Shown here: piece by piece, positions 1-47,941 of the stretch
Position numbering within the stretch: position 1 is the stretch's first letter
How the letters are laid out: every line of letters starts with the position of its first letter
The notes under the pieces: generated by a model
Told to the model about the DNA's origin: nothing
Seen by the model: the letters and a program-made list of their open reading frames with translations, nothing else
Database searches by the model: none
NCBI GenBank assembly: GCA_026646335.1
Contig: JAPKFY010000009.1
Span: 1 to 47,941, forward strand
DNA length: 47,941 nt
From: Aequorivita sp.
GTDB lineage: Bacteria; Bacteroidota; Bacteroidia; Flavobacteriales; Flavobacteriaceae
Reading direction: 5' to 3'
Made by a program: the position numbers and the translations under genes

Positions 1-147
1 TATGTTAAGGACGGCAACTGTTTTGTGTGTATAGAGGATATTGCAGCTGCGCAGGTACTGCTGTATGAACAGCCCTCGGGCGTCGCGGCCTTGGAGAATG
101 CATCCGTCCAGGACGGCCATCGGGAGGTGGATATGCCGGGGAGGACA
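1..147. other. Probable chimeric left edge (foreign DNA)
   Basis: These bases are visibly GC-richer than the rest of the window. They read in frame into the thiolase, but the encoded residues do not look like the thiolase region that should precede the ELNEAFA motif. The translated stretch IEDIAAAQVLLYEQP weakly resembles an NAD-dependent epimerase/cinnamoyl-CoA reductase type sequence, which is a guess. The flavobacterial sequence appears to begin near 145-151. The likeliest explanation is a contig-end misassembly rather than a natural fusion. Confidence 0.5.
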
Positions 148-414
148 ATGGACGATATGGATGTTATTGAACTCAACGAAGCCTTTGCTGCACAGGCATT
201 AGCTTGTACTCGAGCTTGGGGATTAAAGGATGACGATCCAAGATTAAATCCGAACGGTGGCGCCATTGCTATTGGGCATCCACTTGGGGTTACAGGAGCT
301 AGAACAACATATTCAGCAGCTTTAGAGTTGAAGGAACAAAATAAACGATATGCATTGGTAACGATGTGTATTGGCGTTGGACAAGGATATGCTGCGATAA
401 TCGAGCGAGTTTAA
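148..414 (+). CDS. 3-oxoadipyl-CoA/acetyl-CoA thiolase, C-terminal fragment
   Basis: This is the last ~88 codons of a thiolase. It carries the thiolase C-terminal signatures: DVIELNEAFAAQA, NPNGGAIAIGHPLG with the catalytic His, and CIGVGQG with the catalytic Cys. The N-terminal ~300 residues are missing because the window, and probably the contig, is broken here; the open frame continues to base 1 through sequence that does not fit the family. The close downstream neighbour is paaZ, so this is probably the PaaJ/PcaF-type thiolase. That enzyme cleaves 3-oxoadipyl-CoA (and its dehydrosuberyl analogue) to succinyl-CoA and acetyl-CoA at the end of phenylacetate catabolism. The thiolase family call is firm; the substrate rests on context. 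Confidence 0.85.
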   Translation: MDDMDVIELNEAFAAQALACTRAWGLKDDDPRLNPNGGAIAIGHPLGVTGARTTYSAALELKEQNKRYALVTMCIGVGQGYAAIIERV

Positions 415-458
415 AAGATTATTTTTCCGCGTAAAGTGGATTATTTAAAAAATTAACA

Positions 459-2957
459 ATGAAAAAACTACATAATTACGTAACAGGTCAATGGATTGCC
501 GGAAGTGGTGAAGGCGTGCCAATGCACGACGCCATTACTGGTGAAATTGTTGCTCTTTCAGACACAGAAGGCTTGGATTTCGCCGAAATCCTTCAATACG
601 GAAGAACAAAAGGTGGCGAAGTACTTCGGAAAATGACCTTTCAGGAACGCGGGAATATGTTGAAATCGTTGGCGCTTTATTTAGTGAAAAAGAAAGCCGA
701 TTTTTATGAAATTAGCTATCGCACCGGTGCAACTAAAGTTGATAGTTGGATAGATATTGAAGGTGGTTTTGGAAATTTATTTGCAAATGCTTCCCTTCGA
801 AAATTATTTCCAAACCAGTCCTATCACGTTGAAGGCGAACCTATCGATTTGTCGCGTGGTGGTCGTTTTATGGCCCACCATATTATGGTGCCAAAACGCG
901 GGGTTGCAATTCACATAAACGCTTTCAACTTCCCGGTTTGGGGAATGCTTGAAAAGTGTGCCGTAAACTGGATGGCAGGTGTTTCTGCCGTTGTAAAACC
1001 TGCAACGAATACCTCTTTTTTAACTGAAGCCGTAGTTCGTGAAATTATCGCTTCAGGGATTTTACCTGAAGGGGCTTTACAACTTATTTCAGGTTCCGCC
1101 AGAACTATTCTCGACAGCGTCGATTCACAGGACGTAGTTACGTTCACAGGTTCCGCAACAACAGGTAGATTGTTGAAAGCACACAAAAGAATTATCGAGG
1201 AAGCCGTTCCATTCACCATGGAAGCAGATAGTTTAAATGCTTCCGTTTTGGGCGAAGATGCAATTCCAGGGACTCCCGAATTCGATCTTTTCATCAAAGA
1301 AGTTCGAAATGAAATGACGGTGAAATGCGGTCAGAAATGTACCGCCATTCGCCGTGTGATTGTTCCAGAAAACTTGATTGAAGACGTACAAATTGCTCTT
1401 GGAAAAGCGCTTGCAAAAGTAACCATTGGCGATCCTCGCTTAAAAGAAGTGCGAATGGGATCTTTGGTTAGTATGGATCAAGTGCAGGAAGTTAGAGAAC
1501 GCGTGCAACAGTTATCCAAAACCGCAAGCATTGTTTATGGCGATTTGGATAAAATAGAAGTAATAGGTGCCGATGCAAAAAAAGGCGCTTTCCTTGCTCC
1601 AATTTTACTTCGGGAAGATCATCCGTTTAAAAATTTAGCTGTTCACGAAACCGAAGCTTTTGGTCCTGTGAGCACAATAATGCCTTATAAAAATTTAGAC
1701 GAAGCCATTACTTTGGCCCAAATGGGGAAAGGTTCCTTGGTTTCTTCCATCGCTACAAATGATGATAAAATTGCAAAGGAATATGTGATTAACGCCGCTT
1801 CCCATCACGGAAGAATTTTAGTTCTAAACCGAGAAAGTGCCAAAGAAAGCACTGGTCACGGTTCGCCATTGCCAAGTTTGGTCCACGGTGGTCCGGGACG
1901 AGCGGGCGGAGGAGAAGAAATGGGCGGGGTTCGCGGCATAAAACATTATATGCAACGCACGGCAATTCAAGGTTCGCCGACAACTTTAACTGAAATTACT
2001 GGAATTTATCAAGCAAACGCAAAATATAAAGAAGCAGACCAACATCCGTTTAAATATCATTGGGAAGACATCGAACCTGGAATGTCCTTAAAAACCCACA
2101 ATCGCACCCTTACGGATACTGATATAATCAATTTCGCCAATCTTACTTGGGACCATTTTTACGCGCATACCGATATTACGTCGCTCGATGGCAGTATTTT
2201 CGAAAAGCGAACCGCTCACGGGTATTTCATAATTGCAGCAGCAGCGGGATTATTTGTTTATCCAAATAAAGGTCCTGTTGCGGCAAACTATGGTTTGGAG
2301 GACTGTCGATTCTTACGTCCGTTGTATCACAACGATACTATTTATGTGCGATTGACGTGCAAACAAAAAGTAGATCGCGACGTTGCTTCTGCAGAACATC
2401 CAAGCGGAATTGTAAAGTGGTTTGTGGAGGTTTTTGATGCCGAAGACGAATTGGTGGCAGTTGCTACAATTCTTACCATGGTTCAGAAAAAACAAGAGAC
2501 TTTTGTGGAAATGACCGATGAAAAAATTCAAGAATGTTTGAACAAATTAACCGAAGACGCAAAACCGAAGTGGGGCATAATGACGCCACAACATATGTTG
2601 GAGCATTTGGAATACACCTATAAAATTGCTTCGGGAAAAATTCAGGATTTTGAAGTGGCAACCCCAGAAAAGATATTGGAAAAAGTGCACGCAAGTCTTT
2701 ACAACTATGAAAAATTTCCGCATAACACAAATTTTCCGAAATTAGAAAGAGGAAAGCTAGATGTGCTGAAACATCCTGATTTACAAACTGCCAAAGAAAA
2801 ATTTCTTGAAGAAAGAGAAGCATATAAAACTTACTTCAAAGAAAACCCAAATGCCAAATTAAAAAATTTAGTTTTTGGAGAGTTGAACCGTTATGAAGGG
2901 TATTTGTTGGAGCGGAAACATTTAAATCATCATTTTGAACAGTTTGGACTTATATAA
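459..2957 (+). CDS. paaZ: PaaZ, oxepin-CoA hydrolase/aldehyde dehydrogenase with extra C-terminal domain
   Basis: An 832-residue bifunctional enzyme of aerobic phenylacetate degradation. Residues ~1-510 are an aldehyde dehydrogenase, with VVKPATNTS, the Glu in FTMEADSLNA and the nucleophile region VKCGQKCTA. Residues ~525-680 are a MaoC-like hot-dog hydratase with the LTWDHFYAHTD active-site segment. In known PaaZ the MaoC domain opens the oxepin-CoA ring and the dehydrogenase oxidises the resulting aldehyde before the thiolase step. Family members are usually ~680 residues. Here a further ~145 residues (from about EMTDEKIQECL to the end) look like a DUF1569/DinB-type helical bundle with His residues in MLEHLEY and HLNHHFEQF. 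The gene follows the thiolase by 44 bp and ends before a clear terminator. Confidence 0.93.
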   Translation: MKKLHNYVTGQWIAGSGEGVPMHDAITGEIVALSDTEGLDFAEILQYGRTKGGEVLRKMTFQERGNMLKSLALYLVKKKADFYEISYRTGATKVDSWIDIEGGFGNLFANASLRKLFPNQSYHVEGEPIDLSRGGRFMAHHIMVPKRGVAIHINAFNFPVWGMLEKCAVNWMAGVSAVVKPATNTSFLTEAVVREIIASGILPEGALQLISGSARTILDSVDSQDVVTFTGSATTGRLLKAHKRIIEEAVPFTMEADSLNASVLGEDAIPGTPEFDLFIKEVRNEMTVKCGQKCTAIRRVIVPENLIEDVQIALGKALAKVTIGDPRLKEVRMGSLVSMDQVQEVRERVQQLSKTASIVYGDLDKIEVIGADAKKGAFLAPILLREDHPFKNLAVHETEAFGPVSTIMPYKNLDEAITLAQMGKGSLVSSIATNDDKIAKEYVINAASHHGRILVLNRESAKESTGHGSPLPSLVHGGPGRAGGGEEMGGVRGIKHYMQRTAIQGSPTTLTEITGIYQANAKYKEADQHPFKYHWEDIEPGMSLKTHNRTLTDTDIINFANLTWDHFYAHTDITSLDGSIFEKRTAHGYFIIAAAAGLFVYPNKGPVAANYGLEDCRFLRPLYHNDTIYVRLTCKQKVDRDVASAEHPSGIVKWFVEVFDAEDELVAVATILTMVQKKQETFVEMTDEKIQECLNKLTEDAKPKWGIMTPQHMLEHLEYTYKIASGKIQDFEVATPEKILEKVHASLYNYEKFPHNTNFPKLERGKLDVLKHPDLQTAKEKFLEEREAYKTYFKENPNAKLKNLVFGELNRYEGYLLERKHLNHHFEQFGLI

Positions 2958-2990
2958 AGTTTAAATAATCAAGAGATATGTACTGAATTT

Positions 2991-3025
2991 AAAACAGTCC
3001 ACGAAAGTTGGACTGTTTTTATTTA
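2991..3025 (+). terminator. Intrinsic terminator of paaZ
   Basis: A perfect 10-bp inverted repeat (AAAACAGTCC / GGACTGTTTT, 2991-3000 and 3010-3019) has a 9-nt loop and is followed by a T-rich tail. It starts 33 bp after the paaZ stop codon and lies between convergent genes. Confidence 0.85.
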
Positions 3026-3119
3026 TAATTATAAGCTTTATACAAAGGACTTTAATACAAAGGACGTAAGACTAATTATCACCTCTTTAAAACTTTTTTA
3101 TATTTACTTGTCCTGCGTC

Positions 3120-4106
3120 TTAAGTTAATTTGTTTTCAGACTGCTCTTTCCCTTTTTTAGCTGCAATCACACTAATGATCAAAATCTGAAAGGCGTGATA
3201 AAACATAAGCGGTAAAAGTATAATTCCTATAATGCTGGTTTGCCCGAATAAGGCTTCGGAAAAAACCGTTCCATGGACCAAAGACTTTTTGGTGCCGCAA
3301 AATTGATTTGTTATCCTATCGGCGTGATTGAAATGGAGAAGTTTTCCAAACCATCCCGTAAGCGTATATACTATGAAGAACAATAGTAGAACCAACACTA
3401 TCATAGCGGCCATTTCCAAAAGACTTACGCTACTGAAAATTTCATCTTCAAAAGACTTTACAAAGCTTTTATAAATTATTAAAAGGATAACGAATTTATC
3501 AAATAGATTCAATTTCCGTTTGTGTCTTTGCGCCCAAGACCCTAAAAATTTCCGAAGTAAAAGCCCCAATATTAGTGGAATTACTATTTCTGTAATCAAT
3601 TGAAAATAGATTGAAGAAAAATCGAACGCAACATCGGTTTGTGTAATAAACGGCATCATCCAAAGCGGCGTTAAAATAATTCCTATAATCCCTGAGATGC
3701 TTGCATTAAAAATGGCTGCCGGCAAATTCCCTTTAGCCATGGAAACCATTACAACGGAAGAAGATACGGTTGATGGCAAAGCGGCCATAAATAAAAATGC
3801 CAGCCAAAGAAGTTCATAAGAAGTATCTTTAAACAGCGGAAAAAATGGCAGAATAAGAAGCGGGAAAAGTAAAAATGTAGAACCCTGTACGGTAAGGTGC
3901 AACTTCCAGTTTTTAAGTCCGTTTTTTATAACTTCAGAATTAAGACTCAAACCATAGAAAAAGAAAATAAGCGAGATTCCGATGCTGCTGATTAAATTTA
4001 AAGGTACTGGACTTCCTGATGCCCCCAATTGTGGAAAGTAATAAGCAACAACGATACTTATTACAATGCCGATTACAAAGGAATCTATCTTAAGTTTCTT
4101 AAGCAT
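3120..4106 (-). CDS. Bile acid:sodium symporter-like (SBF) transporter
   Basis: A 328-residue integral membrane protein with about nine to ten hydrophobic segments. It has the SBF-like layout: a short N-terminal helix, then NLISSIGISLIFFFYGL, ALPSTVSSSVVMVSMAKGN in the central crossover region, and a C-terminal half repeating the fold. It matches the family related to SLC10A7/YfeH rather than classical ASBT. Substrate and ion coupling cannot be read from the sequence. It lies on the opposite strand between paaZ and the crotonase gene. It therefore splits the paa block physically, and a role in aromatic acid uptake is possible but unproven. Confidence 0.85.
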   Translation of the reverse strand: MLKKLKIDSFVIGIVISIVVAYYFPQLGASGSPVPLNLISSIGISLIFFFYGLSLNSEVIKNGLKNWKLHLTVQGSTFLLFPLLILPFFPLFKDTSYELLWLAFLFMAALPSTVSSSVVMVSMAKGNLPAAIFNASISGIIGIILTPLWMMPFITQTDVAFDFSSIYFQLITEIVIPLILGLLLRKFLGSWAQRHKRKLNLFDKFVILLIIYKSFVKSFEDEIFSSVSLLEMAAMIVLVLLLFFIVYTLTGWFGKLLHFNHADRITNQFCGTKKSLVHGTVFSEALFGQTSIIGIILLPLMFYHAFQILIISVIAAKKGKEQSENKLT

Positions 4107-4414
4107 AGGATTTTTGTGGTAAAGATATAGTTGCTCAAGCGTTATAAAAAGAGGGAATGGCGAGAAAGTGATTTTTAATTCGGCTGAAAACTCTTTAATT
4201 TTATGTAAACATTGAAAAACGCTGGTTTACAAAAAATGGTTTTGAGTATAATAATTATAAAAAGTTGGCTTATTTTGTAGGATTATAAAAGCCATTGCAA
4301 ATAAAAATAAATTCTGAAGATTTGATTGGTTAAAATATCCAAATCAAACGGAAAAGTCTTTTATAATGAATAAATTGTAACCAAACGAAAACCCCTTCAA
4401 TGGGAAGGATAAAT
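4107..4414. other. Intergenic region between divergent genes
   Basis: About 300 bp of AT-rich DNA separates the transporter (minus strand) from the crotonase gene (plus strand). Divergent promoters must lie here. No TAnnTTTG element with a well-placed partner is convincing, and I see no RNA gene or repeat. Confidence 0.5.
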
Positions 4415-5167
4415 ATGAACGAAGCATACGTAAAACAAAATATTGATAAAGGAATTTCAACCATCGAATTTTTCCACCCAGCACATAACAGTTTGCCGGG
4501 AGATTTGTTGGCAAAACTAGCAAATACAATCACCGATGCTGGAAATAATAACGCTGTAAAAGTTATTATCCTGAAAAGCGGCGGCGACAGAACTTTCTGC
4601 GCTGGCGCTAGTTTTACCGAACTAATAAACATCAACGATGCCGAAACTGGAAAAATATTTTTCAGCGGCTTTGCGAACGTGATAAATGCAATGCGCAAAT
4701 GCCCTAAATTTATCATCGGAAGAATTCAAGGCAAAACCGTTGGCGGTGGCGTAGGTGTTGCTTCGGCGACGGATTATTGTATGGCAACGAAGTTTGCGGC
4801 AATAAAATTAAGCGAATTAAATGTCGGTATCGGCCCATTTGTAGTAGGCCCCGCAGTAGAAAGAAAACTCGGTTTAAGTGGAATGAGCCAGATTGCAATA
4901 GATGCCAATTCTTTTTATGAAGCTGAATGGGCAAAGCAAAAAGGGTTGTACAATCAGGTTTATGATTCTTTGGAAGAATTGGACGAAGCCGTGCAAAAAT
5001 TTGCCGAAAATCTGTGCACCTACAATTCCGAAGCCATGAAAGAGATGAAAAAAGTATTTTGGAGCGGCACCGAGGATTGGGATGAATTGCTTGCGGAAAG
5101 AGCAGTGATTTCAGGAAGATTGGTTTTGAGTGATTTTACGAAGGAAAAATTGAAAAGTTTTAGTTGA
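4415..5167 (+). CDS. Enoyl-CoA hydratase/isomerase family protein
   Basis: A crotonase-fold protein of 250 residues from the ATG at 4415. An in-frame ATG at 4400 is possible, but the 4415 start gives the family-like N-terminus and has a purine-rich GGGAAGGAT just upstream. The oxyanion-hole regions are visible (FCAGASFTEL and KTVGGGVGVAS), and a Glu is kept in KLSELNVGIGP. The first catalytic Glu of classical hydratases (GGGxE) is replaced, giving GGGVGV. That pattern occurs in methylglutaconyl-CoA hydratases and in some isomerases, so simple 2-enoyl-CoA hydration is not certain. Its position between paaZ and paaY suggests a phenylacetate or acyl-CoA degradation role. Confidence 0.88.
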   Translation: MNEAYVKQNIDKGISTIEFFHPAHNSLPGDLLAKLANTITDAGNNNAVKVIILKSGGDRTFCAGASFTELININDAETGKIFFSGFANVINAMRKCPKFIIGRIQGKTVGGGVGVASATDYCMATKFAAIKLSELNVGIGPFVVGPAVERKLGLSGMSQIAIDANSFYEAEWAKQKGLYNQVYDSLEELDEAVQKFAENLCTYNSEAMKEMKKVFWSGTEDWDELLAERAVISGRLVLSDFTKEKLKSFS

Positions 5168-5238
5168 ATTGATAAAAGGATAAAAGGATAAAAGGATAAA
5201 AGGACAAAAGGATAAAGGGACAAAAGGACTGAAGTGAT
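5168..5238 (+). repeat. Tandem GATAAAAG/GACAAAAG repeat, left flank of cassette 1
   Basis: Seven to eight degenerate 8-9 nt units (GATAAAAGG, GACAAAAGG) run from just after the crotonase stop codon to the start of the four-helix-bundle gene. The complementary words TCCTTTTTGTC and TCTTTTTGTCAT close the gene at 5602-5640, so the gene sits inside a loose inverted repeat. Confidence 0.8.
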
Positions 5239-5652
5239 ATGTCGTTGAAGCATAATTTTAGAAAATTAGCTATTTGGCAGGAGGCAAGAAAGCTCGTTAG
5301 TGAAACTTATTTGATAACTTCAAAATTTCCAAAATCTGAAGTGTACGGACTTTCAAATCAGTTACAACGATGTGCGGTTTCTATTGCCTCCAATATTGCA
5401 GAAGGTTCGGCAAGGAATTCCGATAAGCATTTTGTCCAATATTTGGAAACCGCATTGGGATCGACTTTTGAGTGGGAAACACAGATGATCTGTGCTAATG
5501 ATTTAAAATATATAGATGATTTGGCATTTGATAGAAATCTGCAAACAATACAAAAATTGCAAGCAATGATATCAAATTTCAAAAAAAACATTAAACTAAA
5601 AATGTCCTTTAATCCTTTTTGTCAATTTATCTTTTTGTCATATAATTTATAG
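5239..5652 (+). CDS. Four-helix-bundle protein (S23/IVP family), copy 1
   Basis: A 137-residue member of the family first known from 23S rRNA intervening sequences. Signatures are FRKLAIWQEARKLV at the N-terminus, LSNQLQRCAVSIASNIAEGSARNS in the centre, and the LETALGSTFEWETQ helix. Family members form oligomeric four-helix bundles. DGR accessory proteins (Avd) are relatives, but no reverse transcriptase is present here. The last ~16 residues (from about MSFNPFCQ) are translated from the flanking repeat and look like an accidental tail. The gene interrupts the paa block: 71 bp after the crotonase and 1 bp before paaY. Its function is unknown. Confidence 0.85.
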   Translation: MSLKHNFRKLAIWQEARKLVSETYLITSKFPKSEVYGLSNQLQRCAVSIASNIAEGSARNSDKHFVQYLETALGSTFEWETQMICANDLKYIDDLAFDRNLQTIQKLQAMISNFKKNIKLKMSFNPFCQFIFLSYNL

Positions 5653-5653
5653 A

Positions 5654-6259
5654 ATGATTTACAGTTTCAAAGGTCACATACCAGTCATCCACGAATCCAG
5701 TTTCGTCCACCCTTTGGCGGCCGTTACGGGCAATATTATTATTGGAAAAAACTGTTATATTGGTCCTGGAGCGGCAATTCGCGGCGATTGGGGCGAGATA
5801 ATTTTGGAAGACGGTGTGAATGTTCAGGAAAACTGTACTATTCATATGTTTCCAGGGAAAAGTATTGTGCTGAAAGAAAACGCCCACGTTGGCCACGGTG
5901 CAATAATTCACGGAGCCAATTTGGGCAGAAATTGTTTAATTGGAATGAACAGCGTGATTATGGACGATGCCGAAATTGGCGATGAATGCATCGTTGGCGC
6001 AATGAGTTTTGTGAAAGCCGAAGAAAAATTTCCGAAGCGGAAATTGATTGTCGGCAATCCAGCAAAAGCCATAAAAGATGTTTCAGATGAAATGATTGCC
6101 TGGAAAACTGCGGGAACTCGATTATATCAACAATTGCCAGCGGATTGTCACGAAAGTTTAAGAGAAGTGGAGCCTTTAAGAAGCATTCCTAGAGATAGAC
6201 CGATTCAGGAGGATTTTTATAAAACTTTGGAAGAATTTAGAGCCAAGAACCAAGAATAA
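5654..6259 (+). CDS. paaY: PaaY-like gamma-carbonic-anhydrase-fold hexapeptide protein
   Basis: A 201-residue left-handed beta-helix protein built from hexapeptide repeats (residues ~10-140: HPLAAVTG, IIIGKNCYIGPG, IILEDGVNV, AHVGHGAIIHG) with a C-terminal helix. His64, His81 and His86 match the metal-binding triad of the gamma-carbonic-anhydrase family. PaaY in phenylacetate gene clusters is reported to act as a thioesterase that relieves inhibition by ring-opened CoA adducts, which fits the adjacent paaZ and crotonase genes. The ATG at 5654 follows the four-helix gene stop by 1 bp; before that insertion it probably followed the crotonase directly. Confidence 0.88.
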   Translation: MIYSFKGHIPVIHESSFVHPLAAVTGNIIIGKNCYIGPGAAIRGDWGEIILEDGVNVQENCTIHMFPGKSIVLKENAHVGHGAIIHGANLGRNCLIGMNSVIMDDAEIGDECIVGAMSFVKAEEKFPKRKLIVGNPAKAIKDVSDEMIAWKTAGTRLYQQLPADCHESLREVEPLRSIPRDRPIQEDFYKTLEEFRAKNQE

Positions 6260-6270
6260 AGAAAGATGTC

Positions 6271-6351
6271 TCCCCGAGCGCAGTCGAGGGGTCATTTGAA
6301 AGATATATTTTGATTAGTACACAAAAGCACTTCGACTGCGCTCAGTGTGAC
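6271..6351. repeat. Inverted GAGCGCAGTCGA interspersed repeat pair
   Basis: A 12-bp perfect inverted repeat (GAGCGCAGTCGA 6276-6287, TCGACTGCGCTC 6332-6343) is embedded in imperfect 20-bp arms. The arms have the TGAGCGCAGTCGAAGGGTC type common in Bacteroidota intergenic DNA. The pair nearly fills the gap between paaY and the E2 gene. A related single copy is at 14021-14045. Confidence 0.85.
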
Positions 6352-6362
6352 ATTTATAAAAA

Positions 6363-7649
6363 ATGCAAAAAACAGAATTTAAAATGCCCAAAATGGGCGA
6401 GAGCATTACCGAAGGCACCATCATTGAATGGCACGTAAATGTTGGTGATTCTTTTGAGGAAGGAGACGTTTTACTAGAAGTTGCCACGGATAAAGTGGAC
6501 AATGAAGTGCCAGCAACAGCTTCAGGAAAAATGGTGGAACATAAATTCAGTAATGGAGATGTGGTTCCCATTGGAGCAGTGATTGCAATTTTGGAAATTT
6601 CAGAAGGCGGAGGTACAGAAAAAGCTCCTTCAAAAACTTCGGAAATGAAGGGAAAATCGAAGGTTTCAACTTCAACTTCAATTTCTTCTTCTTCATCTTC
6701 ATCTTCAAAGTCATTTAAAGTAAATGAAAACGTTTTTATTTCACCATTAGTAGATTCCATTGCTAGAAAAAATCACATTAGTTATGAAGAGCTTGCAAGA
6801 ATCCCTGGAACTGGAAAAGACGGCCGTTTACGCAAAAGCGATGTTTCAGAATATTTAGAAAGCGGTCGTCCTTTCCAGTTTGCACAATCCGTGTCAGAAC
6901 CTTCTGGGTTTCAAATCCCTGATTTAAAATTCGACAAAGGAAAAGGCAAAATTGTTGAAATGGATCGTATGCGACAAATGATTGCGGACCATATGGTTTT
7001 CAGCAAACACACATCACCACACGTCACCGCTTATGTGGAAGCAGATTTGACAGAAATGGTTGATTGGCGAAATAAAAACAAAGAAACCTTTCAAAAAAAA
7101 TACAATGAAAAACTCACCTTTACACCATTGTTTATTGAATGTGTAGCCAAAGCAATCAAGGATTTTCCAATGATAAACTCCACCCTTGATGGCAGGAATA
7201 TTATTGTGAAAGACGAAATAAACATTGGAATGGCCACGGCACTCCCTTCAGGGAATTTGATTGTTCCCGTTGTGAGAAATGCCGACAAAAAAGATTTAAA
7301 GGAATTGGCTCAAGCTACTAATGAATTGGTCGGAAAATCCCGCGACAATAAATTGAAAGGAGATGATACCAAAGGAAGCACTTTCACAATAAGCAATGTG
7401 GGAACTTTTGGAAGCTTAATGGGAACGCCAATCATCAACCAACCCGAAGCTGCAATTTTAGCAACGGGAATCATAAAAAAACGCGCCGAAGTAATGGAAC
7501 GGAAAGATGGCGACACCATTGAAATTAGACAGATGATGTATTTGTCGCTATCCTTTGATCATAGAATTGTTGATGGGTATTTGGCAGGTTCTTTTTTAAG
7601 AAGAATTGCAGATTATATGGAGAAATTTGATTTGAATAGGACGTTTTGA
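6363..7649 (+). CDS. bkdB: Branched-chain 2-oxo acid dehydrogenase E2 (dihydrolipoyl acyltransferase)
   Basis: 428 residues with the standard E2 order. A single lipoyl domain (1-77) carries Lys44 in the ATDKVDNEV motif. A Ser/Thr-rich linker (~95-118) follows, then the peripheral subunit-binding domain (FISPLVDSIARKNHISYEEL to about 165). The catalytic acetyltransferase domain (~195-428) has His400 in SFDHRIVDG. The E1 partner is next but one downstream, separated only by a repeat-flanked S23/IVP cassette. The fused E1 points to the branched-chain rather than the pyruvate or 2-oxoglutarate complex, though substrate choice is by family and context. E3 is not in the window. Confidence 0.9.
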   Translation: MQKTEFKMPKMGESITEGTIIEWHVNVGDSFEEGDVLLEVATDKVDNEVPATASGKMVEHKFSNGDVVPIGAVIAILEISEGGGTEKAPSKTSEMKGKSKVSTSTSISSSSSSSSKSFKVNENVFISPLVDSIARKNHISYEELARIPGTGKDGRLRKSDVSEYLESGRPFQFAQSVSEPSGFQIPDLKFDKGKGKIVEMDRMRQMIADHMVFSKHTSPHVTAYVEADLTEMVDWRNKNKETFQKKYNEKLTFTPLFIECVAKAIKDFPMINSTLDGRNIIVKDEINIGMATALPSGNLIVPVVRNADKKDLKELAQATNELVGKSRDNKLKGDDTKGSTFTISNVGTFGSLMGTPIINQPEAAILATGIIKKRAEVMERKDGDTIEIRQMMYLSLSFDHRIVDGYLAGSFLRRIADYMEKFDLNRTF

Positions 7650-7687
7650 AACACGACCGTTCGCTTTGCTCACTGCACGAACCACGA
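7641..7687 (+). repeat. 47-bp direct repeat, left copy (cassette 2)
   Basis: Positions 7641-7687 and 8098-8144 are 47-bp direct repeats that differ at 4 positions by eye. Both contain CACGACCGTTCGCTT. They bracket the second four-helix-bundle gene exactly. The left copy overlaps the last codons of the E2 gene. Confidence 0.85.
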
Positions 7688-7701
7688 TGTTTTGAACCAC
7701 G

Positions 7702-8088
7702 ATGAATAAAGACTTTAAAGAAATGAGAAGACATAATTTTAAGAAATTACAAATTTGGTTATTGGCTATAGAATTAATAGATGATAATTATTTGTTTACG
7801 GCTACTTTGCCAGATTATGAAAGATATGGCTTACGAACGCAAATGAATCGCTGTTCGGTGTCAATTGCCTCAAATATTTCTGAAGGTTCGAGTAAAAGAA
7901 CAGATCGTCATTTCTTAAAATTTTTGGATGACAGTCTTGGTTCTGCTTTTGAATGGGAAACCCAATTGATTGTTTGTTCGCGCCAGAACTTTATCTCACA
8001 GGAGTTATTTTTGAAATTGGAAGATAAAGTTCAAGCACTGCAAAGTAAAATATCAAACTTTATGGATACACTTGATCCTGATAATTGA
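7702..8088 (+). CDS. Four-helix-bundle protein (S23/IVP family), copy 2
   Basis: 128 residues from 7702, or 121 if the in-frame ATG at 7723 is used; the latter gives the canonical start MRRHNFKKLQIW. Core family residues are present: LRTQMNRCSVSIASNISEGSSKRT and LDDSLGSAFEWETQ. It is clearly homologous to the 5239-5652 gene but divergent, so the two are not a recent duplication. It lies between the E2 and E1 genes of one enzyme complex, flanked by 47-bp direct repeats, and looks like an inserted cassette. The molecular function is unknown; related proteins assemble into rings or bundles and bind nucleic acids. Confidence 0.85.
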   Translation: MNKDFKEMRRHNFKKLQIWLLAIELIDDNYLFTATLPDYERYGLRTQMNRCSVSIASNISEGSSKRTDRHFLKFLDDSLGSAFEWETQLIVCSRQNFISQELFLKLEDKVQALQSKISNFMDTLDPDN

Positions 8089-8097
8089 GTGAAAAGA

Positions 8098-8270
8098 ACG
8101 TTTTGAATCACGACCGTTCGCTTCGCTCACTGCAAGAAACACGACAGTTAATTCAATAAAAAGTATTAATATTTTATTTATAAAAAGTCGTGATTAAAAC
8201 CGTCGTGATTCCAATCGTCAAAATTTGAAAAAGACGTGCATCAAATCGTCGTGATTCGTGATTCAAAAAA
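8098..8270 (+). repeat. Right flank of cassette 2: 47-bp direct repeat plus CGTCGTGATTC words
   Basis: After the direct repeat (8098-8144) the spacer holds several copies of the reverse-orientation word GTCGTGATT (8187-8195, 8202-8210, 8248-8256). This is the complement of the AATCACGAC found in the repeat. The S23/IVP gene is thus enclosed by both direct and inverted copies. I see no gene in the 189 bp between 8089 and 8277. Confidence 0.8.
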
Positions 8271-8277
8271 ATAAAAA

Positions 8278-10347
8278 ATGAATAAAGATATATTAAAAAA
8301 AGCCTTCAAAACCCTCGTCACTGCAAAAGCGATGACCGAGATTTATGAAGAAAACTTTAAAACCGTTTCAAAATACGTGCACGCCACTTCACGCGGTCAT
8401 GAAGTAATTCAGATAGCGGTTGGAATGCAACTTTTGCCACAGGATTACGCTTTTCCATATTATCGCGATGACTCGATGTTACTTTCTATTGGAATGAAGC
8501 CTTATGAGTTGATGCTTCAAGTTTTGGCGAAAAAAGACGATCCATTTTCTGGTGGAAGAACGTATTACTGCCATCCCAGTTTAAAGGATGACGACAAACC
8601 GAAAATTCCACATCAAAGTTCTGCTACGGGAATGCAAGCCATTCCTGCAACTGGTGTGGCAATGGGATTTTGGTATAAAGAAAGCTTCGGTTCTGCTCAG
8701 GCACCAAAAGATTGGTCGCTGAGCGGAAACGAAGCGCCGATTGTAGTTTGTAGTTTAGGCGATGCCTCTGTAACCGAAGGCGAAGTGGCTGAAGCATTCC
8801 AGATGGCAGTACTAAAGAAACTGCCAATCCTGTATTTGGTTCAAGACAACGGTTGGGATATTTCCGCCAATGCGGAAGAAACAAGAGCTCAAGACGCTTT
8901 TGAATACGCCAAAGGTTTTAAAGGCTTAGAAGCTATTTCTATCGATGGAACAGATTTTGAAGAAAGTTATAATACAATCAAAGATGTATTTTCAAAAATT
9001 AGGAAAGAACGCAGACCATTTTTGGTACACGCAAAAGTTCCGCTTTTGAATCATCACACTTCTGGGGTTCGCATGGAGTTTTATCGCGATGATTTAGATG
9101 AAGCGAGAAGTCGTGATCCATATCCGAAGTTGAAAAAACTTTTGGCTGAAAATGGTTTTTCTGAAATGGAGCTTTTGGATATTGAAAAGGTTGCAAAAAA
9201 AGAAGTTGCTGAAAGTTTAGAAAATGCCTTTAAAGCAGAAGATCCAAAACCTGAAGATTTATTCACCCACGATTTTGCGCCTACGGAAATAATCGAAGAG
9301 ATTGGGGAAAGAAGTCCCAAAGGAGCCGAAAAAGTAGTAATGGTTGATTGTGCACTTTCTGCCATTGAAGAAATTATGCGTAAGCATCCCGAATCACTTT
9401 TATACGGTCAAGATGTGGGGAGAAGGTTAGGCGGAGTTTTCCGTGAGGCTGCGACTTTAGCCGAAAAGTTTGGTGACAATCGCGTTTTTAACACACCTAT
9501 TCAAGAAGCATTTATTGTTGGGAGTACCGTTGGAATGAGCGCCGTTGGGTTGAAACCCATTGTTGAGGTTCAGTTTGCTGATTATATCTGGCCTGGACTC
9601 AACCAGCTTTTTACCGAAGTTTCACGAAGCTGTTATCTTTCAAACGGAAAATGGCCTGTTTCAATGGTTTTGCGGGTGCCGATTGGCGCTTACGGCAGCG
9701 GTGGGCCATACCATTCCTCTTCCGTGGAAAGTGTGGTTACAAACATTCGCGGCTTAAAAATTGTCTATCCGAGCAACGGTGCCGATTTAAAAGGTTTATT
9801 AAAAGCTGCCTATTATGACCCAAATCCTGTTGTGATTTTTGAGCACAAAGGTTTGTATTGGAGTAAGGTAAAAGGAACCAAAGGCGCAACTTCATTAATG
9901 CCTTCGGAAGATTATATACTGCCTTTAGGAAAAGCCTGGGTTTTACAGGAAATCTGGAAACAGGAAGAGGAGGAGACGCTTTCAATCATAACATACGGAA
10001 TGGGCGTACATTGGGCTTACAATGCTTCTCGGGAATTGAATATGGTTGATAAAATTGAAATAGTTGATCTCCGAACTTTGCATCCTTTGGATTATGAAAC
10101 CGTTTTCAAATCCGTAAAAAAATGCGGAAAATGTTTAGTTGTAACCGAAGAACCTTCAGAAAATGGCTTTAGCAGAGGTTTGCAAGGAAGAATCCAAGAA
10201 GAGTGTTTTCAGCAATTGGACGCACCCGTAATGCTGATTGGTTCCGAAAATATGCCTGCCATTCCGCTTAATTCTGTACTTGAAGAAACGATGATTCCTT
10301 CCACAGAAAAAGTGAAGCAGAAGATTTTAGAAATTCTCTCCTATTAA
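8278..10347 (+). CDS. Fused alpha/beta E1 of branched-chain 2-oxo acid dehydrogenase
   Basis: A 689-residue thiamine-diphosphate-dependent E1 in which the alpha and beta chains are one polypeptide. The alpha part (1-~330) has the TPP motif GDASVTEGEVAEAFQ from residue 161 to LVQDNGWDIS. The beta part (~350-689) has GQDVGRRLGGVFREA, NTPIQEAF and the transketolase C-terminal domain with EEPSENGF. In known complexes it decarboxylates 2-oxoisovalerate and related acids and passes the acyl group to the E2 lipoyl arm. This fused form is common in Bacteroidota. The gene ends inside a 48-bp perfect palindrome. Confidence 0.9.
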   Translation: MNKDILKKAFKTLVTAKAMTEIYEENFKTVSKYVHATSRGHEVIQIAVGMQLLPQDYAFPYYRDDSMLLSIGMKPYELMLQVLAKKDDPFSGGRTYYCHPSLKDDDKPKIPHQSSATGMQAIPATGVAMGFWYKESFGSAQAPKDWSLSGNEAPIVVCSLGDASVTEGEVAEAFQMAVLKKLPILYLVQDNGWDISANAEETRAQDAFEYAKGFKGLEAISIDGTDFEESYNTIKDVFSKIRKERRPFLVHAKVPLLNHHTSGVRMEFYRDDLDEARSRDPYPKLKKLLAENGFSEMELLDIEKVAKKEVAESLENAFKAEDPKPEDLFTHDFAPTEIIEEIGERSPKGAEKVVMVDCALSAIEEIMRKHPESLLYGQDVGRRLGGVFREAATLAEKFGDNRVFNTPIQEAFIVGSTVGMSAVGLKPIVEVQFADYIWPGLNQLFTEVSRSCYLSNGKWPVSMVLRVPIGAYGSGGPYHSSSVESVVTNIRGLKIVYPSNGADLKGLLKAAYYDPNPVVIFEHKGLYWSKVKGTKGATSLMPSEDYILPLGKAWVLQEIWKQEEEETLSIITYGMGVHWAYNASRELNMVDKIEIVDLRTLHPLDYETVFKSVKKCGKCLVVTEEPSENGFSRGLQGRIQEECFQQLDAPVMLIGSENMPAIPLNSVLEETMIPSTEKVKQKILEILSY

Positions 10348-10390
10348 TAATACTAAGATTTCACAATTGTGAAATCTTAGTATTATTAAT
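10343..10390. terminator. 48-bp perfect palindrome, bidirectional terminator
   Basis: Positions 10343-10366 and 10367-10390 are exact reverse complements, 24-bp arms centred in CACAATTGTG. The palindrome includes the E1 stop codon and lies between convergent genes. It is A/T-rich at both ends, which gives a U-tract in either direction. Confidence 0.85.
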
Positions 10391-10410
10391 TTTGTATTTA
10401 TAAAATCTAC

Positions 10411-11322
10411 TTAAAAATAAAGATACAAACCTGCATTAATGTAATGCGTATCAATAATCAAAGGGACTATTTCGCCATCACCGATAAAGGAAAGATCGTT
10501 TTCGTATTCTGGAATATAACTTACAATTACACCAAGTGATTTTTTTTCATCCAAAGAAAACAAAACACCAGCTTTTGGGATAAAAAAGGCACTCCCTTCC
10601 GTTTGCTTTAGCTTGAAAATATCATAACTTCCATTATAATGGTCACGCACCAGGCCAACGCCAATACCCACAAGCGGTTTGATGGAACCATTTTTATTGA
10701 AATGATATTCCGCACCCAAACTTACTCTGTATGAATTCTTTTTGAAATTTGTGTTAAAAGGTGAATTGCTAAAATCTTTATCGCCGGAAAACGCTGCGCT
10801 GGCCTCCAAAGTAAAATAGAGATTGCCCTGCAAAGAACCAGCAAAACCAGGAGTGGCAGCCAAACCAAAACTTAATTGCCCTTGCGTTAAATTTTCATAA
10901 TCGTCAAGATTTGAAAAGCTGACACGGTTCAAAGAGCCGCCAATACTCGTGAAGAGCTTATATTCATCGCCTTGAAAATTCGCGGCTTGTTCCACTTCTT
11001 TTTCTGTAGGTTCAAATGGAGTATAGTTGCAATTGTTGTATTGTTTCACGGTATTTATCAAATCATCTTCAGTGATTTTTTTTAAATTGAAAACCGCTTG
11101 CCTTGTTTCTTCACAATCCTTAAAAAGAACGGACAGCGTACCTTGCAGATGTTCTTCAACATTGGGTCGAATATCTATCTTTTTTACGGTGCCGTCTTCT
11201 TTTTTGATTTCGTAAATTCCTTCTTTAAGTTTGGTCAAAGTGGCGTTGCCAGTAACCAATTCCTGTGCATGCATTCCAAAGCTTGCTAAGAAAACAAGGA
11301 GGAACAATTTTAATGAGTTCAT
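10411..11322 (-). CDS. Outer-membrane beta-barrel family protein, function unknown
   Basis: 303 residues with a signal peptide (MNSLKLFLLVFLASFGMHAQ, cleavage after Ala-Gln). A ~100-residue periplasmic-type region contains two Cys (KDCEETR, NNCNYTP). From about residue 120 there are alternating beta strands ending in NAGLYLYF, a typical C-terminal outer-membrane sorting strand with a terminal Phe. Repeated aromatic/Gly strands (SYRVSLGAEYHF, LVGIGVGLVRDHY) support an eight- to ten-stranded barrel. No specific function can be assigned. Confidence 0.75.
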   Translation of the reverse strand: MNSLKLFLLVFLASFGMHAQELVTGNATLTKLKEGIYEIKKEDGTVKKIDIRPNVEEHLQGTLSVLFKDCEETRQAVFNLKKITEDDLINTVKQYNNCNYTPFEPTEKEVEQAANFQGDEYKLFTSIGGSLNRVSFSNLDDYENLTQGQLSFGLAATPGFAGSLQGNLYFTLEASAAFSGDKDFSNSPFNTNFKKNSYRVSLGAEYHFNKNGSIKPLVGIGVGLVRDHYNGSYDIFKLKQTEGSAFFIPKAGVLFSLDEKKSLGVIVSYIPEYENDLSFIGDGEIVPLIIDTHYINAGLYLYF

Positions 11323-11444
11323 ATTTTTCTTTTCTGTTTTATAATTAAAAAATGGTAGATCGCTAAAGATACCTCAGAAATTTTTCAGTGGGCCTAAAAG
11401 TTTTTTCAGAATAGGAATTCTGTCAGTTGAGGTACTTTTAAAGC

Positions 11445-11984
11445 TTATTTCTTCAAAGCTCCAGGAGGATATGCCGCTAAAATTTTAGAAACTATTTCAC
11501 GAATGCGCTCTTCCTTTTTTTCCATACTACTAGTCACCAAATCTGCGCTACCCATACCTTGCCAAACCAGATTGTTGGTTTTAGCATCAATCAGATCTAT
11601 GTAAAGCGTGCCTTCAGCGGTTCTCGAAACACTACTGCTGCCATAATAACCGCCGTAATACCAAGGGCTCCAGCCCCAGCCGTAACCAAAATTGTTGTTG
11701 TAAACGTCTATGCGCTCACGTTCTTTGGTGAAAATGCTAACCAGCAAATCAGGAGTCTCAGATTTTGACATTCCCTTAATGGTAAGATTTTCTTCGATTG
11801 CGCGAAGAATACGTTTTTTGTCCAAATCGCTGATTTCAGCTTTGTCTATTCCCGGCTTAAAAAAAGCATAAGAACTGTACTGATTAAAATTTGCTTCTTT
11901 ATCGAAATCCGTTGCCACGCGAACGGTGGAACAGGAAGCGAAAACAAAAAGCAACAACAGAGGTAAAAATTTTAGTGCCTTCAT
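11445..11984 (-). CDS. DUF4136-type lipoprotein
   Basis: 179 residues with a lipoprotein signal (LLLLFVFASC, lipidated Cys19). Family features follow: VATDFDKEANFNQYSSYAFF and, near the C-terminus, LYIDLIDAKTNNLVWQGMGS. A Tyr/Gly/Trp-rich insert (NNFGYGWGWSPWYYGGYYG) sits in the middle. DUF4136 proteins are small envelope lipoproteins of unknown function. It lies 12 bp after the urocanate hydratase stop codon and could be co-transcribed with it, though no functional link is evident. Confidence 0.85.
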   Translation of the reverse strand: MKALKFLPLLLLFVFASCSTVRVATDFDKEANFNQYSSYAFFKPGIDKAEISDLDKKRILRAIEENLTIKGMSKSETPDLLVSIFTKERERIDVYNNNFGYGWGWSPWYYGGYYGSSSVSRTAEGTLYIDLIDAKTNNLVWQGMGSADLVTSSMEKKEERIREIVSKILAAYPPGALKK

Positions 11985-11996
11985 AAGTTTTATTTT

Positions 11997-13979
11997 TTAT
12001 GTGAATAAATTATCATCAACGAAATTTGGAAGTGTAACCTTTAAATTCGGATTGTTTTCCATCGCTCTTTTAATGGCGAAAACCGCTTCGTCATTCCGTG
12101 CCCAACTGCGTCGTGCTATTCCGTTATTTACATCCCAGAAAAGCATGTTTTCTAAGCGTCGTTGTGCATCATTACTACCATCAAGAACCATTCCGAAACC
12201 ACCGTTTATCACTTCGCCCCAACCTACGCCGCCGCCATTGTGGATGCTCACCCATGTAGCGCCACGAAAGCTGTCGCCAATTGCGTTTTGGATTGCCATA
12301 TCTGCCGTAAAGCGGCTGCCGTCGTAAATATTTGAAGTTTCGCGATAAGGTGAATCCGTTCCCGAAACATCGTGATGGTCGCGGCCTAAAATAACGGCGC
12401 CAATTTTTCCTTCAGAAATTGCTTTATTGAAAGCCGAAGCAATCTGAATGCGCCCATCAGCATCTGCATAAAGAATACGCGCCTGCGAGCCAACCACAAG
12501 TTTGTTTTCCTGCGCCCCTTTTATCCAAGTGATGTTGTCCAGCATTTGTTGCTGGATTTCTTTTGGAGAATTTTTCATCAACCCTTCTAAAACCTCGCAA
12601 GCTATTTCATCTGTTTTTTGAAGATCTTCAGGGTTACCGGAGGCACAAACCCAACGAAAGGGGCCAAAACCATAATCAAAACACATAGGGCCCATAATAT
12701 CTTGAACATAGGAAGGATATCTGAACTCTTTGTTTTTTTCTTCGGAAAGCACATCGGCTCCCGCACGCGAGGCTTCCAAAAGGAAAGCATTTCCGTAATC
12801 GAAGAAATAAGTGCCTTTTGCCGTGTGCTTGTTGATGGCTTTCACTTGACGCCGCAAGCTTCTCTGTACTTCCTTTTTGAATTGTTCTGGGTTATTCGCC
12901 ATCATTGCATTGGCTTCTCCATAGGTCAATCCAACAGGATAATAGCCGCCAGCCCAAGGATTGTGAAGCGAAGTTTGATCACTTCCTAAGTCAATATGAA
13001 TATTTTCTTCCGCAAACTTTTCCCACACTTCAACTATATTTCCGTCGTAAGCTATGGAAACGGTTTCTTTGTTTGTCGTGGCTTCTTTAACACGTTTTGA
13101 AAGTTCGTCCAAATCTGAAATTACTTCGTCCACCCAACCTTGAGAATGTCTTGTTTCAGTTGCTTTTTTGTTCACTTCGGCGCAAACTGTTACGCAACCT
13201 GCAATGTTTCCCGCTTTGGGTTGTGCGCCGCTCATTCCGCCAAGGCCTGAGGTTAAAAACAAACCGCCTTTTGTTTCTTTTTTAATTTTTCTGAAACCGT
13301 TCAAAACTGTAATTGTGGTTCCGTGAACGATTCCCTGTGGACCAATATACATATAGCTTCCCGCCGTCATTTGGCCGTATTGGGTTACGCCGAGTGCGTT
13401 GAACTTTTCCCAATCGTCTGGTTTTGAATAATTCGGAATCATCATTCCGTTGGTTACAACAACTCGTGGTGCATCTTTATGTGAAGGAAATAACCCCATC
13501 GGATGCCCAGAATACACTGCCAAAGTCTGTTCATCGGTCATTTCCGATAGGTATTTCATCACCAAAAGATACTGTGCCCAGTTTTGGAAAACGGCGCCAT
13601 TTCCGCCATACGTAATAAGTTCATGCGGATGCTGGGCAACTGCGTAATCCAAATTGTTTTGGATCATCAGCATAATGGCCTTGGCCTGATTGGATTTTCC
13701 AGGATATTCTTCAATAGGACGAGCATATATTTTATAATTAGGACGAAAACGGTACATATAAATGCGTCCGTATTTCTCAAGTTCTTCGCGAAACTCGGGT
13801 AGGAGCGCGGCGTGATTTTTCGGCTCAAAATAGCGTAGGGCGTTGCGCAACGCCAATTCCTTTTCTTTTTTTGAAAGGATGTCCTTTCGCTTTGGCGCGT
13901 GATTTATCGATGGATCATAAGGCTTCCTTTCTGGTAAGACTGATGGAATGCCTTGTTGTATTTGTTCTTTAAAATTCAT
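11997..13979 (-). CDS. hutU: Urocanate hydratase
   Basis: 660 residues, the length usual for Bacteroidota urocanase (longer than the ~555-residue proteobacterial form). Family signatures include YGGNGAVFQNWAQYLLVMKYL, YSGHPMGLFPS and DQTSLHNPWAGGYYPVGL, plus the Gly-rich C-terminal region SIHNGGGVGWGEVINGGFGM. The enzyme hydrates urocanate to imidazolone propionate using tightly bound NAD, the second step of histidine degradation. The other hut genes are not in the window. It starts 15 bp after the DUF5522 gene and is probably transcribed with it. Confidence 0.95.
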   Translation of the reverse strand: MNFKEQIQQGIPSVLPERKPYDPSINHAPKRKDILSKKEKELALRNALRYFEPKNHAALLPEFREELEKYGRIYMYRFRPNYKIYARPIEEYPGKSNQAKAIMLMIQNNLDYAVAQHPHELITYGGNGAVFQNWAQYLLVMKYLSEMTDEQTLAVYSGHPMGLFPSHKDAPRVVVTNGMMIPNYSKPDDWEKFNALGVTQYGQMTAGSYMYIGPQGIVHGTTITVLNGFRKIKKETKGGLFLTSGLGGMSGAQPKAGNIAGCVTVCAEVNKKATETRHSQGWVDEVISDLDELSKRVKEATTNKETVSIAYDGNIVEVWEKFAEENIHIDLGSDQTSLHNPWAGGYYPVGLTYGEANAMMANNPEQFKKEVQRSLRRQVKAINKHTAKGTYFFDYGNAFLLEASRAGADVLSEEKNKEFRYPSYVQDIMGPMCFDYGFGPFRWVCASGNPEDLQKTDEIACEVLEGLMKNSPKEIQQQMLDNITWIKGAQENKLVVGSQARILYADADGRIQIASAFNKAISEGKIGAVILGRDHHDVSGTDSPYRETSNIYDGSRFTADMAIQNAIGDSFRGATWVSIHNGGGVGWGEVINGGFGMVLDGSNDAQRRLENMLFWDVNNGIARRSWARNDEAVFAIKRAMENNPNLKVTLPNFVDDNLFT

Positions 13980-13994
13980 TTTTTAAAAATATTT

Positions 13995-14189
13995 TTATTG
14001 ATGCTTTCCAGTTTTTTTACCTGTCCTGAGCGAAGTCGAAGGGTCAAAACCGTACGGACAATGGCGGCAACCACTTTCGCAGCAATAACCGCGTTTTAAA
14101 TGGTATTGCTCTGTAAAGCATTTATAACCTTCAGGTGTAAGGTAATAATCGCCTTCTTCGAGGGGTATATTTTTCTTTGGAAAAAGCAT
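13995..14189 (-). CDS. Small DUF5522-type Cys-rich protein with repeat-derived tail
   Basis: 64 residues. The conserved core is EGDYYLTPEGYKCFTEQYHL followed by RGYCCESGCRHCPYGF, whose clustered Cys and His suggest metal binding. The final residues DPSTSLRTG come from an interspersed repeat (14021-14045) that was inserted near the 3' end and translated in frame, so the natural C-terminus is probably about 12 residues shorter. A perfect -7 element (TACTTTTG, minus strand, 14201-14194) is so close to the ATG that the transcript may be leaderless. Function unknown. Confidence 0.8.
   Translation of the reverse strand: MLFPKKNIPLEEGDYYLTPEGYKCFTEQYHLKRGYCCESGCRHCPYGFDPSTSLRTGKKTGKHQ
14021..14045 (+). 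repeat. TGTCCTGAGCGAAGTCGAAGG interspersed repeat
   Basis: A single copy of a widespread Bacteroidota repeat of the type seen at 6271-6351. Here it lies inside a coding sequence, where the minus-strand translation gives DPSTSLRTG. Confidence 0.85.
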
Positions 14190-14262
14190 TTTACAAAAGT
14201 ACGGATTTCAATGATGAAAGTTTTAAAATTGAACCAAATCCAATGTTTCGGGATTTAAGCAT

Positions 14263-14270
14263 TAAATTTG
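14263..14270 (+). promoter_or_regulatory. Bacteroidota -7 element upstream of era
   Basis: TAAATTTG is an exact match to TAnnTTTG, 20 bp before the era start codon. No clear -33 TTTG at the usual spacing is visible, so this is a moderate call. Confidence 0.45.
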
Positions 14271-14289
14271 CAGAATCAATTCCAAAGAA

Positions 14290-15177
14290 ATGGCAGAGCA
14301 CAAAGCAGGATTCGTAAATATTATTGGAAACCCAAACGTGGGCAAAAGTACGTTGATGAACGCTTTTGTTGGGGAGCGACTTTCCATAATCACTTCCAAA
14401 GCACAGACTACGCGCCACCGCATTTTGGGGATTGTGAATGGCGATGATTTTCAAGTGCTTTTAAGCGATACGCCAGGCATCATAAAACCTGTGTATCAGT
14501 TGCAGGAAAGCATGATGGGTTTTGTGAAATCTGCTTTTGAAGACGCTGATATTCTATTGTATTTGGTTGAATTGGGCGAAAAGGAATTAAAGGATGAAGC
14601 GTTTTTCAATAAAATAACCAATTCCAAAATTCCAGTCTTGCTTCTTATAAATAAAATTGACATTGGCAACGAAGGGCTGCTTTCCGAAGCGCTCAAACTG
14701 TGGCAGGAAAAAGTTCCGAATGCTGAAATATTCGCTATTTCTGCGCTTAAAAATTTTGGGGTGCCCGAAGTTTTCAACAGAATAATTGAACTGCTGCCCG
14801 AGTCGCCAGCGTTTTATCCTAAAGACCAATTGACGGATAAACCCGAACGGTTTTTTGTAAACGAAGCCATTCGCGAAAAAATATTGATACACTACAAAAA
14901 AGAAATCCCTTATTCGGTTGAAATTGATACAGAGGAATTTTTTGAAGACGAAACCATCATCCGCATCCGCAGCGTGATTATGGTAGAGCGCGAAACACAA
15001 AAGGGAATTATCATTGGCCACAAAGGTTCCGCTTTAAAAAGAGTGGGAACGGAAGCGAGGAAAGATTTGGAAAAATTCTTCGGAAAACAGATCCATTTGG
15101 AGCTTTATGTAAAAGTGAACAAAAATTGGAGGAGTGACGAACGGCAGTTGCGCAGGTTTGGGTACAACCAAAAGTAA
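14290..15177 (+). CDS. era: GTPase Era
   Basis: 295 residues. The N-terminal GTPase domain has G1 GNPNVGKST (13-21), G2 region TTRHRILGI, G3 DTPG and G4 NKID. A C-terminal KH RNA-binding domain has GIIIGHKGSALKRVGTEAR. Era binds the 3' end of 16S rRNA and assists 30S subunit maturation. The start fits family alignments (MAEHKAGFVNIIGNPN). Der is encoded 577 bp downstream on the same strand, with one small minus-strand gene between them. Confidence 0.96.
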   Translation: MAEHKAGFVNIIGNPNVGKSTLMNAFVGERLSIITSKAQTTRHRILGIVNGDDFQVLLSDTPGIIKPVYQLQESMMGFVKSAFEDADILLYLVELGEKELKDEAFFNKITNSKIPVLLLINKIDIGNEGLLSEALKLWQEKVPNAEIFAISALKNFGVPEVFNRIIELLPESPAFYPKDQLTDKPERFFVNEAIREKILIHYKKEIPYSVEIDTEEFFEDETIIRIRSVIMVERETQKGIIIGHKGSALKRVGTEARKDLEKFFGKQIHLELYVKVNKNWRSDERQLRRFGYNQK

Positions 15178-15180
15178 TTT

Positions 15181-15669
15181 TCAGCTAATGGTTCCCATCA
15201 TAAAATCATAGAGTTCCCGCATTCCGGGCTTTCCTTTTTTCTTTCCGATTCTTCCAGCAATATAAAGCAATATCCATAGCATTACCAAAACAACTGCTAT
15301 GCTAATTTGCAGAACGATAGAATTACCCAAATTATAATTCGAGTACAGCCAAGTTAAATCAACCATAAAAAGGATGCCTACCGCCACATGTAGAAACATA
15401 AACATAGTCCAAACGGTTGGGTTTGGCCCAAAAAAACCGTGAAGTGAACATTTTTTTTCAGTTGTTTCCGATAGTTCCAAATGCAACTGAGGCGACCAAA
15501 AATGCTGTTCCTTGTTCGGGAGTTTTATAAAAATATGGCCGTCCACGCAGGAGACAATAAATTTGCCTTGAGACCCTTTCACTTCCAGGAATTTCTTAAG
15601 CAACTGTGAACAAGGCTGTTCCAATTCCATTTGAAAACGTGGGCGCAATACTATTTCATTAGGAAGCAT
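15181..15669 (-). CDS. Small two-helix membrane protein, unknown
   Basis: 162 residues. An N-terminal ~85-residue soluble part (HFWSPQLHLELSE) is followed by two hydrophobic segments (~95-112 and ~120-142) and a basic tail. It is convergent with era (3 bp between the stop codons) and divergent from der. I do not recognise the family. The open frame, position and fit between housekeeping genes make it a likely real gene. Confidence 0.7.
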   Translation of the reverse strand: MLPNEIVLRPRFQMELEQPCSQLLKKFLEVKGSQGKFIVSCVDGHIFIKLPNKEQHFWSPQLHLELSETTEKKCSLHGFFGPNPTVWTMFMFLHVAVGILFMVDLTWLYSNYNLGNSIVLQISIAVVLVMLWILLYIAGRIGKKKGKPGMRELYDFMMGTIS

Positions 15670-15727
15670 TCTTTATCTATTTATTTTTTAAGCGGTTAAA
15701 ATAGTATTTTTTCTGCCAACTAAAACC

Positions 15728-15735
15728 TATTTTTG
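15728..15735 (+). promoter_or_regulatory. -7 element upstream of der
   Basis: TATTTTTG matches TAnnTTTG exactly, 18 bp before the der ATG at 15754. An upstream TTG codon at 15733 falls inside this element and so cannot be the start. Confidence 0.5.
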
Positions 15736-15753
15736 CACCCTAAAATTAAGATT

Positions 15754-17058
15754 ATGAGCATTGTTGCCATTGTTGGAAGACCAAATGTAGGGAAATCCAC
15801 TTTTTTCAATAGATTGATTCAGCGCAGAGAAGCCATTGTTGATGCAGTGAGCGGCGTTACGCGTGACCGTCATTACGGAAAAAGTGATTGGAATGGAAAG
15901 GAATTTTCGTTGATAGACACTGGAGGTTACGTGAAGGGAAGTGACGACATTTTTGAAGCTGAAATTGACAAACAAGTAGAACTGGCTATTGACGAAGCTG
16001 ATGCCATAATCTTTATGGTTGACGTGGAAAGTGGCGTTACCGGAATGGACCAAGACGTAGCAAAGATGCTTCGCCGTTCAAAAAAACCTATATTTTTAGC
16101 CATTAATAAAGTTGATGGAGCCTCTAGAATGAACGCCGCATTGGAGTTTTATTCCTTGGGCTTTGAGAATCAATACAACCTTTCAAGCATTAACGGGAGC
16201 GGTACCGGAGAGTTGCTTGACGATTTGGTTAAAATCTTACCAGATCGCGAAGAAGAAGACAATAGCGAACTGCCACGTTTTGCGGTTGTTGGCCGTCCGA
16301 ATGCGGGGAAATCCTCATTCATCAACGCCTTAATCGGGAAAGACAGATATATAGTTACTGATATTGCAGGAACCACGCGCGACAGTATAGATACAAAATA
16401 TGACCGTTTTGGTTTTGAGTTTAATTTAGTTGATACTGCCGGAATTCGCAAAAAGAGCAAGGTAAAAGAAGATCTTGAATTCTATTCAGTAATGCGAAGC
16501 GTTCGCGCCATTGAGCATTGTGATGTTATCATCCTTATTTTTGATGCCACTCGTGGTTTTGACGGACAGGTCGAAAACATTTTCTGGCTGGCACAGCGCA
16601 ACAACAAAGGGATTGTGATAATTGCCAACAAATGGGATTTGGTGGAAGATAAAGACACCAGCAGCGTGAAGGATTATGAAAAATACATCCGTCAGCAAAT
16701 CGAACCTTTTGTGGACGTGCCCATTGTTTTTGTTTCCGTACTTACAAAACAACGTATTTATAAAGCGATTGAAACTGCGGTTGAAGTTTACCAAAACCGA
16801 AGCAAAAAGATTAAGACCAGTGAGCTTAACGAAGTTATGCTTCCCATAATTCAAGCCTATCCGCCACCAGCTTATAAAGCGAAATATGTGAAAATTAAAT
16901 TCTGTACGCAGTTGCCAACGCCATACCCTAGTTTTGCGTTTTTCTGTAACCTGCCGCAGTATGTAAAAGATCCCTACAAGCGTTTTATTGAAAACAAACT
17001 ACGGGAAAATTTTGATTTTACGGGGGTTCCGATTACTGTTTATTTTAGAAAAAAATAA
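15754..17058 (+). CDS. der: GTPase Der (EngA)
   Basis: 434 residues from the ATG at 15754 ([16 protein letters not shown]). It has two tandem GTPase domains, with P-loops GRPNVGKST and GRPNAGKSS (~182), G3 DTGG and DTAG, and G4 NKVD and NKWD. A C-terminal KH-like domain ends in [12 protein letters not shown]. Der acts in late 50S ribosomal subunit assembly. The protein is full length and intact. Confidence 0.96.
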
Positions 17059-17154
17059 AAAGTTTCACGGCCTTTTAAGAGGTAAACCTTATATATTTAT
17101 ACTTTATTATCTCCCCAGGTAAACAAAGTTTAAATACATTGAACCCAACCTCTT

Positions 17155-19920
17155 ATGCAGAAATATTTGTATCTGCTGATTTTCAGCTTACTATCTACGT
17201 TGCTTTATTCCCAAAAATTTGAAATTTCCGGAAAACTTGTAGACGAAAAGGGAATTCCAATGGAATCTGCAACAGTTTTTGCAGAGAAACTTGCGGACAG
17301 TTCGTTAATAACCTATACCATTACTGGAAAAAAGGGAGACTTTGAATTAGATGGGAAAACTTCGGACAACGAAATAAATCTAAACATAAGTTATACGGGG
17401 TATACTCCCTTTCGAAAAAAAATTACCCTAAGCGGTACTCCCATTAATTTAGGAACTATAGAAATGCAAATTTTGGCCGAGGAGCTGGACGGGGTTGTTG
17501 TTACTGTAAATCGCGCACCCATTACTATCAAAAAAGACACATTGGAATTTAATGTTGCTTCTTTCAGCACGAAAAAAAACGCTACAGTTGAAGATTTGTT
17601 GAAAGAACTTCCTGGTGTTGAAGTAGATGCACAGGGAAACATAACGGTGAACGGTAAGCCGGTGAACAAAATACTGGTCAACGGGAAACCATTTTTTGGC
17701 GATGATCCCACAATTGCAACCAGAAACCTTACCAAAGAAATTGTTGAAAAAATACAGGTAACCGATACCAAAACAGATTCTCAAGCATTTACAGGTGAAA
17801 AAGGTGATGAAAATAACAAAACCATAAACATTAAAATTGACGAAGAAAAGAACAAAGGTATTTTTGGCAGGGTAGCAGCTGGAGGGGGAACGGATAAACG
17901 CTTTGAATACGCCGGACTCATAAATTATTTTGATAATGATCTACGAGTTAGCGCTCTGGCAGGAGGAAACAATATAAATTCTCCAGGGTTTAGTTTTGGG
18001 GAAATAGAGAAAATGTTTGGTGGTGGGCGGAATGTTTACTTTAATAACAACGGCTCTTTCAATTTTGGTGGTATGGCGTTTGGCGGAGGTGATGGCATTA
18101 CTAACTCCAGAACGGCGGGTACCAGTATTGCCAATGACTTTGGAAAAGAAACTGACTTAAGTGCAGATTATTTTTATTCTTCTGCAAATACTTTCAACGA
18201 AGAGTTGCGGAACCGCGAAAACATTTTACCTGAGAATAGATATTTTTCAAATGTGCGCACTAAATCAGAAACTGATAATGATAGCCATTCGGCAAATTTG
18301 AAGTTTAAAACACAAATAGATTCTACATTTTTAATTGAAATGCGCCCGCAGCTAACATTTAATAAAGCTATTTCTGATTTCACCAAAAATGAAGAAAGCC
18401 ATAATTTAGGTCAAGAACTCATTAATCAATCTAATAACGATAATCACAGCGAACGGCAAGGAAGTAATTTTAATAATAGACTCACAATCACCAAAAAGTA
18501 CGGAACTAAAGGCGCCTTTTTTAGGCTTATTACCAATAATAAAATTAATACTATTGATAATCAGGATTATACCAATAGCGAAACGCAGATTTTTGGTGAC
18601 GACCCATATATAATCTCAAGAAATCAACTTTCAGATGGCAGAAAAAGTTCTTCTGATTTTATTGTAACCCCATCGTGGCGATTGCCTATTATTGCTGACA
18701 CACTTTTTCTAAATTTTGAATATACTTTTGAAAAAGATAAACGCAAAGACCAAAAAGATGTGTTTGATTTTGATGAATTCTCACAAGAATATACAGAATT
18801 CAATACTGCGCAGAGTACCGATTTTACGAATACAAACCAACAATCCAGCCCAGAAATGGGCGTGACTTATACTTCTGAAAAAATCTATGCTCGTGTGAAT
18901 GCAGGTTATGTTTTTAGAACGCTGGAAAGCGATGATGCGCTACGAGATATAAACTTCAAAAATGACTTTAATGCGTTAGAGATGAGTGTTAATTTTCGAT
19001 ATAAATTTAGTAAAACATTCAGCGTCTTTTCAGGATATTATCTACAGAATAATGCTCCAGATATTGACCAACTTTCACCTTTTGTAGATATTTCTGATCC
19101 ATTGAATATTACCAACGGAAACCCAGATTTGAAACCTTCAAACGAACATCGATTTTATTTCGGTGGAAATAATTACGATTTTAAAAATCAAACAGGTTTT
19201 TATTCATATTTAAATCTCGATATAACCAATGACCGTGTGGTGCCGAAAACCACTGTGGACGAGAACCTTGTTAGGAATACCACCTATACAAACGTGAATG
19301 GCACTTATAATTTTTCGGGAAATATCGGTTTTAATAAAAGTTTTAAAATTGACAGTTTACGCACTTTTAAATACGGGGCGTATTTTTATGTTAACGGAAA
19401 CAAAAATGTGAATTTTAACAATGATGTGCAGTACAGCAGCACTACAATTAGTTATAATCCATCGTTAAACGCAAGTTTCACTTGGAAGGATTTATTTGAA
19501 TTAAGCCCGAGGTACACGATAAATTATAGCACAAATAGTTTTGATATTGACGCATTTGAAGACGATAATTACACACGTCACGAATTCAGTGTGCGAGCTA
19601 CTACTTTTGTCCCAAAATTTCTAGAATGGAGCAATGATATTAAATACATTTATAATGCAGATGTTGCGGATGGCTTTAACAGAAGCTATGTTTTTTGGAA
19701 CAGTTCGTTAACCTATTCATTCCTAAAAGACAGCGGCAGTGCAACCCTCAAAGTTTACGATTTGCTGAACCAAAACAGTAACGTTCGTCGCACTTCAACC
19801 CAAGATTATATACAGGACATTCAGAGTACGGTTTTAAAGCAATATTTTATGTTTACGCTGAGCTATAAATTTAATACGCTTGGTAAAAAAGGAGAGATAA
19901 AGGATAATCCGTGGGATTGA
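17155..19920 (+). CDS. Large outer-membrane beta-barrel protein (TonB-dependent-receptor-like)
   Basis: 921 residues with a signal peptide (MQKYLYLLIFSLLSTLLYSQ). A carboxypeptidase-regulatory-like beta-sandwich (~22-110) is followed by a plug-like segment (~120-235: ATVEDLLKELPGVEVDAQG, GKPVNKILVNGKPFFG). The remainder is a long 22-strand-type barrel of the OMP_b-brl_3 kind. No SusD partner is adjacent, so a polysaccharide utilisation locus is not indicated; the ligand is unknown. It follows der by 96 bp and is convergent with the TPM gene. Confidence 0.85.
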   Translation: MQKYLYLLIFSLLSTLLYSQKFEISGKLVDEKGIPMESATVFAEKLADSSLITYTITGKKGDFELDGKTSDNEINLNISYTGYTPFRKKITLSGTPINLGTIEMQILAEELDGVVVTVNRAPITIKKDTLEFNVASFSTKKNATVEDLLKELPGVEVDAQGNITVNGKPVNKILVNGKPFFGDDPTIATRNLTKEIVEKIQVTDTKTDSQAFTGEKGDENNKTINIKIDEEKNKGIFGRVAAGGGTDKRFEYAGLINYFDNDLRVSALAGGNNINSPGFSFGEIEKMFGGGRNVYFNNNGSFNFGGMAFGGGDGITNSRTAGTSIANDFGKETDLSADYFYSSANTFNEELRNRENILPENRYFSNVRTKSETDNDSHSANLKFKTQIDSTFLIEMRPQLTFNKAISDFTKNEESHNLGQELINQSNNDNHSERQGSNFNNRLTITKKYGTKGAFFRLITNNKINTIDNQDYTNSETQIFGDDPYIISRNQLSDGRKSSSDFIVTPSWRLPIIADTLFLNFEYTFEKDKRKDQKDVFDFDEFSQEYTEFNTAQSTDFTNTNQQSSPEMGVTYTSEKIYARVNAGYVFRTLESDDALRDINFKNDFNALEMSVNFRYKFSKTFSVFSGYYLQNNAPDIDQLSPFVDISDPLNITNGNPDLKPSNEHRFYFGGNNYDFKNQTGFYSYLNLDITNDRVVPKTTVDENLVRNTTYTNVNGTYNFSGNIGFNKSFKIDSLRTFKYGAYFYVNGNKNVNFNNDVQYSSTTISYNPSLNASFTWKDLFELSPRYTINYSTNSFDIDAFEDDNYTRHEFSVRATTFVPKFLEWSNDIKYIYNADVADGFNRSYVFWNSSLTYSFLKDSGSATLKVYDLLNQNSNVRRTSTQDYIQDIQSTVLKQYFMFTLSYKFNTLGKKGEIKDNPWD

Positions 19921-19948
19921 TATAAATTCGAAATATTTATTTAAACAT

Positions 19949-20740
19949 TTACCAGCCTCCAGAAGCACCGCCACCGCCAAAGCCGCCGCCGCCGAAACCG
20001 CCACCAAAGCCACCGCCGGAGCTTCCGCCACCGCCAAAGCTACCGCCGCCACCGCCAAAACCGCCACGACCGAGGCTGCTGAGCACGATTATGTCTAGCA
20101 AACTTCCACCGCCGCCGCCTTTTCCGCCTTTGCCGCCTTTTCTGATGAGAGCGATGATAATAATGATAAAAACGAAGATTATAAAAAACGGAATATGCCC
20201 ACCGTCTTTCTTGCCAAAATCGCGGTCTTCCTTGAATTCTCCTTTCAAGGCCGCAAAAATAGCATCGCTGCCTTTGTCAAGTCCCGCATAATAATTTTCA
20301 GCTTTAAATTCGGGAATCATGATTCGGTTTATGATGCGTTCAGACATTAAATCGGTTATTCTATATTCTATACCATAACCTGTGTTTATATCTACTTTGC
20401 GGTCGTCCTTTGCAAGTGTAATTACAATTCCGTTGTCTTCGCCTTTTTGACCGATGCCCCATTTCTGGCCCCATTCCGCGCCAAGCATAGATATGTCCTC
20501 TCCATTAGTAGATCCAATAATAATACAAACTATTTGCGTGCTAGTGGAATCGGCATATCGAACCAACTTGCTTTCCAACGCAGTTTTCTGCGAGGGAGTA
20601 AGCAGGTTTATATAATCGTAAAGTGAAGTCTGAACCGAAGGTTTTGGCGGAATTTCATATTGCGCAGAAATGTTTTCAGAAACAAGAAAAACCGTCATTA
20701 ATAAGAATGTGAAGGAATATTTCTGAAAAATTGTTTTCAT
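19949..20740 (-). CDS. TPM-domain membrane protein with Gly-rich tail (YgcG-like)
   Basis: 263 residues. A signal peptide is followed by the TPM domain (~30-160: YINLLTPSQKTALESKL, GIVITLAKDDRKVDINTGYG). Next come one membrane helix (~185-203, IPFFIIFVFIIIIIALI) and a Gly/Ser-rich tail ending in GGGGASGGW. TPM proteins of this type are often encoded with LemA, as here. Roles suggested in the literature range from phosphatase to photosystem repair; none can be assigned here. It is separated from the preceding TPM gene by an inverted-repeat element. Confidence 0.88.
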   Translation of the reverse strand: MKTIFQKYSFTFLLMTVFLVSENISAQYEIPPKPSVQTSLYDYINLLTPSQKTALESKLVRYADSTSTQIVCIIIGSTNGEDISMLGAEWGQKWGIGQKGEDNGIVITLAKDDRKVDINTGYGIEYRITDLMSERIINRIMIPEFKAENYYAGLDKGSDAIFAALKGEFKEDRDFGKKDGGHIPFFIIFVFIIIIIALIRKGGKGGKGGGGGSLLDIIVLSSLGRGGFGGGGGSFGGGGSSGGGFGGGFGGGGFGGGGASGGW

Positions 20741-20760
20741 TGATAATTAATGTTAAAAAC

Positions 20761-20820
20761 TTTGTGGCCTATGTGTCTCTGTGGTAAAAATTAAACCACA
20801 AAGGCACAGAGAACACAGAG
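20761..20820. repeat. Inverted TTTGTGGC...CTCTGTGGT repeat
   Basis: Two imperfect ~25-bp arms (20761-20785 and 20795-20820) separated by ~9 bp, of the ACCACAAAGGCACAGAGAAC type. The element sits between the two TPM genes. A second copy of the same family lies at 42452-42511. Confidence 0.85.
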
Positions 20821-20840
20821 CAAAACTGAAAGTTAAAAAA

Positions 20841-21302
20841 TTACCCAACTGAAATATCATCCGGCAGTTCGTTTTTGTCATCTTTTTTATGTGGAAAATG
20901 TTTTTTCAACTGTTCGCCGGCTTTCAGAATTCCTTCTACCAAACCTTGTTTCATTTCGCCATTTTTAAAATGGTTGATGATAATGTCTTTGGTGCTTTCC
21001 CAAAAGTTTTGACCAACGATATCGTTGATGCCCTTGTCGCCCATTATCACTAAAGTTCGGTCCTTTACGGCTACATAAATAAGCACACCGTTGCTCTCTG
21101 CCGTATTATGCATGTTCAACATATCAAAAACTTCAGCGGCGCGGTCAAAGGCATCAATGGGCTCGTTAGGTTCTTCTGCCGAAATGGAAGTAGGTTCTAA
21201 ATGCACACGAATTTCGCCAGAAGTATTTTTTTCAGCAATACGAATGGCTCCAATTATAGCAGTTTCTTCTTCCGAAGTAAGGAAATCTTCAACTTTAGAC
21301 AT
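20841..21302 (-). CDS. TPM-domain protein
   Basis: 153 residues, a cytoplasmic-looking TPM domain without a signal peptide. It begins MSKVEDFLTSEEETAIIGAI and contains TSGEIRVHLEP, GVLIYVAVKDRTLVIMGDKGI and a Lys-rich C-terminus. The start codon overlaps the LemA stop by 1 bp, so the two are translationally coupled. The LemA-TPM-TPM order is a recurring bacterial arrangement whose function is not settled. Confidence 0.88.
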   Translation of the reverse strand: MSKVEDFLTSEEETAIIGAIRIAEKNTSGEIRVHLEPTSISAEEPNEPIDAFDRAAEVFDMLNMHNTAESNGVLIYVAVKDRTLVIMGDKGINDIVGQNFWESTKDIIINHFKNGEMKQGLVEGILKAGEQLKKHFPHKKDDKNELPDDISVG

Positions 21303-21910
21303 TACTCTTTATCTTTTCCGAAGTCAAAATCTACTTTTGGAGCGTTCTCACTTCCCGCATCTGCTTTGAAATATGCTTTTTCGTGGAAGCCCAACATACC
21401 CGCAAATATTTTTGTCGGGAATTGATTTAATTTAGTGTTCAGTTCTTTAGCAGCACCATTAAATCTGTTGCGTTCAACATTGATGCGGTTTTCGGTACGT
21501 TCCAATTCGTTAATTAATTCCTTGAAATTTTCGTTGGCCTTTAAATCTGGATATCTTTCAAAAACGGCTAACAAACGCGAAAGGGCAGAGGTAACACCTG
21601 CTTGGGCTTCTTGATACTGTGCCAATTGTTCGGGTGTAATGTTTGAAGGGTCAATAGTGACAGAAGTTGCTTTGCTTCTAGCTTCCGTAACGGCTATTAA
21701 AGTTGACTGTTCAAATTCAGCATAACCTTTTGCAGTGCTTACTATGTTAGGAATAAGATCTGCGCGACGTTGATAGGAGCTTTCCACATTCGCCCATTGT
21801 GCTGTTGCATTTTGATCCAAAACTACCAATTTGTTGTTTAGGTTGGCCAGGTATGCTCCAATAATTAAAATAAGGCCAAGAATAATAATAATAGGTAACC
21901 ATTTTTTCAT
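21302..21910 (-). CDS. lemA: LemA family protein
   Basis: 202 residues. One N-terminal membrane helix (~5-22, WLPIIIILGLILIIGAYL) precedes the LemA helical bundle, with NATAQWANVESSYQRRADLIPNIV and VTSALSRLLAVFERYPDLKAN as family signatures. It is a membrane-anchored protein of unknown biochemical role. It is second or third in a minus-strand run with the M23 peptidase and the MerR regulator, with spacers of 14-15 bp. Confidence 0.92.
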   Translation of the reverse strand: MKKWLPIIIILGLILIIGAYLANLNNKLVVLDQNATAQWANVESSYQRRADLIPNIVSTAKGYAEFEQSTLIAVTEARSKATSVTIDPSNITPEQLAQYQEAQAGVTSALSRLLAVFERYPDLKANENFKELINELERTENRINVERNRFNGAAKELNTKLNQFPTKIFAGMLGFHEKAYFKADAGSENAPKVDFDFGKDKE

Positions 21911-21924
21911 GATGCGATTAGATT

Positions 21925-22254
21925 TTAGAGTTGTTCTTTAATTTTTATGAGTTCTGCTTTTACCGATTCCAATTTACGGATAATCTCAAATTGGTCCAGT
22001 GTTTTTTGTTTGTTTTCCTTTAAATGAATTTTTGCACCTTCCAGCGTAAACCCTCGTTCTTTCACCAAATGATAGATGAGTTCTAGATTTTTAATGTCCT
22101 GTGGAGTGAACTTTCTATTGCCTTTGGCGTTTTTTTTTGGTTTTAATGCGTCAAATTCCTTCTCCCAAAAGCGTATTAGCGAAGTATTCACACCAAAAGC
22201 CTCGGCTACTTCGCCAATGTTGTAGTATAATCTTTCGGGTAAGTCTATGTGCAT
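21925..22254 (-). CDS. MerR family transcriptional regulator
   Basis: 109 residues. The winged HTH is at ~10-30 (YYNIGEVAEAFGVNTSLIRFWEKEF), followed by LKPKKNAKGNRKFTPQDIKNL and a coiled-coil C-terminal dimerisation helix. No effector-binding domain is present. This short MerR form is typical for Bacteroidota. Its gene lies between the M23 peptidase and lemA in a tight minus-strand run and may act in envelope maintenance, which is inference from context only. Confidence 0.9.
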   Translation of the reverse strand: MHIDLPERLYYNIGEVAEAFGVNTSLIRFWEKEFDALKPKKNAKGNRKFTPQDIKNLELIYHLVKERGFTLEGAKIHLKENKQKTLDQFEIIRKLESVKAELIKIKEQL

Positions 22255-22269
22255 TTTTTTAATTATGAA

Positions 22270-23247
22270 TTAGTCAAGGGATTGATTTTCTTCCTGTGAT
22301 TTTTTCAACACCTGGGCAAATTCTTCCGCGGTTAAACTTCCGTAGTAAAAATTTATCGGGTTAATACGCTCGCCATCCTTAAAAACTTCATAATGGCAGT
22401 GTGGCGCTTCACTTCTTCCGGTGCTTCCCACAAAACCAATTATATCGCCGCGTTGCACTTTTTGTCCATTGCGCACATTGTATTTATACAAATGCCCATA
22501 TAGACTTTCATAGCCATAACCGTGATCAATTACAACGTGGTTTCCGTAGCCTGTTGCGGTATTATCGGCACGCGTAACTTTGCCGTCTCCAGTTGCATAA
22601 ACTGGAGTTCCGCGTGGGGCGGTAAAATCCATTCCGTAATGAAACTTTCGCGCTTTTGTAAAAGGGTCTGTTCTGTAACCATATCCTGAAGCCATTCGCG
22701 TAAGGTCTTCGTTTTTGACCGGCTGAATTGCTGGGATGGCAGCCAAGAGTTTTTCTTTTTCTTCCGCTAGTTTCGCTATTTCGTCCAACGATTTTGACTG
22801 CACAACAATTTGTTTCGTCAAAATATCTATGTTTCGGCTCGTGTTTATAATCAATTTTGAATTGTCAAAACCTTCCAAATCCTTGTAGCGGTTAATCCCT
22901 CCAAAACCTGCTTTCCGTTGTTCGTCCGGAATTGGGTTGCTTTCAAAATATACGCGGTACAGGTTGTTGTCCCTATCCTCAACTTCAGCAAGCACGGCTT
23001 GTGCTTGGTTCACTTTTTTATTTAAAAGTTCAAACTGAAGCTGCATATTGTTCAACTCGCGTTGCAAGGATAATTCCTTAGGGGTCTGAACGGAGGGAAG
23101 ATTTATATAGACTAAAAGCAGCAGAAAGCCACTGAGAAACATACCCAAAAGACTCAGGGCAAAAATCTTCAGTTTTCTTCCTTTTTTCTTTTCTATTTTT
23201 CGGTACGAAAGCGTTTCGCTATCGTAGTAATATTTAAACTTAGACAT
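22270..23247 (-). CDS. M23 family metallopeptidase (LytM-type)
   Basis: 325 residues. A short basic cytoplasmic start precedes one membrane helix (~27-50), a coiled-coil region (~60-110) and a C-terminal LytM peptidase domain. The zinc-binding motifs are HYGMD (HxxxD) and HCHYE (HxH). Such proteins cleave peptidoglycan cross-links or activate amidases at division. The intact motifs suggest an active enzyme. It is first in the run with MerR, LemA and TPM genes. Confidence 0.9.
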   Translation of the reverse strand: MSKFKYYYDSETLSYRKIEKKKGRKLKIFALSLLGMFLSGFLLLLVYINLPSVQTPKELSLQRELNNMQLQFELLNKKVNQAQAVLAEVEDRDNNLYRVYFESNPIPDEQRKAGFGGINRYKDLEGFDNSKLIINTSRNIDILTKQIVVQSKSLDEIAKLAEEKEKLLAAIPAIQPVKNEDLTRMASGYGYRTDPFTKARKFHYGMDFTAPRGTPVYATGDGKVTRADNTATGYGNHVVIDHGYGYESLYGHLYKYNVRNGQKVQRGDIIGFVGSTGRSEAPHCHYEVFKDGERINPINFYYGSLTAEEFAQVLKKSQEENQSLD

Positions 23248-23262
23248 GCATTAAAAAATTGC

Positions 23263-23270
23263 TATTTTTG
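23263..23270 (+). promoter_or_regulatory. -7 element upstream of alaS
   Basis: TATTTTTG matches TAnnTTTG exactly, about 100 bp before the alaS ATG. The leader in between shows no tRNA-like or T-box element. Confidence 0.4.
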
Positions 23271-23370
23271 CGCTTTGCTTGTTAGCGCGAAGTAAAGGTA
23301 ACGTTTTTACAAATATAGAAATTGTTTATCACTGCGCCCAACCCCTAATTTTAGCATAATTTTATAACAA

Positions 23371-25983
23371 ATGAACTCTAAGGAAATACGTTCCCAATTT
23401 TTAGAATTTTTTAAGTCGAAACAACATGCTATTGTTCCCTCGGCACCCATGGTCGTAAAAAACGATCCAACGCTCATGTTCATAAATAGCGGGATGGCCC
23501 CGTTTAAGGAATATTTCTTGGGAAATGGCAAGCCGAAAAACAACCGAATAGCCGATACCCAAAAATGTCTTCGCGTTAGCGGAAAACACAACGATTTGGA
23601 AGAAGTGGGAATGGACACCTACCACCACACCATGTTTGAAATGCTTGGGAACTGGAGTTTTGGGGACTATTTCAAAAAAGAAGCCATCGAGTGGGCGTGG
23701 GAACTTTTGACCGAAGTTTATAAAATCGATAAAGACATTCTTTATGTTACCATTTTTGAAGGTGACGAAAGTGAAGGCTTAGAGCGCGATACCGAAGCAT
23801 ACAACCTTTGGAAACAATTTGTGCCCGAAGACCGAATATTAAACGGAAACAAAAAAGACAACTTCTGGGAAATGGGCGACCAAGGCCCCTGCGGTCCGTG
23901 CAGTGAAATACACGTAGATATTCGATCTGCGGAGGACAAGGCGAAGATTCCAGGAAAAGATTTGGTAAACAATGACCATCCGCAAGTAGTGGAAATATGG
24001 AATTTGGTTTTTATGCAATTCAACCGAAAAGCCAACGGAAGCCTTGAAAAACTTCCTGCACAGCACGTTGATACGGGCATGGGTTTTGAGCGTTTGTGCA
24101 TGGCGCTTCAAAACAAAAAGAGCAATTACGACACTGATGTTTTTACACCGCTCATTCGCGAAATAGAAGCAATAACAAATTCAAAATACGGAAATGACGA
24201 GAAAAAAGACATCGCAACCCGCGTTATTGCAGATCACGTTCGTGCAGTAGCTTTTTCCATAGCAGACGGACAACTTCCAAGCAACACAGGTGCTGGTTAT
24301 GTAATTAGAAGAATATTAAGAAGGGCAATCCGCTACGGGTTTACGTTTTTGGACAAAAAAGAACCCTTTATTTATAAATTGATTGAAACGCTAAGCGCAC
24401 AAATGGGTGATGCTTTCCCAGAATTGATAAAGGAAAAAAATCTTATCACAAACGTTATTCGCGAAGAGGAACAATCGTTTTTACGCACGTTGGACCAAGG
24501 TTTGGTATTATTGGAAAATGTTATTGAAACAGCAGATTCTAAAGAAATTTCAGGAAAAAAAGCGTTTGAGCTATACGATACTTTCGGTTTCCCGATTGAT
24601 TTGACGGCATTGATTCTTCGCGAACGCGGCTATTCATTAAATGAAAATGAGTTTGACGCAGAACTTCAGCAACAAAAAGAGCGTTCCCGCGCCGCAACTA
24701 AAGTGGAGACAGGAGATTGGGTTGTTCTGGAAGAAGATGATGAGGAGGAATTTGTGGGTTACGATACGCTGGAAACCCAAGTGAAGATTACCCGTTACCG
24801 AAAAGTTGAAAGTAAAAAGGAAGGCGAAATGTACCAACTGGTTTTCAACTTAACACCTTTTTATCCCGAAGGCGGTGGCCAAGTGGGCGATAAAGGTTAT
24901 TTAAAAGCAGTGGACGGTGGAGTAACTTATATTGTGGATACCAAAAAGGAAAACAATTTGATAATCCATTTTACAAAAACGCTTCCTAGAAACCCCGAAG
25001 CTACTTTTATAGCTGTTGTTGATGAAAAACAACGAAGCCGGACCGCTTCAAACCATACTGCAACTCATTTGCTTCACCAAGGATTGCGAAACATTTTGGG
25101 CACACACGTTGCCCAAAAAGGAAGTATGGTCCACAGCCGAAATTTACGGTTTGACTTTTCGCACTTCGCAAAAGTGACGGATGAAGAATTGAAGCAAGTG
25201 GAAGATTTTGTGAACGCTCGAATCCGCGAAGGAATCGCTTTGGAAGAAAGAAGAAATATTCCATATCAACAAGCCATTGACGAAGGTGCCATTGCGCTTT
25301 TCGGCGAAAAATATGGCGATGCCGTTCGCGCCATAAAATTTGGAAAATCGATGGAGCTTTGTGGTGGAACGCACGTGCCCAATACGAATGATATCTGGCA
25401 TTTTATCATTACTTCAGAAGGTGCGGTTGCTTCTGGAATTCGAAGAATTGAAGCCATTACCGGTGATGCCGCGAAACAATACTTTATTGACAGAAGTGAA
25501 TCTTTTGCATCACTTCAAAAAGCGTTGAACAATGCGCAAGATCCAGTGAAAGCTGTGGAAAGTTTACAAGAAGAAAACAGCAATTTGCAGAAACAGATTC
25601 AGCAATTGTTGAAAGATAAAACCAAGAACCTGAAAGGCGAATTAAAAGACGAAATACAACAAATCAATGGCGTGAATTTTCTTGCCAAAAAAATAGATTT
25701 GGATGCTGGTGGAATGAAGGATCTGGCTTTTGAAATGGGCGGTGAAACAGAAAATCTATTTGTTGTTTTTGGAGCCGAACACGAAGGAAAAGCTTTGCTT
25801 GCGTGCTATATTTCAAAAGAATTGGCTGCTGAAAAAAACCTAGATGCTGGAAAAATTATCCGTGAACTTGGAAAATACATCCAAGGCGGCGGCGGCGGAC
25901 AGCCTTTCTTCGCAACCGCGGGCGGGAAGAATCCAGAGGGAATCCAAGAGGCGCTTTCTGTGGCAAAGCAGTATGTGAAATAA
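23371..25983 (+). CDS. alaS: Alanyl-tRNA synthetase
   Basis: 870 residues, full length. It contains the class II catalytic core ([26 protein letters not shown] and [19 protein letters not shown]), the tRNA recognition region, the editing domain ([14 protein letters not shown], and CGGTHV with the zinc ligands), and the C-Ala domain with the Gly-rich [14 protein letters not shown]. It charges tRNA-Ala. It is divergent from the M23 peptidase gene and followed by a decayed GxxExxY gene. Confidence 0.97.
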
Positions 25984-25994
25984 GCACGCAAAGG

Positions 25995-26010
25995 CGCAAA
26001 GACGCTAAGA
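25995..26010. repeat. 16-bp inverted repeat, left arm
   Basis: CGCAAAGACGCTAAGA pairs exactly with TCTTAGCGTCTTTGCG at 26422-26437. The arms immediately bracket the GxxExxY pseudogene. The left side continues outward with further GCAAAGGC words. Confidence 0.88.
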
Positions 26011-26014
26011 AATT

Positions 26015-26411
26015 ATGGAGCAAAATATTAATTTAACGGAAAATCAGATTGCCTCTATAATTGTTTGATTGCTGTTATCATATTCATATAGAATTGGGGC
26101 CTGGTTTGTTGGAGTCTGTTTATGAAGAGGTTTTGTTTCATGAACTTACTTCTCACTATTTGACAGTGGAAAAACAGAAACCTTTGCCTGTTATTTGGAA
26201 GAATCTAAAATTGAATTTAGGATTTCGAACGGATTTAATAGTTAACAATAAAGATATTGTTGAAATCAAATCTGTATAAGAAATTCATCCCGTGCATCCA
26301 AAACAGGTTTTAACATATTTGCGACTAACTGGATTGAAATTTGGACTTTTAATAAACTTCAATAGTCCACTCATTAAATCTGGAATAACAAGAATTGTAA
26401 ATAATCTTTAA
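26015..26411 (+). pseudogene. GxxExxY protein pseudogene
   Basis: Read across two defects, the product matches the GxxExxY family: MEQNINLTENQIASIIV, then ELGPGLLESVYEEVL, GFRTDLIVNNKDIVEIKSV, then a C-terminus of the HPVHPKQVLTYLRLTG type ending in RIVNNL. The defects are one extra T in GTTTGAT near 26064-26066, which creates a TGA at 26066, and an in-frame TAA at ~26277 where family members have a Glu codon. The family has PDDEXK-like residues (here D, then EIKS), suggesting a nuclease ancestry; its function is unknown. The gene lies exactly within a 16-bp inverted repeat. Confidence 0.82.
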
Positions 26412-26421
26412 AAACTTCGCG

Positions 26422-26437
26422 TCTTAGCGTCTTTGCG
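26422..26437. repeat. 16-bp inverted repeat, right arm
   Basis: TCTTAGCGTCTTTGCG is the exact reverse complement of 25995-26010. It begins 10 bp after the pseudogene stop codon and ends 10 bp before the GSCFA start codon. Confidence 0.88.
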
Positions 26438-26447
26438 AGAAAAATAA

Positions 26448-27410
26448 ATGAAGCTTCAAACCGAAATACCGCTAAAACCCGAAGAAAATCAAATAGATTA
26501 TTCCTCAAAAATACTTTTGTTGGGAAGTTGTTTTTCGGAAAATATTGGAGGGAAGTTTGATTATTATAAGTTTCAGAATCTTCAGAATCCCCTAGGCATA
26601 ATCTTCAATCCCGTTTCCATTGAAAAACTCATTATTCGGGCAATTGACAATGTATTTTTTTCAGAAGAAGACATCTTTCAGCACAACGGAATCTGGAAAT
26701 GTTTTGAAGCACATTCCGAACTTGCGTCATTGGACAAAACCGAATTTTTAAACAATTTAAATTTAGCGTTAAAAAATCTACGGGAAGCACTTTTTTCTTC
26801 AACCCATATTATTTTTACTTTTGGCACTTCGTGGGTTTATAGGAATATTGAAAGCAACGAAATAGTGGCCAACTGCCACAAACTTCCCCAGAGAAATTTC
26901 ACGAAAGAGTTGCTTTCAATAGAAGAAATTTCAAAAAGTATTCAAAATATTTTTAATAAAATTTCAGAAGTAAACCCGAAAGCAATTATTATAAATACCG
27001 TTTCGCCAGTGCGGCATATAAAGGATGGTTTTATAGAAAATTCAATAAGCAAAGCACATTTACTTTCCGCAATAAACAACTTCAAAAATCAAAAATCGTC
27101 AATCGTTAATCGTAAATTCCATTATTTTCCTTCTTTTGAAATAATGATGGACGAACTTCGCGATTACCGTTTTTACGCCGAGGATCTGCTTCACCCAAAC
27201 AAGATCGCTATCGAGCTTATTTGGCAGAAATTTTCACAAGTGTGGATTACTTCGGAAACCGAAACACTTCAAAAGGAAATCGCCTCCATCCAAAATGGCC
27301 TGAACCACAAGCCCTTCAACCCAGAAAGTGCCGAGCATCTCCAGTTTTTGGCAAAGCTTCAACAGAAAATTTCTTCACTTAAAAATCTATTTCCACATAT
27401 TCAATTTTAA
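26448..27410 (+). CDS. GSCFA domain protein
   Basis: 320 residues. It has the family-defining LLLGSCFSENIGGK near residue 30, IIFTFGTSWVYRN in the centre, and SPVRHIKDG and HYFPSFEIMMDELRDYRFYAEDLLHPN in the C-terminal half. GSCFA proteins resemble SGNH/GDSL hydrolases, so an esterase-like role is possible; the substrate is unknown. Around residues 213-224 the sequence KNQKSSIVNRK comes from a repetitive stretch (27083-27120, AATCGTCAATCGTTAATCGT) that looks like an in-frame repeat insertion. Confidence 0.88.
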   Translation: MKLQTEIPLKPEENQIDYSSKILLLGSCFSENIGGKFDYYKFQNLQNPLGIIFNPVSIEKLIIRAIDNVFFSEEDIFQHNGIWKCFEAHSELASLDKTEFLNNLNLALKNLREALFSSTHIIFTFGTSWVYRNIESNEIVANCHKLPQRNFTKELLSIEEISKSIQNIFNKISEVNPKAIIINTVSPVRHIKDGFIENSISKAHLLSAINNFKNQKSSIVNRKFHYFPSFEIMMDELRDYRFYAEDLLHPNKIAIELIWQKFSQVWITSETETLQKEIASIQNGLNHKPFNPESAEHLQFLAKLQQKISSLKNLFPHIQF

Positions 27411-27449
27411 GTACTGCCAACTGGTACTGAATACTGCATATTGAAAAGA

Positions 27450-27497
27450 ATAAGGCAATTGCCCTATTGTGAAAACTTCCGGTTTGGGCCAATTTTG
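27450..27497 (+). promoter_or_regulatory. Operator-promoter site 1 (dyad + 22 nt + -7)
   Basis: The dyad ATAAGGCAATTGCCCTAT (27450-27467), 22 nt, then CAATTTTG (27490-27497) resembling TAnnTTTG. This is one of four sites with identical geometry in the next 5 kb. It precedes the lipoprotein gene at 27549. The dyad occupies the place of the -33 element, as expected for an activator that contacts RNA polymerase. Confidence 0.7.
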
Positions 27498-27548
27498 CTT
27501 CAACATTAATCACGTACCCGCATAGTCGGGGAACTAAAACCAAAAATT

Positions 27549-28070
27549 ATGAAACTATTCAACAAAACAATTTTAGTATTGATGGCAGTAGCTGCTATAA
27601 GTTTAACTTCTTGTAAAAAAGACGACGATGGTGGAGGCGGCGGTGATGCTGCTGCTTCTGGAACTGTAAGCGCAAAGGTTTCTGGCGCAAGCTATAATTC
27701 GGATCCTTTGGTAACCAGTGCCGTACGTTCCGATGCCAATGGGGTCAGCACTTTAATGATCACTTCAAATACCATGAACGGCAAAAACATCACTTTGTCA
27801 ATTAATGGTGGTTTTGACGGGGTAGGCACCTATAGCATTGGCGGCGGCCCCAACGTATTTGGCAATGCCAGCTATACAGAAGTAGATGTTAATAATCCAA
27901 CAAATTCAGAAATATGGGTTGCTCCCTATGATACAAGCGTTGCCGGCGAAATAAAAGTTTCGGAAGTTAGTTCAACCAACATTAAAGGTACTTTTAATTT
28001 TAAAGGCAAAAATGCGGATGGTACTTTTAAAGACATTACCGAAGGTTCATTCAATGTGGATTTCCAATAA
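27549..28070 (+). CDS. Small lipoprotein (DUF6252-like), part of the signalling module
   Basis: 173 residues with a lipoprotein signal (LMAVAAISLTSC), an acidic Asp/Gly-rich spacer (KKDDDGGGGG) and a beta-rich domain (GTVSAKVSGASYNSD, GGFDGVGTYSIGGG, IKGTFNFKGKNADG). It resembles small Bacteroidota lipoproteins of the DUF6252 kind. Its promoter carries the same dyad as the kinase and regulator genes, so it is a candidate target or sensory partner of the two-component system. That link is inference from the shared site. Confidence 0.8.
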   Translation: MKLFNKTILVLMAVAAISLTSCKKDDDGGGGGDAAASGTVSAKVSGASYNSDPLVTSAVRSDANGVSTLMITSNTMNGKNITLSINGGFDGVGTYSIGGGPNVFGNASYTEVDVNNPTNSEIWVAPYDTSVAGEIKVSEVSSTNIKGTFNFKGKNADGTFKDITEGSFNVDFQ

Positions 28071-28152
28071 GCAAATGCACTAAAGAAAATCTCTATGTTG
28101 AGGTTTTTACGTGGGCCGGGGGCGAAACGCAAGTTTTGTCTTCGGTTTTTTT

Positions 28153-28212
28153 TGTCCCCTCCCGACCTCCCCAGAGGGGAGGAGCTGTGAAAGAAATCCC
28201 CCTCTGGGAGTT
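28153..28212. repeat. Inverted CCCTCCC...AGAGGGG repeat
   Basis: Two imperfect ~20-bp arms of the CCCTCCCTAACTCCCCAGAGGGG type, with a CCTCCCC/GGGGAGG hairpin in the left arm. It lies between the lipoprotein gene and operator-promoter site 2. A related element is at 40443-40478. Confidence 0.75.
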
Positions 28213-28220
28213 AGGGAAAA

Positions 28221-28268
28221 ATACGTCAATTGCCCTATTGATTTCAGCTTTATTGTGAAGCATATTTG
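28221..28268 (+). promoter_or_regulatory. Operator-promoter site 2
   Basis: The dyad ATACGTCAATTGCCCTAT (28221-28238), 22 nt, then CATATTTG (28261-28268). Same geometry as sites 1, 3 and 4. It is upstream of the first kinase gene, but a terminator-like hairpin lies in between. Confidence 0.7.
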
Positions 28269-28312
28269 TTTAATAGTATTTAAGAGGTAATCTACTAACC
28301 AGATTATTTTTC

Positions 28313-28384
28313 AAACTGCAAAAGAGTTGAGGGACGTTTGCAGTTTTGAAACCCCATATTCAACTGTGGGGTTTATTTTTTTTC
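28313..28384 (+). terminator. Two hairpins and a U-tract in the leader of kinase 1
   Basis: A 10-bp perfect stem (AAACTGCAAA 28313-28322 / TTTGCAGTTT 28337-28346) is followed by an 8-bp stem (AAACCCCA 28349-28356 / TGGGGTTT 28367-28374) and a run of T. The second hairpin has the form of a strong intrinsic terminator. It sits after predicted promoter 2 and 32 bp before the kinase start codon. It may be an attenuator, or the end of a ~110-nt RNA made from promoter 2. Confidence 0.75.
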
Positions 28385-28415
28385 TGTACTTTAGGATTCT
28401 CAACAATGGCTTTTT

Positions 28416-30395
28416 ATGAAATGTGTTTTCTGCTTTTTTCTGTTTTTGTTTATGGGTCCTTCAACAGTCTTTTCCCAATCTCCCCAAAAGAAAATGGACA
28501 GTTTGATGCAGGTTGCCAAAACTGCAAATGATTCCACCAGACTTGCTATTTATAATGATTTGGGCTTTTATTATATTTTTAATGATCCAGAAAAAGCAAA
28601 AAGTTTTCTTCAAAAGGGATTAAGGGAAAATACTACTGCAGAAACAGCTTACAGTAAAACACGGCTTACCAATACCTTTGGAATATATTATGACGTAAAA
28701 GGCGTTTACGATTCGTCCCAATTCTATTTCAAGAAAGCACTTTTGATGAGCAAAAAATACGGTTTTCCTGACCTTGAGGCAAGATGCACAAACGGTCTGG
28801 GCATGTCCAATTGGAATCAAGGGAATTATCAAAATGCATTGGACTATTTCTTCGAGGCGCTTGCCCTGAACAGAAAATACGGCACACCCGATAAAGACGA
28901 CACTTACTTGAACAACATAGGCTTAATTTATCAAGACATGAATATGGCCGATAAAGCTTTGGAATATCATTACCAGGCCCTTGCTATCAGGAAAGAATAT
29001 AACAAAGCAAAAGATATCCCGGTTTCCATTAACAACATAGCTATTAATTTACTTGATAAAAGTGATTTTTCAGGGGCGGAAAAAATGCTTGTTGAAGGCA
29101 GAAATCTTGCCAATGAAGTGGGAAACCAGGATTTGTATTTTGACATCACCCATACTTTGGCAAGTCTGTACCAAAAGACAAATAGAACTGACCTCGCTAT
29201 ACCTCTCTTGCAAGAAGTGATAGACGGTAGGCTTTCTACGAAAATTGGGGTACATAGAGTGGTTGCCTCCATCAATAATCTTGCAGAGGCCTATATTCTA
29301 AAAAATAATTTAAAAGAAGCACTTAAGGTACTGAAGCAAGGCGAAAATTTAATCCAGCAATTTCCAGAACAAAAGATAAATATTTCTGAATATTATTATG
29401 CTGTATCACAAGCCAATTTTTTGAACAACGACCCCCAAAAAGGCAATGAATTTTTTATAAAGGCTATTGCCCTTCGGGACAGTATTTTTTCGAAGCAAAA
29501 TGCGGAAAATACCGCTGCGTTGGAAACTAAATTCAATATTTCCGAGAAAGAACTAGCTCTTGCCGAAACCCGTGCCAACCTCGCTGAAAGGGAACTGGAA
29601 GTGGAACAAAAAAATATTTTTATTTTCGGAATGGTTGCACTGGCATTTTTTCTTGCAATTTTCGGCTTTCTTGTGTATCGTCAGCAAAAACTTAAAACCA
29701 GCCAGTTGCAAAAAGAAGCTGAGCTAAAAACGGCCCTCGCAAAAATTGAAACCCAAAACCAGTTGCAGGAACAGCGCCTCCGCATTTCACGGGATTTACA
29801 CGACAATATTGGTTCTCAGCTCACTTTTATTATTTCTTCCATAGATAATTTAAAATTCGGTTTGGAAGGCGCGGCTAACTCTGTAACCGATAAATTAGGG
29901 AAGATAAGCGAGTTTACTTCACAGACCATTTATGAACTTCGGGATACCATTTGGGCCATGAACAAGACCGATATTTCCATTGAAGACCTGCAGGCGCGAA
30001 TTTCAAACTTTATTGAAAAAGCTAAAGTTGCAAGCGATGTCCATTTTCAATTTGATGTGGGCAAAACTCTTTTAAGAGAGACGCATTTTACCTCTGTGGA
30101 AGGAATGAATATTTATAGGATTATTCAGGAGTCAGTAAACAACGCTTTAAAATATTCCGAAGCAAAAAACATTCAGTTATCAATTGAAAAGGAAGTTTTT
30201 CCGTTAGAGGGAGCCGGTGGCGATATACGTAAATATAAAATAAAGGTCTTTGATGACGGCAAAGGGTTCAATTTGGAAAAAACCACTTTCGGTAACGGCA
30301 TTTCAAACATCAAAAAACGAGCAAAGGATTTGGGCGGAAAAGTGGAAATCACTTCAGAAAAAGGAAAAGGCACAACGGTCCAGCTTGAACTTTAA
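28416..30395 (+). CDS. TPR sensor histidine kinase 1
   Basis: 659 residues. A signal peptide (MKCVFCFFLFLFMGPSTVFS) is followed by about six tetratricopeptide repeats (~30-345, with units such as ALDYFFEALALNRKYG and ALEYHYQALAIRKEYN). Then come a coiled coil (~365-395), a membrane helix (~400-421) and a cytoplasmic HisKA_3 domain with His462 in SRDLHDNIGSQ. The C-terminal HATPase domain has NNALKYSEA, DDGKGF and GNGISNIKKRA. This is the NarX/LytS-like kinase class that partners NarL-type regulators. It is closely similar in plan to the kinase at 30742 and is probably a paralogue. The sensor part is predicted to be periplasmic. Confidence 0.92.
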   Translation: MKCVFCFFLFLFMGPSTVFSQSPQKKMDSLMQVAKTANDSTRLAIYNDLGFYYIFNDPEKAKSFLQKGLRENTTAETAYSKTRLTNTFGIYYDVKGVYDSSQFYFKKALLMSKKYGFPDLEARCTNGLGMSNWNQGNYQNALDYFFEALALNRKYGTPDKDDTYLNNIGLIYQDMNMADKALEYHYQALAIRKEYNKAKDIPVSINNIAINLLDKSDFSGAEKMLVEGRNLANEVGNQDLYFDITHTLASLYQKTNRTDLAIPLLQEVIDGRLSTKIGVHRVVASINNLAEAYILKNNLKEALKVLKQGENLIQQFPEQKINISEYYYAVSQANFLNNDPQKGNEFFIKAIALRDSIFSKQNAENTAALETKFNISEKELALAETRANLAERELEVEQKNIFIFGMVALAFFLAIFGFLVYRQQKLKTSQLQKEAELKTALAKIETQNQLQEQRLRISRDLHDNIGSQLTFIISSIDNLKFGLEGAANSVTDKLGKISEFTSQTIYELRDTIWAMNKTDISIEDLQARISNFIEKAKVASDVHFQFDVGKTLLRETHFTSVEGMNIYRIIQESVNNALKYSEAKNIQLSIEKEVFPLEGAGGDIRKYKIKVFDDGKGFNLEKTTFGNGISNIKKRAKDLGGKVEITSEKGKGTTVQLEL

Positions 30396-30424
30396 TTTTT
30401 ATTATCTTATCCATTATACTTTAA

Positions 30425-30472
30425 ATAAGGCAATTGCCCTATATGACTAAAAACGAAATACAATTATCTTTA
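30425..30472 (+). promoter_or_regulatory. Operator-promoter site 3
   Basis: The dyad ATAAGGCAATTGCCCTAT (30425-30442), identical to site 1, 22 nt, then TATCTTTA (30465-30472). It precedes the small membrane protein and kinase 2. The predicted transcription start is about 15 bp before the ATG at 30496. Confidence 0.72.
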
Positions 30473-30495
30473 AGCCCTAAACCCAATTCCGAAAA

Positions 30496-30738
30496 ATGTA
30501 TTTGCAAAACGCCATGGCATTATTACTAATAATCTCTGTTACAGGACTTATTCTGTGGTTTTTTAAGACAAAAAAAACAATGTATCGCATCCACAATCAA
30601 AATATTTTGGATTTGGAAAGCAACATTTCTAAAAATCGTTTTCAGATAAATTTTAGAAACGATAGCCTTAATAAATACGACTTTTTAAAATTTAATTTAA
30701 ATGAAGCATTGGTGGTTCAATTCGAAATCCAAACTTGA
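30496..30738 (+). CDS. Small single-helix membrane protein of the kinase locus
   Basis: 80 residues. One N-terminal membrane helix (~5-23, NAMALLLIISVTGLILWFF) is followed by a basic stretch and a ~50-residue polar region. There is no recognised family. It ends 3 bp before the kinase 2 start and has operator-promoter site 3 directly upstream, so it is very likely co-expressed with that kinase. An accessory role in signalling is possible. Confidence 0.65.
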   Translation: MYLQNAMALLLIISVTGLILWFFKTKKTMYRIHNQNILDLESNISKNRFQINFRNDSLNKYDFLKFNLNEALVVQFEIQT

Positions 30739-30741
30739 ACT

Positions 30742-32514
30742 ATGAAACGATTTCTACTTCAATTGGTAGCCGTTTTCATTTTTACTTCATCCTTTTCGCA
30801 GGATAAAAAAACTATTGATTCCATCAATAAACTCTATGTTCAAGGGCTTAATATTCCACAGGATTCCATTGTTTCTTTATTTCAGAAAAATTTAAAGGAG
30901 GCCGAAAAGATCTCATACGAGCTTGGTATGGCAGATGCGTATTCCCAATTGAGTCTGGTTTATGGTTATCAGGGAAAATATGAAGAAAGTGCAAAAAATA
31001 CCATTGAGGGCATAAAAATTTATGAAAAGCTAAACCAACTGGACAGGGTTGCTGATTACTATGCCGAAATGGGCTATAGCATGAAATACCGCGATTTAAA
31101 ACTGGCGCTTTATTACATGCAAAAAGGAAAAGCGGTTGCCGAAGTAAATAATTTTGAAAATGAACTCAAAGATATTTACAATAATTACGGCGTTTTAAAA
31201 GAAATAAACAACGAATTGGACAGCGCGCTCTATTATTATAACCGAGGTTTAGAAATCAAACTAAAGATTAATGATACCATAGGCATTCCGTATAGTTGGA
31301 GCAATATGGCCGGTGTTTATGGATTGCAGGAAAATTTTTCGAAATCAAGGGAATATTTTAATAAATCACTTCAGCAAAGGTTAGTGTGGGCAGATTCTTT
31401 GGGTATCGCTGAAAATTATACCCAACTGGGTGAAGTTTTTATGGCGGAAAAAAAATGGAACAATGCAATTCCATTAATGCACAAATCCTTGCCCATTTCA
31501 CTGAAAAAGCAATACCAAAACCTTACGCAGTACAACTACAAAATGCTTTCGGATATCTACAAGATTATGAACAATACAGATTCGGCTTTGTATTATTTTG
31601 AACAATATTCCACCCTAAAAGATAGTGTTCACAGTATAAAAATACAGGAAAGTATTGCAGCGCTAAACATTGAATTTGAAACCGAGAAGAAACAAAACGA
31701 AATCCTTCAACAACGTGCCCAACTTGCCGAAAAAGACTTGGAAGTCCGCCGTAAAAACACCTTTATTTTTGGCAGCTTGGGTCTTGCTTTGGTCTTGGGA
31801 TTACTGGGCTATTTGCTGTACAATCAGCAAAAATTGAAAAATCGGCAACTCCTAAAAGAAAGCGAATTGAAATCTGCCTTGGCAAAAATTGAAACCCAAA
31901 ACAAACTACAGGAACAACGCCTTCGGATTTCCCGCGATCTTCACGATAATATTGGGGCACAACTTACTTTCATCATTTCCAGTATTGATAATTTGAAATA
32001 TGGTTTTACGGACATCAGTGAAAAATTGGGCAATAAACTCAACAGTATTAGCAGTTTTACACAGCAAACCATTTATGAACTGCGCGACACAATTTGGGCG
32101 ATGAACAAAGAAAACATAACGTTTGAGGACTTGCAAGCACGTATCGCAAATTTTATAGAACACGCCAAAAACGCTTCGGAAAGAACTGAGTTTTCTTTCA
32201 ATATTGATAAAAATGTTGATGAAACTCATGTTTTTTCATCAGTTGAAGGAATGAATATTTATCGAATTATTCAAGAAGCCGTCAACAATTCCTTGAAGTA
32301 TGCTTTTGCAGATGAAATTGAAGTGAATATTTTAAAAGAAGAAGACGAGTATTTTATTGAGATAACAGATAATGGAGTAGGTTTTGATCAAGCTTCAATA
32401 AAAATGGGCAATGGATTGAACAATATGAAAAAACGCGCTCGGGAAATAAGCGGAACACTTCAAATTAAATCTTCAACAAATGGAACTTGTATACTTCTGA
32501 AGGTGCCGAAATAA
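30742..32514 (+). CDS. TPR sensor histidine kinase 2
   Basis: 590 residues. A signal peptide (~1-20, ending SSFSQ) is followed by TPR-like repeats (~35-300, for example ALYYYNRGLEIKLKIND), a coiled coil, and a membrane helix at ~341-362 (TFIFGSLGLALVLGLLGYLLY). The HisKA_3 domain has His401 in SRDLHDNIGAQ. The HATPase domain has NNSLKYAFA, DNGVGF and GNGLNNMKKRA. The catalytic half is nearly superimposable on kinase 1, while the sensor parts differ more. Only one response regulator is encoded nearby, so both kinases may feed it or may form heterodimers. Confidence 0.92.
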   Translation: MKRFLLQLVAVFIFTSSFSQDKKTIDSINKLYVQGLNIPQDSIVSLFQKNLKEAEKISYELGMADAYSQLSLVYGYQGKYEESAKNTIEGIKIYEKLNQLDRVADYYAEMGYSMKYRDLKLALYYMQKGKAVAEVNNFENELKDIYNNYGVLKEINNELDSALYYYNRGLEIKLKINDTIGIPYSWSNMAGVYGLQENFSKSREYFNKSLQQRLVWADSLGIAENYTQLGEVFMAEKKWNNAIPLMHKSLPISLKKQYQNLTQYNYKMLSDIYKIMNNTDSALYYFEQYSTLKDSVHSIKIQESIAALNIEFETEKKQNEILQQRAQLAEKDLEVRRKNTFIFGSLGLALVLGLLGYLLYNQQKLKNRQLLKESELKSALAKIETQNKLQEQRLRISRDLHDNIGAQLTFIISSIDNLKYGFTDISEKLGNKLNSISSFTQQTIYELRDTIWAMNKENITFEDLQARIANFIEHAKNASERTEFSFNIDKNVDETHVFSSVEGMNIYRIIQEAVNNSLKYAFADEIEVNILKEEDEYFIEITDNGVGFDQASIKMGNGLNNMKKRAREISGTLQIKSSTNGTCILLKVPK

Positions 32515-32533
32515 TATTCCTAGAGATAAATTA

Positions 32534-32581
32534 ATACGACAATTGCCCTATTTCCAATATTATTTATTAGACGTATCTTTA
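32534..32581 (+). promoter_or_regulatory. Operator-promoter site 4
   Basis: The dyad ATACGACAATTGCCCTAT (32534-32551), 22 nt, then TATCTTTA (32574-32581), 20 bp upstream of the response regulator ATG. The regulator therefore probably controls its own gene. Confidence 0.72.
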
Positions 32582-32600
32582 AACCACTAACCAACCGAGG

Positions 32601-33248
32601 ATGCTAAAAATTGCAATAGTTGACGATAACACTTTTCTTATAAATGCCATTAAGGAAAAACTTTCCTTTTTTGATGACGTTTCCGTGAAACACACTTCGT
32701 TAAATGGCAGCGAACTACTTACGAAACTGCAAGAAAACCACAACCTAGATCTTATATTGATGGATATTGAAATGCCCGTGCTCAATGGCATTGAAACCAC
32801 CCAAATTGTAAAGCAGAAGTATCCGCACATCAAAATTATCATGCTCACAGCTTTTGACAACGACGAGCATATTTTCAACGCTATAAAAGCAGGTGCCGAT
32901 GGTTATTTGCTAAAAGAAATCAATCCGAAGGATTTATACGAAGGAATTATAGAAACTTTGAACGGCGGGGCGGCAATGAATCCTTCCATTGCGATGAAAA
33001 CCTTGAAACTATTGCGCAACCCAATCGATATTCAAAACCCGCGGGATCAAGAGGAAATTTCACTAACCACCCGTGAAGTTGAGGTTTTGGAGCAACTCAG
33101 CAAAGGTTTGAGTTATACTGTGATTGCCGATCATCTGTTTCTTTCGCCAAGCACCGTTCGAAAGCACATTGAAAATATCTACAAAAAACTACAGGTCCAC
33201 AGTAAGATTGAAGCGGTGCAAAAGGCGCGGAACCACAATATTATTTAA
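32601..33248 (+). CDS. NarL/LuxR-type response regulator
   Basis: 215 residues. The receiver domain (1-120) has the acidic pocket VDD, phospho-acceptor Asp55 in LMDIEMP, Thr in MLTAFD and Lys in LLKEI. The LuxR-type HTH (~155-210) has LTTREVEVLEQLSKGLSYTVIADHL and SPSTVRKHIENIYKKL. It is the natural partner of the two HisKA_3 kinases upstream. Proteins of this class bind inverted repeats as dimers. The dyad found at four promoters of this module, including its own, is the obvious candidate operator. Confidence 0.93.
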   Translation: MLKIAIVDDNTFLINAIKEKLSFFDDVSVKHTSLNGSELLTKLQENHNLDLILMDIEMPVLNGIETTQIVKQKYPHIKIIMLTAFDNDEHIFNAIKAGADGYLLKEINPKDLYEGIIETLNGGAAMNPSIAMKTLKLLRNPIDIQNPRDQEEISLTTREVEVLEQLSKGLSYTVIADHLFLSPSTVRKHIENIYKKLQVHSKIEAVQKARNHNII

Positions 33249-33324
33249 GACCTTCCTTTATAAAAATAGTTGTAGTTTTAGGGTTTGTTTCTGAAAATAA
33301 GCTTCAAAATATTGAACTATCCCT

Positions 33325-34875
33325 ATGAAAAAACTATTCTCCTTTACGCTGTCCTTTCTTTTATTTTCAACGCTTTCAGTATTTTCCCAAGAAAAGAATC
33401 CGGTTGTTGAAAACATTCAAAAAGAAGCCTACAACAATTCACAGCTTGAATTACTTGGCCACGAATTGCTTGATGATATTGGTCCAAGATTGGTGGGCAC
33501 GCCACAAATGCAGCAAGCCCACGATTGGGCCGTGGCCAAATATAAAACCTGGGGCATTTCCGCAGAAAACCAGCAATGGGGCGAGTGGAAAGGCTGGGAG
33601 CGCGGAATAACACATATTGATATGGTTTATCCTCGAGTGCAAACTTTGGAAGGAACGCAATTGGCTTGGAACCCTGGCACTTCTTCAAAAGGCGTGACTG
33701 CTGAATTGATAGTATTTCCTGAAATTATAGATTCCCTTTCTTTCAAAAAATGGCTGCCAAGTGTGAAAGGAAAATTCGTGATGATTGCAATGCAGCAACC
33801 CACAGGCCGTCCAGACGAAAACTGGAAAGAATTTGCAACGCCGGAGTCTTTTGAAAAAATGAAGAAGGAAAGAGATGAAATGACCAAAGCGTGGGATGAA
33901 AACATAAAGCGAAGCGGTTACAGCAAACGCAGTATTATTGCTGCTTTGGAAGAAGCTGGAGCGGTTGGAATAGTTGATTCCTATTGGTCAAAAGGATTTG
34001 GGGTAAACAAAATTTTCGGTGCACGAACCAAAAAAATTCCTACCGTAGATATTCAATTAGAAGATTATACCATGCTTTACAGGATGGTGGAACACGGCGA
34101 CAAGCCCAAAATTCACGTAGTTGCAGAATCCAAAGATCTTGCTGTAGTTCCTGCTTTCAACACAATTGCAGAAATAAAGGGAACTGAAAAACCCGAGGAA
34201 TATGTAATTCTTTCCGCCCACTTTGATTCTTGGGACGGCGGAACAGGCGCAACCGATAACGGAACTGGAACATTGGTAATGATGGAAGCCATGCGAATTC
34301 TGAAAAAAGTATATCCCAATCCAAAACGCACTATTTTAGTGGGCCATTGGGGAAGTGAAGAGCAAGGTTTGAACGGCTCTTCGTCGTTTGTTGCAGACCA
34401 TCCCGAAATTGTAAATAATATTCAAGCAGTTTTCAATCAAGACAATGGAACGGGAAGAATAACCAGCATCAACGGGGCGGGTTATCTTCAGTCATATGAT
34501 TATATTTCACGTTGGCTAAAAGCTGTGCCTGATACTATTCGCAAGCATATTGAAACTACTTTTCCAGGCTGGCCCGCACGCGGAGGCTCTGACAATGCAT
34601 CTTTCGTGGCGGCTGGCGCACCTGCATTTAGCCTAAGTTCATTGAGCTGGAATTATTGGAATTACACCTGGCACACAAATCGTGACACTTACGATAAAAT
34701 TGTTTTTGACGAAGTACAGGGCAATGTAATTTTAACTGCAATTTTAGCTTATATGGCATCGGAAGACGATTCCAAAACTTCACGGGAGCAAGTTATTTTA
34801 CCACTGGATGAAAAAACTGGAGAACGCCAAACTTGGCCAACTCCAAGAATTCCTGAGAGGAAAGGGGGAATGTAA
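33325..34875 (+). CDS. M28 family zinc aminopeptidase/carboxypeptidase Q-like
   Basis: 516 residues with a signal peptide (cleavage near VFSQ). An insert with a PA-like domain (~110-270) is followed by the M28 peptidase domain. Expected zinc ligands and catalytic residues are visible: His299 (SAHFDSW), Asp311 (GATDNGTG), Glu345-Glu346 (HWGSEEQG), Asp373 (FNQDNGTG) and His450 (YTWHTNRD). It is a secreted di-zinc exopeptidase. It lies 76 bp after the response regulator but has no copy of the dyad upstream, so it is probably not part of that regulon. Confidence 0.9.
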   Translation: MKKLFSFTLSFLLFSTLSVFSQEKNPVVENIQKEAYNNSQLELLGHELLDDIGPRLVGTPQMQQAHDWAVAKYKTWGISAENQQWGEWKGWERGITHIDMVYPRVQTLEGTQLAWNPGTSSKGVTAELIVFPEIIDSLSFKKWLPSVKGKFVMIAMQQPTGRPDENWKEFATPESFEKMKKERDEMTKAWDENIKRSGYSKRSIIAALEEAGAVGIVDSYWSKGFGVNKIFGARTKKIPTVDIQLEDYTMLYRMVEHGDKPKIHVVAESKDLAVVPAFNTIAEIKGTEKPEEYVILSAHFDSWDGGTGATDNGTGTLVMMEAMRILKKVYPNPKRTILVGHWGSEEQGLNGSSSFVADHPEIVNNIQAVFNQDNGTGRITSINGAGYLQSYDYISRWLKAVPDTIRKHIETTFPGWPARGGSDNASFVAAGAPAFSLSSLSWNYWNYTWHTNRDTYDKIVFDEVQGNVILTAILAYMASEDDSKTSREQVILPLDEKTGERQTWPTPRIPERKGGM

Positions 34876-34890
34876 GCATTAAAAGCAATA

Positions 34891-34944
34891 AAAAATAAAT
34901 CCCAAATTCCAAATAAACATTTTTGGAATTTGGGATTTATTTTT
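34891..34944. terminator. Bidirectional terminator built from AATCCCAAATTCC repeat
   Basis: A perfect 23-bp inverted repeat (34891-34913 / 34922-34944) with an 8-nt loop and A/T-rich outer ends lies between the convergent M28 and metK genes. Its words (AAATCCCAAATTCC) belong to the same repeat type that appears inside metH at 44584-44619. Confidence 0.85.
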
Positions 34945-34951
34945 TTGGGAT

Positions 34952-36205
34952 TTAAATTCCAAAAGCTTCCTTCACTTTATCGACATAATCCAACTTCTCC
35001 CAAGTAAAAAGTTCCACTTCTTTTGTGATTTGTCCATTGTACGGACTTTCAAAAGTTTTGGTAATAACTAGTGGTTCCCTTCCCATATGCCCGTAAGAAG
35101 CTGTTTCTGAGTAAATGGGATTTCTCAATTTCAACCTTTTTTCAATTGCAGCTGGGCGCATGTTGAAAATTTCTGAAACCTTTTTTGCAATGTCGCCATC
35201 AGAAATTTTAAGGTTTGAGGAATTGTAGGTGTTTACAAAAATAGAAGTCGGTTCCACAACGCCGATAGCGTAAGAAACCTGAATCAAAACTTCATCGGCA
35301 ACTCCAGCAGCCACTAGATTTTTCGCAATGTGTCGCGCAGCGTAAGCTGCACTTCTATCTACTTTACTAGGGTCTTTTCCGCTGAAAGCACCACCGCCGT
35401 GAGCGCCTTTTCCACCGTAGGTATCAACAATAATTTTTCTTCCCGTTAATCCTGTATCACCGTGTGGGCCACCGATTACGAATTTCCCGGTTGGATTTAT
35501 ATGGTAAATAATATCATCATTAAAAAGTTTTTGAACATATTCAGGAAGCAATTTTTTCACTCTCGGAATTAATATTTCAACAATGTCTTTTTTGATTTTT
35601 TTCAACATCGGCTCGTCAGCATCAAACTCGTCGTGCTGTGTAGAAACTACAATTGCCACAATTTTCTGCGGAATATTATCATCGCTGTATTCAATAGTAA
35701 CCTGACTTTTTGAATCTGGGCGCAAATATTTTATTTCGTCGTCTTCTCGTCGAAGCGCAGCCAATTCAATCAAAATTTTATGCGAAATGTCCAACGCCAA
35801 AGGCATATAATTTTCGGTTTCCTTCGTGGCATAACCGAACATCATCCCTTGGTCGCCGGCACCTTGTTCTTCTTTATTTTCGCGATCCACACCTTGGTTG
35901 ATATCTTGAGATTGTTCGTGAATCAACGAAATAACCCCGCAGGAATCACCACTGAATTTATAAGCTCCCTTTGTGTAACCAATTTTGTTTATCACTTCGC
36001 GGGCAATATGCTGCACGTCGAGGTAAGTGTTGCTTTTCACTTCGCCTGCCAGAACAACTTGTCCGGTGGTTACAAGTGTCTCACAAGCCACTTTTGACTC
36101 TGGGTCAAAAGCTAAAAAATTATCTAAAAGCGCATCGCTAATTTGATCCGCAACTTTGTCTGGGTGTCCTTCAGAAACACTTTCCGAAGTAAATAAATAG
36201 GCCAT
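34952..36205 (-). CDS. metK: S-adenosylmethionine synthetase
   Basis: 417 residues. Signatures include FTSESVSEGHPDKVADQISDA at the N-terminus, GAGDQGMMFGYA, and GGHPxG-type GGAFSGKDPSKVDRSAAYAAR. The enzyme makes SAM from methionine and ATP. It is about 20 residues longer than the E. coli enzyme, as is usual in this phylum. It is preceded by a SAM-II-type riboswitch and its own promoter, and is divergent from the trans-sulfuration operon. Confidence 0.97.
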   Translation of the reverse strand: MAYLFTSESVSEGHPDKVADQISDALLDNFLAFDPESKVACETLVTTGQVVLAGEVKSNTYLDVQHIAREVINKIGYTKGAYKFSGDSCGVISLIHEQSQDINQGVDRENKEEQGAGDQGMMFGYATKETENYMPLALDISHKILIELAALRREDDEIKYLRPDSKSQVTIEYSDDNIPQKIVAIVVSTQHDEFDADEPMLKKIKKDIVEILIPRVKKLLPEYVQKLFNDDIIYHINPTGKFVIGGPHGDTGLTGRKIIVDTYGGKGAHGGGAFSGKDPSKVDRSAAYAARHIAKNLVAAGVADEVLIQVSYAIGVVEPTSIFVNTYNSSNLKISDGDIAKKVSEIFNMRPAAIEKRLKLRNPIYSETASYGHMGREPLVITKTFESPYNGQITKEVELFTWEKLDYVDKVKEAFGI

Positions 36206-36237
36206 AAAATGGTTTTAAAAATTATATTTTTTCAGAA

Positions 36238-36318
36238 GATTTGACGAAAGCGCCGAAGGATAGTTTTCACTGCCTTTAGCATTTTTTATGGAGGTTGCAA
36301 TCAGTCAAATCTTTCCTC
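36238..36318 (-). ncRNA. SAM-II-type riboswitch upstream of metK
   Basis: Reading the minus strand, the aptamer (36318-36269) has P1 GAGG/CCTC (36318-36315 with 36294-36291). The P1 loop contains GATTTG, ACTG and ATTGCAA. Then follow ATAAAAAATGCTAAAGG and CAGT. ACTG (36305-36302) pairs with CAGT (36272-36269) as the pseudoknot. This order matches the SAM-II/SAM-V core. Downstream, GTCAAATC (36245-36238) is the exact complement of the aptamer GATTTGAC (36311-36304), a likely alternative helix for the ligand-free state. Confidence 0.78.
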
Positions 36319-36333
36319 TTAATTTGTCTTGGG

Positions 36334-36362
36334 CAAAAGTAAAAAAATTAAACGAATAGCAA
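36334..36362 (-). promoter_or_regulatory. metK promoter
   Basis: On the minus strand, TTG (36362-36360), 18 nt, then TACTTTTG (36341-36334), an exact TAnnTTTG. Transcription would start just before the SAM-II aptamer. Confidence 0.55.
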
Positions 36363-36389
36363 TTTTATTTGAAGTTTTTTGGGGAAATA

Positions 36390-36422
36390 TTTGGTTATTT
36401 AATTTTTCTGACGCTATATTTG
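36390..36422 (+). promoter_or_regulatory. Promoter of the trans-sulfuration operon
   Basis: TTTG (36390-36393), 21 nt, then TATATTTG (36415-36422), an exact TAnnTTTG. It ends 30 bp before the first P1 base of the SAM-I riboswitch. Confidence 0.6.
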
Positions 36423-36452
36423 CGCTCACAAAGTTCAAACCTTTATTGAAAT

Positions 36453-36571
36453 GTTATCAAGAAAGGCCGAGGGAATAGACCCTATGACGCCTTAGCAACC
36501 TCCCGATTCATCGGGGAAGGTGCTACATTCTACAACAGTCCCGATAGCCATCGGGATTGACGATAGATAAC
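36453..36571 (+). ncRNA. SAM-I (S-box) riboswitch 1
   Basis: P1 is GTTATC (36453-36458) with GATAAC (36566-36571). The S-box core is clear: AAGAAAGGCCGAGGGAATAGACCC, GACGCCTTAGCAACC, a hairpin CCCGATTCATCGGGG, then AAGGTGCTACATTCTAC. The last stem is extended by CCCGATAGCCATCGGGA, a palindrome of the kind found as an interspersed repeat in Flavobacteria. It controls the downstream trans-sulfuration and homoserine dehydrogenase genes in response to SAM. A hairpin CCGAATTTAATTCGG (36637-36651) may belong to the expression platform. Confidence 0.93.
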
Positions 36572-36700
36572 GACAAGACAATTTTTTTCGTTTCTGAAAA
36601 AATTGCTTTCATTCTTTTTAACGTTTTTCTATTGTTCCGAATTTAATTCGGGATTGATCTTTTGGTTTAATCTATTTATTAATTCAAAAAGTTTAGAAAA

Positions 36701-37870
36701 ATGAGTGCAACAAAAATTATCCATTCCATTCCAAGTGATCCGTTAACGGGCGCCATTGCCGTGCCAGTTTACCAAACATCAACTTTTATCCAAGAATCTC
36801 CGGGTGTAAACAAAGGTTTTGATTATGCCCGAAGCAACAACCCAACACGCAAAGTGCTGGAAGACGTAGTTGCCCAACTTGAGAACGGCCATGCCGGCTT
36901 TGCCTTCGCCACAGGTTTAGCGGCTATTGATTCAGTCTTGAAATTGCTTTCCGTTGGAGATGAAATCGTGGCAGTGGACGATATTTACGGCGGGGCGTAC
37001 AGACTTTTCACCCATGTTTACGAAAAACTGGGAATAAAAGTAAACTACGTCGATGCCACCGAAGTTGAAAATGTGGCAAACGCCGTTTCAAACAAGACAA
37101 AACTGATATGGATTGAATCACCAACCAACCCAACCTTGAAAATTTCAGATATTGAAGCAATTTCAAAAGTTGCGAAAAGTGTGAATGCACTGTTGGTTGT
37201 TGACAACACTTTTGCTTCGCCAATTTCCCAAAAACCGATTGATTTGGGCGCTGATATTGTAATTCACAGCGGTACAAAATACATCGGTGGCCATTCCGAT
37301 TTGGTGGCTGGTTTGGTAGTTACAAATTCACTAGAACTTTCCGAAAAAATCAAATTCATCCAAAATGCTTCCGGCGGAATTTTAGGTCCGTGGGATTGTT
37401 TCCTCACCATTCGCGGAATTGAAACTTTAGACATTCGCTATAAAAGACAATGCGAAAACGCGCTGAAAGTTGCTTTGTTTTTGGAAAACCGAGATGCGGT
37501 TGAAAAAGTACATTATCCAGGTCTGAAAACCCACAAAAACCACAAAATCGCTAATAAACAACAAAATGGTTTATTTGGCGGAATTGTTTCTTTCAGTTTA
37601 AAAAATGATACACAGGAAGCTGCCGTAAAATTTGTAACAAATACCCAATATTTCAAATTGGCGGAAAGCCTGGGCGGCGTTAAGAGTTTACTATGCCATC
37701 CCGCACAAATGACACACGCTTCCATTCCGCGCGAAATCCGTTTGAATGCTGGAATCAACGATTCGCTAATTCGTCTTTCCTGCGGAATTGAAGATGCTGA
37801 CGATTTGATAAACGATCTTTCCGAAGCTTTTAAAATTATTGAAAAATCCAAAGAAATTTTAACCTATTAA
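36701..37870 (+). CDS. Cys/Met metabolism PLP enzyme (cystathionine gamma-synthase type)
   Basis: 389 residues of the trans-sulfuration family. PLP-binding features are DYARSNNPTRK, FATGLAAIDSV, VDNTFASP and the Schiff-base Lys193 in SGTKYIGGHSD. Candidate activities are cystathionine gamma-synthase, O-succinyl/acetylhomoserine sulfhydrylase or a lyase. The SAM-I riboswitch upstream and homoserine dehydrogenase 8 bp downstream favour a biosynthetic role making cystathionine or homocysteine from activated homoserine. The exact donor cannot be read from the sequence. Confidence 0.9.
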   Translation: MSATKIIHSIPSDPLTGAIAVPVYQTSTFIQESPGVNKGFDYARSNNPTRKVLEDVVAQLENGHAGFAFATGLAAIDSVLKLLSVGDEIVAVDDIYGGAYRLFTHVYEKLGIKVNYVDATEVENVANAVSNKTKLIWIESPTNPTLKISDIEAISKVAKSVNALLVVDNTFASPISQKPIDLGADIVIHSGTKYIGGHSDLVAGLVVTNSLELSEKIKFIQNASGGILGPWDCFLTIRGIETLDIRYKRQCENALKVALFLENRDAVEKVHYPGLKTHKNHKIANKQQNGLFGGIVSFSLKNDTQEAAVKFVTNTQYFKLAESLGGVKSLLCHPAQMTHASIPREIRLNAGINDSLIRLSCGIEDADDLINDLSEAFKIIEKSKEILTY

Positions 37871-37878
37871 ACCGAAAA

Positions 37879-39024
37879 ATGATGAGTGCAGCAACAGTAG
37901 AAATTCCTTTGGAACAGTTGATTAATCTTGAAAAGATTAAAAAGAAAAAGATTAACATCGCTATTTTCGGTCACGGAAATGTGGGTCGCCATTTGGTTAA
38001 TCAAATCATCTCCTCGAAGGAGGAGATCTCAAGAAGACGTGATTTGGAACTGAATATTTTCGCAATCGCGAATTCAAAAACGGTCTTGCTTCGGCAAAAT
38101 GGATTAAACAAAAATTGGATTGAAGAAAAAATAGATTCAGGAACATCATATAATCCGGAAGAAGTTATTTCCTTCGCGAAAACCAACAACCTTCAAAATC
38201 TGATTTTGGTAGATAATACAGCAGATTCTGAGTTTGTTCAAAACTATTCAGCCTTCGTTGAAAACGGTTTCCATTTGGTGTCCTCAAACAAAATCGCCAA
38301 TACTTTGGATTTGAATTTTTATAAAGAACTTCGCGAAAAGTTAACTTCGAAAAAGCGTCAATATTTATATGAAACCAATGTGGGTGCAGGGCTTCCGTTG
38401 ATAGATACCATTAAACTTTTGCATCTTTCGGGAGAAAATATTACGCGAATTCGCGGAGTTTTTTCCGGTTCGTTGAGTTATATTTTCAACACTTTTTCGG
38501 AAGAAGATAGAACGTTCAGTTCGGTTTTAAAATCGGCAATCGATAAAGGATATACAGAACCAGACCCGCGTGAAGACCTTTGCGGCAATGACGTTGGAAG
38601 GAAATTGCTTATCTTGGCCCGTGAATTGGATTTGCACAACGAGTTTGGAGATATTTCAATCCAAAACCTGATTCCAAAGGATTTGCGCAACGTTTCAAAA
38701 GAAAAATTTTTAGACCGTTTGCAAGAATTGGACGTTCCGTTTCAAATCAAAAAGAAAAACCAACCAAAAGATTGTGTTTTTCGTTATGTAGCAGATTTGC
38801 ACGGCGATTTGTCAAAAGAAACAGGTGCAATTTTAACCGTGAATTTAACTTCGGTTCCCAAAAATAGTATGTTGGGTGCATTGAAAGGCAGCGATTCAAT
38901 TTTTGAAATATACACTGAAAGCTACGGCGATAATCCAATCGTAATCCAAGGCGCGGGAGCGGGAGCGGCGGTTACGGCACGAGGCGTTTTTGGGGATATT
39001 TTGAGGATTAGCGATAAAGACTGA
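37879..39024 (+). CDS. hom: Homoserine dehydrogenase
   Basis: 381 residues, monofunctional. A Rossmann motif FGHGNVGRHLVNQ at ~35 is followed by the substrate region (YETNVGAGLPLIDT, GVFSGSLSYIFNTF, GYTEPDPREDLCGNDVGRK) and a C-terminal GAGAGAAVTARGVFGD. No aspartokinase domain is fused. It reduces aspartate semialdehyde to homoserine and so supplies the preceding enzyme; the two genes form an operon under the SAM-I riboswitch. A small palindrome (ATCTCCTCGAAGGAGGAGAT, ~38007-38026) within the coding region lies in the loop after the Rossmann motif. Confidence 0.93.
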   Translation: MMSAATVEIPLEQLINLEKIKKKKINIAIFGHGNVGRHLVNQIISSKEEISRRRDLELNIFAIANSKTVLLRQNGLNKNWIEEKIDSGTSYNPEEVISFAKTNNLQNLILVDNTADSEFVQNYSAFVENGFHLVSSNKIANTLDLNFYKELREKLTSKKRQYLYETNVGAGLPLIDTIKLLHLSGENITRIRGVFSGSLSYIFNTFSEEDRTFSSVLKSAIDKGYTEPDPREDLCGNDVGRKLLILARELDLHNEFGDISIQNLIPKDLRNVSKEKFLDRLQELDVPFQIKKKNQPKDCVFRYVADLHGDLSKETGAILTVNLTSVPKNSMLGALKGSDSIFEIYTESYGDNPIVIQGAGAGAAVTARGVFGDILRISDKD

Positions 39025-39029
39025 AAAAG

Positions 39030-39075
39030 ATACAAGACTCAAGACGCTGCGCTGCAAGACATAAGACAGAAAAGT
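39030..39075. repeat. CAAGAC/ATAAGAC word repeat
   Basis: A short stretch of degenerate words (CAAGACTCAAGACGCTGCGC, then CAAGACATAAGACAG) between the homoserine dehydrogenase gene and a hypothetical gene. It is similar in style to the other word repeats in the window but has no attached gene. Confidence 0.5.
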
Positions 39076-39105
39076 TTTTAATTTAAAAATTTATTATTTT
39101 AACAA

Positions 39106-39603
39106 ATGCAAAAAATAGTATTATTAATCTTTTCGATTTTCTTTTTTTCAAATTTTTTGTATTCACAGAATGATGAGAAAACTTATGCCTTCGAAACTGA
39201 TTTATTCACTCCATCATATAAAATGATCAAAGAACTTTATGCTTTTGACAAATGTAATGAAGAGAATAATTTAGAAAAATCACCAATTAATTATTGTATT
39301 AGGTTTGTAGAATTCAATGGTTTAGATAAACTATTCCTTACTTCTAGTACTAGAATAATTGGTGATACTGAAGTTGAATGGAATAGTCTAATAATTTCAG
39401 GTGCATTTCTTTTTAAAAACCGTTTAGTATTATTAGTTATGGGACCTGAAAAATTAAAGCGTTTAGAATTTTTGTTTAAAAAAGAGGATAAGAAAATAGA
39501 GGGAAAAATTAATCTTGATCAATATGGAACACCGGCTTGTTTTTCCACATATTTAATCGATAAACAAAATCTCAGACTGAATTATCATTCAAACAGTTAT
39601 TAG
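39106..39603 (+). CDS. Hypothetical secreted protein
   Basis: 165 residues with a signal peptide (MQKIVLLIFSIFFFSNFLYSQ). The mature part is charged, with a few Cys (KCNEENN, NYCIRF, ACFST) and no recognised domain. The coding sequence is more AT-rich than its neighbours, which may mean recent acquisition or weak constraint. It sits between the methionine operon and an OsmC-family gene without an evident partner. Confidence 0.6.
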   Translation: MQKIVLLIFSIFFFSNFLYSQNDEKTYAFETDLFTPSYKMIKELYAFDKCNEENNLEKSPINYCIRFVEFNGLDKLFLTSSTRIIGDTEVEWNSLIISGAFLFKNRLVLLVMGPEKLKRLEFLFKKEDKKIEGKINLDQYGTPACFSTYLIDKQNLRLNYHSNSY

Positions 39604-39648
39604 CTTCTGTTAACCCAAATGTCATAAATTCTATAAAAAATAATAACT

Positions 39649-40071
39649 ATGAAAGTTACCTTAAACAGAATAAACGACAACTATCTTTTTGAAGCAAAAG
39701 GTGCTTCGGGCGTACCAGTTTTAATCGACAACAAAACCGATGAACCCTCAAAAGGTGCAAGCCCAATGGAACTTTTATTGATGGGCGTGGGCGGTTGCAG
39801 CGCGATTGATGTTGTGTCCATTTTGAAAAAACAGCGGCAGGAAATCACTTCCTATAAAATGGAAGTGGAAGGCCAGCGAAAGGAAGTGCGCGATGCCAAA
39901 CCCTTTGAGGCAATCCACGTAACCCTATATTTGGAAGGCAAAATTGACGAGGCAAAAGCAATCCGCGCGGCGCAACTCAGTTTTGAAAAATATTGTTCGG
40001 TTTCCATCACGATGGAAGCTTCTGTTAAAATCACTTACAGCATTGTACTTAATGGAAAAGAGATAATATGA
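39649..40071 (+). CDS. OsmC family protein
   Basis: 140 residues of the OsmC/Ohr fold. Typical elements are PSKGASPMELLLMGVGGCSAIDVVSILKK with the first conserved Cys, and a second region LSFEKYCSVSITM with the second Cys. OsmC-like proteins reduce organic hydroperoxides or act as thiol-related enzymes. The protein is intact; whether it is linked to the methionine genes is unknown. Confidence 0.9.
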   Translation: MKVTLNRINDNYLFEAKGASGVPVLIDNKTDEPSKGASPMELLLMGVGGCSAIDVVSILKKQRQEITSYKMEVEGQRKEVRDAKPFEAIHVTLYLEGKIDEAKAIRAAQLSFEKYCSVSITMEASVKITYSIVLNGKEII

Positions 40072-40084
40072 GGTATGTTTGAAA

Positions 40085-40180
40085 AGACAAAAGGACGAAA
40101 AGACAAAATGACAAAAAGACAAGGATCAATTCCTTTTTGTCCTTTCCTAATTTAGCGAAGCGGTCTTTTGTCCTTCAGTA
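40085..40180. repeat. Solo GACAAAAGG inverted repeat
   Basis: Words GACAAAAGGAC, GACAAAATGACAAAAAGACAAGG are followed by the complementary CCTTTTTGTCCTTTCC and GGTCTTTTGTCC. These are the same words that flank the four-helix-bundle gene at 5168-5652, but no gene lies between the arms here. Confidence 0.75.
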
Positions 40181-40193
40181 TAGTCAAAAGAAA

Positions 40194-40225
40194 TTTTGTA
40201 TTCCCAACTTTATGATGTTACTTTG
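40194..40225 (+). promoter_or_regulatory. Promoter of the metH operon
   Basis: TTTTG (40194-40198), 20 nt, then TACTTTG (40219-40225), one base short of TAnnTTTG. It lies directly upstream of SAM-I riboswitch 2. Confidence 0.45.
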
Positions 40226-40250
40226 CATCAGTTCATATTCATAGTTAAAA

Positions 40251-40358
40251 GTTATCAAGAAAGGCCGAGGGAATAGACCCTTTGACGCCTTAGCAACCTC
40301 CCGAACTTTCGGGGAAGGTGCTACATTCTATCCCGAAATAAATTCAGGAATAGATAAC
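40251..40358 (+). ncRNA. SAM-I (S-box) riboswitch 2
   Basis: P1 is GTTATC (40251-40256) with GATAAC (40353-40358), identical to riboswitch 1. The core runs AAGAAAGGCCGAGGG, AATAGACCC, GACGCCTTAGCAACC, a hairpin CCCGAACTTTCGGGG, then AAGGTGCTACATTCTA. The last stem carries TCCCGAAATAAATTCAGGA. It controls metH part 1 and probably the genes through metF. Confidence 0.93.
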
Positions 40359-40442
40359 AACAAACAGGTTTTTCCTTCACCTTTTCTTGATATTTTATTA
40401 ATTCCCATATATTGATGGGAGCAACATTATATATTATAATTC

Positions 40443-40478
40443 CGCTCCCTCCCTTTGAAGGGAGGGTTGGGGAGGGAT
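40443..40478. repeat. CCCTCCCTTTGAAGGGAGGG repeat
   Basis: A hairpin-forming copy of a Bacteroidota interspersed repeat, TCCCTCCCTTTGAAGGGAGG then GTTGGGGAGGGA, in the leader of metH part 1. It resembles the 28153-28212 element. Confidence 0.75.
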
Positions 40479-40495
40479 GTTTTTAAAATCAAGAA

Positions 40496-41509
40496 ATGAA
40501 TAAAATAAAACAAGCACTTCAAAACCGAATCCTAATCCTCGACGGCGCTATGGGCACGATGCTGCAGCGCTATAAATTTTCCGAAGAAGATTTTCGTGGC
40601 GAACGGTTTAAGGATTTTCATAAATCGGTTCAAGGGAATAACGATTTACTTTCTATAACCCAGCCACAAGCCATTGCTGATATCCATTCCAAATATTTTG
40701 CAGCAGGAGCCGATATTGTGGAAACCAACACCTTTTCCAGCACCACCATCGCAATGGCAGATTATGACATGCAGGATTTGGTTTACGAACTGAATTTTGA
40801 ATCTGCAAAAATCGCTAAAAAAGTCGCAGATGAATTCACTGCGAAAGAACCGAACAAACCACGTTTTGTAGCTGGCGCAATGGGCCCGACTAACAAAACG
40901 GCAAGCATGAGTCCCGATGTAAACGATCCAGGATTTCGCGCTATTTCTTTTGAACAATTGCGTGTTGCGTACAGACAACAGGCCGAAGCCTTGATTGATG
41001 GTGGTGTGGATTTGCTTTTAGTAGAAACCATTTTTGACACTTTGAATGCGAAAGCAGCACTTTTCGCAATCGATGAAATAAAGGAAGAGCGAAATATTGA
41101 CATGCCAATAATGATTAGTGGAACAATAACAGATGCTTCGGGCAGAACACTTTCAGGGCAAACTGCGGAAGCATTTTTGATTTCAATTTCCCACATTCCA
41201 CTGTTGAGCGTAGGTTTCAATTGTGCTTTGGGCGCCAAACAACTCACGCCCCATCTTGAAGTGATTGCAAACCGCACCAATCTTGCCGTAAGCGCCTATC
41301 CAAATGCGGGATTGCCAAACGCGTTCGGCGAATACGATGAAAGTCCCGAGCAAATGGCTTCTCAGATAACGGAATATTTAGACAAACAATTGGTGAACAT
41401 CATTGGTGGCTGTTGTGGCACTACGCCGGAACACATAAAAGCCATTGCTGAAATTGCTTCCCAATACAGGCCGCGACCTGTTTTTCAATTAGAAAACATC
41501 ACTTTATGA
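40496..41509 (+). CDS. metH: Methionine synthase part 1: homocysteine S-methyltransferase domain
   Basis: 337 residues corresponding to the first module of cobalamin-dependent MetH. Features are ILDGAMGTMLQRY at the N-terminus, GADIVETNTFSST, and zinc ligands Cys243 (NCALGAK) and Cys306-Cys307 (GGCCGTTPEHI). In Bacteroidota MetH is often split after this module; part 2 follows at 42523. The start overlaps no other gene and is preceded by riboswitch 2. It ends in a 4-bp ATGA overlap with the next gene. Confidence 0.93.
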   Translation: MNKIKQALQNRILILDGAMGTMLQRYKFSEEDFRGERFKDFHKSVQGNNDLLSITQPQAIADIHSKYFAAGADIVETNTFSSTTIAMADYDMQDLVYELNFESAKIAKKVADEFTAKEPNKPRFVAGAMGPTNKTASMSPDVNDPGFRAISFEQLRVAYRQQAEALIDGGVDLLLVETIFDTLNAKAALFAIDEIKEERNIDMPIMISGTITDASGRTLSGQTAEAFLISISHIPLLSVGFNCALGAKQLTPHLEVIANRTNLAVSAYPNAGLPNAFGEYDESPEQMASQITEYLDKQLVNIIGGCCGTTPEHIKAIAEIASQYRPRPVFQLENITL

Positions 41510-42447
41510 TTCCCGTAAAAAAAGAAGTTGAGGAAGCTTGTGACCTTATAAAACCATACGTTCACAAAACGCCTGTGCTGAAATCTTCTTATTTAAATGA
41601 ACTTTCAGGCGCCGAAGTTTATTTTAAATGTGAAAACTTTCAAAAGATGGGCGCTTTTAAAATGCGTGGCGCAACCAATGCCATTCTTCAACTTTCCGAA
41701 GCGCAGAAAAAAGCGGGTGTAGTAACGCATTCCTCGGGGAATTTTGCGCAAGCCCTTTCTTTGGCTGCGAAAAATATTGGAGTAAAAGCCTACATCGTGA
41801 TGCCCGAAAATGCACCACAAGTGAAAAAAGATGCGGTTAAAGGTTACGACGGAATTATTACGGAATCGGAATCAACGCCAATTTCCCGTGAAACTGAAGC
41901 GGCGCGCATTCAAAAGGAAACGGGGGCTACTTTTATCCATCCTTCGAACGATAGAAATGTAATTCTTGGAAATGCGACTTCAGCGGCAGAATTACTGCAA
42001 TCGCATCCAGATTTGGATTATGTTTTCACACCCATTGGCGGTGGCGGCTTGATTGCTGGCACTTCACTTTCCGTGAAATATTTCGGGAAGAATTGCAAAA
42101 CAATCGGCGGTGAACCTTTTGAAGTTGACGATGCTTTCCGAAGCCTAAAAAGCGGAAAAATTGAATTCAACGAAACCACAAACACCATCGCCGATGGACT
42201 TAAAACATTTCTTGGCGATGTCAATTTCCCAATCATAAAAGAATTGGTTTCAGAAATTATAAGAGTTGAAGAAACCGAAATAATTTCAGCAATGAAACTC
42301 ATTTGGGAACGGATGAAAATTATAATCGAACCGAGCAGCGCTGTCGCTTTTGCGGCATTGCTTCGCGAAAAAGAACGGTTTAAAAATAAAAAAGTTGGAA
42401 TAATTATTTCCGGCGGAAACGTGGATTTAAAGAATTTACCATTTTAG
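41506..42447 (+). CDS. PLP-dependent serine/threonine dehydratase-like enzyme
   Basis: 313 residues, fold type II PLP family. Lys52 lies in MGAFKMRGATNAI, with the SSGNFAQALSLAA phosphate loop and a GGGGLIAG Gly-rich motif. There is no regulatory ACT domain. Close relatives include threonine/serine dehydratases and serine racemase. Its start overlaps metH part 1 by 4 bp, so it is translationally coupled within the methionine operon. A role in controlling serine/threonine (one-carbon donor or competing branch) fits but is unproven. Confidence 0.88.
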   Translation: MIPVKKEVEEACDLIKPYVHKTPVLKSSYLNELSGAEVYFKCENFQKMGAFKMRGATNAILQLSEAQKKAGVVTHSSGNFAQALSLAAKNIGVKAYIVMPENAPQVKKDAVKGYDGIITESESTPISRETEAARIQKETGATFIHPSNDRNVILGNATSAAELLQSHPDLDYVFTPIGGGGLIAGTSLSVKYFGKNCKTIGGEPFEVDDAFRSLKSGKIEFNETTNTIADGLKTFLGDVNFPIIKELVSEIIRVEETEIISAMKLIWERMKIIIEPSSAVAFAALLREKERFKNKKVGIIISGGNVDLKNLPF

Positions 42448-42451
42448 AAAT

Positions 42452-42511
42452 CTCTGTGTCCACTGTGCCTCCGAGGTGAATAGAAACCACAGAGGCACTG
42501 AGGACACAAAG
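42452..42511. repeat. Inverted CTCTGTGTCC...ACCACAGAGGC repeat
   Basis: Imperfect ~25-bp arms (42452-42478 and 42486-42511) of the same family as 20761-20820. The element fills the gap between the dehydratase gene and metH part 2. Confidence 0.85.
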
Positions 42512-42522
42512 GAAAATAAAAA

Positions 42523-45231
42523 ATGAAAATAGAAAATAAAAAATATCTCAAATTATCAGGATTAGAGCCGCTAATCATCACCCCCGAAAGCAATTTCATA
42601 AACGTGGGCGAGCGCACAAATGTGGCGGGTTCAAAGAAATTTCTTCGGCTTATTAAAGAGCGGAATTTTGAAGAAGCACTTTCCGTAGCTCGTGAACAAG
42701 TTGAAAACGGCGCGCAAATCATCGATGTAAATATGGACGATGGTTTGATTGACGGCAAAGAGGCGATGGTGAAATTCTTAAACCTCGTTATTGCCGAGCC
42801 GGATATTTCACGCGTACCTATTATGATTGATAGCAGTAAGTGGGAAATCATTGAAGCTGGATTGCAGGTTGTGCAGGGCAAATGTGTGGTAAATTCCATC
42901 AGTTTAAAGGAGGGAGAAGCAGAATTCATCCATCATGCAAAATTGATCAGGCGTTACGGAGCCGCTGTAATCGTGATGGCTTTTGATGAAACAGGACAAG
43001 CTGATAATTATGACCGCCGAATAGAAATCGCCAAACGCTCTTATGATATTTTGGTGAATCAAGTGAAATTTGCCCCGGAAGATATCATTTTCGATTTAAA
43101 CATTTTCCCTGTTGCAACAGGAATGGACGAGCATCGCAGAAACGCTATCGACTTTATTGAAGCCACGCGTTGGGTTCGAGAGAATCTGCCAAATGTTAGC
43201 GTGAGCGGCGGCGTGAGTAATGTTTCTTTCAGTTTCCGTGGGAATGATCCCGTGCGAGAGGCAATGCATTCCGTGTTTTTGTATCACGCCATTCAGGCTG
43301 GGATGAATATGGGTATCGTAAATCCGGCGATGCTAGAAATTTATGATGACATTCCAAAGGACCTTTTGGAGCATGTGGAAGATGTAATGTTCGACCGTCG
43401 CGAAGATGCTACGGAGCGATTGCTGGATTTTGCCGAAAACGTTGTTGGCAAATCAAAAGAAAGCAAGATTGATCTTTCGTGGCGAGAGGAGCCTTTGCAA
43501 AACCGTATTACCCGAGCATTGGTAAAGGGAATTGATGAATATATTCTTGAAGATATTGAAGAAGCGCGACAAATCGCCAACAAACCAATTGAAGTAATTG
43601 AAGGCAATTTAATGATTGGAATGAACGTGGTTGGCGACCTCTTTGGAAGTGGAAAAATGTTTTTGCCGCAAGTGGTAAAGAGTGCACGGGTGATGAAAAA
43701 AGCGGTTGCTTATTTGCTTCCGTATATTGAAGAAGAAAAGCTAAAAAACCCACAAGTGGGCGACTCAAAAAACGCTGGAAAAATATTGATGGCGACCGTA
43801 AAAGGTGATGTTCACGACATCGGGAAAAATATCGTTGGCGTTGTTTTGGCGTGCAACAATTATGAAATAATCGATTTGGGTGTGATGGTCCCTCCCGAAA
43901 AAGTAATTGCCACGGCAAAAGAAGAAAACGTGGACGCCATCGGCCTGAGCGGTTTAATAACTCCTTCGTTGGACGAAATGGTTTTTTTGGCTAAAGAAAT
44001 GCAACGACAAAATTTTAAAGTTCCATTGTTGATTGGTGGCGCTACAACAAGCAGGGCGCATACCGCTGTTAAAATTGACCCCGAATATGAATGTGCCGTG
44101 GTTCACATAAACGATGCTTCACGCGCAGTTACGGTTGTTGGCGATTTGCTGAAAAAGGAAACTTCGGAAGCATACAAAGAAAACATTAAACAGGAATACG
44201 ACACCTTCCGACAGGATTTCCTGAAGCGCCAAAAAGTGAAAACCTATTTGCCCATTTCCGAAACGCGAAAAAACAAGTTTCAAATTGATTGGAAAACTTC
44301 GGAAATAACAAAGCCAAAACAATTGGGCGTACACGTTTTAAAAGATTTCGATTTAAATCTGTTACGGGATTATTTGGATTGGACGCCCTTTTTCAGAAGT
44401 TGGGAATTGCACGGCAAATATCCAAATATTTTGACGGATAAAGTGGTGGGCGAGCAGGCTTCAGAACTTTTTGAAGATGCTAAAAAGATGCTCCAAAAAT
44501 TAATTTCAGAAAAATTGCTGACCGCAAGAGCCGTTTTTGGAATTTTTGAAGCGAATACGGTTAATGATGACGATATTTCTTTGGAAATCCCAAATCCCAA
44601 ATCCCAAAGCCCAAATCCCGTATTTCGAACCCTTCGCCAACAATCCCAAAAAGCTAAAGGAAAACCGAACCTTGCCTTGGCAGATTTTATTGCGCCAAAG
44701 GAAAGTGGAATTCAGGATTATGTGGGTTGTTTTTGCGTAAGTACAGGGTTTGGCACTGCGGAGTTGGCAGACAAATATGTAAAGGAACACGACGATTACA
44801 ACGCCATAATGGTAAAAGCCTTGGCGGATCGATTGGCAGAAGCATTTGCGGAATATCTCCACAAAGAGGTGCGTACCAACTATTGGGGATATGCTTCCGA
44901 AGAAAACCTTACCAATGAAGATCTGATTTCAGAAAAATACAAAGGCATCCGTCCCGCACCGGGCTATCCTGCTTGCCCAGACCATTTAGAAAAAAAGACT
45001 ATTTGGGAACTTTTGAAAGTAAAGGAAAACATAGGGGTAGAACTCACGGAACATATGGCCATGTGGCCAGCAGCTTCGGTTTCGGGCTATTATTTTGCCA
45101 ATCCGGAAGCGCGTTATTTTGGACTTGGGAAAATTAAAATGGACCAAGTGGAAGATTTTTCGAAAAGGAAGAATATGGATTTGGAGGAAGCTACGAATTG
45201 GTTGAAAACCAATATAGCAGAAGCCCCCTAA
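42523..45231 (+). CDS. metH: Methionine synthase part 2: folate, cobalamin and reactivation domains
   Basis: 902 residues. A pterin-binding domain ([32 protein letters not shown]) comes first. The cobalamin module follows, with the lower-ligand motif [11 protein letters not shown] (His431) and [13 protein letters not shown]. The C-terminal SAM-dependent reactivation domain has [17 protein letters not shown] and [16 protein letters not shown]. Together with part 1 it forms a full MetH that methylates homocysteine with methyltetrahydrofolate. Between residues ~688 and 700, [10 protein letters not shown] comes from a tandem AAATCCC repeat (44584-44619) and looks like an insertion in the linker before the reactivation domain. 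Confidence 0.95.
44584..44619 (+). repeat. Tandem AAATCCC words inside metH
   Basis: About five units of (A)AATCCC(A) in frame within metH part 2. The same words form the terminator palindrome at 34891-34944. Length and frame are kept, so the enzyme should be intact. Confidence 0.75.
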
Positions 45232-45376
45232 ATCCCCCGAAGGGGGACTTTTTAAATATCAATTATTAGAAAACTTTGTTTATGAAAAAAAATATTGAGT
45301 ATAAATGTATAACCATTCCAATGTTCCACGTTCAGGGGCGAGGGGTAAATTCCCCCTTCGGGGGTTAGGGGGTCGT
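45225..45376. repeat. Inverted CCCCCTAAATCCCCCGAAGG repeat pair
   Basis: Left arm ~45225-45251 (CCCCCTAAATCCCCCGAAGG and on to GGGACT), right arm ~45346-45374 (CCCCCTTCGGGGGTTAGGGG). They enclose ~95 bp that contains a short ORF beginning MKKNIEYKCITIPMF at 45282. That ORF runs into the repeat and looks like a gene remnant. The left arm overlaps the metH stop region; the right arm abuts the metF start. Confidence 0.75.
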
Positions 45377-46333
45377 ATGAAAGTAACAGAACACATAAAA
45401 AACGGCAACGGAAAGACACAATTTTCTTTCGAGATTTTACCACCTTTAAAGGGCGAAAACATACATTCAATTTTTGAAAATATCGATCCGCTTTTAGAAT
45501 TTAAACCGCCATACATTAATGTAACATACCATCGCGAGGAATATGTTTTTAAGGAATTAAAGGATGGTTTGATAGAGAAAAAAGTGGTTCGCAAACGTCC
45601 GGGAACCGTTGGTATTTGCGCGGCGATCCAAAACCGCTATCAAGTGGATGCCGTGCCGCACATTCTTTGTGGCGGATTTACGAAGGAAGAAACCGAGAAC
45701 TTTTTGATAGATCTTCAGTTTTTGGGCATTGACAACGTCATGGCGCTTCGCGGTGATGCCGTGAAAAGCGAAACCTATTTCACACCCGAAAAGAACGGAC
45801 ATAAATACGCTTGCGACCTAGTTTCACAAGTAAGTGCACTTAACATAGGGAGTTATTTGGACGATGAACTTCAAAATACAAATCCAACAGATTTTTGTGT
45901 GGGAGTAGCCGGCTATCCCGAAAAACACATGGAGGCACCCAGTAGCGAGAGCGATATTCATTTTCTAAAAAAGAAAATCAAAAACGGGGCGGAATACATT
46001 GTTACCCAAATGTTTTTTGACAATGAAAAATATTTCAAGTTTGTTGAAAAATGCAGAGCCGAAGGGATTACCGTTCCAATTATTCCCGGACTAAAACCAA
46101 TTTCTGTAAAATCACACTTAAACCTTATTCCACATAGATTTAAGGTGGATTTGCCAGATTCTTTGGTAATGGAAGTGGTAAAAGCAAAGGACAATCAAGC
46201 CGTTCGGCAGATTGGCATTGATTGGTGTGTTAAGCAAAGTCAGGAACTTGTGAAGGCTGGAGTGCCATTTTTGCATTATTATTCTATGGGGAAAAGCAGC
46301 AATATTAAAGAAATAGCTTCGCGGGTATTTTAA
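45377..46333 (+). CDS. metF: 5,10-methylenetetrahydrofolate reductase
   Basis: 318 residues from the ATG at 45377 (MKVTEHIKNGNGKTQFSFEIL). The frame is open further upstream, but that part is repeat sequence. Family features are FSFEILPPLKGENI, YINVTYHREE, DNVMALRGDAV, and AEYIVTQMFFDNEKYFKF followed by PIIPGLKPIS. It is an FAD enzyme that makes the methyltetrahydrofolate used by MetH, so metH part 1, the dehydratase, metH part 2 and metF form a coherent methyl-group operon. Confidence 0.94.
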   Translation: MKVTEHIKNGNGKTQFSFEILPPLKGENIHSIFENIDPLLEFKPPYINVTYHREEYVFKELKDGLIEKKVVRKRPGTVGICAAIQNRYQVDAVPHILCGGFTKEETENFLIDLQFLGIDNVMALRGDAVKSETYFTPEKNGHKYACDLVSQVSALNIGSYLDDELQNTNPTDFCVGVAGYPEKHMEAPSSESDIHFLKKKIKNGAEYIVTQMFFDNEKYFKFVEKCRAEGITVPIIPGLKPISVKSHLNLIPHRFKVDLPDSLVMEVVKAKDNQAVRQIGIDWCVKQSQELVKAGVPFLHYYSMGKSSNIKEIASRVF

Positions 46334-46353
46334 GATTGCTTTATTTTGCGGTG

Positions 46354-47448
46354 ATGTCCCGAATCGCGCTTTTAGTATTTTTTTTCACGGCTTCTTTTGT
46401 CTTTTCTCAGGAAAAAAACAAGAGTTTCTTCGTGAACGCCAATTATTTTTACGGAACAATTCTTCGTCACAATAAGGATATTTCGCATTTAGTGAAAAGC
46501 CATCCCGATGGTTTCATTGTTGGTTTCAACCAAAAAACTTATGGAACGGAACGCTGGCAGCAAGAATACAATTATCCCGATTGGGGATTTTCTTTTGTAA
46601 ATCAAAATACTCATTACGAAATTTTAGGAGATAATTATGGGCTTTACGGACATCTCAATTTTTACTTTTTAAAGCGAAATCTTTTCTTCCGAATCGGGCA
46701 GGGCATTGCCTATAATACCAATCCTTTCGACTTTGAAACCAATTATAAAAACAATGCTTACGGCACACGTTTGTTGAGTTCCACATATTTGATGCTGAAC
46801 TACAACAGGCAAAATCTTTTCAAAAACTTCGGAATGCAGGCTGGGATTGCTTTGGTGCATTATTCCAACGGGAATTTTAAGGCACCGAATTCGAGTACAA
46901 ATGCTTTTACGGTAAATATCGGAGTGCAATATGCTGTTGCTGATGAAAGAAATCCTGAATATATTTCCGATTCCCTTCCGAAGAAAATTTCGGAACCCGT
47001 AAAATACAATTTTGTGCTTCGCGGCGGTTTGAATGAAAGTGATTATTTAAATCTTGGGCAGCATCCATTTTTTGTGGCTTCAGCCTTTGCAGATAAACGA
47101 TTGAGCTATAAAAGCACGCTTCAGTTAGGCGCAGATTTTTTCTATCTGCCATTTCTGAAAAAGGAAATAGAATATCTCTCCATTGCTTTCCCAAATGCAG
47201 GTGTGGAAGGTGATGAAGATTTTAAGCGCGTCGGGATCTTTGCGGGCCATGAATTGCGAATCAGTGATTTGGCAGTGGTTACCCAAGTTGGTTATTACGT
47301 TTACTATCCCTATGATTTTGAAGGGCGAACTTATTTTCGGGCCGGTCTGAAATATTACGCAACCGATAAACTTTTCGGCGCTATTACTTTAAAATCGCAC
47401 GGCGCCAAAGTGGAAGGCGTAGAATTTGGCGTGGGAATTAGAATATAA
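46354..47448 (+). CDS. Acyloxyacyl hydrolase/PagL-like lipid A deacylase
   Basis: 364 residues from the ATG at 46354 (MSRIALLVFFFTASFVFSQ, a signal peptide). The mature part has barrel strands and the catalytic segment ALVHYSNGNFKAPN, with His169 and Ser171 matching the HxSNG motif of lipid A 3-O-deacylase PagL. It ends with a barrel strand (GVEFGVGIRI). The predicted site is the outer membrane. It follows metF by 20 bp and the next lipoprotein gene by 3 bp, but has no metabolic link to the methionine genes. Confidence 0.82.
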   Translation: MSRIALLVFFFTASFVFSQEKNKSFFVNANYFYGTILRHNKDISHLVKSHPDGFIVGFNQKTYGTERWQQEYNYPDWGFSFVNQNTHYEILGDNYGLYGHLNFYFLKRNLFFRIGQGIAYNTNPFDFETNYKNNAYGTRLLSSTYLMLNYNRQNLFKNFGMQAGIALVHYSNGNFKAPNSSTNAFTVNIGVQYAVADERNPEYISDSLPKKISEPVKYNFVLRGGLNESDYLNLGQHPFFVASAFADKRLSYKSTLQLGADFFYLPFLKKEIEYLSIAFPNAGVEGDEDFKRVGIFAGHELRISDLAVVTQVGYYVYYPYDFEGRTYFRAGLKYYATDKLFGAITLKSHGAKVEGVEFGVGIRI

Positions 47449-47451
47449 ATT

Positions 47452-47838
47452 ATGAAGAAACTATTATTCGTCGGGTTGACTTTTTTGCTGCTTTCGTGCG
47501 ATTCCGAAAATTCTTGGGATTGTTTGCAAGCCGCGGGAGATTCTGTTTCGAAAGAATACATTCTTTCAGATTTTTCGAAAATTAGGATTGAGGATGATGT
47601 TACGTTATACTTGAAACAAGGCGAAACTCAAGAAGTAACACTTGAAACCGGCGACAACCTTTTGGGCGATATTTCCGTAACTCTTGAAGAAAAAACGCTT
47701 GTGGTGAAGAACTACAACAATTGCAACTTGGTGCGCGATTACGGAATTACCAAAGTATTTGTTACCACGCCAAATCTAACGGAAATTAGAAATAGCTCAG
47801 CTTATGATGTTATTGGCGAGGGAATTTTGAACCAGTTC
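47452..47838 (+). CDS. GIN-domain (DUF2807) lipoprotein, truncated
   Basis: The first ~129 codons of a lipoprotein (LLFVGLTFLLLSC, lipidated Cys17). A head GIN-type beta-helix region follows: ILSDFSKIRIEDDVTLYLKQ, LEEKTLVVKNYNNCN and NLTEIRNSSAYDVIGEGI. The frame continues past ~47838 into GC-rich sequence that encodes an unrelated Arg/Pro-rich tail, so the gene is cut by the right-edge join. DUF2807 proteins are envelope proteins of unknown function. Confidence 0.8.
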
Positions 47839-47941
47839 CCGGACGCACGATCTCGACGAGCACTCCCTCGTCGACCACCAGGCCCGCGCGCGCCGGTGTC
47901 TCGTAGGCGATGCAGCCGAGATCGGCGGTTGCGTACGTCTG
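47839..47941. other. Probable chimeric right edge (foreign GC-rich DNA)
   Basis: Composition changes abruptly near 47838-47841 to very high GC. The plus strand continues the lipoprotein frame only as a nonsense-like Arg/Pro string. The minus strand is open throughout and reads like a real protein (ADLGCIAYETPARAGLVVDE), with codon use of a high-GC organism such as an actinobacterium. This points to an assembly join. Confidence 0.7.

Follow-up and report, generated by a model that had tools for sequence, protein, structure and literature searches.

The locus raises the question of why four 18-bp dyads are each followed by a promoter-like octamer within one two-component gene cluster, and which protein would read them. 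We propose, with a probability of about 0.82, that each of the four sites joins an operator to a promoter under the control of a single NarL-type response regulator (32601-33248), which would activate its own genes, genes for probable surface proteins and a structured RNA (Table 1). In the window, by which we mean the whole 47,941-nt stretch analysed, the dyads listed in a preliminary description all fit ATA[AC]G[GTA]CAATTGCCCTAT with 0 mismatches, and the distance from dyad to octamer is exactly 22 nt at 4/4 sites (octamer starts 27490, 28261, 30465 and 32574). The dyad pattern gives 8 strand-wise matches (4 sites on both strands) against a mean of 0.17 and a maximum of 2 in shuffled sequence, and the earlier statement that the window holds no further copy stands even when up to 3 mismatches are allowed. 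The regulator belongs to the NarL/FixJ response regulators (Response_reg 1.2e-24, GerE 5.5e-18); it matches the NarL structure 1a04 at E 4.5e-29 over residues 4-207, and among regulators of solved structure VraR and NarL are nearest to it. Its score against the NarL equivalog NF007935 is 131.1 bits versus a curated cut-off of 250, and it is a member of the NarL superfamily rather than NarL itself.

Table 1. Positions of the candidate regulatory sites, genes and RNA in the window.
Feature	Position	Strand	Remark
Dyad 1, candidate operator	27450..27467	+	before DUF6252-type lipoprotein gene
-7-like octamer CAATTTTG	27490..27497	+	22 nt past dyad 1
Lipoprotein gene, DUF6252 (PF19765)	27549..28070	+	
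Dyad 2, candidate operator	28221..28238	+	before structured RNA
-7-like octamer CATATTTG	28261..28268	+	22 nt past dyad 2
Small structured RNA (predicted)	28273..28382	+	three hairpins; UGAGG in hairpin 2 loop
Intrinsic terminator of RNA	28349..28382	+	
Kinase 1: TPR + HisKA_3 + HATPase_c	28416..30395	+	
Dyad 3, candidate operator	30425..30442	+	before small membrane protein and kinase 2
-7-like octamer TATCTTTA	30465..30472	+	22 nt past dyad 3
Small membrane protein, 80 aa	30496..30738	+	
Kinase 2: TPR + HisKA_3 + HATPase_c	30742..32514	+	
Dyad 4, candidate operator	32534..32551	+	before response regulator gene
-7-like octamer TATCTTTA	32574..32581	+	22 nt past dyad 4
Response regulator, NarL/FixJ type	32601..33248	+	Response_reg + GerE

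The spacing rule extends to 121 loci around orthologues of the regulator, a set in which some genomes are represented twice through two collections; it covers all 43 relatives' loci except G140, G047 and G041, and of 555 named relatives the top-ranking 80 were retained. Sites were chosen on the dyad alone, and 219 intergenic dyads were kept once 14/233 lying within a reading frame of >=100 aa had been set aside. The check in relatives that the preliminary description had called for was borne out: the octamer [TC]AnnTTT[GA] lies exactly 22 nt after 153/219 dyads, compared with 8 at the next offset, 2 on the mirror side and an expectation of ~0.84/219 at any single offset. After thinning of similar sites, before which only identical 80-base sites had been removed, the spacing is found in 118/178. 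Information content is high in the dyad and the octamer and almost nil in the spacer and flanks. Upstream of the regulator gene itself the rule is looser than elsewhere (strict octamer at 22 nt in 20/43), and in half of these 20 promoters (10/20) another octamer stands at 30-33 nt. In target promoters the first octamer base is C, not T as in the Bacteroidota primary-sigma -7 element TAnnTTTG, in 89/133 and a TTG overlaps the last dyad base in 75/133; octamer 1, CAATTTTG, is of this class, with C as first base and TTG at the dyad end. The -7 octamer is reported at -12 to -5 in another flavobacterium (PMC9723704), so that, if the same register applies, the dyad would span about -52 to -35 with its centre at ~-43.5. 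The dyad had been thought to act where the -33 element would be; given this span and the TTG overlapping its end, that placement is abandoned.

The dyad consensus, TACGGCA-AT-TGCCGTA, consists of inverted heptamers 2 bp apart, which is the NarL 7-2-7 layout near the -35 region, with binding as a prediction. We propose that a TPR kinase, probably with a periplasmic sensor (a role for kinase 2, joined by kinase 1 in the window's lineage), phosphorylates the regulator, and that the phosphorylated dimer would bind the two heptamers just upstream of the -33 region. The bound regulator would contact RNA polymerase and activate a promoter whose -7 octamer is at a fixed distance and often sub-optimal. 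It may in this manner switch on its own genes, near and far genes whose products are probably secreted or lipoproteins and, at site 2, a terminated structured RNA of ~110 nt. We infer binding, phosphorylation, activation rather than repression and the transcription start from sequence. It is possible, although unlikely, that the regulator instead represses via the dyad by occluding the -33 region until a signal relieves the repression. The position of the dyad alone is compatible with this, as it abuts the -33 region, where repressors also bind, and NarL itself is described as repressing some promoters (PMC4549865). However, the rigid 22-nt spacing and the C for T at the first octamer base fit contact between an activator and polymerase better, and FimR of Porphyromonas gingivalis, the closest counterpart found among studied Bacteroidota systems, is described as activating fimbrial genes (PMC1974823, PMC5706477).

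The proposed activation at site 2 raises the matter of its product. The site had been assigned to kinase 1; its coordinates are right, but a terminated structured segment with three covarying hairpins intervenes (28273-28382, its start set from the inferred transcription start), and kinase 1 is one of several occupants of the slot, absent from it in 5/7 Aequorivita-group loci. Inspection covered 26/38 RNA matches, the remaining ones being antisense, within frames or judged terminator-like; 21 of the 26, including weak ones to E 0.4, form with 7 further loci the alignment used, A3, its counterpart A2 having been set aside for including two antisense terminator matches. In this alignment, which is fitted to its own model, both-side changes occur in 25/29 pairs and 91.4% of 593 cells are paired, against <=49.8% in slid controls; for hairpin 2, 6/28 stems are no better than shuffles. 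At E<=1e-7 the RNA is matched in 27/28 genomes of the window's genus (4 of the 28 are in the model) versus 0/31 others. The model R2 was searched in 80/98 regulator-bearing genomes and in 80 regulator-free genomes, namely 78 in listing order and the exceptions G386 and G181 described below. It matches 17/80 regulator-bearing genomes at E<=1e-6 (7 in the model, 10 outside) versus 1/80 others, the one being G386. At the searches' cut-off of E<=1e-4 the counts are 22/80 and 7/80, and weak matches are regarded as background because of those 7. Rfam gives 0 matches for the RNA at gathering score, and 8 sub-threshold matches (<=28.5 bits, each below its family cut-off) were dismissed as chance.

The segment might be only a terminated leader, or attenuator, of kinase 1 rather than a free small RNA, which we consider improbable. 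In the window and in L118 kinase 1 does follow it immediately, with a terminator in between. Two other Aequorivita loci, L116 and L117, nevertheless retain promoter and RNA with no kinase 1 at that place, and the 20 loci of the window's genus split into 9 with promoter and RNA but without a BamB-like frame and 9 in which that frame is present and has the RNA at its 3' end, the rest being 1 without frame or dyad and 1 unclassified. A free small RNA is the preferred reading. Other genomes have the BamB-like gene, with this RNA as its 3' end; we infer that the gene was lost in the window's lineage while promoter and RNA were left, and the RNA would act in trans.

The identity of the protein that reads the dyad is addressed by co-occurrence, which supports the original assignment to the 32601 regulator. 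The strict 48-bp site is present in 48/98 family genomes with the regulator versus 2/299 without it (Fisher 1e-31, a p-value that overstates independence because sites and genomes are related), 50/98 regulator-bearing genomes being without a strict site, and the backwards-pattern control gives 0 in 397 family genomes. As for the two exceptions, G386, with a site and no regulator found, has a completeness of 79%, and a member of the same genus, G233, carries the regulator; G181 has one divergent site. In the phylum sample the counts are 6/13 with and 0/234 without the regulator. Owing to the fixed 22-nt spacing and this co-occurrence, the 32601 regulator very probably has the dyad as its operator. 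Outer dyad bases (<=1 mismatch) are present in the 170 nt preceding the regulator gene for 64/113 distinct orthologues, a few of them poor, and a kinase domain is found <=4 kb upstream of the regulator in 102/108. Alternatively, another, unlinked transcription factor might bind the dyad, with the regulator as one of its targets, and we give this little credence. Dyads do occur at other genes too, and binding by the regulator is a prediction; against this, the sites are nearly confined to regulator-bearing genomes in both samples, the geometry is that of NarL-type dimers and the dyad core varies with the recognition helix. With PS in the helix the operator core is CANNTG in 49 genomes versus 1 other, and without PS (nearly all S-x-GT) it is CANNTG in 14 versus 39 other, an association that is largely phylogenetic: the receiver-domain tree gives 3 independent helix/core pairs on supported branches, none opposing, which is too few for significance. 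Four near-identical 18-mers inside 5.1 kb could also suggest copies of a mobile repeat spread through the cluster, an origin rejected as barely credible since spacer and flanks, unlike dyad and octamer, are almost without information, and the same arrangement recurs at unrelated genes across many genera.

Control of its own module by the 32601 regulator, as initially suggested, holds in part: autoregulation is probable in view of the 64/113 upstream matches, but the predicted regulon includes genes outside the module, most of which have signal-peptide-like starts, and in other genomes sites also stand far from the regulator. The frames downstream of the 219 sites comprise the regulator (61), a lipoprotein cluster (51), kinases (29) and BamB-like proteins (21), the downstream gene being the longest among the first frames starting within 450 nt rather than a curated annotation. 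In distant regions, which were chosen for carrying a site, the start codon is 44-58 nt past the dyad in 18/19. A crude hydrophobic N-terminus rule finds signal-peptide-like starts in 119/121 target frames versus 687/1161 control frames, the latter figure indicating how lax it is. Within the module, a site occupies the position of dyad 1 in 7/7 Aequorivita-group loci; the 80-aa small membrane protein has no match in Pfam or NCBIfam, and a narrow motif for it is found in only 11/113 loci. The genome of the host, an Aequorivita relative (3.05 Mb, 94.4% complete), has one perfect dyad outside the window, C127:8327, which lies 47 nt ahead of the start of a gene encoding a T9SS sorting tail and 22 nt upstream of an imperfect octamer, TATCATTT, that departs from the strict pattern. 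The 12 remaining matches with 1-2 mismatches, including one on C116 within a fabG-like frame, were rejected as regulon members, as 0/12 have the strict octamer at 22 nt; 9/12 fall over a long reading frame.

Several known systems invite comparison. In GacS-GacA, a NarL-type regulator acts via a fixed palindrome before the small RNAs RsmY and RsmZ. Here too a NarL-type regulator would be paired with a palindrome before a small RNA, but unlike RsmY/RsmZ this RNA is an mRNA 3' end in other genomes. The Escherichia coli NarX/NarQ-NarL system, in the available accounts of the ogt and yeaR promoters, likewise has a NarL/FixJ-type regulator and inverted heptamers 2 bp apart in a 7-2-7 arrangement just upstream of the -35 region, with activation from the ogt site centred at -44.5 (PMC7419079; PMC4549865). 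It differs in heptamer sequence (TACCCCT at an engineered narG -89 site (PMC4549865), TACGGCA here), and the Bacteroidota -7-like octamer at a rigid distance, the TPR domains of the kinases and targets consisting of probable surface proteins and a small RNA are features of the present system. FimS-FimR of P. gingivalis is described as a Bacteroidota system whose kinase has a periplasmic TPR sensor (PMC1974823, PMC5706477); against the FimS model NF053520 kinase 1 scores 70.1 bits and kinase 2 scores 51 bits, below the curated cut-off of 600. The targets there are fimbriae, and the available accounts name no operator sequence and show neither a 22-nt grammar nor an RNA. Rfp18 of Flavobacterium psychrophilum, reported as a conserved structured regulatory RNA affecting secreted proteases (PMC9723704), resembles the present RNA as a conserved structured flavobacterial RNA, a comparison made by description and not by sequence; the available account shows no control of Rfp18 by a two-component system. 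Literature searches found no paper on the motif, regulator or RNA, nor one on DUF6252, and the available text of the Aequorivita marisscotiae paper names two-component genes in general terms only (PMC10663628).

It can be hypothesised, at even odds, that a NarL-type system of several Bacteroidota classes combines one rigid promoter code for surface proteins with, in Aequorivita and nearby genera, a new small RNA that acts in trans. This RNA would have originated at the 3' end of a target mRNA and become free-standing after loss of the coding part, the start site being the junction of promoter and RNA. A two-component system conserved in flavobacteria would in this way gain an operator that can be read, together with a promoter grammar and a predicted regulon, and a single genus offers the RNA in both states, at the 3' end of a gene or as a stand-alone unit.

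The dyad is very probably a genuine operator whose promoters follow a defined grammar, as judged from comparison of sequences. The preliminary description had reported four dyads in the window, each 22 nt from a -7-like octamer; both coordinates and spacing are borne out, and the dyads lie beyond chance, with 0.17 matches expected in shuffled windows. The comparison set comprised 121 loci, namely the best 80 of 555 relatives, 40 further loci and the window, in which dyads were picked by the dyad pattern alone with at most one mismatch; 14 of 233 lay within frames and were dropped, leaving 219. The named relatives put the window's genome within or beside Aequorivita. The octamer stands at exactly 22 nt in 153 of these 219 dyads (118 of 178 after thinning of similar sites), at an offset of 31 in 8, and at the mirror position upstream in 2. 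The dyad consensus is near ATACGGCAATTGCCGTAT, and the spacer is nearly devoid of information. Those sites whose octamer stands at 22 nt appear to fall into two promoter classes, those of targets and that of the regulator's own gene: the first octamer base is C in 89/133 target promoters versus 1/20 of the regulator's own, TTG covers the last dyad base in 75/133 versus 3/20, and a second octamer lies further down in 2/133 versus 10/20. Both kinds of octamer are present in the window. Upstream of the regulator in loci L116, L117 and L118, a second TATCTTTA octamer occurs ~31 nt after the dyad, suggesting tandem promoters of the regulator gene there, while the window has one only.

Features of the module in the window, in gene order
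Feature	Position	Description
Site 1	27450	octamer CAATTTTG
Lipoprotein gene		DUF6252
Site 2	28221	octamer CATATTTG
Structured RNA	28273-28382	between site 2 and kinase 1
Kinase 1	28416..30395	TPR/HisKA_3
Site 3	30425	octamer TATCTTTA
Membrane protein	30496-30738	80 aa; no Pfam or NCBIfam match
Kinase 2	30742..32514	TPR/HisKA_3
Site 4	32534	octamer TATCTTTA
Regulator	32601-33248	NarL-type

The site is almost restricted to regulator-bearing genomes. An orthologue (E<=1e-60) was found in 44 of 149 genomes in one set and in 98 of the 397 Flavobacteriaceae genomes, usually as one copy per genome (two matches in 2 of the 98), and of the 108 loci with enough sequence, 102 have a kinase domain no more than 4 kb upstream of the regulator. 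The strict 48-bp site was present in 48 of the 98 regulator-bearing genomes versus 2 of the 299 others, and the backwards-pattern control gave 0 matches in the 397. The two exceptions are G386, a 79% complete genome whose genus-mate G233 has the regulator, and G181, with a single divergent site. Sampling across the phylum covered 247 genomes, some of them, that of the window included, shared with the family sample; all 6 site-bearing genomes belong to the 13 with the regulator. When sites were chosen by the outer dyad bases only, regulators with PS in the recognition helix had the octamer at 22 nt in 130/182 sites, and 125 of those 130 had a CANNTG core; with other helices (nearly all S-x-GT), the spacing held in 59/108 and CANNTG in only 16 of the 59. 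That the operator core varies with the recognition helix is suggestive only, because the independent changes on the receiver-domain tree are too few for significance.

In the F. psychrophilum study (PMC9723704), the -7 octamer is mapped at -12 to -5, which would place the dyad centre near -43.5; a 7-2-7 site at -44.5 is described as supporting activation by NarL in PMC7419079. The rigid spacing and the weakened -7 element favour activation as the predicted mode of action.

The segment separating site 2 from kinase 1 has a folding energy of -33.2 kcal/mol (z -3.96) and is closed by an intrinsic terminator. A model built from 4 sequences matched loci of other genera, and at E<=1e-7 it hit 27 of the 28 genomes from the window's genus versus 0 of 31 others. 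Across 22 sequences, in an alignment fitted to the model, 25 of 29 pairs show both-sided changes and 91.4% of cells are paired, versus at most 49.8% when slid. Checked separately, hairpin 2 was better than shuffles (p<0.05) in 22 of 28 sequences, with UGAGG in its loop in 25 of 28. Model R2 matched 17/80 regulator-bearing versus 1/80 other genomes at E<=1e-6, the one being G386, and 10 of the 17 lie outside the model, with the RNA within 10 kb of the regulator; at E<=1e-4 the counts were 22/80 versus 7/80, the weaker matches being taken as background. The RNA very probably represents a family absent from Rfam. Among 14 loci outside Aequorivita, which include weak model matches, 13 have a BamB-like frame that ends inside the RNA, at most 31 nt from its start, and the window's genus shows this in 9 of 20 loci; another 9 of these 20, the window included, have a perfect dyad ahead of the RNA and no such frame, and the distance from dyad to hairpin 2 loop was 85-89 nt in the 8 frame-less loci measured. 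By eye, the 5' start of the window RNA looks like a remnant of the last codons of the BamB-like gene.

Clustering of the frames that follow the 219 sites gave the regulator (61), a lipoprotein (51; apart from the window's own, one was tested and is DUF6252), kinases (29), a 622-aa BamB/PQQ_2-like protein (21, one tested; octamer at 22 nt in 20 of 21), a MORN-repeat protein (12, one tested) and smaller groups. In 7 Aequorivita-group loci the dyad precedes the lipoprotein gene in 7/7, the membrane protein/kinase 2 genes in 7/7 and the regulator in 7/7, there with the strict octamer at 22 nt in 5/7; the position of site 2 is followed by kinase 1 in 2, by another secreted-type gene in 2 and by the RNA without a gene in 2, and has no site in 1. 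A YDFxxYNLxEALV-like C-terminal motif of the membrane protein was seen, with a narrow pattern, in 11 of 113 regulator loci.

Elsewhere in the window's own genome, a search revealed one further perfect dyad, which is followed by TATCATTT at 22 nt and, at 47 nt, by a gene whose product has a T9SS sorting tail, and the strict octamer at 22 nt in 0 of 12 weaker dyad matches. An intergenic one-mismatch dyad (L217:3368, G000:C157:8367) lies upstream of a secreted-type gene, with no octamer at 22 nt. In the final ~1 kb of locus L012 (G000:C120), the reading frames look G+C-rich and different from the remaining genome, as though the contig end were foreign.

A start codon follows the dyad by 44-58 nt in 18 of 19 distant regions selected for carrying the site. 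In six of these regions, from six genomes (L198, L200-L204), the dyad precedes homologous secreted proteins, of which the one tested against Pfam (L200) is papain-like with a DUF4384 domain. By eye, sites beyond the family (L223 in G458, L222 in G438) likewise precede genes with signal-peptide-like starts. The window's system resembles FimS-FimR in its TPR sensor and surface targets, but its kinases fall far below the FimS family cut-off. The regulon very probably extends to probable surface proteins.
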